From the IMG/VR virus record IMGVR_UViG_3300044712_000378, positions 1 through 40,332 of that record: a stretch of DNA of 40,332 nt, one strand, 5' to 3'. The notes beneath the pieces are model-generated. The model was not told where the DNA came from, did not search any database, and was given only the letters and a program-made list of their open reading frames with translations. This DNA is from a virus. Positions 1 to 40,332 of the stretch are shown here, one piece after another. Both the position numbers and the translations under genes were made by a program. Position 1 is the stretch's first letter, and each line of letters starts with the position of its first letter.

Positions 1-307
1 TCGCCGACCTGGGAGCTTCCCCGCATCTCGCCGACCTGGGAGCTTCCCCACATCACGCCGACCCGGGAGCTTCCCCGCATCTCGCCGACCTGGGAGCTTT
101 CCCACATCACGCCGACCTGGGAGCTTTCCCACATCTCGCCGACCTGGGAGCTTCCCCACATCACGCCGACCCGGGAGCTTCCCCGCATCACGCCGACCTG
201 GGAGCTTTCCCGCATCTCGCGGACCTGGGAGCTTCCCCACATCTCGCCGACCTGGGAGCTTCCCCGCATCTCGCGGACCTGGGAGCTTTCCCGCATCTCG
301 CCGACCT
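1..307. repeat. 27-bp tandem repeat array, left arm
   Basis: Eleven full 27-bp units occupy 1-297 and a 10-base partial unit follows at 298-307. Each unit is TCGCCGACCTGGGAGC followed by TTCCCCACATC, with substitutions at only a few positions. The core GGGAGCTTCCC is nearly palindromic. There are no spacers between units. The array is the coding sequence of the 9-residue repeats of the minus-strand gene that starts at 659. It continues the array at 39967-40332 if the molecule is circular. Array length in the assembly may be unreliable. Confidence 0.95.
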
Positions 308-659
308 TCGTATCGCGGAGGAAAACCCCTTGGGCGGTTAGAACTTCTATTTCACCGCCGTCGAATACGCATTCTTCAAGACACCTCCTGAGAGCGTTCC
401 AGCACGTGTCCTCATTGCTTTCTAACCACCACGACGGGACGGCCTGTTCATCGACACGGAAAGACCATTTTTTAAGGTCTTTCTCGAACACGTCTCCATC
501 GGGCGGGGTGATTTCAAACCGCACAAAATTACGCCTGTCAGGTTCGGTGGCTGTGTCAACCAACCCAAAGCGCGTGATAATAACTTCGTGCGAGTCAATA
601 CCTTGAGCCCAAAGTACACCGTTCACCCTGTCAAAAATCCCTGAGAAAAAATTGCACAT
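1..659 (-). CDS. Repeat protein spanning the contig ends, N-terminal part
   Basis: This gene starts at ATG 659, with AGGAGGG at 666-672 six bases upstream. It reads without a stop to position 1, so it has no 3' end here. Residues 1 to about 117 form a non-repetitive domain beginning MCNFFSGIFDRV, with FVRFEITPP and WSFRVDE further on. From about residue 118 it is a chain of 9-residue units, V-[GR]-[EV]-M-[WR]-[GE]-S-S-[QR]. The window length is divisible by 3, so the frame continues in phase at 40332 and stops at 39876, giving 371 residues if the molecule is circular. A regular 9-residue period suggests a solenoid or beta-helix; that is inference. From memory, similar short N-terminal domains with repetitive tails occur in other phage proteins of unknown function. 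A candidate promoter lies at 705-733. Confidence 0.72.
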   Translation of the reverse strand, partial: MCNFFSGIFDRVNGVLWAQGIDSHEVIITRFGLVDTATEPDRRNFVRFEITPPDGDVFEKDLKKWSFRVDEQAVPSWWLESNEDTCWNALRRCLEECVFDGGEIEVLTAQGVFLRDTKVGEMRESSQVREMRGSSQVGEMWGSSQVREMRESSQVGVMRGSSRVGVMWGSSQVGEMWESSQVGVMWESSQVGEMRGSSRVGVMWGSSQVGEMRGSSQVG

Positions 660-704
660 ATCGAACCCTCCTAAAATTTGTGTTTGTCCCTTCCGGTCAC
701 TGTT

Positions 705-733
705 ACCTTACCACCGGGGAACGGGGGTGTCAA
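705..733 (-). promoter_or_regulatory. Candidate sigma70 promoter for the repeat-protein gene
   Basis: On the minus strand a perfect TTGACA (728-733) is separated by 17 bases from TAAGGT (705-710), about 45 bases upstream of the repeat gene's start at 659. The -35 box and spacing are ideal. The -10 matches consensus at only three positions, so activity is uncertain. The genes on both sides read in the same direction, so this would be an internal promoter that lifts expression of the repeat protein. Confidence 0.4.
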
Positions 734-734
734 A

Positions 735-1085
735 CTAAAATTTACCTTCTTTCAGCTTTTTCAGCACATCGCACGCCAGCCGGTGTTCTTCCTCGGATTC
801 CATCGGCCGGGGGAGCTGCAAAAGCGACTCCCTTTTCTCCCGGCAGAATTTTGCTACGTGCTTGCGGAGTATGAACGGATCTCGCGGTGGGCCTTCGTAC
901 TGCTTCCGGTCCAGGAAGTCGAGCACGCCATCCCAGGCCATCGCCGGATCGGCGTCAACCTTCGCCATCTCCAACGACCACAGCGCCATCGTCACGTCGC
1001 GGGAGTCCTGGTTGTGAAAGTCCATCCATGATGGATAGTAATTTGCGATTTGAGTCACTATTCCCAATGCCGATGTCTTGTCCAT
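735..1085 (-). CDS. Putative helicase-loader/inhibitor, G39P-like
   Basis: A 116-residue protein starting at ATG 1085, preceded by GGGAGCT. Its N-terminal half (QIANYYPSW, ALWSLEMAKVDADPAMAWDG, then GPPRDPFIL) follows the pattern I associate with the SPP1 G39P helicase-loader/inhibitor fold: a helix ending in YP, a tryptophan helix, then a PP-x-x-P turn. It directly follows an O-like replisome organiser, the same order as G38P-G39P in SPP1, and overlaps that gene by 131 bp in another frame. The likely job is delivery of the host replicative helicase to the phage origin, since no helicase gene is visible here. The family assignment is from motif memory and moderately sure. Confidence 0.6.
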   Translation of the reverse strand: MDKTSALGIVTQIANYYPSWMDFHNQDSRDVTMALWSLEMAKVDADPAMAWDGVLDFLDRKQYEGPPRDPFILRKHVAKFCREKRESLLQLPRPMESEEEHRLACDVLKKLKEGKF

Positions 1086-1878
1086 TCATAGCTCCCATCT
1101 TTCTCATCATGGCCACCCCGGCAGAGTCCCGGCCTTGAAAACCTCCTGGCTTTTTGTCACCGTCAGGGAATAAACCTTTCCAGCCTTTTGAAAGGGAAAA
1201 GATGATGACTTCACACGCCCTGTCTGGACCCAATGGTTCTAAGGTCCGAATCATTTCCGCAGCCCCGGTTTTTAGGTTGTGGATTGGTGCCCTTACTTCT
1301 TTCCTGTGCTGAACCCATCTAGCCCAGCAATCCGGGAAAAGGGGGTGGGTTCTAAATTCTATAGAAAAAAGGTCCAGGAAAATAAGGGGGTCTTTGGCGT
1401 CGATTTGCTTTTGCGTCGGTGCGTGGGTTTTTCCTTTCCTTTCCCTTCCCTTCCCTTCCCTTCCGCCCGTGCCTAACAAAGCATCTCCGACTACGCGTGG
1501 TTCACCCGTTAAGCACGCGTGCGTAACTACCTCATCTGCAAGGGAAATGTCAGGTAATACGCTGGCAGGTTCTTTGTTGTTTATGTACTGGTGAATTTTG
1601 AAGGTGGGGATGTATCCGTACCATTCGGACCCGATGCGATATTTGACGATGAAGTCACGCGTCAGCCACGCGTCTAACACGTGTGAAAAATCCAGTTCAT
1701 CCAAGGGGAGGACTTCGGCTTTAAGAGACCGGGGCATCCATTTGAAGCGGCCCTCTCGGTCGCACACGCCAAAAAACATCGCCCATGCGAACCGGAGGGG
1801 AAGCCCGGTTTCCTTTTCGGCGTCGAACATTTTCTCATGGCGGGCCAATTCCGGCTTTACCGTGCGTATTCTAGCCAT
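955..1878 (-). CDS. Phage replication protein, O-like replisome organiser
   Basis: A 307-residue protein. Residues 1-110 match the N-terminal winged-helix domain of phage replication proteins: MARIRTVKPEL at the start, FGVCDREGRFKWMPRSLKAE around 36-55, VLPLDELDFSHVL and then FIVKYRIGS and FKIHQYIN. Residues 138-150 (GGREGKGRERKGK) form a charged linker encoded by a pure purine tract. A C-terminal region around 165-235 (FRTHPLFPDCWARWVQHRKE) resembles the second domain of such proteins. By family it would bind the origin and recruit the helicase loader encoded just downstream. It overlaps the upstream HNH gene by 8 bases and the downstream loader gene by 131 bases. In lambda the origin lies inside O, and the purine tract here is a candidate for the same role. 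Confidence 0.8.
   Translation of the reverse strand: MARIRTVKPELARHEKMFDAEKETGLPLRFAWAMFFGVCDREGRFKWMPRSLKAEVLPLDELDFSHVLDAWLTRDFIVKYRIGSEWYGYIPTFKIHQYINNKEPASVLPDISLADEVVTHACLTGEPRVVGDALLGTGGREGKGRERKGKTHAPTQKQIDAKDPLIFLDLFSIEFRTHPLFPDCWARWVQHRKEVRAPIHNLKTGAAEMIRTLEPLGPDRACEVIIFSLSKGWKGLFPDGDKKPGGFQGRDSAGVAMMRKMGAMNGQDIGIGNSDSNRKLLSIMDGLSQPGLPRRDDGAVVVGDGEG
1428..1464. repeat. 37-bp pure pyrimidine/purine tract inside the O-like gene
   Basis: The plus strand is uninterrupted pyrimidine from 1428 to 1464, with a 5-bp period of TTCCC over its right half. It encodes the Gly/Arg/Glu/Lys linker of the replication protein on the minus strand. Mirror-like homopurine tracts of this length can form triplex or unwound DNA. 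Its location inside the replication gene makes it a candidate origin element, which is inference only. Confidence 0.8.
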
Positions 1879-2371
1879 CTCGGTTGGCCCTGTGCATTTT
1901 GTGGATTTCTTCGATTAAGTCTCCGCTTAGTATTCCTTCTTTGCTGGAATGCTTTATAAGCCATTCCGCATTTGCCCCAAGGTATTCTCCGGCACCGCGT
2001 GCAAATTCATAATCAATCAGTTTGACATCAAACGGTCCCGGAAGGGACGCCAGCGTAAGCCATCCCAAATAGAACATGATGTTCTGGCGCATGTTGATGT
2101 CTGTTTTGATTTCCGCCACGAGTTCGTCGAACAGCCTTTCTTGCTCGTGAAAAGATTTATGGCACTTTTCACAAAGACAAAAAAGGTCTTCTGTAGCGTA
2201 GTCCCAGGGTTGTTTCCCTTTCTGATAGGCCGGGTGATGTACGTGCAGAGTCTCTTCTTTTTGCCCGCAGTTGGAGCACTCCCAATCTGCTTCGTTTAGG
2301 ACTTCTAGTCGTTTTTTCTGCCAGCGGGGGTCTTTGAGTTTTTCGGCATACGAGCGTGAATCTTTAGGCAT
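1871..2371 (-). CDS. HNH endonuclease-like protein
   Basis: A 166-residue protein starting at ATG 2371, with AAGGAAG upstream. Residues 32-75 form an HNH zinc module: C32-S-N-C35, then HVHH at 43-46, then C67 and C70 followed by H71 and H75. Residues after 80 are a helical region without a family I recognise. HNH proteins cut or nick DNA and occur in phages as packaging helpers or homing enzymes. This one sits in the replication block, overlaps the replication gene by 8 bases and so appears co-expressed with it. Confidence 0.75.
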   Translation of the reverse strand: MPKDSRSYAEKLKDPRWQKKRLEVLNEADWECSNCGQKEETLHVHHPAYQKGKQPWDYATEDLFCLCEKCHKSFHEQERLFDELVAEIKTDINMRQNIMFYLGWLTLASLPGPFDVKLIDYEFARGAGEYLGANAEWLIKHSSKEGILSGDLIEEIHKMHRANRDG

Positions 2372-2515
2372 GGCGCACTTCCTTTCTCGTGAAAAGGATA
2401 GGGGCTACCAACATCACGAGTGTTGGCCGCTGTCCAGGCGTCCGGCCGCGCAGCCGAAAGCCCCTTTATGGTGGACAGAGAAGACCTCATTTGTACCACG
2501 GGACACGCGAAAAGG

Positions 2516-3403
2516 TCAAGGTGTTACTTCGCCTTCTCCAACCGGGCGGCAAGGTCGCACCATTTTTCTTTCCGATCTTTCGGCACAATGTTCCACTCCC
2601 CGCCCGTGCATGGGTACATGTACTCGTACAGCGCCCGTCCCCCGGCCTCGGGGTCGGAAGGGGCTTGCTCGACGGGCAACTTGCTCACGTTTTGGATGAC
2701 AATTACGTCGTCGGGGAGCCACGGGGAAAGCATGACCTTGAACCCCATGAAAGTTTTGCCTGAGTCCTTGAGCCATCCCTTGAGGCGGGAGAAGCTCGGC
2801 GCGGGCTTCGTCGCGTTGCCTTCTCATTTCATTAATTTCGCAGGATTGCCGCTCTATCTTGGCTGTTTGCAATCCCACAATGTTTTCCCTTATTTCCTTT
2901 TGCCGCTCCACCTCGGCCCTTAGAGCTTCAGATACGTTCTGGTATTTGATGTAAAGAGCTTTCGACGTTTTCACTTCGGCCTTGAGCGCGTCCCGTTCGG
3001 CCAGAGCGGCCTCCCATTCGTCTTTCAGACTGGCAAAATTGATGCGCATTGCAGAGAGATCGCATTCAAGCGTTTTCTTTTCCCCCGCCCACTGTTCGCT
3101 CACCTTGTCGCGGACGGCGGAGGCGATATGACGCCAAAAGGAGTCTTTGTTCTTGTCTCCCATGACACTTTCATACGCGGCTATTGCCAACTCTTCCGTG
3201 TCGTCATAGGGCACGAAAAAAACGGAGGTCCGGTCGGAACGGGAGAGACTCTTGCACAAACCTATTTTTTCATCCTCTTCATCGCAATATCCTATCCCCT
3301 TCTCGTACCCGTAACATCCCCAACACAGTCCGTGTGAGTTGGCGGGCACGCACTTCACCTTCACCCCGTCCACCTCGAACACTTCGCCTATCTTGCGTTC
3401 CAT
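2516..3403 (-). CDS. Coiled-coil phage protein, C-terminus apparently frameshifted
   Basis: The frame opens at ATG 3403 behind GGAGGGCAAA and runs 295 residues. Residues 1-70 carry a cysteine-rich section (CWGCYGYEKG, then YCDEED and LCKSL). Residues about 100-200 are a long charged coiled coil ending EINEMRRQRDEARAE. The remaining 90 residues are arginine- and proline-rich and look like out-of-frame translation. The adjacent frame carries a sensible C-terminus (RLKGWLKDSGKTFMGFKV onward, ending at 2524). A one-base shift near 2794 would join the two. Either the gene is broken, it uses a +1 frameshift, or the assembly has an indel. Function unknown. Confidence 0.6.
   Translation of the reverse strand: MERKIGEVFEVDGVKVKCVPANSHGLCWGCYGYEKGIGYCDEEDEKIGLCKSLSRSDRTSVFFVPYDDTEELAIAAYESVMGDKNKDSFWRHIASAVRDKVSEQWAGEKKTLECDLSAMRINFASLKDEWEAALAERDALKAEVKTSKALYIKYQNVSEALRAEVERQKEIRENIVGLQTAKIERQSCEINEMRRQRDEARAELLPPQGMAQGLRQNFHGVQGHAFPVAPRRRNCHPKREQVARRASPFRPRGRGTGAVRVHVPMHGRGVEHCAERSERKMVRPCRPVGEGEVTP
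2524..2748 (-). CDS. In-frame C-terminal fragment of the coiled-coil gene
   Basis: The first ATG of this frame is at 2748, but the same frame is open further upstream to about 2810 and includes RLKGWLKDSGKTF. It encodes 74 residues from the ATG, including LSPWLPDDVIVI, YEYMYPCTGGEW and WCDLAARLEK, which look like ordinary protein. The competing frame across this stretch is low-complexity and arginine-rich. I read it as the true C-terminus of the gene starting at 3403, displaced by one base. It could also be a separate small gene, but no Shine-Dalgarno site precedes ATG 2748. Confidence 0.5.
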   Translation of the reverse strand: MGFKVMLSPWLPDDVIVIQNVSKLPVEQAPSDPEAGGRALYEYMYPCTGGEWNIVPKDRKEKWCDLAARLEKAK

Positions 3404-3427
3404 TTTGCCCTCCTATTCATCGTGAAA

Positions 3428-3805
3428 TTATTTTTCGGGGCTTGTTATCACTTCGCCGTCTTGTTTAATTTTCATGATGCGTTCCCCGCAACACCCGTAG
3501 TCGGCAACCCAGATAGGCGTGTTCCGTCCCATCACGAAGTCTCCGCCCTTGTAGCCCTCGAAAACTTCGCCCATGCTATCCCGACATATTTTGAGAAGTG
3601 CCGCCGCCGTGATGGGTTCTCCCACTTCAAAGGCAAGGTCACTGTAATATCCTCGGTAGCTGTGCGGTCCGTGCAAGTCGATCTCTGTTCCGGGGTCCAT
3701 CATCTCCAGCACGTCGATCATTTTCCCCAACGTCATCTGTGTTGACGCCCTGGTTTGCTCGTGCTGCTTGCTTATACCGTCGAAAAATGCTTGCAGGTGA
3801 TTCAT
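3428..3805 (-). CDS. Conserved phage protein of unknown function
   Basis: The start at ATG 3805 is chosen because GAGGAGGGCAAA precedes it; an upstream ATG at 3844 lacks such a site. The 125-residue product has an N-terminal helix, then TLGKMIDVLEMMDPGTEIDL, HSYRGYYSDLAFE, EGYKGGDFVMG and WVADYGCCGERI. I recognise this motif series (a 'HSYRGYY' box followed by 'GYKGG.F' and 'YGCCGE') from hypothetical proteins in many unrelated phages; no function is known to me. It sits 24 bases upstream of the coiled-coil gene in the accessory early operon. Confidence 0.7.
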   Translation of the reverse strand: MNHLQAFFDGISKQHEQTRASTQMTLGKMIDVLEMMDPGTEIDLHGPHSYRGYYSDLAFEVGEPITAAALLKICRDSMGEVFEGYKGGDFVMGRNTPIWVADYGCCGERIMKIKQDGEVITSPEK

Positions 3806-3885
3806 TTTGCCCTCCTCGCTTCCATTTTGGCGCATAGCGCGCACTCACCCACGGACCAACCCTGTAAAGTTGAAATTTACTCGCC

Positions 3886-4322
3886 CTATGCCGTTACAGC
3901 GCTATCCCCAGAGGATGTTTTCACGCCTTTGTTCTTGGGTATTTTGCCCGTGTGAGCCTCCCCCATCCTAAACGGATAGAGCGGGCACTTCTCCGAGGTG
4001 CAATCCTTCGGTAGCCGTATTCCCGCACGACTTGGTGAAAACGCTTTCTCGGAGTGATGATTCTGGCCCCCAGGTATTTCGCGTGTGCGATGATCTCTGG
4101 ATACTCCATGCCCGTGTTGACAAATAGGCAAAGAGTGTCGGGATAGAGCGACCGGACAAGGTGCAGAAGAACGGTAGAATCCAGGCCGGAAACGGAAACG
4201 CACGGTGTCAGCCCTCGCTCTTTTGCCCACGCGAAAGCCTCGTGAATTTTAGCAATCGCATAATCGATCTTCACCTCGTAGGGCAAAGACTGAAGTGCGC
4301 GAAGGTCGGAAGAAGTCCTCAT
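3886..4322 (-). pseudogene. Degenerate PAPS-reductase-family gene
   Basis: The frame opens at ATG 4322, overlapping the VRR-NUC stop as ATGA. Residues 12-105 match phage PAPS-reductase/PP-ATPase-like proteins: AIAKIHEAFAWAKERG, VSVSGLDSTVLLHLVRSLYP and LFVNTGMEYPEI. Two defects stand out. The PP-loop, normally S-G-G-x-D-S, reads S-G-L-D-S (residues 45-49), one residue short. After REYGY the frame runs into non-homologous sequence and stops at 3921. A -1 shift near 4010-4018 instead reads LPKDCTSEKCPLYPFRMG and ends at 3886. Full-length relatives are usually well over 200 residues, so much of the domain is missing. I infer an inactive remnant. Alternatively it is a repurposed short protein with an assembly error. 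Confidence 0.6.
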
Positions 4323-4699
4323 CCGTAGTATTCCTGCACGGCTGAAATGGCCTCTTTGTGCCCGTGGCAGACTACCGCCTTGTACCCTTGATCTGTTAAG
4401 TCAATGATCCACGCAGCCTGTTCATGGGTGGCCCGCCCTTTCGGGGCCTTCATTTCGATGTAAAGCCCGTGCCAGCCTCCACGCGCAACGGGTAGGCACA
4501 AGTCCGGCACGCCCGGCTTGACCCCTTGCGCCTTCATACGTGCGCCGCGCCTTGCCCTGGTCACCGCATCCCCTCCGAAGTAGGAGCCGTTGGGAATGGC
4601 GTAGATCAAACGGACGCCCGGATATTTCGACTGATCCGCCAGGTTGCACCACGCGATTACAGCGCATTGGGCGGCGTATTCCGGCTGGGCGTTTTTCAC
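4319..4699 (-). CDS. VRR-NUC domain nuclease
   Basis: I start this at GTG 4699, which overlaps the upstream stop as GTGA, giving 126 residues. The ATG further upstream would overlap the whole neighbouring gene. The product is a textbook small phage VRR-NUC: IPNGSYFGGD (35-44), an arginine helix, GVPDLCLP with D66, IEMKAPKGR with E82 and K84, then a terminal helix with VVCHG. D66, E82 and K84 form the PD-(D/E)xK active site. Such proteins act on branched or single-stranded DNA in phage recombination and replication. It is coupled by overlaps to genes on both sides. Confidence 0.85.
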   Translation of the reverse strand: MKNAQPEYAAQCAVIAWCNLADQSKYPGVRLIYAIPNGSYFGGDAVTRARRGARMKAQGVKPGVPDLCLPVARGGWHGLYIEMKAPKGRATHEQAAWIIDLTDQGYKAVVCHGHKEAISAVQEYYG

Positions 4700-4890
4700 T
4701 TTTTCGCCCAATATATGCAAACGGAAGTCCACGCGACCCGAGTCGTTATGAGGCCTCCAAGCTCTTTTTGCGCCTTGAGGCACTGGATATACGACCCAAA
4801 ACCAGGAGCGTGTTTGCACGTAAAACAAGACCTTCCAACCATGTGAGCCTTGAAGTATCCGGCCTGTTCTTTCCATTTTTTAAAAGTCAT
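4696..4890 (-). CDS. Small cysteine-containing phage protein
   Basis: A 64-residue protein from ATG 4890, chosen because GGAGGGCACGCT precedes it. It begins MTFKKWKEQAGYFKAHM and contains CFTCKHA, a single C further on (YIQCLKAQK) and SVCIYW near the end, so four cysteines are spaced as in a small zinc site. The stop overlaps the GTG of the VRR-NUC gene, which suggests translational coupling. I do not recognise the family. Confidence 0.65.
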   Translation of the reverse strand: MTFKKWKEQAGYFKAHMVGRSCFTCKHAPGFGSYIQCLKAQKELGGLITTRVAWTSVCIYWAKK

Positions 4891-4977
4891 AGCGTGCCCT
4901 CCTAAAGTAAAGCCCCTGGCGGGTGAACCCAAACTTTCGTTGGTGGGGATCATTCCCCGCCGCTAGGGGCAAAAGGT

Positions 4978-5466
4978 TTACTTGATTTCCAGCCGCGTAC
5001 CCTTTTCCAGATGCGCGCCCGTGATGTGCATCCCAGCCTTGAGCGCGTCTTTCAACATCGTCTTGTCCAGGACGGGTTCCTGGGGGCGGAAGAAGCCGAT
5101 GGGGATTTCCTTCTCGTTGTCGATCTCTACGCGCTCCGGGTTCGTGCGGATCGTGACCACATGAACCCCGGCTTCGATTTTCTGCGCGTTGATCGCTTCC
5201 ATGTTCCTGTGAAGGTATTCTTTCCACCCTTCCGCCTTGTTCTTTGCTGCTCGTGCTCTGTCGCTGAAAGCCTTGGCGCGTTCGGCAAGGACAGCGGATT
5301 GTCCTTCAAGGTGCTGGATGAACCCGCACAAGGATTCAACCTTGTTTTCCATCGCGGGGAGAAGTTCGTCCAGTTGGGCCAGAAGTTCGGGTGTCGCCTC
5401 GTCGGCTTCCAGGATCGAAACGACGGCGGCGGAAAGCTGATAAAGTTTAAGGTCGCTGGCTTCCAT
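4978..5466 (-). CDS. Siphovirus Gp157-family protein
   Basis: The start at ATG 5466 follows CAAAGGAGCAATGAC; the longer reading from 5577 lies inside the upstream HNH gene. The 162-residue product has the family layout: a short N-terminal segment (LYQLSAAVVSILEADE), a long coiled-coil helix (LEGQSAVLAERAKAFSDRA, then KNKAEGWKEYLHRNMEA) and a C-terminal beta part with TIRTNPERVEID, IPIGFFRPQEP, LDKTMLKDALKAG and GAHLEKGTRLEIK. Gp157 proteins sit among phage recombination and replication genes. Their exact role is unsettled, though resistance to phage infection has been reported for the founding member. Confidence 0.85.
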   Translation of the reverse strand: MEASDLKLYQLSAAVVSILEADEATPELLAQLDELLPAMENKVESLCGFIQHLEGQSAVLAERAKAFSDRARAAKNKAEGWKEYLHRNMEAINAQKIEAGVHVVTIRTNPERVEIDNEKEIPIGFFRPQEPVLDKTMLKDALKAGMHITGAHLEKGTRLEIK

Positions 5467-5467
5467 G

Positions 5468-5959
5468 TCATTGCTCCTTTGCAATTGCGGCATGATGTTT
5501 TGAACAAAGCCAAACAACATCCAAGGCTTTTGAATAATCTGGGTGATGAGCTTCCGATTTTGTGCTTCCGCACACACTACATGGTAGCTTAATTAATTTT
5601 CCGGTTTTTACGGCATAGGCTACAAGTTCCCTTGCCCTATACTTTCTTCTTTCATTGGCCCTTCTGAATCTCTGCCGGTTTATTTCATCTTCTTTATGTC
5701 GTTGATACCACCTGGACCAATTAGCTCTTAAACGTTCTGCGTTCTCTTCTGTGTACTTTTTATATCTTTCTTTTCCTTTGGCAGATTGAGAATATTTCCG
5801 GCATGACTGTTTTCGTTTGTCTGGGTGGGCCTTATTCCATTCTGCATTTCTGATAGCATCACATTTTTTGCAGGGTTTGCCCTTGGCTTTTTTGGGAGCA
5901 CCCCTTCTAAAATCATCTGCACTTTTAAGTTGTCCGCATACAGAACACCGGAATTCCAT
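5468..5959 (-). CDS. HNH-type protein with two zinc modules, possible homing endonuclease
   Basis: A 163-residue protein from ATG 5959. Residues 5-33 form one zinc knuckle (C5-S-V-C8, then C30-K-K-C33). The middle is a basic helical region rich in K, R and Y. Residues 127-156 form the HNH part: C127-S-V-C130, AHHPDYS with H138 and H139, then WLCSKHH with C152, H155 and H156. The layout matches phage HNH proteins that behave as homing or nicking enzymes. Its start codon and ribosome site are buried in a 12-bp inverted repeat (5956-5998), unlike any other gene here. It ends two bases above the Gp157 start. Confidence 0.75.
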   Translation of the reverse strand: MEFRCSVCGQLKSADDFRRGAPKKAKGKPCKKCDAIRNAEWNKAHPDKRKQSCRKYSQSAKGKERYKKYTEENAERLRANWSRWYQRHKEDEINRQRFRRANERRKYRARELVAYAVKTGKLIKLPCSVCGSTKSEAHHPDYSKALDVVWLCSKHHAAIAKEQ

Positions 5960-5998
5960 GATATCCTCCTGGTTTGGGTTTACAAAAGGATATCATGG
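5956..5998 (-). promoter_or_regulatory. Hairpin that sequesters the start of the HNH gene
   Basis: CCATGATATCCT (5956-5967) and AGGATATCATGG (5987-5998) are perfect 12-bp inverted complements with a 19-base loop. In the minus-strand mRNA the 3' arm contains part of the ribosome site, and the start codon of the HNH gene (5957-5959) is paired. Translation from readthrough transcripts should be blocked unless transcription begins within the loop or the stem is opened. T4 homing endonuclease genes are controlled by the same device. Confidence 0.7.
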
Positions 5999-6025
5999 TT
6001 TGTTATCCGTGGTCAAACTAATACG

Positions 6026-6643
6026 TCAAAACGGCACATCCTCATTGACATCGAATCCGTACGCCCCAGTATTCTCCGATTCCGGCTGCCCCTGCCCCGT
6101 AATCCGCTGGTATTCCTTGGACCCCTTTATGCGCTCCTTGAGCTTGTCGGAAAGGGCGTCGAAGGCTTCCTGCTTGAACTCGACCAGTTCGAAAACCTGA
6201 ATCGGGTTGATTGCGGGCGGGCACGTCGTACCCGTGGGAAGAGGCATGACGGCCTTGATGTTGGCGTAGGTGTTCCCCTCGTGATCCTCGTGGATGATGT
6301 TCACGAAGGCCGGGACGCCCGCCAGTTTGATGATGTCAAACTCTTCCGCTTCCTTGTCGCTGAAAGCCCGTCCACGCCAGGATTCCAGCATCGCCCGCAG
6401 GTTCGCCTTGGGGTTCATGCTGACAGTTTGGAACACGGAAGACGCGAAGGGCTGGCCCTTCAAGTCCCCGTCAGGAATGAGCGCATGGGGAAGCTCGAAG
6501 GTCAACATGACCTTGCGCTGCCACTTGTCGAACTTCTTGTTGTACTGCGTGCCAAGGTCGATGACCTTGATGCAGCGGGCGACATGAACACCCGCCGGGC
6601 ACATTGCAAAACCAGTTCCGCCTACTTTCCCTGTGAGAGCCAT
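6026..6643 (-). CDS. Single-stranded DNA-binding-type protein
   Basis: The start at ATG 6643 follows AAGGAAGAGAA. The 205-residue product begins MALTGKVGGTGFAMCPAGVH and has ARCIKVIDLGTQYNK, WQRKVMLTFELPHAL, SVFQTVSMNPKANLR, LESWRGRAFSDKE and GVPAFVNIIHE. I recognise this series from a phage early protein family that is generally regarded as an SSB-like OB-fold protein. The C-terminus is acidic and ends NEDVPF, much like the DDDIPF tip of bacterial SSB that recruits replication partners. It lies in the early operon with VRR-NUC and Gp157, which fits a role coating single-stranded DNA in replication and recombination. Confidence 0.72.
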   Translation of the reverse strand: MALTGKVGGTGFAMCPAGVHVARCIKVIDLGTQYNKKFDKWQRKVMLTFELPHALIPDGDLKGQPFASSVFQTVSMNPKANLRAMLESWRGRAFSDKEAEEFDIIKLAGVPAFVNIIHEDHEGNTYANIKAVMPLPTGTTCPPAINPIQVFELVEFKQEAFDALSDKLKERIKGSKEYQRITGQGQPESENTGAYGFDVNEDVPF

Positions 6644-6693
6644 TTCTCTTCCTTTCAAGCGCACTCGGCGTTATTGCCTCTCGCGCAAAATTC

Positions 6694-6885
6694 CTACATC
6701 CAGAAAAGGGCGACGATTACCGCAAGCCCGACGACGAGGACAACCGCGTTTTTGAAGACGTTCTCGCGCTCGACGTGTTGTTTGTAGAGCTTCCACTTCT
6801 TGCCCGAAACGGTGTGAACGTGGTCGGATATGATAAGACCTCGTGCCGTGGTGCCTTTTTTGAGGGCTATCGAAATGTCATACAT
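6694..6885 (-). CDS. Small protein with C-terminal membrane helix
   Basis: A 63-residue protein from ATG 6885, whose start overlaps the upstream stop as TGATG. The first 40 residues are polar (MYDISIALKKGTTARG, KKWKLYKQHVE). The end, NAVVLVVGLAVIVALFWM, is a clear membrane segment with no charged residue after it. It is a tail-anchored type of small early membrane protein; function unknown. A GTG one codon upstream is a possible alternative start. Confidence 0.7.
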   Translation of the reverse strand: MYDISIALKKGTTARGLIISDHVHTVSGKKWKLYKQHVERENVFKNAVVLVVGLAVIVALFWM

Positions 6886-7295
6886 CACACGTCCTCCGTG
6901 AGGTGCCTTTTGGCGTGATCCTCGGAAGTGACAAACACAACCGTTTGCCCTTTTGCCTTGGCGTGGTGACGTTCCTCCTCCTCGGCGCGCCGCTCGTATT
7001 CATCGGCCAAGCGCCCAAGCTGTTCGGCAAGTTGACGGGCGGCGAAAAGGTAGGGGACTTGTGATGTCGTTGCCGCGTTCCAGTGGCAAAAAAGCCACGC
7101 TCGATACCAAGTGCCCTTACTGTCGCAATCTTCCAGTGGGCAATTCACGCACGCGGTTTGCCCTAGCCGTCTTGGCACTTGGCGAGCAATGTGGCACAAC
7201 ACACATTGGGAATCATTCTCCGCGCCCTCCGCGATCCCCCGCCATTTCTTTTCCGACTCCCGCAGGGCTACCGCCCATTTACGTGTCGTGACCAT
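6885..7295 (-). CDS. Cysteine-cluster phage protein of unknown function
   Basis: A 136-residue protein from ATG 7295, preceded by AAGGAGGGCAAATAA. Residues about 31-57 hold CVLC and then CVNCPLEDC, a five-cysteine cluster that could bind zinc. The C-terminal third is a charged helix (QLGRLADEYERRAEEEERHH). I recognise the general design (an ESEKKW opening and a C-x-x-C and NCPL motif) from other phage hypothetical proteins, without a function. It is coupled to the membrane peptide downstream. Confidence 0.68.
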   Translation of the reverse strand: MVTTRKWAVALRESEKKWRGIAEGAENDSQCVLCHIARQVPRRLGQTACVNCPLEDCDSKGTWYRAWLFCHWNAATTSQVPYLFAARQLAEQLGRLADEYERRAEEEERHHAKAKGQTVVFVTSEDHAKRHLTEDV

Positions 7296-7676
7296 TTATT
7301 TGCCCTCCTTGTCGTTTTCTTCGGCTTGCCGATGGGAAGCGTAGATTTCACGCAATCCTTCCGGGGTTCGCAGCCAAGCGTAGAGGAATTTCCCGATCAA
7401 CACTTGCGCCGCGATTAACTCTTCTCCTTCCGCAGGGCACGGCCAAGCGCGGAGGAAGTGGTAAATCTCATCCCGTGTTCCCTTCGCGGGGTTCCCGTCC
7501 TCGTCAACGTAAAACTCAAGCTCGGGAGCGGTCTTTAGGCCCATGTTCATCTGGGACTGCAATCCGGTCAGGTGTTCCAGCGTTTTCTCGGAAAGCATCA
7601 AATCCACCGCCCCGTCCATCGCGTCGGATAGGATGGAGTTTTGCATTCTGATGAGCCATTGCCTCCTGCGTTTCAC
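7296..7676 (-). CDS. Hypothetical early protein, GTG start
   Basis: I start this at GTG 7676 because AAAGGAGGGCAACT precedes it and it overlaps the upstream stop as GTGA. An open frame extends further upstream but runs through another gene and the promoter. The 126-residue product (VKRRRQWLIRMQNSIL at the start) is mostly helical, with EKTLEHLTGLQSQMN, a short strand region LEFYVDEDGNPAKG and a helical end. I do not recognise it. It is the second gene of the leftward early operon. Confidence 0.65.
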   Translation of the reverse strand: MKRRRQWLIRMQNSILSDAMDGAVDLMLSEKTLEHLTGLQSQMNMGLKTAPELEFYVDEDGNPAKGTRDEIYHFLRAWPCPAEGEELIAAQVLIGKFLYAWLRTPEGLREIYASHRQAEENDKEGK

Positions 7677-7831
7677 AGTTGCCCTCCTTTCAGTCGGCGC
7701 TCCATCTTGCGAACCATCCTCGCCAGCTGTTCCCTCGTGAAACCGGAAAGGGTGAAGGAAGGGTTGGCTTCCCGAAGCTTCGTGATGTCCTTTTGTGACT
7801 CGTCGGTTACGTAGATCGTCGTCTTTCTCAT
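7673..7831 (-). CDS. Small ribbon-helix-helix-like protein, first gene of the early operon
   Basis: A 52-residue protein from ATG 7831, preceded by AAAGGAGAGCAC. It reads MRKTTIYVTDESQKDITKL, then NPSFTLSGFTREQLARMV and a basic end. A short strand (TTIYV) followed by two helices is the RHH (Arc/CopG) pattern. As promoter-proximal gene with three boxes of TATGGCG over its promoter, it is a candidate autoregulator; that link is inference. Its stop overlaps the next gene's GTG. The strand is typical but the helices are short, so the fold call is moderate. Confidence 0.68.
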   Translation of the reverse strand: MRKTTIYVTDESQKDITKLREANPSFTLSGFTREQLARMVRKMERRLKGGQL

Positions 7832-7851
7832 GTGCTCTCCTTTGAGGGCTG

Positions 7852-7880
7852 AGTATATGGCGGCGTGTATGGCGTGTCAA
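7852..7880 (-). promoter_or_regulatory. Strong sigma70 promoter of the leftward early operon
   Basis: On the minus strand TTGACA (7875-7880) and TATACT (7852-7857) are separated by exactly 17 bases, which is nearly consensus. The first gene starts about 20 bases below at 7831. This promoter could drive the whole leftward early operon, which continues through position 1 to about 34997 on a circular map. Confidence 0.85.
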
Positions 7881-7897
7881 TAGTAAAATATATGGCG
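7856..7897. repeat. Three TATGGCG boxes on the early promoter, candidate operator
   Basis: TATGGCG occurs at 7856-7862, 7868-7874 and 7891-7897. Steps of 12 and 23 bases place the copies roughly one and two helical turns apart. The first two lie over the -10 box and spacer of the leftward promoter, and the third lies just upstream of its -35 box. Direct repeats of this size suit an RHH or similar small repressor. The first gene of the operon is a candidate for the protein that binds them. Confidence 0.5.
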
Positions 7898-7914
7898 CAA
7901 GCAAAATTATTTTC

Positions 7915-7943
7915 TTGCACCCGCCCCGTGTGTCTGGTAACGT
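7915..7943 (+). promoter_or_regulatory. Possible promoter of the rightward early operon
   Basis: TTGCAC (7915-7920) and TAACGT (7938-7943) are separated by 17 bases, with TGG immediately before the -10 as in extended -10 promoters. Both boxes are poor matches. The position, 26 bases upstream of the first rightward gene and divergent from a strong promoter, is what makes it plausible. Confidence 0.3.
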
Positions 7944-7968
7944 GTTGGCGTACCCGAAAGGAGAAAGC

Positions 7969-8133
7969 ATGAAACAACTAATCCGCAACGGACACCTCGT
8001 CACATGCCCCGACGACTGCCCCAACCTAACCCGTGTTGGTGGAGCTCAATTCTATCGTTGCAAGTGGCTGGGTTGCACAGCGACGGGTTACGTACACGAT
8101 CCAGCACCTGAAACGTGCCCGGTAAGGGAGTAA
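7969..8133 (+). CDS. Small cysteine-rich protein
   Basis: The start at ATG 7969 follows GAAAGGAGAAAGC. The 54-residue product has CPDDC, then YRCKWLGC and a late C (ETCPVRE), so five cysteines in a zinc-ribbon-like spacing. It is the first gene of the rightward operon and is followed five bases later by the next start. Function unknown. Confidence 0.65.
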   Translation: MKQLIRNGHLVTCPDDCPNLTRVGGAQFYRCKWLGCTATGYVHDPAPETCPVRE

Positions 8134-8138
8134 AAGTG

Positions 8139-8474
8139 ATGTTCTACGAAGAGCGTTGCATCGAAGGCCGCTGGTACTGGCGCGGAACCCCGAACGGAGA
8201 ATGGAACCTTATGGGGGTTGACCAACTGGCGCAAAAATTGGCCGCCACCGAAGCCGCCCTTGAGGAACAGATGAACCGGGCGTGCAAGGCGGAAAAACGG
8301 GTTGAGGAATTGGAAGGTTTGGAAATGCCTCTTACCTATTGCCAAATTCCAGGCCGTTGCAACTCTCCGATATACTGTGGGGACAATTTCGCTGTGCCTT
8401 GCACGATGCTCCCAAACCACAAAGGACCCTGTTGCCATGACGGAAATGACGTGCCGAACGAGGACGAAGACTAA
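8139..8474 (+). CDS. Hypothetical protein with coiled coil and cysteine-rich end
   Basis: I choose ATG 8139, eight bases after AAGGGAG; GTG 8136 is a close alternative. The 111-residue product opens MFYEERCIEGRWYWRG, has a coiled coil (QKLAATEAALEEQMNRACKA) and ends with cysteines (YCQIPGRCN, YCG, PCTML, GPCCHDG) and an acidic tail. I do not recognise the family. The next gene begins directly after its stop in the same frame. Confidence 0.62.
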   Translation: MFYEERCIEGRWYWRGTPNGEWNLMGVDQLAQKLAATEAALEEQMNRACKAEKRVEELEGLEMPLTYCQIPGRCNSPIYCGDNFAVPCTMLPNHKGPCCHDGNDVPNEDED

Positions 8475-8741
8475 TTGCCCTCCCGCCTACGCCGTGAGCT
8501 TCACAAGTCCAAGGGCCTGTGCCAGTGGTGCGGGGCAAGACCCGAGGGTCCGGGGCATAAACGGTGCGCTAAGTGCGAGGCGTTAAACGTAAAGCACGCC
8601 TACAGGTATAAGAAACGGCTGGCCGAAAAAGGTAAGTGCCCTCGTTGCGGAGGTGAATTCCTGGACGCGACGAACAAAGGTTCAAGCTGTGAAAGCTGCA
8701 TTTCCTATTGGCAACAAAGGAGGGATTTTGAATGGAGATAA
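8475..8741 (+). CDS. Small zinc-ribbon protein, TTG start
   Basis: The only usable start is TTG 8475, immediately after the upstream TAA and in the same frame. AGGACGAAGAC lies upstream as a weak ribosome site. The 88-residue product is basic, with CQWCG, CAKCE, CPRCGGEF and CESC: four CxxC pairs that make two zinc knuckles. This looks like a small phage nucleic-acid-binding zinc protein, as inferred from composition. It overlaps the phosphoesterase start by 10 bases. Confidence 0.62.
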   Translation: MPSRLRRELHKSKGLCQWCGARPEGPGHKRCAKCEALNVKHAYRYKKRLAEKGKCPRCGGEFLDATNKGSSCESCISYWQQRRDFEWR

Positions 8742-9598
8742 TCAGCAGGGTATTGCCGCCCAACGGGACCATCGTTGATTCAGGCGATTACCACCTTGGC
8801 GCGGTGAACTGTAACAAACAAGCCCTTCTCAAGATGATCCAGCGCGTCAAAGATGATCCCACTTGTTTTATGCTCAACAAGGGGGATTCCATCGAGGCCA
8901 TTCTGCCCAACGACAAACGGTTTACTCTGTGCGCCAGCGACACGGAATTGAGGACGCCGGCCAATCAACGGGATTGGTTGATCGACCATTTCCGCCCCAT
9001 AAAGGACAAGATTCTAGCCTGGGGGTTTGGAAATCACGAGTACAAGCTTGTGAACACCTTAAACATCGGCAAGGAAGTATCCGATGCTCTAGGCGTTCCT
9101 TTCGGATTCTACTGCTATGTTCTTGTCCTATGCGACGAGATGAACAAACCCCGCTTTAAGGTCTTCGTCACGCACGGCTCAGGTCAACTCACGTCAAACG
9201 CGAAAGACCCGATCCAGCGCGAAGGTAATAGGCAAGCGGCGTTAAAAATGAAACTTGAGAGGGCAGGGTTTCGAGATTGCGTGGTGATGACCCAAGGGCA
9301 TACCCACCAAAGCATCGTCACGAAGCCCACGATCAACCGGGAGGTCATTTTGACGGCCTCTCCGAAAGGGCGTATCCACCACTCCTACCGGACCCACACG
9401 GACCAGTCGGCATGCTACATCCCTCCCGAAGCACGATGGTTTCTCAACTCTCCCTCGTTTCTAACGACTTACAGCCCGCCCGGAAGTATGGGCATTTCCT
9501 ATGCCGAGGTGGCTGGATACGCCCCTGCGGAGATCGGCTGGATGGAAATCGACTACTCAGATTACCGGGTTACAGGGGTTAGGAAGGTGCACGTATGA
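8732..9598 (+). CDS. Calcineurin-like metallophosphoesterase
   Basis: A 288-residue protein with all the metal-binding blocks of the family in order: D19-x-H21 (GDYHLG), G51-D52 (NKGDSIE), G100-N101-H102-E103 (GFGNHEY), H148-G149 (VTHGS) and G189-H190-T191-H192 (QGHTHQS). Two divalent metals would sit in these residues. Substrates in phages are uncertain (DNA ends, nucleotides or RNA termini). The gene starts inside the zinc-ribbon gene and its stop overlaps the next start as ATGA. No signal peptide is seen, so it acts in the cytoplasm. Confidence 0.85.
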   Translation: MEIISRVLPPNGTIVDSGDYHLGAVNCNKQALLKMIQRVKDDPTCFMLNKGDSIEAILPNDKRFTLCASDTELRTPANQRDWLIDHFRPIKDKILAWGFGNHEYKLVNTLNIGKEVSDALGVPFGFYCYVLVLCDEMNKPRFKVFVTHGSGQLTSNAKDPIQREGNRQAALKMKLERAGFRDCVVMTQGHTHQSIVTKPTINREVILTASPKGRIHHSYRTHTDQSACYIPPEARWFLNSPSFLTTYSPPGSMGISYAEVAGYAPAEIGWMEIDYSDYRVTGVRKVHV

Positions 9599-9813
9599 AT
9601 TGGGCGCAACTCGGCATACTCATCTTTGGTTGTATGGCAGCGTTTTTGGTAACATCCAAACACGCGAAAACTAGGAAAGTAGGTTGTTTTTTCGGCCTTT
9701 GCTCGCAGCCTTTTTGGCTTTACAGCGCCTACCTTGCGGGCCAATGGGCAATCGTTATTTTGAGTTTGTATTACGCATTCACATGGTCTAGGGGGATTGT
9801 TAACAACTCATAA
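9595..9813 (+). CDS. Small membrane protein
   Basis: A 72-residue protein from ATG 9595, overlapping the upstream stop as ATGA. Two hydrophobic segments are visible: LGILIFGCMAAFLVT near the start and WAIVILSLYYAF near the end, joined by a loop with CSQPFWLYSAYLAGQW. I recognise the CSQPFW and GQW pattern from other phage hypothetical membrane proteins. Function unknown. Confidence 0.7.
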   Translation: MNWAQLGILIFGCMAAFLVTSKHAKTRKVGCFFGLCSQPFWLYSAYLAGQWAIVILSLYYAFTWSRGIVNNS

Positions 9814-9844
9814 TCCCCGAAAATATATTGAAATAGGAGGGAAC

Positions 9845-10297
9845 ATGGATAGCCGTTTTCACGAATGCGGGCACGCCGCAGACGATGCGCCAAACCAGTA
9901 CCCAGAAGGGTATAATTTCACATCCCCAAGAGAGGAATGGCCAGGGTTCGAGCGAGACCCGATGGGCCATCTCACACCCACAAGCGGGCACATGGTGCAC
10001 TTCGCGGCGGATGTTTTGTCCCAATGCGACGGCAAGACTCCCAGAGCCTACGGGGATGCAGTTTTCGTCCCGACTGTGTTGGCGAGAAAAATGGAACAGG
10101 TGGCGAATGACACCTCGGTGCGTCAATGCCGCAACAAAACAGGGGCAAACGCCAGGGAATGGTTCGGATGGGTTGAAGGGACAAAACCTATCAGGCCGTC
10201 GCGTCTTCGCAAAATTCTACGGGCATTAAACATCCCTTGCCCCGAATGGTTGGTGGAGAACAATCATGCCGCGCATTCAGCAATCGAAGCGGTGTAG
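9845..10297 (+). CDS. Hypothetical protein, possible HTH DNA-binding region
   Basis: The start at ATG 9845 follows ATAGGAGGGAAC. The 150-residue product opens MDSRFHECGHAADDAPNQYP. The C-terminal 70 residues (LARKMEQVANDTSVRQCRNK, REWFGWVEGTKPIRPSRLRK, ILRALNIPCPEWL) read like an HTH core with a following helix pair. If so, it could bind operators in this phage, but the match is weak. It overlaps the next HNH gene by 32 bases. Confidence 0.6.
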   Translation: MDSRFHECGHAADDAPNQYPEGYNFTSPREEWPGFERDPMGHLTPTSGHMVHFAADVLSQCDGKTPRAYGDAVFVPTVLARKMEQVANDTSVRQCRNKTGANAREWFGWVEGTKPIRPSRLRKILRALNIPCPEWLVENNHAAHSAIEAV

Positions 10298-10634
10298 AAA
10301 TTTCTACCGCAATAAAAAGCCCAGGTTCATACGCGCCACCTTTTACACGGGCCGCACTTATTGTTGCTATTGCGGCGAGTTTTTGACGGAAGAGAACCGC
10401 ACGGTAGAGCACCTTGTCCCGGCGTCTTACGGCGGGCACAAGAAACCCGGCAACATCGACGCAGCGTGCCGCCTTTGCAACTCCGCAAGGGGAAACACTT
10501 GGGACTGGCGCGAGTTTGCAGAACGTAGGAAACTACTGGCAAAGAAGTGGGGGATCATCCCCATGCCGTTGAACCCGACAAAAAAAGTAGAAACGATCTG
10601 GAAGAAAAACAACCCATCGCTTGAAATGATGTAA
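10266..10634 (+). CDS. HNH endonuclease
   Basis: A 122-residue protein with a compact HNH site: C33-x-x-C36, EHLVPASYGG (H49) and GNIDAACRLCNSARGN with N63, C68 and C71. The N-terminus is basic. It overlaps the upstream gene by 32 bases, and no strong ribosome site was seen, so it may depend on coupling. Family members nick or cut DNA; here it is one of four HNH proteins in the genome. Confidence 0.75.
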   Translation: MPRIQQSKRCRNFYRNKKPRFIRATFYTGRTYCCYCGEFLTEENRTVEHLVPASYGGHKKPGNIDAACRLCNSARGNTWDWREFAERRKLLAKKWGIIPMPLNPTKKVETIWKKNNPSLEMM

Positions 10635-10646
10635 CCGGAGGGTAAA

Positions 10647-10865
10647 ATGGCTAAGACGTACCGGAGTAAAACGGAATACGAGAAGTCCCGTAACGCGCTC
10701 ATCCCCATCGCGGAGAAGTACGCCAACAGGCTACACCCAGAACCTTCGCAGACGGACAAGGGGAAAAACGGGAAAAACCGCAACCCGGTTACTGAAGCAT
10801 GGGAAAACGCTTGGAACCGATGCTTCCATGGGAAAATGGAGGAACTATGGCAACTTGGAAGGTAA
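10647..10865 (+). CDS. Small basic hypothetical protein
   Basis: A 72-residue protein from ATG 10647, preceded by CCGGAGGGTAAA. It is basic and mostly polar (MAKTYRSKTEYEKSRNALI, KYANRLHPEPSQTDKG, WENAWNRCFHGKMEEL). I see no known motif. The next gene starts within its last 20 bases. Confidence 0.62.
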   Translation: MAKTYRSKTEYEKSRNALIPIAEKYANRLHPEPSQTDKGKNGKNRNPVTEAWENAWNRCFHGKMEELWQLGR

Positions 10866-11038
10866 TCTCAATCTGCGTGTTGCTTCTCATCTTCGGCGTA
10901 CAGTTCGGCAAGTTCTGGCATGACGTTGCCAACCTAACGCCGATTCCGGTTCACGTCAGGACGTGGCGGCATCTGGCGGAATGGACATGGACGTTTTTCG
11001 GACTTCTCGCAGCAGGGTTCGCGCTGGGTAGGTGGTGA
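10847..11038 (+). CDS. Small two-helix membrane protein
   Basis: I choose ATG 10847 because ATGGAGGAACT precedes it; the longer frame from 10799 has no ribosome site and duplicates the neighbour. The 63-residue product has VISICVLLLIFGVQF and FFGLLAAGFALG as membrane segments. The stop overlaps the methyltransferase start as TGATG. Function unknown. Confidence 0.65.
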   Translation: MATWKVISICVLLLIFGVQFGKFWHDVANLTPIPVHVRTWRHLAEWTWTFFGLLAAGFALGRW

Positions 11039-11901
11039 TGACCTGTCCTATATGCAACTCCGAAGCCACTATCAAGCCCCGCTCCGGTATTTTACAATGC
11101 CCCGATTGCGGCCATGCCTTCCGCCACCCCATCCCCGACGTGAGCGACCGCTATAAGTCGTTCGACTACTGGAAACAGGACCGGGAACACAGTGGGATAA
11201 CGGACATAGGGCCGGGGGACCACTGGAATGGCTACATCGGAGGGCGCATTGGGTTCATGGAGAAGTGCGGCGTACTGCATGAGCCTCCTCAGTCGATCCT
11301 TGAAATTGGATGTTCTGAGGGGGCGTTGCTCAACCATCTTATGCTGCTTGGATACGATGTCATGGGCATTGAGGTCAACAAAGAGATCGTGCGCCGAGCG
11401 AGAGAGACATACCCCAAAGTGTTTATTGTGCCCACAGACTTCATGGGGTGCGATTTTCAGGAGCTTGGGTGCGACACAATCCTTTCCTTCCATACCTTCG
11501 AGCACTTGCCCGACCCAATGGCGGCAACGAAGAAATGCGCCGAATTGCTTAATCCGGGCGGTCATTTGCTGATTGAGGTGCCCTACGGGCCGGACGAGTA
11601 CGACAACCCGGATCATCTGCACTTTTTCAGCGTGGAGTCTGCCGAAAGAATGATGCGCGAACATTTTACAAATGTGGGGACCATCCGAAACTCCTACCGC
11701 ACCAAGGCAGGGATATTGATGGGTTCCGTTGTCGTGTGCGGAACAAACATATACTCGGGAAAAGCTGCACGAGAACATACCCCCCTCGTGAGCCCGGAAG
11801 AACTCTTCCACCTGTACGGACCTATCGGAGAAGCCTTTTGGGAAGACACGCCCAAAGAGGTGCAAGACTGGTTCAGAATGGTTGCCAATAAACTATATTG
11901 A
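11038..11901 (+). CDS. SAM-dependent methyltransferase with N-terminal zinc ribbon
   Basis: A 287-residue protein from ATG 11038. Residues 3-24 form a zinc ribbon (CPIC then CPDCG). The class I methyltransferase core follows: motif I SILEIGCSEGALL (87-99), GIEVN at 110-114, and ILSFHTFEHLPDP with LLNPGGHLLIEVPYG further on. This is the arrangement of Methyltransf_23/UbiG-like enzymes that modify small molecules or sugars, rather than typical DNA methylases, which carry a DPPY or PC motif absent here. In a phage early operon it could alter a surface or nucleotide substrate; that is inference. It is the last gene before the terminator. Confidence 0.8.
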   Translation: MTCPICNSEATIKPRSGILQCPDCGHAFRHPIPDVSDRYKSFDYWKQDREHSGITDIGPGDHWNGYIGGRIGFMEKCGVLHEPPQSILEIGCSEGALLNHLMLLGYDVMGIEVNKEIVRRARETYPKVFIVPTDFMGCDFQELGCDTILSFHTFEHLPDPMAATKKCAELLNPGGHLLIEVPYGPDEYDNPDHLHFFSVESAERMMREHFTNVGTIRNSYRTKAGILMGSVVVCGTNIYSGKAAREHTPLVSPEELFHLYGPIGEAFWEDTPKEVQDWFRMVANKLY

Positions 11902-11907
11902 CAAAAG

Positions 11908-11942
11908 AGGCCCCAACCTTACGGAAGGGGCCTTGCTCTTTT
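11908..11942. terminator. Bidirectional terminator between rightward early and leftward late operons
   Basis: AGGCCCC (11908-11914) pairs with GGGGCCT (11927-11933), with a short loop that can extend the stem. On the plus strand the hairpin is followed by TGCTCTTTT. On the minus strand it is followed directly by CTCTTTTGT. It lies between convergent gene ends at 11901 and 12027. A second partial inverted repeat (TTGAGG and CCTCAA) follows within 11967-11997. Confidence 0.75.
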
Positions 11943-12026
11943 GCGGCCTTTTTCGTATACGCTCGGTTGAGGTGTGTGTGCCGCTGAGCTTCCTCAATCC
12001 TATTTTATGTAGTGCCACTAGTCAAG

Positions 12027-13457
12027 TCACTCGGCGTATTTTGCCTCCTCGGCACGGGTCGGGGCGACAAGTCCAAGGCGAATAGCGGTAGGCGTGGGCT
12101 GAATCTTGATCCCGCGCTTCTGCATCGTATCCAGCACACGCGCCAGCATTGCCTTAAACCTAGGAACGTCGGCTATTGCCGCAAGCGCTCCTAGCGCCGT
12201 GCCCGCCGGTCCAGCCGCCGAAGCCCCGGCACCCATTTTGATAGGCGCTCCAATGCCGGACAAGTCCCGGTTACCTATTCGTTGTAAGGCTTCGTCCATA
12301 GCCCTAGCCAACTTAATCAGAGTAGCTTCGTTGGCGTTCATCCCTGCGATTTCTGGTATCGCCTGTTCCAACTCTATGCGTGCCTGTCTGGCGATATTCT
12401 TCTGCACCTGTACGGTAGGAGTAGAAGTTTTGCCGTATTGTTCTGCAACCCTGTTTTGTAGGTTGCGTTTCAGTTTTTGTATTTGCGAAGGGGTAAGTAC
12501 CTCCGGTAGACCCTCCATTGTTTGTTCTATAATTCTCTGAACCGTTCTTGTTTGAGGAGGAACCATAAGCCCAGCGTTGTCCATCACCCCCTGAATATCC
12601 GACAACAGAAACTCAGTTCTAATAGCTTGTCCAGATTTTTGAAGTTCCTGTACCTTGGCGTCTATTTCTTTGCCTAAAACGTGTTTGAGGTCTTGCACCT
12701 TTTCAAGACCGGCACGGCTCAATGGTATGCTCTCATCGAGGGCCGTCCTGGCAATCGCAGTTTTATCAGCGTCGGAAACCTTTTTGCTGATTTTTAGGGC
12801 GCTTTTCATCATGCGTTCAGGAACGGTAACAGGGATAGCCTGAATACCCTTCCCGACTCCCCGCAACGCCATGTTCAACGGCTCCACCGCAGCCCCGCCC
12901 CTAGCCAAAGACCCCCCGGCCCGTTCCAGTGCGCTTGTCATCTTGGCGAGTTTGCCCGTTGTAGCAAGGCCCTTTCCTGCGGCGGCCACGGCTCCACCCG
13001 CAGGAATAACCACGCTTGAAACGTCGGCCAGAAATCCTACAGGGTCGGTTGCGATGGTCTGTTTCAGGTTTTCCTCCGACCCGTAGCGGTCATCCAAAAA
13101 TCCGATCATTGCGTCGGCCTTTTGTTTCCGTTCCTCCGCTTCGGGCGAGACTTCCATATTGCCTGATGCTTTGTCGATAAACCCTTGCGCCGTAGACGCT
13201 AGACCCGTGATCGTGTCTATGGGATGCATCACGGCTTGTCCTAAATCCGAAGCAAGGCGAAGCGCGCTGGACGGGATGTTTTGAACAGATTGGGATGCCA
13301 TATCGCCAAGTCCCAACGTAGGTTTGGCAGGTTCTGTGCCCGATTGCTGAGCGCGAATCTTTGCTACCGCGTCTTTGAGTTCCTGCGCGTCAGGAGCCAA
13401 ATCGTCGGGGATGTTGTTGATCTGTATGCCGTCTTTGGTTTTGATGGAATAGGGCAT
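12027..13457 (-). CDS. Putative internal virion / DNA ejection protein
   Basis: A 476-residue protein, last in the late operon. The N-terminus MPYSIKTKDGIQINNIPDD is followed by an Ala/Gly-rich amphipathic section (SVVIPAGGAVAAAGKGLA, and later GAGASAAGPAGTALGALAA) and long helices. Ejection proteins of podoviruses have this composition and this position after the tail hub. I see no lysozyme-type active site. Its start overlaps the stop of the 504-residue gene upstream, which fits matched expression. Assignment is by position and composition, not a specific family match. Confidence 0.6.
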   Translation of the reverse strand: MPYSIKTKDGIQINNIPDDLAPDAQELKDAVAKIRAQQSGTEPAKPTLGLGDMASQSVQNIPSSALRLASDLGQAVMHPIDTITGLASTAQGFIDKASGNMEVSPEAEERKQKADAMIGFLDDRYGSEENLKQTIATDPVGFLADVSSVVIPAGGAVAAAGKGLATTGKLAKMTSALERAGGSLARGGAAVEPLNMALRGVGKGIQAIPVTVPERMMKSALKISKKVSDADKTAIARTALDESIPLSRAGLEKVQDLKHVLGKEIDAKVQELQKSGQAIRTEFLLSDIQGVMDNAGLMVPPQTRTVQRIIEQTMEGLPEVLTPSQIQKLKRNLQNRVAEQYGKTSTPTVQVQKNIARQARIELEQAIPEIAGMNANEATLIKLARAMDEALQRIGNRDLSGIGAPIKMGAGASAAGPAGTALGALAAIADVPRFKAMLARVLDTMQKRGIKIQPTPTAIRLGLVAPTRAEEAKYAE

Positions 13458-14971
13458 TAGAAATCCACCTCCACAATGTTTTTGCTAGGTTCCATGCCCG
13501 ACTTTGTTTTTTGCGATTCCATCCAATCCGCCTGAGTGTTCCCGCTCTTGCTTAGGAAAACCGCCTGTTCTTCCATGTAGTTCGCAAGCTTTTCTTGGGC
13601 GGATTTCTTTTCCAGCGCCCACTTACGCAACGCTTTAGGAGCAAGACCGGAAGGAAGGGCCGTATCGAGTGCCAACTTCAATTCGCCTTCGGAAAGAGCG
13701 CCGAAAGTCACGCTGCCGACAACATCCAATCCCAACTGGTTGCGAACTTGGTCGAGCTCGATAGACGCCGCCCGGAAACTCGGAAGCCTCTTTTCGATTA
13801 CGCCTGTCTTTGCCCCTTCGTCGATAAGTTTCACAACCTTGTCCAGCGTGCGAATGTTCGCCTTGATTTTAGAGATACCTTCCACGGCTTTGTTGGCGGA
13901 TTCTGCGGAAGCCTTACCAAGGGCCTTCGCCTGTTCCTTTGCCTGTTCCACCGGGGGAGCAAGCTTCCCTTCCGCTGTCAATTCTGCCACTTTCTTTCCG
14001 CCCGCAGTGGCTATATCAAGCTGCGATTTCGCTTGCGGTGTTTGTCCCAATTCATTGGCAAATCGTGCGCCCTTGCCCACAGGGGTTTGCACCACGCTAA
14101 CCCCTCCGGTGGACGGGTTAAAAACCGGAGTAAGATACGAGTACGTACCATCCTCGTTTTGGACAAGATCGGACGGTATTTTCTGGAATCCATCTCGCCC
14201 AACAGGTTCCGGAAACGCTGCTTTTGATTCTTCCGCCGAAAAACCGAAAGCCAACAGGATGCGCCGCGCCTTGTCCGGGCTTGTAGCCTTGGATGCTAGG
14301 TCAAACGCTTCCTGCCGGTCCAAATCCTTCTGCGCGGCGTCCATCCTTTTTTGCTCATCCGTCAGACGCCCTTCCTGGCGCTTCTGGAAGTCCTCTAGGC
14401 GACTTTGACCCATTGCCACTACATCCCTAGTCACAAGGTCGGAAAGTCCAGCGGAGGCCCTTGCTTGGTCCCCTAGACCCCCTGCCGCGTCAAACTCCCC
14501 GCCGCGTGCTCGAATGTCTTGGAGCGGGATAAAAGAGCCTTCGCCAGTCCCCACAGAAGGACCAGGCCGGTCGATCATCCCTTGCTGCACGTTTTCAAAC
14601 GGCGCGGCGACCACATCGGCAAGAGCTTTGGACTGTTCCGGCGTGCGGACTTCCCTGGGTTTGGGTATCTTTTCCTGCTTCCATCGCCAATCGTCGCGGA
14701 ATTGGTCAATTCGCTTTTGCACAACCGGACCTACCGTGATACCTGTACGGTCGGCAAGCTCTAAAACTCCAGCCTCAAACTGGTTGGGGTCGGTTTCGGC
14801 AGGTAGGGAACGCAAAAACTTGGCGTATTCGGTATCAAACGCCGCCCTTGTGTCGCCTTCCTGTGCTAACTTTTGAGCTTCGGCCTGTTGCTGGCGGGAT
14901 TGGAGTACACCCGTAACAAGCTGCCCCAATGCTCCCCCCATATTCCACCCTGCGCGTTGACTGATCGCCAT
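13457..14971 (-). CDS. Putative internal virion / ejection protein, helical
   Basis: A 504-residue protein that is almost entirely polar helix. The N-terminus (NMGGALGQLVTGVLQSRQQQ) is followed by coiled-coil stretches (RLTDEQKRMDAAQKDLDRQE) and a C-terminal region with RLPSFRAASIELDQVRNQLG, VVGSVTFGALSEGELKLALD, and AQEKLANYMEEQAVFLSKSG. That last region is a motif I have met in phage virion proteins near the ejection genes, here without an enzymatic part. It likely enters the virion and helps DNA delivery; this is inference from context. Confidence 0.58.
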   Translation of the reverse strand: MAISQRAGWNMGGALGQLVTGVLQSRQQQAEAQKLAQEGDTRAAFDTEYAKFLRSLPAETDPNQFEAGVLELADRTGITVGPVVQKRIDQFRDDWRWKQEKIPKPREVRTPEQSKALADVVAAPFENVQQGMIDRPGPSVGTGEGSFIPLQDIRARGGEFDAAGGLGDQARASAGLSDLVTRDVVAMGQSRLEDFQKRQEGRLTDEQKRMDAAQKDLDRQEAFDLASKATSPDKARRILLAFGFSAEESKAAFPEPVGRDGFQKIPSDLVQNEDGTYSYLTPVFNPSTGGVSVVQTPVGKGARFANELGQTPQAKSQLDIATAGGKKVAELTAEGKLAPPVEQAKEQAKALGKASAESANKAVEGISKIKANIRTLDKVVKLIDEGAKTGVIEKRLPSFRAASIELDQVRNQLGLDVVGSVTFGALSEGELKLALDTALPSGLAPKALRKWALEKKSAQEKLANYMEEQAVFLSKSGNTQADWMESQKTKSGMEPSKNIVEVDF

Positions 14972-14980
14972 GTTGTCTCC

Positions 14981-15418
14981 TTACAGGTTTCCGAAGAAAC
15001 CAGAGAATTGCGCCGCTTCCGGGCTTGGGGTTGAGCCTATGGATTCTCTCTGACGCTTCGTTTCCTCGGCCAAGGATTGAAGCGCCGAAAGAAAACCGCC
15101 TGACGTGTCGGCAAGCGAAAGGAAGCCTTGATTCGTCTTCCTTGCTGCAAGAGCCTGGGCCGCCGCATCACTTTTACCAGCCCCGGTTAATGTCTTGACA
15201 TATCGTTCCCGGACTTTTTGCATAAGCGGATTATCGGGAGTCATCGCAAGGTTTAAAGCGTTTTGAGCGAATATGGGATCAATCGCAGAAGGGGGATTGA
15301 CATTACCACGGATGTCAGCCAAATTCTGCCCGGCTTGCGCCATCTGAGGCCCACCCATCGCAAAATTGCCCCAATCTTTGCCGGACCACTTGAAAGGACT
15401 ACCGCCGAAAAGTGACAT
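14981..15418 (-). CDS. Small virion-associated protein (hypothetical)
   Basis: A 145-residue protein opening MSLFGGSPFKWSGKDWGNFA and ending AAQFSGFFGNL, with helices in between (YVKTLTGAGKSDAAAQALAA). Proteins that start with a glycine/phenylalanine-rich SxFGGSP motif are common among tail and ejection genes. It stands 10 bases before the next late gene. Role unknown; probably in the virion. Confidence 0.6.
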   Translation of the reverse strand: MSLFGGSPFKWSGKDWGNFAMGGPQMAQAGQNLADIRGNVNPPSAIDPIFAQNALNLAMTPDNPLMQKVRERYVKTLTGAGKSDAAAQALAARKTNQGFLSLADTSGGFLSALQSLAEETKRQRESIGSTPSPEAAQFSGFFGNL

Positions 15419-15427
15419 TCCGTCCTC

Positions 15428-16015
15428 CTAGTAGAGTACGCGGGTTCCGGTGGAGATATTCCCCCCGGAAGGCGTGGGGCCGTAGTTTGTGTTGGGGTCG
15501 GATGCAGGAGTGAGTTTAGCGGCAGATCCGCCTGAATCGTATTGTGAAAGCGACGATCCAAGCCCTTGCAACCCGGCTCCGTATCCAGCAAGAGGGTTAG
15601 CCAGCGGGTTGAAGCGAGGCATGTTTTTTGACCTTTCCCGAATGTCCATCGCGGCAAGGTTCTTCGCCCCGAGAATATCCGCCCCGGTTTCTGCGTCCAG
15701 GAATCCAAGGGTTTCGGAAGCACCCGAACCCATGCTCGTCCGGCTCCCTCCGCTGGACCTTGCAAAATCGCTTGCCAGCATGTCGGAAACGGCTTGGGTC
15801 TGCCCCGGAGAAGCGGCAAGGCCCCTAAGAAAGCCATCCGGGGACCACCCCGTTAGAAACGACTGCTCCAGCGGGTCGATGGTTTCTTTCAGTTGCCGCC
15901 CGAAAAGCTGCAATTCCTTTTTCTTGGCGGCTGCACGCTGTGTGTTTTTGTTGTCTCCGTAGGCGGAAACACCGGCCCCAGCCAGAGAAAGTATTGCTCC
16001 AATCGGTGCCGCCAT
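15428..16015 (-). CDS. Virion-associated protein with hydrophobic N-terminus
   Basis: A 195-residue protein starting MAAPIGAILSLAGAGVSAYG, a short hydrophobic segment, then a helical region (AAAKKKELQLFGRQLKETID). The rest is Gly/Ser-rich (RSSGGSRTSMGSGASE) and ends TGTRVLY. This design matches small proteins found beside ejection proteins in podovirus-type operons. No enzyme motif is visible. Confidence 0.6.
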   Translation of the reverse strand: MAAPIGAILSLAGAGVSAYGDNKNTQRAAAKKKELQLFGRQLKETIDPLEQSFLTGWSPDGFLRGLAASPGQTQAVSDMLASDFARSSGGSRTSMGSGASETLGFLDAETGADILGAKNLAAMDIRERSKNMPRFNPLANPLAGYGAGLQGLGSSLSQYDSGGSAAKLTPASDPNTNYGPTPSGGNISTGTRVLY

Positions 16016-16222
16016 TTATGTTCTCCTTCCGCCCTGATCCGCCGTAATGGAGGAAAGGGCGCGCAAAATCTCGTTGATTGCCGCTACGGCTTGGGGCAAG
16101 GTCGCATCCGGTTCGAGCCTGTTTTTGAGCGCTACCGCCCGGAGTTCGTCGAGCTTGTGGTACAAGTTCCTCGTCTGAGTCACGGCATCGTCTTGCGTAG
16201 AGGGAGGGAGAAACGGCCTCAT
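16016..16222 (-). CDS. Small helical hypothetical protein
   Basis: A 68-residue protein (MRPFLPPSTQDDAVTQTRNL, then LPQAVAAINEILRALSS) in two helices. It overlaps the tail hub gene by four bases and ends one base before the next start. The tight spacing supports it as a real late gene. Function unknown. Confidence 0.6.
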   Translation of the reverse strand: MRPFLPPSTQDDAVTQTRNLYHKLDELRAVALKNRLEPDATLPQAVAAINEILRALSSITADQGGRRT

Positions 16223-18051
16223 CTGGCCCTCATGCTACGAATCGACGTGTTCGCCTTGGTGCCGGAACCGCTCAATTTCAACTGGTAGAATCTGCCTCTT
16301 TCGACGGGCAGGGGAACATCTTCGGACCCGGACACGGCTAGGCTCCGCACTAGATCATCTTCCACGTATACTTTGAGCACCATGGCCCCGTCGCAGTCGA
16401 TGGATGCGAAACCGGGGATCGGCTGTGAGCGGTAATCTCCCTGTGTTGGGTAAGCAAGCGACCAAGTAACGGCGGCAACCCCGCTGCCCACTTCCAGAAG
16501 CGCCGAAGAAACCTTTGCTACCAGTGCCCTGCGTGTGTCGGAGTAGAAGAACCCCACAGGCTGAGCCGTAAACGTCCTATTGAACCACTCGTCCTGCTCC
16601 CAATCGTAGGCAAGGACTGTTCCGTCCGTGGCACATAGGTAGAAAATGCCTTGAGAAGCCCCACCAACCGCACTACCTGGAGTCGTGAGGGCATACACCC
16701 AAGGGGTATTATTCCCCGCCGTCAGGTTCCTGCGTGTAGATCCGCTGATAAGGTACAAGCCATCGTCGAAGAGTGCGAAGGTGCCAACGTCAGTCCTGAC
16801 AATGGAATCCTTGGAAACCGGACCTTCGGATATGCCTGTCTCTCTCAGTTCAAAGAAGGGTGCCGCCCCAATCACGTACTTAACCGCTGTAGGTGTGTAG
16901 ACCTCTAGAAGTTCATCCCGGCTCACCATCTTCAAAACCGTGTCGCCAGCGTCGAGGGAGAAGGCTTCTCGGAAATAACAGGGTTTTTCCGGCTCAGAAG
17001 CTCGGATGATGTTCCCAGATGCTACAAATAGGCAGTTCTTGTGCCATGCAACGGCCTGGGCGGAATCCATAGAGTACAAAGTTGTTTCCGGCACAAAGTC
17101 TTTATCATAGGGTCCAGGGTAAAGGGGCAGAAGAGGGCCGGGAGAGTCAAAGGTATCTCCGGTATCGTGCATATACGGGAAGAACACCGCATCGCGGGAA
17201 GTCTCTGCCACCGCCCACACCGTTCCAAAGGCGCTTTTCTTCCACAGCGCACGGTAGTACCCCGTGGAGTCTTCCAACCGAAACATCATGTAGTGAGTCA
17301 CCCCGGCAGGAGGGGAAGCAGGGGCAAGGAAGTAGGGGCGTATCCACCCATCGTAAAGATCGGTGTCAACGTCTGCTTCGTCGGCGTCCAAATGCCCCGT
17401 GCCGCCGCTCCAAGTCAGAGTGTCCGTATTCTGCCATGTGGTTGCCGTGCTTCTCTCACTTTTAGAGATGAACCAATAAGCCCCGGCACCTGTAGAGCCT
17501 CGCTTTTTAGCCGTGGCGTTGCTCTTAGCCGTATTGGTTATCGTCACCCCATCGGCAGGAGCGGTTCCCGTATCAACCGTGATCGTGAGCCGTACAGCAT
17601 CCTGCTTAACCGTAAGGGTATCGCTGAGTCCATAGACGAAATGTCCGTCCTTCGTCCATGCCATCGCGTAGATACCGGAGGTGCCCCATAACAGGCCGTC
17701 TTTGGCTAGGGTAGATTCCCACCCACCGAAGACAGGTTTTTCAGCGACCTCACCCGGCAAGGCGTCGAAGGTGGACAACCCGATAGGGTCGTACATTTGC
17801 AGCTTCCCGCCGTCCTTGTCGCAAAAGGCGTAATACTCCTGCTCCGCCTCAATGCTGTAAACGCGAGTGAAATCATCGGCCCCAAGTCTAGCCCCCATCC
17901 ACTCGTCTAAAGACGAACCAGCGGGCGTGTAGGAGGCGTCAGACCCTCTCGGACGGGTCACGCCACCCGCAACGGTCACTTGGGAAAATTCCGGGTACTG
18001 GAACTGCCCGAGAAGTCTTTCTTCGACTTCGGTATTGAGGCCGCGAGGCAT
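16219..18051 (-). CDS. Tail hub / packaged-DNA stabilisation-type protein
   Basis: A 610-residue, beta-rich protein opening MPRGLNTEVEERLLGQFQYP. Repeated blade-like motifs occur through its length: DGLLWGTSGIYAMAW, GHFVYGLSD, HKNCLFVASGNIIRASEP, GTFALFDDGLYLISGSTR and GIFYLCATDGTVLAYDWE. These resemble the propeller-like part of P22 gp10 and T7 gp12 tail hub proteins, and it follows the gp4-like adaptor by one small gene. It would form the tail tube below the portal. The exact family is inferred from fold and order. Confidence 0.68.
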   Translation of the reverse strand: MPRGLNTEVEERLLGQFQYPEFSQVTVAGGVTRPRGSDASYTPAGSSLDEWMGARLGADDFTRVYSIEAEQEYYAFCDKDGGKLQMYDPIGLSTFDALPGEVAEKPVFGGWESTLAKDGLLWGTSGIYAMAWTKDGHFVYGLSDTLTVKQDAVRLTITVDTGTAPADGVTITNTAKSNATAKKRGSTGAGAYWFISKSERSTATTWQNTDTLTWSGGTGHLDADEADVDTDLYDGWIRPYFLAPASPPAGVTHYMMFRLEDSTGYYRALWKKSAFGTVWAVAETSRDAVFFPYMHDTGDTFDSPGPLLPLYPGPYDKDFVPETTLYSMDSAQAVAWHKNCLFVASGNIIRASEPEKPCYFREAFSLDAGDTVLKMVSRDELLEVYTPTAVKYVIGAAPFFELRETGISEGPVSKDSIVRTDVGTFALFDDGLYLISGSTRRNLTAGNNTPWVYALTTPGSAVGGASQGIFYLCATDGTVLAYDWEQDEWFNRTFTAQPVGFFYSDTRRALVAKVSSALLEVGSGVAAVTWSLAYPTQGDYRSQPIPGFASIDCDGAMVLKVYVEDDLVRSLAVSGSEDVPLPVERGRFYQLKLSGSGTKANTSIRSMRAR

Positions 18052-18401
18052 TATGTCTCCCCCCTAGATGCTCGTCCTAAAAACCCCCGCTCCATTTCGG
18101 CCTTGACCTTTTGCGCTTGCAGAAATTGCAAATAAGCCTGTAGTTCCTCGGGTATAAGCAGCCCTTCCATGGCGGGGTATTCTTGATGCCCCATTCTTTC
18201 GTCGATGGGGTCTTCTGCCACACGATCCCCACCAGCTACGCCGGTCAAAAACCCTTGCGGTAGCAAGCGCGGATGCCACGGAAGTACGGTTTCTCCCCCG
18301 GCACTCCAAAAGTTTCCGTTATCCCCCATAAACGGAGGCTGGTTCGGGTCTTTTGTAGTCCCATTGGTAACAGGAAACGGGTAGGGGTTTTGTCTACGCA
18401 T
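18051..18401 (-). CDS. Small late protein of unknown function
   Basis: A 116-residue protein rich in Pro, Gly and Asn at its start (MRRQNPYPFPVTNGTTKDPN, then QPPFMGDNGNFWSAGGE) and helical at the end (LLIPEELQAYLQFLQAQKVK). It overlaps the starts and stops of genes on both sides by one base. Position between adaptor and hub suggests a minor tail component. Confidence 0.58.
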   Translation of the reverse strand: MRRQNPYPFPVTNGTTKDPNQPPFMGDNGNFWSAGGETVLPWHPRLLPQGFLTGVAGGDRVAEDPIDERMGHQEYPAMEGLLIPEELQAYLQFLQAQKVKAEMERGFLGRASRGET

Positions 18402-19168
18402 TACTGCACCACCATTCCCATCTCAGTCCCTATAGTAGCGGGTCGTTTGTCGCCCAAAAGCTGCCGCTTCATAATCTCCCATTGCCCAAGCAAGACCTGG
18501 GCGCGGGTCACTTCCTCCGCCACGTTGGAAAGGTTGAAACAGCGCCATGTGGCGTAGATGACAAGGGCATCGACATACCTAGAAGGGCAACTATCCGTGC
18601 TTTCTAAGTCTCTTGGGAAGTAGGAATACTCGATTCGCATGTTGTTTGCCGCCGTCAAAGCGGAATTACACACCCCGTCGTAGTCGTGAAAATGTTTATA
18701 CGTTGTAGAGTCAAGGGCTACGTTGTGCGTGTCGCCCTGAATCTGGAACCCTTCCGCCTCGGTGATGGATACCGCTGAAACGAACGTCAAGGCTGTTCCT
18801 GCCGACGCAACCGGAGGGCTTACCCTTATGCCGTCCGGCATGGCAACGTAGCCACACGGGACGCTGGCAAGCTCGGAAAGGGCATAGCCGACACCATCCC
18901 GAAGTATCTGTTTCAACTTGCTCCCATTGTACGCAACGGAAAGTATTCTTTTGGGTTCTGCAAAGGTCTGAAAATAAGCCTTGCCAGCCGTGGGCACCTG
19001 ATAATCGACGAGGGTGAAGGCTCCCTTGTCAGCAAGCTGCCGAACCCCTTCGTTGATGAACTTCACCACCTGATCGGAAGTCCATCTACGTTGATTCGGG
19101 TCAGAGATGTCAACCAGAACCCGCGATACCATATCCGAAACGGAAAGACCCCTTGCCGGTGCCGTCAT
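18401..19168 (-). CDS. Head-tail adaptor, P22 gp4 / T7 gp11-like
   Basis: A 255-residue protein. The opening (SVSDMVSRVLVDISDPNQRR and WTSDQVVKFINEGVRQL) is the helical start common to phage adaptors that sit under the portal. A beta region follows (FAEPKRILSVAYNGSKL, MRIEYSYFPRDL) and the C-terminus returns to helix (VDALVIYATWRCFNLSN, RAQVLLGQWEIMKRQLL). This pattern, with its position before the hub protein, makes the role as tail adaptor fairly secure. Confidence 0.75.
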   Translation of the reverse strand: MTAPARGLSVSDMVSRVLVDISDPNQRRWTSDQVVKFINEGVRQLADKGAFTLVDYQVPTAGKAYFQTFAEPKRILSVAYNGSKLKQILRDGVGYALSELASVPCGYVAMPDGIRVSPPVASAGTALTFVSAVSITEAEGFQIQGDTHNVALDSTTYKHFHDYDGVCNSALTAANNMRIEYSYFPRDLESTDSCPSRYVDALVIYATWRCFNLSNVAEEVTRAQVLLGQWEIMKRQLLGDKRPATIGTEMGMVVQ

Positions 19169-19178
19169 GTTTTACTCC

Positions 19179-20519
19179 TCACACTCTAGGGTCATAGTAC
19201 CCGTCACAGGTCAAAGCCATTGTCGAAGGGGTTCCATTGTCATGGCCCCACTTGATAGCCGAACTCGTATCCGTCCACACCAGCATGTGCCCAGCGCCTA
19301 CAGTCGCCCCGGCACTCAGCCTGACGCCAAGCCGTTTCGCGTCGGTGTAGATTTCACCCACGAAAATATCGGAATCACCCGAAGCGTCGGAACCCGTAAT
19401 TCCCACTTGTGCCTGACACATGATCCCGGTAGGCGTGCGAAGCGTTACCGAAGTTGACCACGCATCCACGGACGCAGAAGCAGAAACCTGTGTCTTCCAC
19501 ATCGTCCAGCCGTCTGGGAATTCCACAAACGCCTGTATTTTGTCCGTGGTGTCGATATAGTACACCGACCGGATGCGGCGGAAATACACGTAGGTTGCGG
19601 GGATGTTCGCGGCGGTTAAGGACGTGTCGAACATCGCATCGCAAGTGCCGTCGGCCTTGGCGATAACAAAGACGTGATACCAACCAGCGGAAAGTGCAGC
19701 TCCAACCCTTCCCCCTGCATTTGTCCCAGCCGACCATGCCGCATCAATCTGCTTGGTCATCCCGACGAAGGTCATCACGGCAACGCCTGTCGAGTCCGTC
19801 ACCTTGCCCGCCGTCATAACGAGGTCGTAGGCGTCGGCCCCGTTGGAGCACGTCGGCCATGCGTCCTTAAAACGCATAGGGATGATGCCGCCTGAACTTG
19901 CTCCGGCGTGGGCGTGGTTTGCGGTTGTCCATTCGGTAGCCGCGATAACAGGAGCGGTGATTGTGGGAGTCGCGATAGTAGCCGTGTTGATCGTCGGGCT
20001 TGTCAAAGTCTTGTTCGTTAGGGTTTGGCTGTTGGTCGTGCCTACAACGGCCCCTGTCGCCCCGTGCGTAGCAGTTACGGAGGCATGGGTAGCGATGTCA
20101 GCCGCAAGCGTTGTAGCGCCCACAATCGCGCCGGTAGAACCGTGGGCTGAAGTGAGGGCCTCATGTGCCGTAAGGTCATCTATATCTACCGCCACGCTCC
20201 CGGTGATCGCCACCCCTACCGTTACGGGAAGACTGTCAACAACAACCACGCCGGCAGGATAACTGGCATCGTACACAGTGAGACGGGCACCGTAAGAACC
20301 TTGCTTGAAAATAAACCCCGTCAAATCCAGGTGGACTACGCCAGAAGCCCCATCGGTTGCCCAATCGAAGACGCTGGCGTAATCAACGGAGTCGATAGAA
20401 ACCTTCGCCATTGTAAAAATCATCCGGGTTGCCCCGGAAAGGTCATAAAGCGCCGCGTCCTCTGCACTTCTGACGGTAATATCTAAGAGCGCGGTGTTAC
20501 CTACATAAATCTCGCTCAT
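19179..20519 (-). CDS. Tail fibre protein with repetitive shaft
   Basis: A 446-residue protein. Residues 1-105 resemble a baseplate/fibre anchoring domain (YVGNTALLDITVRSAEDAA). A shaft follows with two copies of an A-H-x-x-x-T-x-x-H-G-[SA]-T-G-A-x-V-G motif, then NSQTLTNKTLTSPTI, a classic fibre trimerisation repeat. The C-terminal 240 residues are beta-rich (WYHVFVIAKADGTCDAMF and MLVWTDTSSAIKWGHDNG) and presumably contact the host. It overlaps the upstream gene by four bases. Confidence 0.75.
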   Translation of the reverse strand: MSEIYVGNTALLDITVRSAEDAALYDLSGATRMIFTMAKVSIDSVDYASVFDWATDGASGVVHLDLTGFIFKQGSYGARLTVYDASYPAGVVVVDSLPVTVGVAITGSVAVDIDDLTAHEALTSAHGSTGAIVGATTLAADIATHASVTATHGATGAVVGTTNSQTLTNKTLTSPTINTATIATPTITAPVIAATEWTTANHAHAGASSGGIIPMRFKDAWPTCSNGADAYDLVMTAGKVTDSTGVAVMTFVGMTKQIDAAWSAGTNAGGRVGAALSAGWYHVFVIAKADGTCDAMFDTSLTAANIPATYVYFRRIRSVYYIDTTDKIQAFVEFPDGWTMWKTQVSASASVDAWSTSVTLRTPTGIMCQAQVGITGSDASGDSDIFVGEIYTDAKRLGVRLSAGATVGAGHMLVWTDTSSAIKWGHDNGTPSTMALTCDGYYDPRV

Positions 20520-20890
20520 TCAACACCTCGCTTGTCGAGTGTGACCTTGAATCCTTGCCCTTGCCCAACCTCATGCGCCAGGTCAAGGCTGTTGGCTACG
20601 GCAACGTTTTGGTTCTTCTCCGGGCTACCCTGAGCGGTAGCCATAGGCACAAAAGCAACCGCCTTGTCAACTGTCTTCGATGATACCATGAAAGCGGGAG
20701 CGGTTGAAACTACAGTCGGGTTACTTTCCACCCCGAACCCAACAGGAAGCACGCCGTTTGTCTCCGCCGAAAGAAAAACCCGCGAATCCGCCCAACTGTC
20801 GAAGACAAAATCGGCTCCGTATTGCTGAAAAGCCAAGTCCGGCATGGATTCAGACGGAAAAGTCCCGTTAGGGAACGCGGTGTCAAACAT
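20516..20890 (-). CDS. Small virion protein between fibre genes
   Basis: I start at ATG 20890, inside the end of the upstream gene. The 124-residue product opens MFDTAFPNGTFPSESMPDL and is beta-rich (FVFDSWADSRVFLSAETN). It lies between two fibre-type genes with 4-8 base overlaps. Function unknown; likely a fibre or baseplate accessory. Confidence 0.58.
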   Translation of the reverse strand: MFDTAFPNGTFPSESMPDLAFQQYGADFVFDSWADSRVFLSAETNGVLPVGFGVESNPTVVSTAPAFMVSSKTVDKAVAFVPMATAQGSPEKNQNVAVANSLDLAHEVGQGQGFKVTLDKRGVE

Positions 20891-22781
20891 CGCTAACGTC
20901 AATCACGGTTTCTCCCGTGCTATTCCCATTTGCATCCGTAGGCAGGCTGATTCTTATTTTGTCTGTGCCGGGAACCGTGAAAGTCCTAGTCCCGGCCAAC
21001 TTGCTGCCACCGGCCCTTTTCCCCGCCGCAAGAGCGAAAAAAGCTCGGAGAATGCCTTTCACCGTCCACTCGGTAGTCCCGTTGGATTCCGCTACCGTGT
21101 CTAAAAGAGCGGAAGCGTTATCGTTTGCGGTAGGAACGTCTGCTACAGTCGCCGCCCCATACGCCGCGAGAGCCTCTTCGCATTCGGTCTGCACTTCGGC
21201 TGCCGTGGCTACCGGGACCACTTCCACCGCTCCCCCGCCGTAGGAGTAGACCAACCCGTGCATCCCCGTGGAATCACCCTTGCTGTCAAACAGCCAGTCG
21301 CCATCGGCTTCCGCGCCGTCGTCCCTGGGATCAATTTGGGGGATGGGGATGGTGTAGGAAAAAGCCCTACCATTCATGGTGTTGAACCCGGCGATGGTGA
21401 AGCTCAGCCCTTCCGGGATAAGCTGCCCAGCTACTACCTTGAAACTGAGCATCAAAGCGCTACGAATCGGTACTCGGCCTTCGTTCGCTCCGCCAGCGTC
21501 CCACGAGGCCCATTCTCCATCCGGGTCAATGGTGAGGTTGCTCCCGTTGCCGAAATTCGCCAATTTGAACGCATGGCCCGTTTCGCTGTCAGTTGCCAGA
21601 GGTTGCCACGCCCGCAGGATTACAGAGCCGTAATTGGCCGGGATGTTCGATCCGTCCGCCCCGTTTAGCGTGATCGTGGTGTAGGTTACATCCCACCGTT
21701 CGCACCCCAAAACGCCCCGGTTGACATTGGCCCGTGCGGCTCTAGCAGCAAGGGCCGCGTCGGCGGCGATTGACGATGTATCAACCCCCGTCCAAGGCCC
21801 ATCCCCGCCATGTTCGATCAAGTCGGCAACGATTTGGTTTGCAGTAGTCCCTGTCGTCACGTCGAAAGCCGTGAGGGAGGCAGTGCATGCAGTCTGCACG
21901 GCGGCGGCATCCGGCAATGTCTCCACGATGGTTTCTATGTTATCCACTTCCTCGTCTACGTCCACAAGGAGGCTCAGAAGCTGCGCCAAGGCCGTTGAGG
22001 TTTCCGTATCCACCGCAGAGAACTCAAGCTGCACCATGTCCAAATCTAGGACGTGGGCTGGGTTTCCGGTAGCGGAACCTGCATGTACATAACGAAGCTT
22101 TCCTTCTCCAGTTGCTGAAATGTTGCGCGGGTACAATCCGCATCGGTAGCCGTAATCAGTCGTGCGAGGATACATTTTATAAGCCGGAATGGTTTCCCAG
22201 GTGTCAACTCCCGCCGTGTAATCCCATCGGTATACGTCGATGTAATGAGGGGCGTTTCCGGTATACCGTCCAGGGGCGTAGACCGCTACTGGCTTGTTTG
22301 TGGTGTCTCCTGTTGCAAAAACTACCGTAACATCTAGGAATGTTCCGGCGTTGACTTCTCCGGTAGCAAAGTAGGCACCATCTTCCGCAGCCATGTCGGT
22401 GTAAGCCCCGCCGTCGTTGTCGCCCGTAGTGCGAGTTGCAGCGGTGGGGTAGTAGAACACAGGGGAAGCGATGGAAGCCGAAACCGTGTCAACTGAATTG
22501 GCCCTGAGTTCAAACTCTCCCGCCGTGCCCTGCACAACCCCGCCTACGGTGCCGTACAGATACCAAGACACATGCCCTGCCGCGAGTCCCGTGGTGTCAA
22601 GCGCCGTGCCGAAATATCCGGTTTGGGTGTTCTGCTTGGAAGGCTCGGTAGCAGTAGTCCAGTTCGCACCCCCGTCAACGGTGTACTTCAACGCAGGGTC
22701 GGTAGGGTCAACCGCGGCTCCCGTCGTCGGCTCGTGGAACATGCGGGCAAGGAGTACGGTTTCTCCGATGGTTACGTTCAT
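20883..22781 (-). CDS. Large fibre/baseplate-like structural protein
   Basis: A 632-residue protein, beta-rich. Residues 1-95 (MNVTIGETVLLARMFHEP, VDGGANWTTATEPSK) look like an attachment domain. Around 265-355 is a helical linker (ALAQLLSLLVDVDEEVDNIE, then AAVQTACTASLTAFD), and a second AEVQTECEEALAAYG stretch appears later. The rest is beta (TLNGADGSNIPANYGSVILR). The two helical linkers with a VQTxCxxxLxAY/F pattern look like internal duplication. Its position among fibre genes suggests a role in host contact or in the fibre base. Confidence 0.6.
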   Translation of the reverse strand: MNVTIGETVLLARMFHEPTTGAAVDPTDPALKYTVDGGANWTTATEPSKQNTQTGYFGTALDTTGLAAGHVSWYLYGTVGGVVQGTAGEFELRANSVDTVSASIASPVFYYPTAATRTTGDNDGGAYTDMAAEDGAYFATGEVNAGTFLDVTVVFATGDTTNKPVAVYAPGRYTGNAPHYIDVYRWDYTAGVDTWETIPAYKMYPRTTDYGYRCGLYPRNISATGEGKLRYVHAGSATGNPAHVLDLDMVQLEFSAVDTETSTALAQLLSLLVDVDEEVDNIETIVETLPDAAAVQTACTASLTAFDVTTGTTANQIVADLIEHGGDGPWTGVDTSSIAADAALAARAARANVNRGVLGCERWDVTYTTITLNGADGSNIPANYGSVILRAWQPLATDSETGHAFKLANFGNGSNLTIDPDGEWASWDAGGANEGRVPIRSALMLSFKVVAGQLIPEGLSFTIAGFNTMNGRAFSYTIPIPQIDPRDDGAEADGDWLFDSKGDSTGMHGLVYSYGGGAVEVVPVATAAEVQTECEEALAAYGAATVADVPTANDNASALLDTVAESNGTTEWTVKGILRAFFALAAGKRAGGSKLAGTRTFTVPGTDKIRISLPTDANGNSTGETVIDVSDV

Positions 22782-23890
22782 CGTACCCCTCCGAATACTT
22801 GGGAAATTCCAGCCGCTCCAGAAGGTATGTCAATCTGAGAACACACCAGCGAAGCGACGAGCCGCCTTGTGGTCGTCTCCGTCCATGCCCCTGCCGCCGA
22901 GTAACTTGCGTAAGTGACGTGATCACCCCACCCCATGACGTCCCACCACTTCACATCTACAACGTCCATCGAGTAGAGCGTGAGGCTTGTCCCGGTCGTG
23001 GGCGTCAGGGTGATGTAATAAACCGTGTCGGCCAACAATTCCGCAATCGGGATGTTAAACCACCCATCACGCACCGATATGCCGGAATTGTTGCTTGAAT
23101 CGTAGGTCTGCGTTGCCAAAGTAGACCCGTCGGCATTGTAGATCGTCGTCGTGTAATCGGACAATGTGGCGGTAATTGCCTTGATCCAAAGCAGCGGGCA
23201 CTTGACGCTTATAGGCAGGTGAATCTTCATCGCGTGCCGGCGGGGATCGGTGCCGGTGTTGATCGCGTGCGCATTAAAAGCTGAACAGGGACTTGCCCCC
23301 GTCATCCAGCCGAGTACCGGAGTCGCGTCGTCCGATTCAAAAAGTACAATCGGAGCGGCTTCTGTCTGGATCAAAGCCCATGCTGCGCCGTCGTATTCCA
23401 GCCCCGCCCCGAGGTGCGGATGGGTATTGCCCAACGGTCTGGCACCGGTAAGAGAGATTGTGCCGCTCGTATAGGACGCCCACCTTGTCACAACCGCGAT
23501 GTACGCCCCCTGCGCTACGTTGTTGCGCTTGGTGTCCAGCGTAACGATTGACAGGGCATTCGCCGTTGGTACGGTGTTCGCCGTCCAGGTATAGGCCCCC
23601 GCCGCCGTGCCATCAGGCTTGCCGGGGTTGTAGGTGGCAGCGTTGATACCTTGTAGTTCCAATGTAAGCTGAGAAGTCCCCGCTGTCGTGGTACCGAACC
23701 TAAGCCCCACCTTTGCGATGTTGTGCGTCCCGCCATCGGCCCAACTTACTTGACCCACCCAGGCACTTCTCTTGCCCGAGGCGTTTTGCGCCGCCATGCC
23801 CACCGCTGCCGGTGCCGCAGGATGCGCCAACGGATAGGGAATCATCATCGCCGGGGAATGAGAGACGCCCCCCAGGTTGACGTAGCTCAT
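22778..23890 (-). CDS. Virion structural protein, beta-rich
   Basis: A 370-residue protein (MSYVNLGGVSHSPAMMIPYP, then WVGQVSWADGGTHNIAKVG, LTLELQGINAATYNPGKPDG and TVYYITLTPTTGTSLTLYS). It is dominated by beta-sandwich-like strands. Such proteins occur in fibre clusters and may be carbohydrate-binding or cap proteins. No catalytic motif is evident. Four-base overlaps join it to both neighbours. Confidence 0.58.
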   Translation of the reverse strand: MSYVNLGGVSHSPAMMIPYPLAHPAAPAAVGMAAQNASGKRSAWVGQVSWADGGTHNIAKVGLRFGTTTAGTSQLTLELQGINAATYNPGKPDGTAAGAYTWTANTVPTANALSIVTLDTKRNNVAQGAYIAVVTRWASYTSGTISLTGARPLGNTHPHLGAGLEYDGAAWALIQTEAAPIVLFESDDATPVLGWMTGASPCSAFNAHAINTGTDPRRHAMKIHLPISVKCPLLWIKAITATLSDYTTTIYNADGSTLATQTYDSSNNSGISVRDGWFNIPIAELLADTVYYITLTPTTGTSLTLYSMDVVDVKWWDVMGWGDHVTYASYSAAGAWTETTTRRLVASLVCSQIDIPSGAAGISQVFGGVR

Positions 23891-24309
23891 ATCAGCGTCT
23901 CGCAGTTGAGCAAGTCGTACCCGTTGCCGTTATCCTCAATGACCATCCCGGTTGTCCGGCACTCCACAAACTCCGTGTGTTCGGTGAGAGTAACGGTCTG
24001 CCCGACTCCCTGCCATGCCAGTTTGGTCTTGGCACGGATTGCAGACAAAAGCTGCGCGTTGGTCGCGTTGGGGAAATAGGCGGCTTTGAGTTTTGCAAGC
24101 CCCCTGTCAAAATCCAGCGTATTCCCCGAGGTCGCCGTCCATGCGGTGAAAGCCGTTTTAAGCTGCGTAGCCGTGGCGGCTGGGTTGTCGATCACATAAG
24201 CACTCGCCCAAAGCCAGAACTCGCGCATGTCGATCCCCCGCGCATCGCACCATCGCAACACGCGAAGTGCCATTTCGTCAGCGCCGAAGTCCTGGCGGGT
24301 GTAGATCAT
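23887..24309 (-). CDS. Hypothetical late protein after the lysis genes
   Basis: I choose ATG 24309, which follows GAAGGGTGACCGA and starts just after the holin stop; a longer reading begins inside the holin gene. The 140-residue product opens MIYTRQDFGADEMALRVLRW and then CDARGIDMREFWLWASAYVI, helical, with a short beta end. I do not recognise it. It separates the lysis genes from the fibre genes. Confidence 0.58.
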   Translation of the reverse strand: MIYTRQDFGADEMALRVLRWCDARGIDMREFWLWASAYVIDNPAATATQLKTAFTAWTATSGNTLDFDRGLAKLKAAYFPNATNAQLLSAIRAKTKLAWQGVGQTVTLTEHTEFVECRTTGMVIEDNGNGYDLLNCETLI

Positions 24310-24313
24310 TCGG

Positions 24314-24934
24314 TCACCCTTCCACCATTTTCTGTGCCAATGTTCGTTTTTCCATCCCGCGATGCCAACTTGCAACCCCAAGGATTGCTCCCGGCACGGA
24401 GAAAAGCGTCGTCATGGCAAGGATGAGTTCCGGCAAAACTTTCAGTAGGTCAAGCTGCTTCGTGACAAGGGCATAACCAACCCATCCGATAATTCCGGCG
24501 ATGGAAAGCCCGAAGGCACATGCACTAACAAACCCCCAGAACGGACGCCACTTCCCGGCCCACCCGGCCTGTGACGCTTCCACCCGCATGGTCTGGTTGA
24601 CCGTTTCCATCTGCGCCCCGGTAGCTGTTTCCATGCCTACGGAAAGGTCTGCATCAACCTTCTGAGCGTCAACCGCTATGCGCGCCCTGTCGTTGGCGAT
24701 CTCTGCGAGGCGGATTTCCTTTTCTTTGGCTATCTCGGCGAGACGCATTTGAAGTTCGGGGCTTTGCCCGATGCGTGCGGCCACTTCCTCAATGGGAGAA
24801 GTCTCATCCCCCGTGACTTCGCGCATCAGTTTGTCCACGAGAAGGCCGGAGCCAGGGACTACAAAGTTTGCCACCGTGGGGGCAACTCCCTTCACAACGT
24901 CCAAAACGGTTTCATACCAAGGCTTATCGCTCAT
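24314..24934 (-). CDS. Putative 3TM-type holin
   Basis: The start at ATG 24934 follows GAAGGAGATTGC. The 206-residue protein has an N-terminal helix (YETVLDVVKGVAPTVANFVV), a long charged helix (QMRLAEIAKEKEIRLAEIAN), the RPFWGF motif near residue 132 and hydrophobic segments after it (VSACAFGLSIAGIIGWVGYA and LPELILAMTTLFSVPGAIL). This is the layout of the phage 3TM holin family. Adjacent to the lysozyme gene and overlapping it by four bases, it likely times lysis by opening the inner membrane. Confidence 0.75.
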   Translation of the reverse strand: MSDKPWYETVLDVVKGVAPTVANFVVPGSGLLVDKLMREVTGDETSPIEEVAARIGQSPELQMRLAEIAKEKEIRLAEIANDRARIAVDAQKVDADLSVGMETATGAQMETVNQTMRVEASQAGWAGKWRPFWGFVSACAFGLSIAGIIGWVGYALVTKQLDLLKVLPELILAMTTLFSVPGAILGVASWHRGMEKRTLAQKMVEG

Positions 24935-25356
24935 GCAATCTCCTTCGGCCATTTGCCCGTAGCCATCATCTCGGAAAGCCGGGTAGCCCGTTTGCCTACT
25001 TGTTTTGCCCAGGCACTATCAAGCATTTCCAGGGATGCTTCTATGTACTTTCCGGACTGCACAAGAGCCAATGTGGCAGGGAATTTGAGCAACCCGTCTA
25101 CCCCAAGATTGAACGCCATGTCAGCCAACACGGCGGCACGCACTTCGTCGAGTTGAACGATCCAAGGAATTCGCCGTTCCAGTTCTCGCGCAACATCCGT
25201 CATGTCATCTCGGAAAATGGCGTAGGCTTGATCCGGCGTGATTCCCTTGGCGTCGAGATTGTGACCTATACCGATGGTCAGCTTTCCAGCCGTGCAACGA
25301 TAAGGCTTTAACTTCAAGCCCTCGTGAAGCACAAGGAGGTTGGTCAATTTGTCCAT
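24931..25356 (-). CDS. Endolysin, T4-type lysozyme (GH24)
   Basis: I start at ATG 25356, which overlaps the upstream micro-gene stop as TGATG. The 141-residue product has the catalytic block HEGLKLKPYRCTAGKLTIGI followed by GHNL, with E12, C21 and T27 in the E-8-D/C-5-T spacing of T4 lysozyme. The nucleophile position is Cys rather than Asp, a variant known in phage endolysins and tolerated in T4. Later motifs LADMAFNLGVDGLLKFPATL also fit the family. No signal sequence or SAR segment is seen, so export should need the holin. Confidence 0.85.
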   Translation of the reverse strand: MDKLTNLLVLHEGLKLKPYRCTAGKLTIGIGHNLDAKGITPDQAYAIFRDDMTDVARELERRIPWIVQLDEVRAAVLADMAFNLGVDGLLKFPATLALVQSGKYIEASLEMLDSAWAKQVGKRATRLSEMMATGKWPKEIA

Positions 25357-25436
25357 CACGCACCGCACTGCGGGCACGCTTCACCCGTCTTGTGTGAGCA
25401 ATCGGAATATCCGCACTTAGGGCACTTAAAGCACAT
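25356..25436 (-). CDS. 26-residue zinc-ribbon microprotein
   Basis: ATG 25436 follows GGGAGGACTGA. The product reads MCFKCPKCGYSDCSHKTGEA, then CPQCGA, with six cysteines in a rubredoxin-like CxxC-CxxC arrangement. Its start directly follows the upstream stop and its own stop overlaps the endolysin ATG as TGATG. A ribosome site and both junctions support a real gene despite its size. The role in the lysis cassette is unknown, and coupling for endolysin translation is one possibility. Confidence 0.6.
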   Translation of the reverse strand: MCFKCPKCGYSDCSHKTGEACPQCGA

Positions 25437-25568
25437 TCAGTCCTCCCAATCGTCGCCGTAAAGCCAATTCACCGTAGTTCTACCCGCCCACCAGCCAAGG
25501 AGGCAGACGGTTAAACCGCCTACGATGAAGCCAAGCAAAATAGTTGCTGCGTAGGCTTGCCAACTCAT
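25437..25568 (-). CDS. 43-residue single-helix membrane protein in lysis cassette
   Basis: ATG 25568 overlaps the upstream stop as TGATG. The product has one membrane helix (YAATILLGFIVGGLTVCLLG), then WWAGRTT and an acidic end YGDDWED. It precedes the zinc microprotein directly. Its place suggests a holin/antiholin or other lysis accessory, which I cannot confirm. Confidence 0.58.
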   Translation of the reverse strand: MSWQAYAATILLGFIVGGLTVCLLGWWAGRTTVNWLYGDDWED

Positions 25569-25834
25569 CACGGACTCCTTGCCGCCCATTCGGCCAAGAG
25601 TTTAAGGACGTAGTAGGCGGCGGCAAACAGCGTGCCTAGAAACGCTACACCTTTCAGGATGTATCCGACGCCGCGTTTTTTAACCGCCGCTTCGGTTTGT
25701 TCCTTTTTCCTGCGCTCGAGGAGCAGTTTCACGTCATTGGCGAAGGAGTCCAGTTTGCGGTCGATCTCATCAACCGTTGCCCCAATGGCTCCTACTTTCA
25801 ATACAAGCTCGTCGTGACCGGGGCAGGTTTCCAC
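25568..25834 (-). CDS. Small membrane protein with coiled coil, possible lysis accessory
   Basis: An 88-residue protein. The first 50 residues are a charged amphipathic helix (LKVGAIGATVDEIDRKLDSF, then LLLERRKKEQTEAA). A single membrane segment follows (VAFLGTLFAAAYYVLKLLAE). This XhlA-like layout, together with its place above the lysozyme and holin, suggests a lysis accessory. No family is certain. Confidence 0.65.
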   Translation of the reverse strand: METCPGHDELVLKVGAIGATVDEIDRKLDSFANDVKLLLERRKKEQTEAAVKKRGVGYILKGVAFLGTLFAAAYYVLKLLAEWAARSP

Positions 25835-25837
25835 GGA

Positions 25838-26302
25838 TTACGCTCCGAACTTGGCTTCCAGAGCCACAATCGTATTATCCGCCGCGCTTGTGTGGCGGAG
25901 CAGATATTCGGTATCTGCCGCGAGGACAAGTGTTTCCTGTACCGTGGTCCCGGTCATGCTGCGTTGCCAGATAACATCTGTTCCGGCAGCCGAAACCGTG
26001 GGCGTGGAAAGAGCTTCCATTGCGGAAGTGATCGTGCTTTCCCGGTTCAGGTTGTAAAGCGTTGCCGCCGTAGCCCCTGCCGAGGTACAGGTAGGCGCTT
26101 CGTACAGGTAGACCGTTCCAAGCCCCGTGGAAGAAACCGAAAGCTCGGTGAACACTTCGCTACCCGCCGGGGTTCGTATGAGGAGATCGGTATTCTCAGC
26201 CGTGTCGCTGTCGGCGTTGGTAAACGACGCCTTGAACGCTTTCCCGTTCAGCGTCAGCATCTCCCAAAGTGATTCGGTAGGCGTGGCGTTAATGACGCTC
26301 AT
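25838..26302 (-). CDS. Small beta-rich virion protein
   Basis: A 154-residue protein (MSVINATPTESLWEMLTLNG, LLIRTPAGSEVFTELSVSST, LVLAADTEYLLRHTSA). It consists mainly of strands and resembles decoration or tail-completion proteins in composition. It overlaps the upstream gene by four bases. Function unknown. Confidence 0.58.
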   Translation of the reverse strand: MSVINATPTESLWEMLTLNGKAFKASFTNADSDTAENTDLLIRTPAGSEVFTELSVSSTGLGTVYLYEAPTCTSAGATAATLYNLNRESTITSAMEALSTPTVSAAGTDVIWQRSMTGTTVQETLVLAADTEYLLRHTSAADNTIVALEAKFGA

Positions 26303-26556
26303 TTGCCCTCCAATTCAGTGAGTAGCGCAATGAGCTTCTTGCGCCCGGTTTGCGGAGCGACCTTTTTGTTTGCGTTGTGCAGCCGTTCCCGGATGTCGGC
26401 GTCGGTGAGGTTGGCGTAAGGTTCGGCGACTTCTGCCTTTACTTCCTCGTCTACCAGCTCACAGCTCTTGGGGAGTTTCCCCTCGATGATGAACTCGTCT
26501 CCTGGTTTTCTTCGTGCACCGCCAATGAAGCACAGTATTTTCGCTTTGACTTTCAT
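26299..26556 (-). CDS. Small head-region protein with SAP/HeH-like end
   Basis: An 85-residue protein. The N-terminal half (MKVKAKILCFIGGARRKPGD, EFIIEGKLPKSCELVD) has the strand-turn pattern of small phage proteins located near capsid genes. The C-terminal 36 residues (LTDADIRERLHNANKKVAPQ, then GRKKLIALLTELEG) match the helix-extended-helix HeH/SAP pattern. It might bind nucleic acid or serve in head completion; that is inference. Confidence 0.62.
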   Translation of the reverse strand: MKVKAKILCFIGGARRKPGDEFIIEGKLPKSCELVDEEVKAEVAEPYANLTDADIRERLHNANKKVAPQTGRKKLIALLTELEGK

Positions 26557-26563
26557 AGTGTAC

Positions 26564-27307
26564 CTATCCCGCCGTGGTGAGGGCTACGGAACCTATATTG
26601 AGCAGGATTCCGAAGCGAGTATCGCTAACCCCTTGAAGGACAAGGGTTTCCCCTGCCGCGTTGAAGGTTGCGATTTCGTTGGTCCCGTCAAACGTCCCGG
26701 AAGTCAACGTAACGGTGTGGCCGGTCGTACCGGAATCGGTCTGCGTGATGGTCAGAAGAGTCCCCGCCGAAGGCGCGGCGTAGGTCATGGTAAGGCCGGA
26801 AGAGACTTCCTTGTTGAGCTGCACAAACGAAGCTCCTGCCACGGGAATGGCACCCGAAGCCGTGTACTCGGTGGGAGTAATCGCAACCCCCGCCAAATCT
26901 GCTTGATCCGAGGTGATAGCCGCAGCGGTAACCGCGCCAGTGACTTCAAGCGCTCCAAGCACCTTTGCGCCACCTTCTACGATCTGCAAACGAGCGGTTC
27001 CCGTGGTGTCTTCAAACGACTGCGCCACCTGTCCGGCAGCTTCCGCAATCGTCGCCGTGATGGTTTCGGCGGCACCGACGACCGTGCAGCGCAGTCTGTA
27101 CCACTTGGTCTTGCCCTCATGCAGATGAGAAGCCGAAGTCACCGATGAAAGGGTATCGACCACCTGATACGCACCGACCACCGGATCGCGTGTAGATTCA
27201 AGAACGACGGACCCCGTAAACGTGCCGGCGAGACTCCATGAAATCGTCTCCCCATCGTTGAAACTTAAAGCGGTTGTCTTGTCGCCTACTGCCGTAAAGG
27301 ACGCCAT
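26564..27307 (-). CDS. Head decoration or fibre-like virion protein
   Basis: A 247-residue, Thr/Ala/Gly-rich beta protein. It opens MASFTAVGDKTTALSFNDGE and then TISWSLAGTFTGSVVLESTR, an Ig-like sandwich. A short shaft-like linker (VLGALEVTGAVTAAAITSDQ) leads to a second beta domain with LLTITQTDSGTTGHTVTLTS. Head fibres and decoration proteins have this composition. It is separated from the cement gene by a GC hairpin at 27326-27343. Confidence 0.6.
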   Translation of the reverse strand: MASFTAVGDKTTALSFNDGETISWSLAGTFTGSVVLESTRDPVVGAYQVVDTLSSVTSASHLHEGKTKWYRLRCTVVGAAETITATIAEAAGQVAQSFEDTTGTARLQIVEGGAKVLGALEVTGAVTAAAITSDQADLAGVAITPTEYTASGAIPVAGASFVQLNKEVSSGLTMTYAAPSAGTLLTITQTDSGTTGHTVTLTSGTFDGTNEIATFNAAGETLVLQGVSDTRFGILLNIGSVALTTAG

Positions 27308-27325
27308 GTCGTCTCCTTTAGGATA

Positions 27326-27343
27326 GGGGGGCTTGCGCCCCCC
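27326..27343 (-). promoter_or_regulatory. GC-rich hairpin with GCAA loop after the cement gene
   Basis: On the minus strand GGGGGGC, loop GCAA, GCCCCCC gives a 7-bp all-GC stem capped by a GNRA tetraloop. It lies between the cement gene stop (27358) and the next start (27307). No T-run follows, so it is not a plain terminator. It could slow transcription, protect the capsid and cement mRNA 3' ends, or mark a processing site, which would fit the high output these genes need. Confidence 0.7.
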
Positions 27344-27357
27344 TTCCAGGTCAGTTG

Positions 27358-27810
27358 TTAGATGGCGTCAGGCAGGGCAACCCACCCGCACGGATCGGCG
27401 GAAATGAAAGCCTCGATGGCCCCTCCGTCCAGATTGTGGTCGGCAACGGTTTCCCACATGCCCATGTAACGCTCGTAGGTAGCGCCGAGGGGCAGAGGGT
27501 AAACCATCGTGTAACCCGCAACCAGTGTACCAACGGCGACGGCACCGGTAGTGAGATGAGTCGTCGCGCTCGTGGTGAGAGCGGCAACGCTGTCGGTGTA
27601 GAGGTCGAACTTGACCGTCGCGGTGTCGTCCACGGCGTCAGAGAAGGCCGTGACAACCCGAATGACCCAATACAGGGGCTGCCCATTGCCCAGGTCACGA
27701 AGGGTAGGGACGGAGCCGAGGTCGATGACATCCCCGGCGATGGCGTTACCGGCGTTGATAACAACGTCGGTCGAGGAATCGCAGAACTGTGCCAGCTTGT
27801 CAATAAGCAT
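27358..27810 (-). CDS. Bbp16-type capsid cement protein
   Basis: A 150-residue protein with the family pattern: NAGNAIAGDVIDLGSVPTLR, DLGNGQPLYWVIRVVTAF, TATVKFDLYTDSVAA, LPLGATYERYMGMWETV and a C-terminal AFISADPCGWVALPDA. In BPP-1, Bbp16 is the cement protein that caps the capsid. It follows the major capsid gene by 28 bases. Its leader, ACAAGGAGAAAATACAATG, is the same as that of the capsid gene, so both should be translated at a high and similar rate. Confidence 0.8.
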   Translation of the reverse strand: MLIDKLAQFCDSSTDVVINAGNAIAGDVIDLGSVPTLRDLGNGQPLYWVIRVVTAFSDAVDDTATVKFDLYTDSVAALTTSATTHLTTGAVAVGTLVAGYTMVYPLPLGATYERYMGMWETVADHNLDGGAIEAFISADPCGWVALPDAI

Positions 27811-27838
27811 TGTATTTTCTCCTTGTCAGGTTGGTTTG

Positions 27839-28831
27839 TTAGATACCGGCTTCGGTGGACAGGATCGCGTCGCAACGACGAACCGGGATGCCTCGGAACT
27901 TGGTGACGAGTTTGCCCGTTGCGTCTTCGAAGTTGCCGTAAGCCAGCTGAGAACGAGCGTTAGCCTGAAGGTCGAGGGCGTCGAGCGAATCGCGGTTCGC
28001 GTAGAACACGGGGCGACCGATGGAGAGCATCGGGATACGGCGCATGGCCTGACCCATCAACTGGAACAGGTCGGGGCCGGTAGCAGCCGAGGCGACGATG
28101 TTCTCAAGGTCGTAGTTGATTCGGACCACATACCGCCAGTCACGCACGGAAAGGCCGCAGTTCCACTTGTAGTGGGTACGCATGGCCTGGAAACGTCCAC
28201 CAGCGGCGTCGAGGATCGTCTGTTCGCCGTGGTCCGTGACCTGAAGACCCGCCTTGCTGCCCTTGGGGTAGATCATATGGACGGTGTTCGGGCTCCACAC
28301 CACGAGCCAGATGGAGGTGTTGTCCGTGCTATCGGGAGTCGCGGCAGAGGTCAGGATATTCGCGCCGTTTTCCGCCGTCTGGGAATTGAAGCGAGGGGCA
28401 AGACCCGTGAACTCGGCAGGAGCGGTTCCTTCATTCCCGTAGAAAATGGTGGAAGCGAGTTCCTGATTCATCGCCTCGATGAACGGGACCTCCTCAGAGA
28501 AACGCCACTCGGCAGAATTGCCGTTGAGGCTGTACAAGTCCTTGTCGATTTCCGCGTAGGCTTCCAGCATGCCCACGTTGTCGGTGACCTGGACGGTGCG
28601 GCTCTTGGAGGGCTGGACGCCGTAGTTCAGCTTGCGCCACGTCACATCCGGAAGACCGCTACGCACAGTGGTACGATGCGAGGCAAGGCCGTTGGCTTCG
28701 ACCATCGTCAGGTCTTGAAGAACTTCGTTCTGTGCCGCCAGGACTTCGGCGATGTCGGCAATCTTGCCGTTGGGGTCCAGACGCTTCGCAACGTCAATCA
28801 GAGTGGGGTTGGTTGCAGCCAGAAGACTCAT
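27839..28831 (-). CDS. Major capsid protein (BPP-1-like, HK97 fold)
   Basis: A 330-residue protein from ATG 28831, preceded by ACAAGGAGAAAATACA. Motifs include LIDVAKRLDPNGKIADIAEV, LPDVTWRKLNYGVQPSKSRT, NSAEWRFSEEVPFIEAMNQE, TIFYGNEGTAPAEFTGLAPR and RGIPVRRCDAILSTE at the end. These match the capsid family of short-tailed phages of the BPP-1 type. Its place between scaffold and cement supports the call. A P-domain like strand is seen near the C-terminus as expected. Confidence 0.85.
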   Translation of the reverse strand: MSLLAATNPTLIDVAKRLDPNGKIADIAEVLAAQNEVLQDLTMVEANGLASHRTTVRSGLPDVTWRKLNYGVQPSKSRTVQVTDNVGMLEAYAEIDKDLYSLNGNSAEWRFSEEVPFIEAMNQELASTIFYGNEGTAPAEFTGLAPRFNSQTAENGANILTSAATPDSTDNTSIWLVVWSPNTVHMIYPKGSKAGLQVTDHGEQTILDAAGGRFQAMRTHYKWNCGLSVRDWRYVVRINYDLENIVASAATGPDLFQLMGQAMRRIPMLSIGRPVFYANRDSLDALDLQANARSQLAYGNFEDATGKLVTKFRGIPVRRCDAILSTEAGI

Positions 28832-28846
28832 TGTATTTTCTCCTTG

Positions 28847-29587
28847 TTAGGATTTGTCGTATAGGTTTTTTAGACGGGCGCTAACGGTATGTTTTCCCGT
28901 CGTTTTACCAGGGTTTGCAGGTGCTCCACCTGGGGCACCTAACGCCTCTTTCTTTTCCGCTTCCAACTTGGCAGCGGCTTGTTTCGCGGCTTCCGATGCA
29001 CCCTTTGCCGCCTTGTACTTATTCAGCGCCCATACAACGTGCTGTGGGTCGCTGTTAGCAGTCACTGGGGCACATCCTTCCGCCTTGACCCATGCGTAAA
29101 AATCTGGGTCTTTTTCGTACTGAGCGGCATCCGGTACTTGCGACAGGATGTAAGTCTTTCGTTCACTGGCTTCGGGCGGTGCCTGTACGGGTTGGGCTTT
29201 TGGTTCGCCTCCCAACTCCGCCAGCTCGCGTTCTAACGCCCGAAAAGCAGGGCGGGCAATGGCAAGCAAATCAGGGTTTTCGTCCACCTTGGCCTTCAAC
29301 TCTTCCATTTCAGCCTGGATGGACAGCCGCTTGCTTTCCACTTCCTTTGCGCGGAACGCTTCAACCTGTGCCTTAAGTTCGGCGGCTTCCATCTGCGCCT
29401 TCGTAAACGCGGTTACGGTGTCAAGACGCCTTTTCTCTGCGGCTTGGTATTCTTCTTCCGTGTACGTTTTAGGCGTTGCCGTTTCACTCGGTGCCGCTTC
29501 CACGGTCTGCGTAGTTTCGACGGGAATCTCTGTGGGAACAGGAGCCGCTTGCGTTTCTACCGTTGCCGTAGTCTGTTCGCCTTCCAT
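28847..29587 (-). CDS. Capsid scaffolding protein
   Basis: A 246-residue protein from ATG 29587 behind GAAAGGATCGAAC. The N-terminus is Thr/Pro/Glu-rich and disordered, followed by long coiled-coil helices (YQAAEKRRLDTVTAFTKAQM, EAAELKAQVEAFRAKEVESK) and a basic C-terminus (KTTGKHTVSARLKNLYDKS). This is a standard scaffold profile, including a basic end that docks to capsid. It lies between portal and capsid, as expected. Confidence 0.85.
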   Translation of the reverse strand: MEGEQTTATVETQAAPVPTEIPVETTQTVEAAPSETATPKTYTEEEYQAAEKRRLDTVTAFTKAQMEAAELKAQVEAFRAKEVESKRLSIQAEMEELKAKVDENPDLLAIARPAFRALERELAELGGEPKAQPVQAPPEASERKTYILSQVPDAAQYEKDPDFYAWVKAEGCAPVTANSDPQHVVWALNKYKAAKGASEAAKQAAAKLEAEKKEALGAPGGAPANPGKTTGKHTVSARLKNLYDKS

Positions 29588-29653
29588 GTTCGATCCTTTC
29601 GGAGCCTTATAGGCGGGAATCTTATCAGAGCCGCGTCAAAGGGAATCCGCTAT

Positions 29654-31693
29654 TCAGGCGCGGTATTGCGCCATCATTTCTGGAGCTTCTCCACCGCTTC
29701 CTGACTGTGCAGGCGTTGTTCCGGGTTGGTCCATTCCTGGAGGCATTGCGCCATTCCCTGCAACTTCTGAAAGTCCTCCGGCCTGCATCTGGTCAACTTG
29801 TCCTTGATCGCTTCCAATTCCTGCTTCTGGCATAAGACCCATTTCTTGAAGCAGGAGTTTTGCAGCAACTCCCTCAGTTCCGCCGTCGTCATCATCGGAT
29901 TTGACAAGGGTTTCAACCTCCATAGCGTCGGCAAGTTGCCGTATCAGTTCGTCAAAGTCGATTTTCCCGGCCTGGGTCGCTTCCAAGGCTGCAGGGTCGG
30001 CAGGTATTTTGTTTAAAACCGTTCCGGCTACGTTGAGAAGCTGCATCAACCGTGCGGAGCGGAACTCTCTAACCATTGAGGACCGCACGCCCGTTGCACG
30101 TACGGAAACGGGCACCTTCAACTCTTCTCGCTGGTCAAATTCCTGGAACCAGCGATGTACGAAGCCGAGATGGTCTTCGATAACGTCATCCAGGCGCGTC
30201 AGTCTCGCTTTGGTGATGCGGTTGGAATTGGATTGAACGATGGATTGACCCGTTGCCGTGTTGGCATTCGGAGGCGCGTCAAGACCGGAGGTCTGCATGT
30301 TGACGCCCGTCACTTCGTCAGCGATTGACTTGTAGGTGTTGAGCATTTCCATGAGGCCGGATGTGTTGTCGGGAATCAGGACGGCATCTATTACCGGCCC
30401 CTCCGCCCCTGTCTTTGCGACCCACGGCTTACCAGGGTACAGGGTTACTAAATCTTGCCCCTCAACCGCGCGATCCGCGTAAAGCGTGAACATCGGAACA
30501 CAGGAAAAAGCTTTCCCCCGGTTGTAGAGTCGTAACGTGCCGTTGATAAGTCTCTGGGGGTCGAAGATGGACTCGGGCAGACCCATGCCCCAAAAGGAGG
30601 AGGGCTTAACGTCCCACACGTACCGAAGGAAGGGTTTGCGCGGCACTGGGTAAAAGGGGTTGAGCGATGCTTTTAAAACTTCACCGTCACACACGCAGAC
30701 GGTAACGCATACCCAATCGTTATCTTTGAGCTTTTTGCCGACCACGGAAAGACCAACGGAAGGGAACTGCTCCCGGATATCCTGAACTTTACACTCGCCC
30801 CAATACTCTAGGACGTAGACGTTCTCCGTCACACTAGCGTTGTCGTTTTTGCCATTCCGCAATGCCTGTTCCCACGATTCTGCGGTGCCTCCCCCCTTGC
30901 GTTCGGCAATGCGGTCCATTGCCGCTTGCGACCAACCCAACCTCTTACCGTCACGCCAGAACTTCTGCGGTGACATTCGATGCCGGATAACAATGGCGTC
31001 GGAGGATTCAACGTCGAGGGAATCGGGCGCAGGGTACACGTCCCAAGGGGAAACCACGATGGAGCCGGGGAACTCTTGCGAATCCTTTACCGCGACCTTG
31101 CGGCTGTTCCAAATGCCCTCTTTCTGATACTTGATAGAGTCCTTGGAAGACGGCACCGACACGCGAAGAAATCCAGTGCCGGACCAAATGGCGTCAAGGA
31201 TCATCCCGCGATACTTCCGGTCGATGCCGTCGTGCGCCAGCCATTCGCGGTAAATCTTTTTCAGGTCTTCTATCGCCTTTTCAATCTTCTCGCCTTCATT
31301 GGGGATGTCTGCCGCTTCCATACCAAGAGCTTGCTTGGCCGCTGAAAGCATCTTGGCGACTTTGCCAATCTTCTTTTCCATCTCCCCGGATTCGTCGGCT
31401 TCAAGGTCGAAGGTGTCGATGATGGACTGCGCCACGTCATCCATCTGAGCCAAGGCAGAGCGCACCTTCTCACCAGTAAGGCGGTAGAAAATGCCCATAC
31501 CTTCCGGCTGTGTCGCTTCGGCTTGGTTCCACGTGGCTTGGATGTCAGGCGAGAACTCGCCCAAGGTGTTGTAATACGCCTCGAGCCAGATTCTTTCCTG
31601 CGGCTGCCGCGCTTCCTTCGCACGTTCAAACGCATCCGTAACGTAGGATGCAAGCGCGGTCATTTCTTCTGTGCCTAACTTTTTATCTGCCAT
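29654..31693 (-). CDS. Portal protein
   Basis: I start at ATG 31693, the second of two adjacent ATGs, because GAGG then has a workable 6-base spacing. The 679-residue protein has portal landmarks: an N-terminal helix region (WLEAYYNTLGEFSPD), IWSGTGFLRVSVPSSKDS, VVSPWDVYPAPDSLDVESSD, SSFWGMGLPESIFDPQRLIN, GLDAPPNANTATGQSIVQSN and RLDDVIEDHLGFVHRWFQEF, then an acidic and Met/Gly-rich tail. It is of the P22/BPP-1 type for short-tailed phages. It forms the dodecamer through which DNA is packaged. Confidence 0.9.
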   Translation of the reverse strand: MADKKLGTEEMTALASYVTDAFERAKEARQPQERIWLEAYYNTLGEFSPDIQATWNQAEATQPEGMGIFYRLTGEKVRSALAQMDDVAQSIIDTFDLEADESGEMEKKIGKVAKMLSAAKQALGMEAADIPNEGEKIEKAIEDLKKIYREWLAHDGIDRKYRGMILDAIWSGTGFLRVSVPSSKDSIKYQKEGIWNSRKVAVKDSQEFPGSIVVSPWDVYPAPDSLDVESSDAIVIRHRMSPQKFWRDGKRLGWSQAAMDRIAERKGGGTAESWEQALRNGKNDNASVTENVYVLEYWGECKVQDIREQFPSVGLSVVGKKLKDNDWVCVTVCVCDGEVLKASLNPFYPVPRKPFLRYVWDVKPSSFWGMGLPESIFDPQRLINGTLRLYNRGKAFSCVPMFTLYADRAVEGQDLVTLYPGKPWVAKTGAEGPVIDAVLIPDNTSGLMEMLNTYKSIADEVTGVNMQTSGLDAPPNANTATGQSIVQSNSNRITKARLTRLDDVIEDHLGFVHRWFQEFDQREELKVPVSVRATGVRSSMVREFRSARLMQLLNVAGTVLNKIPADPAALEATQAGKIDFDELIRQLADAMEVETLVKSDDDDGGTEGVAAKLLLQEMGLMPEAGIGSDQGQVDQMQAGGLSEVAGNGAMPPGMDQPGTTPAQSGSGGEAPEMMAQYRA

Positions 31694-31738
31694 CATTCCC
31701 TCGGGCCGGTAGTTATCCGGCAAAAGAGGGTTAAATGC

Positions 31739-33151
31739 TTAGAAACCCATCGCTGAATCAATGGGTCGATGCTTCTGATTCAAGACCTTTGCAATATCGC
31801 TTCTTATGCCGCCTAATTGTTCGGCAAACCTAAGGCCCATGATCCCATAGCGAGTTGCAGACAAGAGGTCGTCAAACTCCTTGACCACACGTCCGTCTTT
31901 GCGGTGATACAGGCGGAACTCGTCGAACCATTCCGCAAGGTGGGCGAAGACCTTGAACCGTCCGGTTAGCATCCGGTCCAGCATGTCGAAGATTCCAGCC
32001 TCAACCCCGTTGGTCCCGTCCTCAAACGTGATGCGCTCGGGAAGCATCGAAAGACCTTGCGCTCGGTACTGTGAGGCAAGTTGTTCCCCGCTGCCCTTGT
32101 CGTGCTGCAATCCATCGTGAGGCCATGCAAACTTGACCTTCCAAGGTTTTACCGATGCGGCATGGATAACAGGAGTCGCCTCAGAACGTCGGTAGGCGTT
32201 GACCACGTAGACGCAATCGGAACCACGGTCCCAAGCGAGATGAACCGCCGCTGTGGGATGATCCCAGCCGAAGTCAATTCCACCGATGTGGACCCAATGA
32301 CGCGGAATCTCAAACGCCTGGACGCTGATAATGGATTCTTCAACGGGGAAGATGCGGCCACTACCCAAGATCGGGATGCCCTTGGTTCGGGCTTCCCGTT
32401 CGTGGGGAGGGAACTGCGCGATGATCCGCTCGCGTTCTTCGGCGGGGATGTGCAGCGCGTCCTCGATGGTCATGTTTGTATCGGCGGGCGTGTGAATCAA
32501 CTTGCGCACAACGTCGGTCATGCCAAGGAGAGGCGTAAACGTGGTGAAGATGATCCCGCCCGTGGCAATGGTGCGGGCCAGGGCTTCAGAGTAGATGTCT
32601 TGCGGGGGTTCTTCGTCCATCCAAACGACGTTGACCGGAGGGCCTTGCCACTTCTGCCTACCTTGCGCGTAGTATTTGCAGCGCACTGTAGACCACCCGC
32701 CCGACACATGCTTGATCTTGGCGTAGTCCAATAGGTCAGCCACGCCCAAGGCGCTTTTCTTCTCTCCAATCAATGCACCAGGGATAGCCCCGGTTCCCAT
32801 TTCCCCGACCATGCCGAAGAGAGCCCGTTGCGGATTGTCTCGGGTTGTTTCCCCGGTATCGGACCCAATCCATGCCAGTATCGGACGCTCAAACCTTCGG
32901 CCCTTCCACCATTCCGGGTACAACCCCGTGAGATGGTAAGCGACCTCACACCCACCCGCAAAGGTCTTGCCGTTCTGGTTGCCAGCGCGCAACAACCTCT
33001 CGCGTTGCGTCAGGCCGGTTGCGTGAAACTCAATCTGCTTGGGATAAGGGGAATATGTATAGAGCTTGCGCGTCTGCCTACGGCGCTCTTTCTCAAGGCG
33101 CAGAGCTAATTCTTGCCGCTTGGGGTCAAGAGCGGCGAGTGAGCTGTGCAA
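31739..33151 (-). CDS. terL: Terminase large subunit
   Basis: The start is TTG 33151, with GAGGACGAGC just upstream, inside the end of the small-subunit gene. The 470-residue protein has Walker A RAGNQNGKT (55-63), Walker B VVWMDEE (175-181), the coupling motif FTTFTP (202-207) and the nuclease residues D293 and D297 in GIDFGWDHPTA, with D427/D428 in EFDDLLSATRYG. ATPase and RNase H-like nuclease domains are thus intact. It drives DNA into the head and cuts concatemers. The 26-base overlap ties expression to the small subunit. Confidence 0.93.
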   Translation of the reverse strand: MHSSLAALDPKRQELALRLEKERRRQTRKLYTYSPYPKQIEFHATGLTQRERLLRAGNQNGKTFAGGCEVAYHLTGLYPEWWKGRRFERPILAWIGSDTGETTRDNPQRALFGMVGEMGTGAIPGALIGEKKSALGVADLLDYAKIKHVSGGWSTVRCKYYAQGRQKWQGPPVNVVWMDEEPPQDIYSEALARTIATGGIIFTTFTPLLGMTDVVRKLIHTPADTNMTIEDALHIPAEERERIIAQFPPHEREARTKGIPILGSGRIFPVEESIISVQAFEIPRHWVHIGGIDFGWDHPTAAVHLAWDRGSDCVYVVNAYRRSEATPVIHAASVKPWKVKFAWPHDGLQHDKGSGEQLASQYRAQGLSMLPERITFEDGTNGVEAGIFDMLDRMLTGRFKVFAHLAEWFDEFRLYHRKDGRVVKEFDDLLSATRYGIMGLRFAEQLGGIRSDIAKVLNQKHRPIDSAMGF

Positions 33152-33668
33152 GCTCGTCCTCGATCTCTTGGTCGGTCATGGCCGCAAGGCGATGATTGAT
33201 GTCAAGCTCTTGCTTGTCGCGCCAATGGTCCGACTGGCGATTCTTGAGCCAGAATATGCAGGCGGTTGTATCGGGAGGGTATTTCTCTTGAAAGGGTACA
33301 ATGACGGGTTGGCCGTCGTGTTGAAATATCTTCTCGGAAGGATGTTCGTAACCAAGAGCGCGCTCGTACAGACTGCGCTCTACTCGTGCGTCGGCTTCTG
33401 TCTTCCAATCCTTTAAGGCATCCGAAAACTCAGCGTGTTCGACTTTCCACAAATACCAAGTTGACACCGCAACGCCAAAGAACTTCGCCATTTCCTCATC
33501 GGTCCACCCCTTGCGCGCTACAAACTCCACTTGCGCTAAATCGAGTGTGCCGAATTTGGAAGGTCTTCCCCCTTTGTTCTCTTGGCCCTCAGACAAAAAA
33601 GAACTCCCCTTGGCGTTGGAGGAACGCTTCGGGGAGTCGGAGGGAACTTTAGGGGTTTTCGGTGCCAT
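33126..33668 (-). CDS. Terminase small subunit
   Basis: The product contains NKGGRPSKF, an HTH segment (GWTDEEMAKFFGVAVSTWYL) and PDTTACIFWLKNRQSDHWRD, the classic small-terminase series. ATG 33668 gives 180 residues but has no ribosome site and lies near the expected transcript start. A TTG at 33596 has AGGGGAG seven bases upstream (33604-33610) and gives 156 residues, so it may be the true start. It would recognise the packaging site. It is the first gene of the late operon, just behind two palindromic operators. Confidence 0.82.
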   Translation of the reverse strand: MAPKTPKVPSDSPKRSSNAKGSSFLSEGQENKGGRPSKFGTLDLAQVEFVARKGWTDEEMAKFFGVAVSTWYLWKVEHAEFSDALKDWKTEADARVERSLYERALGYEHPSEKIFQHDGQPVIVPFQEKYPPDTTACIFWLKNRQSDHWRDKQELDINHRLAAMTDQEIEDELAQLTRRS

Positions 33669-33727
33669 GTGACGTAAATTGTCACATTTGGGCTGCCGTG
33701 TCAAGCGGAAGTGACAAAAATTGTCAC
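33669..33727. promoter_or_regulatory. Late promoter region with twin 17-bp palindromic operators
   Basis: GTGACGTAAATTGTCAC (33669-33685) and GTGACAAAAATTGTCAC (33711-33727) differ at two central positions. Both are inverted repeats of GTGAC, and their centres lie 42 bp apart, four helical turns. Between them the minus strand carries TTGACA (33699-33704); the best -10, GACAAT, is only 15 bases downstream. The arrangement suggests control of the late operon by a dimer that binds both sites on one DNA face. The regulator is not identified. Confidence 0.7.
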
Positions 33728-33735
33728 ATAGGTTA

Positions 33736-34047
33736 TTACGTGTTGTTCGACATATCTGCCCGCCCAGCTCCGTAAGGGTGGCCCCTAAGTGCTGCGAATA
33801 AATCTCTCACGATATTGTTGGCTTCGTTGCTATATTGTTTTGGTTTATCGGCAGCACACGTGGAACACGGAAAATATTGGCATTTCACCCCGTTAACTCG
33901 GTAGCATAATCTTTTCTGAACAGCTCTCATGCATCCAGTCTGGCTAGATATAGATGCCATGTGACTTAGAAGGAAATCCATTATCCCAGCCGTATCCGAC
34001 ATAGGTGCATCGAAATATACTTCAACCATTTTTTCTTGTGCGTTCAT
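33736..34047 (-). CDS. Small cysteine-containing protein upstream of the terminase
   Basis: The start at ATG 34047 follows AACAAGGAGGGGAA. The 103-residue product has a strand-helix opening (VEVYFDAPMSDTAGIMDFLL) and a section with TGCMR, LCYRVNGVKCQYFPCSTCAA, whose cysteines could bind zinc. I do not recognise it. As the gene just upstream of the late operators, it may be regulatory, which is only positional inference. Confidence 0.6.
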   Translation of the reverse strand: MNAQEKMVEVYFDAPMSDTAGIMDFLLSHMASISSQTGCMRAVQKRLCYRVNGVKCQYFPCSTCAADKPKQYSNEANNIVRDLFAALRGHPYGAGRADMSNNT

Positions 34048-34265
34048 TTCCCCTCCTTGTTTGATTTCCGTTGTATCCGCTCGGACGGCTTTCAAACACC
34101 ATCCCGGCCCATAAAAATATCATCCCGTCTGGAAACAACGCGCACAAGCCCTTTTGCAAACTATTTTCGCTTTTCTTAAAATATTTCGCTTCCCCCTATT
34201 GACTTAATATCAAGACGGCGCTATTCTCTACCCATACACAAACACAAACGCGAGGAGAACTAAAA
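34048..34265. other. Divergent intergenic region
   Basis: About 218 bp separate the leftward 103-residue gene from the rightward short operon. The segment near 34150-34200 is A/T-rich. A good rightward promoter lies at 34199-34227. I see no convincing leftward promoter for the gene at 34047 and no other conserved structure. Confidence 0.6.
34199..34227 (+). promoter_or_regulatory. Sigma70 promoter of the short rightward unit
   Basis: TTGACT (34199-34204) and TATTCT (34222-34227) are separated by 17 bases, 38 bases before the first start codon. The match to consensus is good at both boxes. It would transcribe the 73-residue gene, the hammerhead ribozyme and the RHH-like gene. Confidence 0.75.
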
Positions 34266-34487
34266 ATGGAAAAGATAAAAAGATACACAGTTGACGTAAC
34301 CAAGGTTGACGGAATGAAAAGCACCTATTTTGTGGCCGCTCTTTCCTGCGGCGGGGCCGAAAAAGCAGTCCTTAAAAATGTCTACAACGCCAAGTACGCG
34401 CTGGCCGAAGAAATGACCGAACTCGGCCACTTCTACCCTGATCTAATCTCGGAGGCAGTAGGGCGCGAATTATATAATCGCCTTTAG
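34266..34487 (+). CDS. Small hypothetical protein before the ribozyme
   Basis: A 73-residue protein from ATG 34266, preceded by GCGAGGAGAACTAAAA. It reads MEKIKRYTVDVTKVDGMKST, then YFVAALSCGGAEKAVLKNVY and a helical end. It may adopt a strand-helix fold, but I do not recognise the family. Its stop TAG (34485-34487) provides the first base of the hammerhead ribozyme. Confidence 0.65.
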   Translation: MEKIKRYTVDVTKVDGMKSTYFVAALSCGGAEKAVLKNVYNAKYALAEEMTELGHFYPDLISEAVGRELYNRL

Positions 34488-34538
34488 GCCGAAACGCCCT
34501 CCGGGGCGTCCACCCGTCAGGCGGGTGCTGATGAGGCC
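34487..34538 (+). ncRNA. Type II hammerhead ribozyme
   Basis: All parts of a permuted hammerhead are present in order. Stem II 3' strand GGCC (34487-34490) is followed by GAAA (34491-34494). Stem III is CGCCC, loop TCCG, GGGCG (34495-34508), then T and C (34509-34510), the cleavage dinucleotide U-H. Stem I is CACCCG, loop TCAGG, CGGGTG (34511-34527). The invariant CTGATGA (34528-34534) leads into the stem II 5' strand GGCC (34535-34538). Stem II can extend as TTT (34483-34485) with AAA (34540-34542) across an A/C mismatch. Cleavage is predicted between 34510 and 34511, which splits the transcript between the two small genes. Confidence 0.88.
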
Positions 34539-34551
34539 CAAAGGAGATACT

Positions 34552-34716
34552 ATGAGAGTCCGCAACAAAGAGATCGCCACCAAAAACCACGCCGATTTTC
34601 GAGCACGGATGAAAAAGATGGGCTACCGCCAGGTGTCGGTTTGGGTGCTGGATTGCGATGCGCCCAAAATCCGCGCCTTGGCCGAGGAACTGAAAAACAA
34701 AAGGCCATCCGGTTAG
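34552..34716 (+). CDS. Small RHH-like DNA-binding protein
   Basis: The start at ATG 34552 follows AAAGGAGATACT, just 13 bases after the ribozyme. The 54-residue product (MRVRNKEIATKNHADFRARM, then GYRQVSVWVLDCDAPKIRA and LAEELKN) has a short strand VSVWV and two helices, as in phage RHH proteins of the 'YRQVSVWVP' type. It resembles the 47-residue protein at 39729-39872. It is a candidate transcription regulator; its targets are unknown. Confidence 0.65.
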   Translation: MRVRNKEIATKNHADFRARMKKMGYRQVSVWVLDCDAPKIRALAEELKNKRPSG

Positions 34717-34996
34717 GGATAGCCTCTTGCCGACGAGCGGGGTTCTTTAGGCTGACAAATAACGTTCGGTCGGTATCACTCGTTCGACATGCCGTCGCGT
34801 TCAAACGATTCCCAAGACCGTATTTGCCTTTTGGGACTTACTCCGTCGAGTGGAACCCTATCCATCGGTGCCTTACTTCATGCTCGCCTGAAACGCCGGT
34901 AGGTTTAACCCCATCTTCGGCGTCTTGCTGCCCGTAGGCAGTCTCACAAGCCCGTTTCCGGGTACTGTGCGAGTATACTGCAACCTGTTGTGGGCG
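34717..34996. other. Non-coding region with dense hairpins between convergent operons
   Basis: No convincing ORF with a ribosome site is seen. Many short stems can form: TCCCAA/TTGGGA (34810-34815 with 34831-34836), ACTC/GAGT (34840-34851), ACGCCG/CGGCGT (34893-34898 with 34918-34923), CTGCC/GGCAG (34928-34941) flanked by CTTG/CAAG (34924-34927 with 34947-34950), and CCCG/CGGG (34951-34962). It lies where the rightward unit and leftward early operon converge. It may be a structured RNA or a tandem terminator region, but no T-run follows these stems. Confidence 0.5.
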
Positions 34997-35113
34997 TCAA
35001 CACGATCCCCCGAAAATGGCCTTGAACATGTGAACCCACAATACAACCGCCATCCACAAACCTATCGCCACGACAATGAAACCCATAGCCACGCCTAAAA
35101 ATTTATTCCACAT
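34997..35113 (-). CDS. 38-residue membrane microprotein
   Basis: ATG 35113 follows GGAGGGATTGAGC, three bases below the HNH stop. The product (MWNKFLGVAMGFIVVAIGLW, then MAVVLWVHMFKAIFGGSC) has a single long hydrophobic segment. It is the last gene of the leftward early operon. Function unknown. Confidence 0.6.
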   Translation of the reverse strand: MWNKFLGVAMGFIVVAIGLWMAVVLWVHMFKAIFGGSC

Positions 35114-35115
35114 GC

Positions 35116-35388
35116 TCAATCCCTCCACCCTTTGTCCTTCGGTTCCTTGCCGTGTTCTCTATCATGGCATATAGCGCACAGTAGGGCCGTATTTTCAACG
35201 CTGTCCTCTCCCCCTTGGCTTCGGTGCGTCTTGTGGTGAAAGTTGAACGTGCGAGGTTCTTGGAGCGTCCTGCCGCACTTCTCGCACCGATGCGCCCGAG
35301 TCTCCCACACCACACGACAAACTTCTTTCCATGCGGCCCACTTCTTTGCACGCTTGGCGGCGGTGCGCTTGCTTGGCTTTAGCACCAC
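35116..35388 (-). CDS. HNH endonuclease, short form
   Basis: A 90-residue protein from GTG 35388, or from the next GTG at 35385. Its active site is compact: C35-x-x-C38 (CEKCG), FHHKTH at 50-55, then N66 (VENTALL) and CAICHDREHG with C71, C74, H75 and H79. The N-terminus is basic. The sequence is typical of free-standing phage HNH nucleases that work with terminase or nick DNA. No strong ribosome site was found, and it overlaps the membrane microprotein upstream. Confidence 0.75.
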   Translation of the reverse strand: MVLKPSKRTAAKRAKKWAAWKEVCRVVWETRAHRCEKCGRTLQEPRTFNFHHKTHRSQGGEDSVENTALLCAICHDREHGKEPKDKGWRD

Positions 35389-35504
35389 TTATCCATCGCC
35401 CATACTATCAAGCCCAAGCATACCCAAAAAATTAGACACAACAATATGGCTACCAGCAACCCAACGCCCAGAAAAATCAGAGTTGATAACACCGTAGATA
35501 TCAT
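35379..35504 (-). CDS. 41-residue membrane microprotein
   Basis: ATG 35504 overlaps the upstream stop as TGATG and has AGAGGACAAG just before it. The product is almost all hydrophobic (ISTVLSTLIFLGVGLLVAIL, then LCLIFWVCLGLIVWAMDKWC), enough for one long or two short membrane helices. It overlaps the HNH start. Function unknown. Confidence 0.6.
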   Translation of the reverse strand: MISTVLSTLIFLGVGLLVAILLCLIFWVCLGLIVWAMDKWC

Positions 35505-35791
35505 CACTTGTCCTCTGGGATCAGCATGAAGGCGATGGGTCGGTACATCCTACCTTCGGAGTCGGCAAACCAAAGGCCTCTTGCGCCGGATTTCAACCGT
35601 TTGGAAACGTAGGAACCTATTGCGTAATATCCTTCGCCGCAGTTGAGAAAGAGAGACTTCCCCTTTGGCGCTTGGATCATGTCGTGGTTCCAGCGGAAGG
35701 CGGATAGTGCCTGTTCTGCGTCGCGGTACTCGACATAATCGCCATCCGGGTCTTCAACTAAATCGTCACAGTCCATGCTATAACGCTGCAT
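35504..35791 (-). CDS. Small conserved early protein
   Basis: The start at ATG 35791 follows AAAGGAGAAAACG. The 95-residue product opens MQRYSMDCDDLVEDPDGDYV, then EYRDAEQALSAFRWNHDMIQ, followed by a beta end (GEGYYAIGSYVSKRLKSGAR). The opening resembles many phage proteins with a YEDAE-like motif. No function is known to me. Confidence 0.65.
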   Translation of the reverse strand: MQRYSMDCDDLVEDPDGDYVEYRDAEQALSAFRWNHDMIQAPKGKSLFLNCGEGYYAIGSYVSKRLKSGARGLWFADSEGRMYRPIAFMLIPEDK

Positions 35792-35957
35792 CGTTTTCTC
35801 CTTTCCCCTCCCAAAACCTTCCCTCACGCCCGCATCGTCCGGTCAGTCGGGCGAAGAGCCAGCCGGGGGAACGCTCATAGTTAACCCAGCCTCGCCCCCA
35901 GCACCACCTCTTGAAGCAGTGCCGGCACGTCTCGCACGTCCTTTCGGGGCGGGTCAT
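35778..35957 (-). CDS. Small cysteine-rich protein
   Basis: I start at ATG 35957, overlapping the upstream stop as ATGA. The 59-residue product reads MTRPERTCETCRHCFKRWCW, then a Trp/Arg-rich part and one more cysteine (TGRCG). A zinc site is likely. It overlaps the next start by 14 bases. Function unknown. Confidence 0.6.
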   Translation of the reverse strand: MTRPERTCETCRHCFKRWCWGRGWVNYERSPGWLFARLTGRCGREGRFWEGKGENDAAL

Positions 35958-36193
35958 GCCATTAGGTCTTTCTGCCACACGGCAAGACATCTCTTACAGG
36001 TGATGGTGTGAGAAAAAGCTTCCTCCAAAGGCCAACCCTTGTCATATACTATACCGCAGAATGAAGTATTGTGGTGTTCCGAGCCAGGGGATACACCGCG
36101 ATGCGAGGTGAGATGGGCCTTGCCAGTCTTTGGGTGTTTCCTCCACTCGCTATGAGCAGGAGGAAAATAAGTCACTTCGCACATCCCTTTCAT
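35954..36193 (-). CDS. Small His/Cys-containing phage protein
   Basis: ATG 36193 follows AAGGAGCCGAC and overlaps the upstream stop as ATGA. The 79-residue product has TYFPPAHSEWRKHPKTGKAH, then SEHHNTSFCG and ITCKRCLAVW. The C and H residues could form a zinc site. I recognise no family. Confidence 0.62.
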   Translation of the reverse strand: MKGMCEVTYFPPAHSEWRKHPKTGKAHLTSHRGVSPGSEHHNTSFCGIVYDKGWPLEEAFSHTITCKRCLAVWQKDLMA

Positions 36194-36483
36194 GTCGGCT
36201 CCTTCTTGTCCAGGAGGGCGCGGATATTGTTCTTAATCTCTTTGGTAGACTTAAAAACTTTGTCGCCATCCGAGTCTATAAACACAAATAGTTTATCGGG
36301 TATCGCATCTATCACCTCTTCCAGCGCCTCCCTTCTCGCCTCGGCCTTCTCGGCAGCGATACGGGCGGTGAGTAGGTCGTAGGTGAATGCTTTCCCGTTT
36401 GGTTCGTCAATCCCGAAAGAAAAATCGGTGGATACACTCCAGTCTGTATAAATGATTACTGATATTCCTTCCGGCTTGCTCAT
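36190..36483 (-). CDS. Small hypothetical early protein
   Basis: I start at ATG 36483, preceded by AAAGGCAGGGAT and overlapping the upstream stop as ATGA. The 97-residue product has a strand-rich opening (GISVIIYTDWSVSTDFSFGI) and a helix with EKAEARREALEEVIDAIPDK. Function unknown. Confidence 0.6.
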   Translation of the reverse strand: MSKPEGISVIIYTDWSVSTDFSFGIDEPNGKAFTYDLLTARIAAEKAEARREALEEVIDAIPDKLFVFIDSDGDKVFKSTKEIKNNIRALLDKKEPT

Positions 36484-36707
36484 ATCCCTGCCTTTCTGCA
36501 ATATGGGCACCCATTAACCGTGAGCGGAGGGTACACGGTGTTATTCGCGTGTATGCTATGACCACATTCCAGTTCCACAACCCAAAAGATTGAGCCGCAT
36601 CCTCGATCTTTATATGCCTCGACAACACGCACCCTGCCTTTGGGAGTTTTCCTGGTAGACACGTTTTTGAGCGTCAACCCCCCATTCCCTACGCGCTCCC
36701 AACTCAT
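36480..36707 (-). CDS. Small hypothetical protein with C-terminal zinc knuckle
   Basis: I start at ATG 36707, which overlaps the upstream stop as ATGA and follows AAAGGCAGGGCT. The same leader is seen at the next gene, suggesting duplicated junctions. The 75-residue product has RVRVVEAYKDRGCGSIFWVV, LECGHSIHAN and CPYCRKAG, a likely zinc site. Function unknown. Confidence 0.6.
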   Translation of the reverse strand: MSWERVGNGGLTLKNVSTRKTPKGRVRVVEAYKDRGCGSIFWVVELECGHSIHANNTVYPPLTVNGCPYCRKAGI

Positions 36708-36943
36708 AGCCCTGCCTTTCTGAACGCACGCTTTGAAATGCACGAGGCGCATTCGCACGGCTTCTCGTCCCCTTCGCAGCTCCAGTTCGCCATTACCCGC
36801 AGCGCCTCCACCATGTCGGGGAGGGCGACGATGAGGTCTACGCGCTCTTCCGTGGCGCAACGATAAATCAAGTCATTGCCCGCTCGGATGTACCACCATC
36901 CGTCTGTGCCTTTTATTTTTTCCCACTGCTCCCCGGTTTTCAT
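36704..36943 (-). CDS. Small conserved early protein
   Basis: A 79-residue protein from ATG 36943 that overlaps both neighbours as ATGA. It reads WWYIRAGNDLIYRCATEERV, then DLIVALPDMVEALRVMANWS and a cysteine tail (CECASCISKR). The 'IYRCATxERxxLIxALPxMxEAL' pattern is common in small phage and prophage proteins of unknown function. Confidence 0.62.
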   Translation of the reverse strand: MKTGEQWEKIKGTDGWWYIRAGNDLIYRCATEERVDLIVALPDMVEALRVMANWSCEGDEKPCECASCISKRAFRKAGL

Positions 36944-37245
36944 TTGGCCTCCTCGTTGTGAACCCTAGGGCACCCTCTCCCGAATCCGCAGCCGCAATCG
37001 CTATCAAATTTCGCCGCTTCCAGAATCTGAGTTGCCGCCGAGATCGCAGGTTCGTCCACCTTGAGCACCTTGTACCCTGCCGCATCAAGGGTCTGGATCG
37101 CGGCGGAGATGGAACGCTCTCGCGGCATAGCGGGGCCGGTAAACGGGCTCAAATACTTCAGATATATGTCTAAGGCGCATTTGCACTTTTCTTTCCCGCA
37201 GAACGGGCACAGCGCGTTGGGTACGGTGATCAGGTCTCGGCTCAT
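36940..37245 (-). CDS. Cysteine-containing early protein
   Basis: The start at ATG 37245 follows GCGGAGGATTTACAAA and overlaps the zinc microprotein stop as ATGA. The 101-residue product has CPFCGKEKCKC at residues 13-23, a helix (SISAAIQTLDAAGYKVLKVD) with a near repeat later (AISAATQILEAAKF), and a C-terminal CGCGFGRGCPRV. The two [SA]ISAAxQxLxAA segments look like internal duplication. Function unknown. Confidence 0.62.
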   Translation of the reverse strand: MSRDLITVPNALCPFCGKEKCKCALDIYLKYLSPFTGPAMPRERSISAAIQTLDAAGYKVLKVDEPAISAATQILEAAKFDSDCGCGFGRGCPRVHNEEAK

Positions 37246-37331
37246 TTTGTAAATCCTCCGCATAGCGGGCAAATAGCCAAATTGATTAGAACTTGTTTCC
37301 CGCAGGAATGGCACCAGACATATGCGCTCAT
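37242..37331 (-). CDS. 29-residue zinc-ribbon microprotein
   Basis: ATG 37331 follows GGAGGAGAA and overlaps the upstream stop as ATGA. Its own stop overlaps the next start the same way. The product has two knuckles, WCHSCGKQ and CPLCGGFTK, separated by a strand (VLINLAI). Ribosome site and junctions make it credible. It recalls the 26-residue microprotein at 25356-25436. Confidence 0.6.
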   Translation of the reverse strand: MSAYVWCHSCGKQVLINLAICPLCGGFTK

Positions 37332-37596
37332 TTCTCCTCCACAGCCGCCTTGAGGGCGGAGGGAATTATCTTTTTAACCTGTTCTTCAAACGAATGGGCT
37401 GACTCGTTGAGCATGGCATCTAATCCTGCCTCCACCATCTCCTCGCTCGGATGCTCGGCGAGGTAGCACAATGCTTCGCGCACATCTTCACAATGGATTT
37501 CACGTATAACTTCTGGGAAGCTCCTCCCACGTCTTTTCCCCGGCTACCCACGATTTATGGGTACACCGCTTTCGCGGCTGCTTCGATGGTGGTCAT
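37328..37596 (-). pseudogene. Small early gene broken by two frameshifts
   Basis: ATG 37596 follows GGAGGAATAGGAT, and the proper end is TGA at 37328, overlapping the next start. The first frame gives MTTIEAAAKAVYP and stops. The next frame continues HKSWVAGEKTWEELP, and the third continues EVIREIHCEDVREALCYLAE to the end (VKKIIPSALKAAVEEK). Two extra bases account for both shifts; the span is 269 bases, 89 codons plus two. The repaired protein would be about 88 residues. Either the gene has decayed or the assembly carries two single-base insertions. Confidence 0.6.
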
Positions 37597-37599
37597 ATC

Positions 37600-37890
37600 C
37601 TATTCCTCCGGGCCGTCGATGTAGCGCCAGCGGGAGACGTTGTTCAATCTCCAAGTTTCGGCATCAAATGCCTCAAGTCCGAACCCCTTTTCTCCGTAGA
37701 TGATCTCGCACAACCTTCCCTCTCCCGGCCTCTCCTCCGGCCACTTGCGCCAGCGGTACTTCTCGATCAAGGCGGCTTCGCGTTGGAGGGCTTCGGTGAG
37801 CTTGTATTCCGCCTCCTCAAGACGAACCCACTCGCCGTTGAAAGGGTCTTCCGCCCCGATAACACTCTGAACTTTTTCCCAAGTCGCCAT
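37600..37890 (-). CDS. Small early protein, DUF551-like end
   Basis: The start at ATG 37890 follows AAGGAGAAGTGAAG. The 96-residue product has a helical start (VQSVIGAEDPFNGEWVRLEE) and a C-terminal half (WRKWPEERPGEGRLCEIIYG, then RWRYIDGPEE) with the W-P-E-x-x-P-x-x-G pattern of DUF551-type phage proteins, which end with a strand motif W-x-x. Function unknown. Confidence 0.62.
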   Translation of the reverse strand: MATWEKVQSVIGAEDPFNGEWVRLEEAEYKLTEALQREAALIEKYRWRKWPEERPGEGRLCEIIYGEKGFGLEAFDAETWRLNNVSRWRYIDGPEE

Positions 37891-37892
37891 CT

Positions 37893-38126
37893 TCACTTCT
37901 CCTTGCGCCGGCAGTCGGGGGCGTGACCTAAAAGCGAACCCGTTACCCTGCCGCAGCAATCGCAGCGTTGCGCTTTCACCCGTTCCAGCGCCTCGATGCG
38001 CTTGTGGGCGGCGGCGAGTTCGGCTTCCTTCTCGGCAAGATGGGCGCGTAGATTATCCACCTGCAGCATTAAACAGCTTTTCGAGTGGTACACTCTATCT
38101 GGAGTTTGCAAACAGTCGCATGCCAT
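37893..38126 (-). CDS. Small coiled-coil zinc protein
   Basis: A 77-residue protein from ATG 38126, which has AAGGAGGGGTAGAGG in front. It opens MACDCLQTPDRVYHSKSCLM, continues as coiled coil (LRAHLAEKEAELAAAHKRIE) and ends with CDCCGRV and HAPDC. The ends may share a zinc site. Function unknown. Confidence 0.6.
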   Translation of the reverse strand: MACDCLQTPDRVYHSKSCLMLQVDNLRAHLAEKEAELAAAHKRIEALERVKAQRCDCCGRVTGSLLGHAPDCRRKEK

Positions 38127-38129
38127 CCT

Positions 38130-38612
38130 CTACCCCTCCTTGAGCGCGGCGGTGAGAGCGGCTTTCCACTCTATTTTCTGGTCACATGTTTCAGGGGGAG
38201 TTATGCACCCTCCGCGTGTCGGCCAAATAGATTCGCACGCCCTGCACGCCATCTCGTCCGTAACATCACGGTCAAGCGCCTTGCTGATTTCCTCCACCTG
38301 GGCGTCGGTGTAGAAACGTCCTCGAACGTCTTCTTTCGCCACCGGGCTACCATCCCATGCGAAATAGTCGCCTGTCGGCCAAACCTTTACGATATCAACC
38401 CCTTCCGGCATCTTCATGGCTACTTCCTCCGATTCTTGACCGTCACTTCGCACGGTTCGCACCTTGTACCCGGCCCGTCGTATTTCTTCCCTGGTCAGCC
38501 ATGTAATACGGTAAAAAGCTTTCAGAGATTCGGTTCGTGTGTGTGCAAGAGATTCCCACCAAGGCGATCCTCTCTTCGTCACAACGACCCATGCTTTACC
38601 CTGTTTAGCCAT
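38130..38612 (-). CDS. Hypothetical early protein
   Basis: A 160-residue protein from ATG 38612 behind GGAGGGAAGAAA. Residues 1-60 (AWVVVTKRGSPWWESLAHTR, ESLKAFYRITWLTREEIRRA) are a module common in phage hypothetical proteins. The rest has DAQVEEISKALDRDVTDEMA with ACRACESIWPTRGGCITPPE, a cysteine site. It may be a fusion of two small proteins. Function unknown. Confidence 0.62.
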   Translation of the reverse strand: MAKQGKAWVVVTKRGSPWWESLAHTRTESLKAFYRITWLTREEIRRAGYKVRTVRSDGQESEEVAMKMPEGVDIVKVWPTGDYFAWDGSPVAKEDVRGRFYTDAQVEEISKALDRDVTDEMACRACESIWPTRGGCITPPETCDQKIEWKAALTAALKEG

Positions 38613-38836
38613 TTTCTTCCCTCCTATCAGTTGGTCCTCAGAAGTGGGGGCCGAGGTTATCGGCTTCGTTCCGCTTTCAGGCTTCGTAGCCTTCCGTCAA
38701 TTGCCCGTAGCTCCACCATACTTGCTCACCCTGGCGTGGAGACGATCCGCAAGTATCGCACCCACCATGCCGCCCCACTTCTCAAGACCAAAATTGGTTG
38801 GCAGACTTCAACGCCGTCTGCCAGGGCGGTTGAACT
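38613..38836 (-). other. Gap with inverted repeats and a possibly decayed small gene
   Basis: No intact gene is present. AGAAGTGGGG near 38640 pairs with CCCCACTTCT near 38780, enclosing stems GCCGA/TCGGC, GGCT/AGCC and ATACTTGC/GCAAGTAT. TGGCAGAC and GTCTGCCA near 38800-38825 form another. On the minus strand, a 23-codon ORF (MVGAILADRLHARVSKYGGA) and an overlapping 20-codon ORF (MVELRAIDGRLRSLKAERSR) could be two halves of one shifted gene. I cannot tell whether this is a structured RNA or a broken gene. Confidence 0.4.
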
Positions 38837-39139
38837 TTACCGCACGAAAAGATGAACGATTGCCCCGATTGCCAGATACACAACCGGCTTAGTTATGGCG
38901 AACACGGCTCCAGCAATCAGTTTTTCCTGTGTGCTGCGTTCATCTTCCGCGTCGGTGTCTTTGGCGAAAAGGAAGGATATCGCCATTGCAAACCCGATAG
39001 ACTGTCCGATGGACAGCACGGGCAACCCGAATACCCCGGCGACGAACCATCCCCACAGCACGCTGAACACGTACCCATTGGCGAAAGTGCTTACAATCGC
39101 AACCACGAAAATGCTGCACAACAATCCGAATGCCGCCAT
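38837..39139 (-). CDS. Small multi-pass membrane protein
   Basis: ATG 39139 follows GATAGGAGGCAAATAA. The 100-residue product has membrane segments MAAFGLLCSIFVVAIVSTFA, VLWGWFVAGVFGLPVLSIG and AVFAITKPVVYLAIGAIVHL, with a charged stretch KDTDAEDERSTQEK before the last. No family is recognised. It is an early membrane protein of unknown role. Confidence 0.65.
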   Translation of the reverse strand: MAAFGLLCSIFVVAIVSTFANGYVFSVLWGWFVAGVFGLPVLSIGQSIGFAMAISFLFAKDTDAEDERSTQEKLIAGAVFAITKPVVYLAIGAIVHLFVR

Positions 39140-39264
39140 TTATTTGCCTCCTATCGGTTAAGTAACTCCCCTCCCGTGTGCGGACTCCCGCCACTGCCCC
39201 GACCCTACATCTCGATCCCGCGATAAGCAAACTCGGGGGCCATTTGGCCGGAGGGGATAAGGGG
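39140..39264. other. Short intergenic gap
   Basis: About 125 bases between the 155-residue gene and the membrane protein gene. A 12-codon ORF on the minus strand lacks a ribosome site. I see no promoter or terminator that I would support. Confidence 0.5.
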
Positions 39265-39732
39265 TTATTTAAGCATCGCTAAAATGGCTATATGTCGGGC
39301 GATATTTCTCGGAGGCCATTCCAAAAACACCCCGATATTCTCCATCGTCTTCGTCACCTGCACGCCCATCCCCTCTGGGCAAGTCGTCGCCGTATACCCA
39401 GGCAACCCGGCGAGGGCTTCCTTGACCTTCTTGTCTAACTGTTTCCGCGCCGCCCCCTGCCAGTAGAGTACGCAGTACAACTGGCGGTCGCCCCAATTGG
39501 GGTGCTTCTCCCGCATCCTTCGGACATGGTCCGCAAGGGGGAACTCGTTCACGACGGCATAGATCGGTTTCGTCATGTCATACACCGACTCGAAGAGCGG
39601 AGCGTTCGGAGGGCAGCGGTCGCTCTTCCCGACATTCGGACACCCCTTCGGGTGAAGCGGGTAGGCCCGCGCGCACAATCCACGAACGAAATGGTCAATG
39701 ACGACACGAACACGATAAAGATTAGGATTCAT
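39265..39732 (-). CDS. Cysteine-motif phage protein, DUF2284-like
   Basis: A 155-residue protein from ATG 39732, overlapping the upstream RHH gene as ATGA. The motif HPKGCPNVGKSDRCPPNAPL, followed by YAVVNEFPLADHVRRM, PNWGDRQLYCVLYWQGAARK, and TCPEGMGVQVTKTME, matches a group of phage proteins whose GCPNxGxxxxCPP resembles the metal-binding box of DUF2284. It would bind iron or zinc; function is unknown to me. Confidence 0.68.
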   Translation of the reverse strand: MNPNLYRVRVVIDHFVRGLCARAYPLHPKGCPNVGKSDRCPPNAPLFESVYDMTKPIYAVVNEFPLADHVRRMREKHPNWGDRQLYCVLYWQGAARKQLDKKVKEALAGLPGYTATTCPEGMGVQVTKTMENIGVFLEWPPRNIARHIAILAMLK

Positions 39733-39872
39733 TTTCCCTCCAATTTTCGCGCATACTCCCGGATCGCCTGTCGAAACTCAGGCCGCACCCATATTGTGAG
39801 TTCAACAAGTCCTTTTGCTCGGCGGCGCGCTCGAAGTGCCGCCATCTTTTGCTGCCCGGTGAGTCGTGCCAT
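39729..39872 (-). CDS. 47-residue RHH-like protein
   Basis: ATG 39872 lies four bases after the repeat gene stop. The product (MARLTGQQKMAALRARRRAK, then GLVELTIWVRPEFRQAIREY and a basic end) has a strand (VELTIWV) and a following helix as in RHH proteins. Its R-A-R-x-x-x-x-G, W-V and I-R-x-x-A-x-x-L positions align with the protein at 34552-34716, so the two may be related. It is a candidate DNA-binding regulator. Confidence 0.65.
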   Translation of the reverse strand: MARLTGQQKMAALRARRRAKGLVELTIWVRPEFRQAIREYARKLEGK

Positions 39873-39875
39873 TTT

Positions 39876-40332
39876 CTAAGCCTTGTTTTTGTGCTGTAGG
39901 AGGTGGGGCTTGTTCCCTTCGGGATAATAAACGCTCCACCCTTTTGCAGATGAATACGTTCTCCGCTGGGAGCTTTCCCGCATCTCGCCGACCTGGGAGC
40001 TTCCCCGCATCTCGCCGACCTGGGAGCTTTCCCACATCTCGCCGACCTGGGAGCTTTCCCACATCTCGCCGACCCGGGAGCTTCCCCGCATCACGCCGAC
40101 CTGGGAGCTTTCCCGCATCTCGCGGACCTGGGAGCTTCCCCGCATCTCGCCGACCTGGGAGCTTCCCCACATCTCGCCGACCTGGGAGCTTCCCCGCATC
40201 TCGCCGACCTGGGAGCTTCCCCACATCACGCCGACCCGGGAGCTTCCCCGCATCTCGCCGACCTGGGAGCTTTCCCACATCACGCCGACCTGGGAGCTTA
40301 CCCACATCTCGCCGACCTGGGAGCTTCCCCAC
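39876..40332 (-). CDS. Repeat protein spanning the contig ends, C-terminal part
   Basis: This reading frame enters at 40332 without a start and stops at TAG 39878-39876. It is in phase with the gene that starts at 659 and leaves at position 1. It carries about 13 of the 9-residue units (for example VGEMWGSSQ and VGVMRGSSR). The end is a 30-residue non-repetitive tail, RRTYSSAKGWSVYYPEGN and then KPHLLQHKNKA. At the joint one Met codon is missing from a unit, which would read VGEWGSSQ. A 9-residue ORF in another frame (GKLPGRRDV) is open through the array by the chance that the period is 27; it is not preferred because no start precedes it. Confidence 0.7.
   Translation of the reverse strand, partial: WGSSQVGEMWVSSQVGVMWESSQVGEMRGSSRVGVMWGSSQVGEMRGSSQVGEMWGSSQVGEMRGSSQVREMRESSQVGVMRGSSRVGEMWESSQVGEMWESSQVGEMRGSSQVGEMRESSQRRTYSSAKGWSVYYPEGNKPHLLQHKNKA
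39967..40332. repeat. 27-bp tandem repeat array, right arm
   Basis: A partial unit (39967-39984) precedes twelve full 27-bp units from 39985 to 40308, and the last unit is cut to 24 bases at 40332. Together with 1-307 there are about 25 units. If the ends are joined, three bases (ATC) are absent at the joint compared with the period. Substitutions are confined to the same few positions as in the left arm. Confidence 0.95.

Follow-up and report, generated by a model that had tools for sequence, protein, structure and literature searches.

What hammerhead ribozymes do in phages has been a question since 2011, and the stretch of viral DNA analyzed here (the window), which comprises the 40,332 bases of an entire IMG/VR virus record, poses it at a single locus: what would a self-cleaving RNA accomplish between two small genes? 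The terminase of this record is encoded on the minus strand, and the ribozyme and its two neighboring genes form a plus-strand unit that adjoins it. The features of this unit are as follows.

34199-34227, plus strand: candidate promoter of sigma70 type, TTGACT-17-TATTCT, preceding the two genes (consensus scan, 9/12 matches)
34266-34487, plus strand: 73-aa upstream ORF with stop codon TAG at 34485-34487 (open frame; no family match)
34487-34538, plus strand: type II hammerhead of the compact subclass, without a pseudoknot between loop I and the 3' tail (RF02276, 39.1 bits; R1, 65.7 bits, E 2e-16)
34487-34490, plus strand: stem II 5' strand GGCC, which pairs with 34535-34538 (covariation in 46 relatives)
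34491-34493, plus strand: core GAA; the next base, A34494, belongs to the A-U closing pair (invariant in alignment A3)
34494-34509, plus strand: stem III hairpin ACGCCC-UCCG-GGGCGU (sequence, folding, alignment A3)
34510-34511, plus strand: predicted site of cleavage, 3' of C34510 (C17) (by homology with the hammerhead core)
34511-34527, plus strand: 17-nt stem-loop I CACCCG-UCAGG-CGGGUG (all six pairs covary in relatives)
34528-34534, plus strand: catalytic core CUGAUGA (sequence, RF02276, alignment A3)
34535-34538, plus strand: stem II 3' strand GGCC, 4 bp with 34487-34490 (covariation in relatives)
34541-34546, plus strand: Shine-Dalgarno sequence AAGGAG of the downstream ORF (two bases 3' of stem II)
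34552-34716, plus strand: 54-aa downstream ORF, weakly MazE-like (PF11455, E 3e-4, below cut-off)

A complete type II hammerhead lies between two small genes

When the whole window was searched against all 4227 Rfam families, the type II hammerhead family RF02276 matched at 34487-34543 (39.1 bits, gathering cut-off 37, E 1.2e-4), and no Rfam family matched the rest of the window at its cut-off. We also used a covariance model built from 46 other phage hammerheads, all of them compact relatives, from which the window copy was excluded (model R1). R1 recognized the window copy with 65.7 bits and an E-value of 2.1e-16 and returned no second match in the window up to E=10, which makes this copy the sole hammerhead found there. 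The initial annotation, which described a complete type II hammerhead at 34487-34538 and called for a covariance-model search whose failure would count against it, is thus borne out by both models.

The conserved core CUGANGA ... GAAA and a UH cleavage site are present, and stems I and III are closed by loops while stem II is open, which is the type II layout. Stem III pairs 34494-34499 with 34504-34509 (6 bp including the A-U pair) around the UNCG-type loop UCCG, and stem I pairs 34511-34516 with 34522-34527 (6 bp and a possible U-G) around the loop UCAGG. The perfectly paired stems, the core and the cleavage site at 34510/34511 that had been proposed all have correct coordinates by sequence. 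The G of the upstream stop codon (34487) is the first base of stem II, and the Shine-Dalgarno sequence follows two bases after the last, with the downstream ATG at 34552, so the ribozyme begins and ends where the initial annotation had placed it. Loop I has no complement of at least 4 bases in the 3' tail. Such a pseudoknot is common in the family but not universal, and one of this size is likewise absent from 68 of the 135 type II pattern matches listed, which indicates that the pseudoknot does not decide type II membership. Judged by its sequence, 34487-34538 is a complete, intact type II hammerhead and a new member of a known family, for which self-cleavage is predicted on the 3' side of C17 (34510^34511).

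The window copy belongs to a compact subclass that the Rfam model misses

We define here a compact subclass of type II hammerheads by a 17-nt stem-loop I, a 4-bp stem II and an A directly before stem II, and the window copy has all of these features (alignment A3; 65.7 bits with R1). The loop I motif of the subclass is mostly G-U-N-A-N-G-C, which reads GUCAGGC in the window. Among viral hammerheads with a 17-nt stem-loop I, 57 of 65 take the compact form, and 45 of these 57 have an upstream stop codon at -4 to +1 nt. The compact share amounts to about a quarter of the viral type II matches sampled (65/253).

Alignment A3, which holds 46 members of the wider compact set and is nearly free of gaps, provided evidence for all three helices. 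Among the 46 relatives, 192 cells were changed on both sides of a pair compared with 55 in shuffles, and the covariation score was 0.71 compared with 0.03-0.11 when the partner was slid by 1-3 columns. The 100% pairing in this alignment is partly built in, because a 4-bp stem II and a stem I of at least 5 bp were required of its rows; the diversity of pair types is less so.

At its cut-off, RF02276 gave no match in any of 13 loci that each hold a compact copy (13/13), and at a permissive threshold 4 of those loci appeared, with 26-27 bits. Surveys with the Rfam type II model therefore undercount phage ribozymes, since they miss the compact subclass. One further record (L153, G030) carries three compact hammerheads at 39.1-40.2 kb, which score 41-57 bits with R1 and all fall below the Rfam cut-off; its terminase is 57% identical to that of the window.

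Hammerheads accompany unrelated genes in many viruses

Gapped patterns gave at least 120 viral loci for type II with stem III GCC/GGC, at least 120 further ones for type II with stem III CCC/GGG, and at least 120 for type I; type II was also found at at least 119 loci in GTDB genome contigs. These sets are samples and not a census. The same core and stem III letters in type III order gave 2 viral loci, compared with at least 120 for type I and at least 120 for type II, a suggestive difference that is limited by the pattern. As an unbiased check, 369 bacterial genomes were searched for types I and III, and none were found; with these results we make no claim of a type III shortage in phages. 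A recurrent variant of the core has a U inserted directly after it (CUGAUGAU-G...), which occurs in 24/133 and 19/120 viral type II hammerheads among the matches listed and also in many type II copies of the genome contigs (e.g., L036, L045 and L109 in the viral and genome sets).

The initial annotation held that the context of the window ribozyme may be new. However, the same order of stop codon, hammerhead and Shine-Dalgarno sequence occurs at more than 100 viral loci, and type II hammerheads beside single prophage genes were described in 2011 (PMC3088659). Hammerheads between small phage genes are already known (Perreault et al., 2011), and the window presents their usual setting. Like the type II hammerheads of RF02276 (Perreault et al., 2011), the window copy has the core CUGAUGA, GAAA, the UC^ site and an open stem II, and lies between small phage or prophage genes; it differs from them in its 17-nt stem-loop I, its 4-bp stem II and its lack of the loop I - 3' tail pseudoknot. 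In prophage arrays with ardA (Agrobacterium, Legionella), hammerheads also punctuate short phage genes, and these arrays were proposed to cut long transcripts into single-gene mRNAs (Perreault et al., 2011; PMC3088659). Unlike those arrays, the window has one copy, between a 73-aa gene without a family and a weakly MazE-like gene. RF02276 members between small genes are also carried by the isolated and annotated Streptomyces phages R4, Paedore and Puginator, which resemble the window in this respect but have 4-7 copies in about 3 kb, other architectures, and only some copies flush with the stop. With 4-7 RF02276 matches each, these phages (loci L566, L568 and L571 for R4, Puginator and Paedore) would be good laboratory models. 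At another locus (L112:126-4240), five or more type II hammerheads flank successive small genes within 4.2 kb.

The flanking proteins of these loci are mostly singletons, without relatives elsewhere in the set (96/121 on the downstream side and 101/116 on the upstream side, among the matches listed), and those that are recognizable at relatives include DUF932, GemA, ArdA, ArdC and HU-like proteins. A MazE-like neighbor is seen at the window locus only, among the matches listed. Because the flanking genes are mostly unrelated, the ribozyme tracks the architecture of the mRNA and not the identity of the genes. The window hammerhead is not conserved at its place among terminase relatives: of 50 contigs that encode a related terminase, only 1 carries compact hammerheads, and there they lie far from the terminase. 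The portal relatives of the window virus are all distant (23-28% identity).

Phage hammerheads usually begin at the stop codon of the upstream gene

We examined the register of each hammerhead, which is the distance between the last base of the stop codon of the longest upstream same-strand ORF (at least 50 aa, called mechanically) and the first base of the first helix. Among the matches listed, the stop lies at -4 to +1 nt in 94/133 (71%) viral type II hammerheads, in 77/120 (64%) of those found with the separate stem III pattern, and in 59/123 (48%) of those in bacterial genome contigs, a set in which some matches are probably due to chance. Randomly chosen positions at these loci gave 1.6-1.9%, type II positions shifted by 10-200 nt gave 0-7%, and the antisense strand gave 2-5%. 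Keeping one hammerhead per locus left the register of the viral type II sets unchanged (71% and 65%).

The free space around these ribozymes is one-sided, with a median in the viral sets of 0 nt to the stop compared with 13-14 nt to the next Shine-Dalgarno sequence. The upstream gap was the smaller in 86 cases compared with 15 (p 3e-13) and in 81 compared with 11 (p 2.5e-14) in sign tests on the two viral sets; dense packing by itself does not account for the register. The compact subclass, which has no downstream pseudoknot needing room, behaves in the same way (40 compared with 3, p 3e-9).

Where the stop and the helix overlap by one base, as in the window, the stop is TAG in 25/29 and 32/35 cases. 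This preference is partly structural, because nearly all members of the compact subclass have an A before stem II, which itself mostly starts with G. For phage hammerheads of type I, the stop lies at the start of the helix in 36%, and other copies have it within the first helix and core. With the annotated genes of the Streptomyces phages the register is looser, with some copies at -2 to -4 and others at -12 to -33. Stop codons are not mentioned in the earlier description of these arrays (Perreault et al., 2011; PMC3088659), and in the open-access papers that we searched we found no report of a stop-codon register, so an earlier report is possible. Overlap with the stop codon is the rule across viral type II hammerheads, and the finding that phage hammerheads usually start where the upstream gene ends suggests that they serve as cut marks between genes.

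A model for mRNA punctuation and its alternatives

We propose, with a probability of about 0.78, that the window hammerhead is a portable punctuation element that acts in cis and would cut the two-gene message just after the upstream stop. The split of a two-gene mRNA that the initial annotation envisaged agrees with the position of the ribozyme between the two ORFs. The hammerhead would fold during transcription and cleave at 34510^34511, 23 nt past the upstream stop. Cleavage would leave the stem III hairpin, bearing a 2',3'-cyclic phosphate, as the 3' terminus of the upstream mRNA, and a 5'-OH followed by the stem I hairpin as the start of the downstream mRNA, whose ATG would lie 41 nt further on. 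One transcript would thereby yield separate single-gene mRNAs with hairpin-protected ends. In bacteria, 3' exonucleases are slowed by a hairpin at the 3' end of an RNA, and decay pathways that require a 5' phosphate act poorly on an RNA that starts with a 5'-OH and a hairpin, which would make both single-gene messages stable. A terminating ribosome covers roughly 10 nt beyond the stop and would here cover the 5' strand of stem II and the GAAA core; since the first helix starts on the stop codon, cleavage would have to await the departure of the ribosome. Within this punctuation model, we infer the activity of the ribozyme, the protection of the ends and the interplay with the ribosome.

Folding of the growing transcript makes the hammerhead the predicted minimum-energy fold at 54-60 nt. 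The minimum-energy fold at full length is not the hammerhead (-30.1 compared with -27.3 kcal/mol), because the CUCC of loop III pairs with the Shine-Dalgarno sequence once the latter emerges. Hammerhead arrays are known to flank single prophage genes, some hammerheads self-cleave when expressed in E. coli, and a pseudoknot between loop I and the 3' tail speeds other type II members (Perreault et al., 2011; PMC3088659). Counting against punctuation, the window copy lacks this rate-enhancing pseudoknot, occurs singly and is not conserved at its site, and several Streptomyces-phage hammerheads sit 10-30 nt from the stop.

The pairing of loop III with the Shine-Dalgarno sequence suggests a translational switch, in which the uncut CUCC blocks the GGAG of the downstream gene and cleavage frees it and turns the gene on. 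Folding of the window copy agrees with such a switch, as the Shine-Dalgarno sequence is paired in the uncut RNA (unpaired with p <=0.02 at most bases) and largely free once cut, but the nearest-neighbor model used for folding omits the tertiary stability of the hammerhead. Across 217 relatives, mean Shine-Dalgarno accessibility was 0.54 intact and 0.57 cut (p 0.05), intact RNAs were more accessible than those with shuffled 5' parts (p 4e-5), and only 5 cases showed the predicted behavior. We consequently reject Shine-Dalgarno release as a general function and consider it improbable, if plausible, for the window copy. A similarly low probability falls to a dead relic that keeps the hammerhead shape and has lost cleavage or any consequence of it for the phage. 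Its single copy, its lack of conservation among terminase relatives, its lack of a pseudoknot and the inactivity in vitro of some natural hammerhead candidates (PMC3088659) are consistent with a relic; however, all core bases and helix pairs are intact and R1 matches strongly, and decay would have cost some of these. That chance inverted repeats merely resemble a hammerhead is hardly credible even in a GC-rich region where the minimum-energy fold at full length improves only moderately on shuffles (z -2.1), since the E-values of the Rfam search (1e-4 over all families) and of R1 (2e-16) refute it and since the register with stop and Shine-Dalgarno sequence is the same as at more than 100 other loci.

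The stop-codon register itself raises a stronger competitor, in which ribosomes that complete the upstream gene would keep the ribozyme from closing, and cleavage would report the level of translation or await its end. A stop within a few nt in 64-71% of viral type II hammerheads (among the matches listed), slack that is almost only downstream, and type I phage hammerheads that also often have a stop at or inside the first helix or core all point toward such gating, which we hold to be a tentative possibility. About a third of the viral members are out of register, however, and the register could be explained equally well by selection for the shortest 3' end or by compact genomes. Somewhat more doubtful is the broader proposal that phage hammerheads form a translation-registered class with the stop built into the first helix, in which the terminating ribosome would gate self-cleavage and couple mRNA processing to upstream translation. 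For the punctuation model, the register, the slack confined to the downstream side and the independence from gene identity would tie the role of phage hammerheads to translation termination. The findings that merit further study are the general register and the compact subclass overlooked by the Rfam model.

Flanking genes and ends of the virus record

The 73-residue upstream frame and the downstream frame are open as initially described, and the description of the downstream gene as RHH-like comes down to a sub-threshold hint: against Pfam, the 54-aa protein resembles MazE-like PF11455 with an E-value of 3e-4 and 21 bits, where the cut-off is 22. We found no relative of this protein in phages, plasmids or IMG/VR, and its AF2 model is of low confidence (pLDDT 64). 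The 73-aa protein has no match in Pfam or PHROG and no relative found in phages or IMG/VR, and its predicted structure is likewise of low confidence. A MazE-like antitoxin or toxin-antitoxin pair is not supported, as PF11455 lies below its cut-off and the upstream protein has no family match. The promoter candidate at 34199-34227 is of a quality that a shuffled region yields 1.6 times by chance.

About 400 nt separate the 54-aa ORF from an HNH endonuclease encoded on the minus strand; in this stretch (34717-35115), which has no clear gene, we found no Rfam match at cut-off and no unusual folding. A 27-nt tandem repeat occurs in the same orientation at both ends of the record, at 1-307 (about 11 copies) and at 39966-40330 (about 13 copies), which points to a record that is probably circular or redundant at its ends. 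A minus-strand ORF at 39876-40307 reads this repeat as a repeated SSQVGEMR/W-like peptide.
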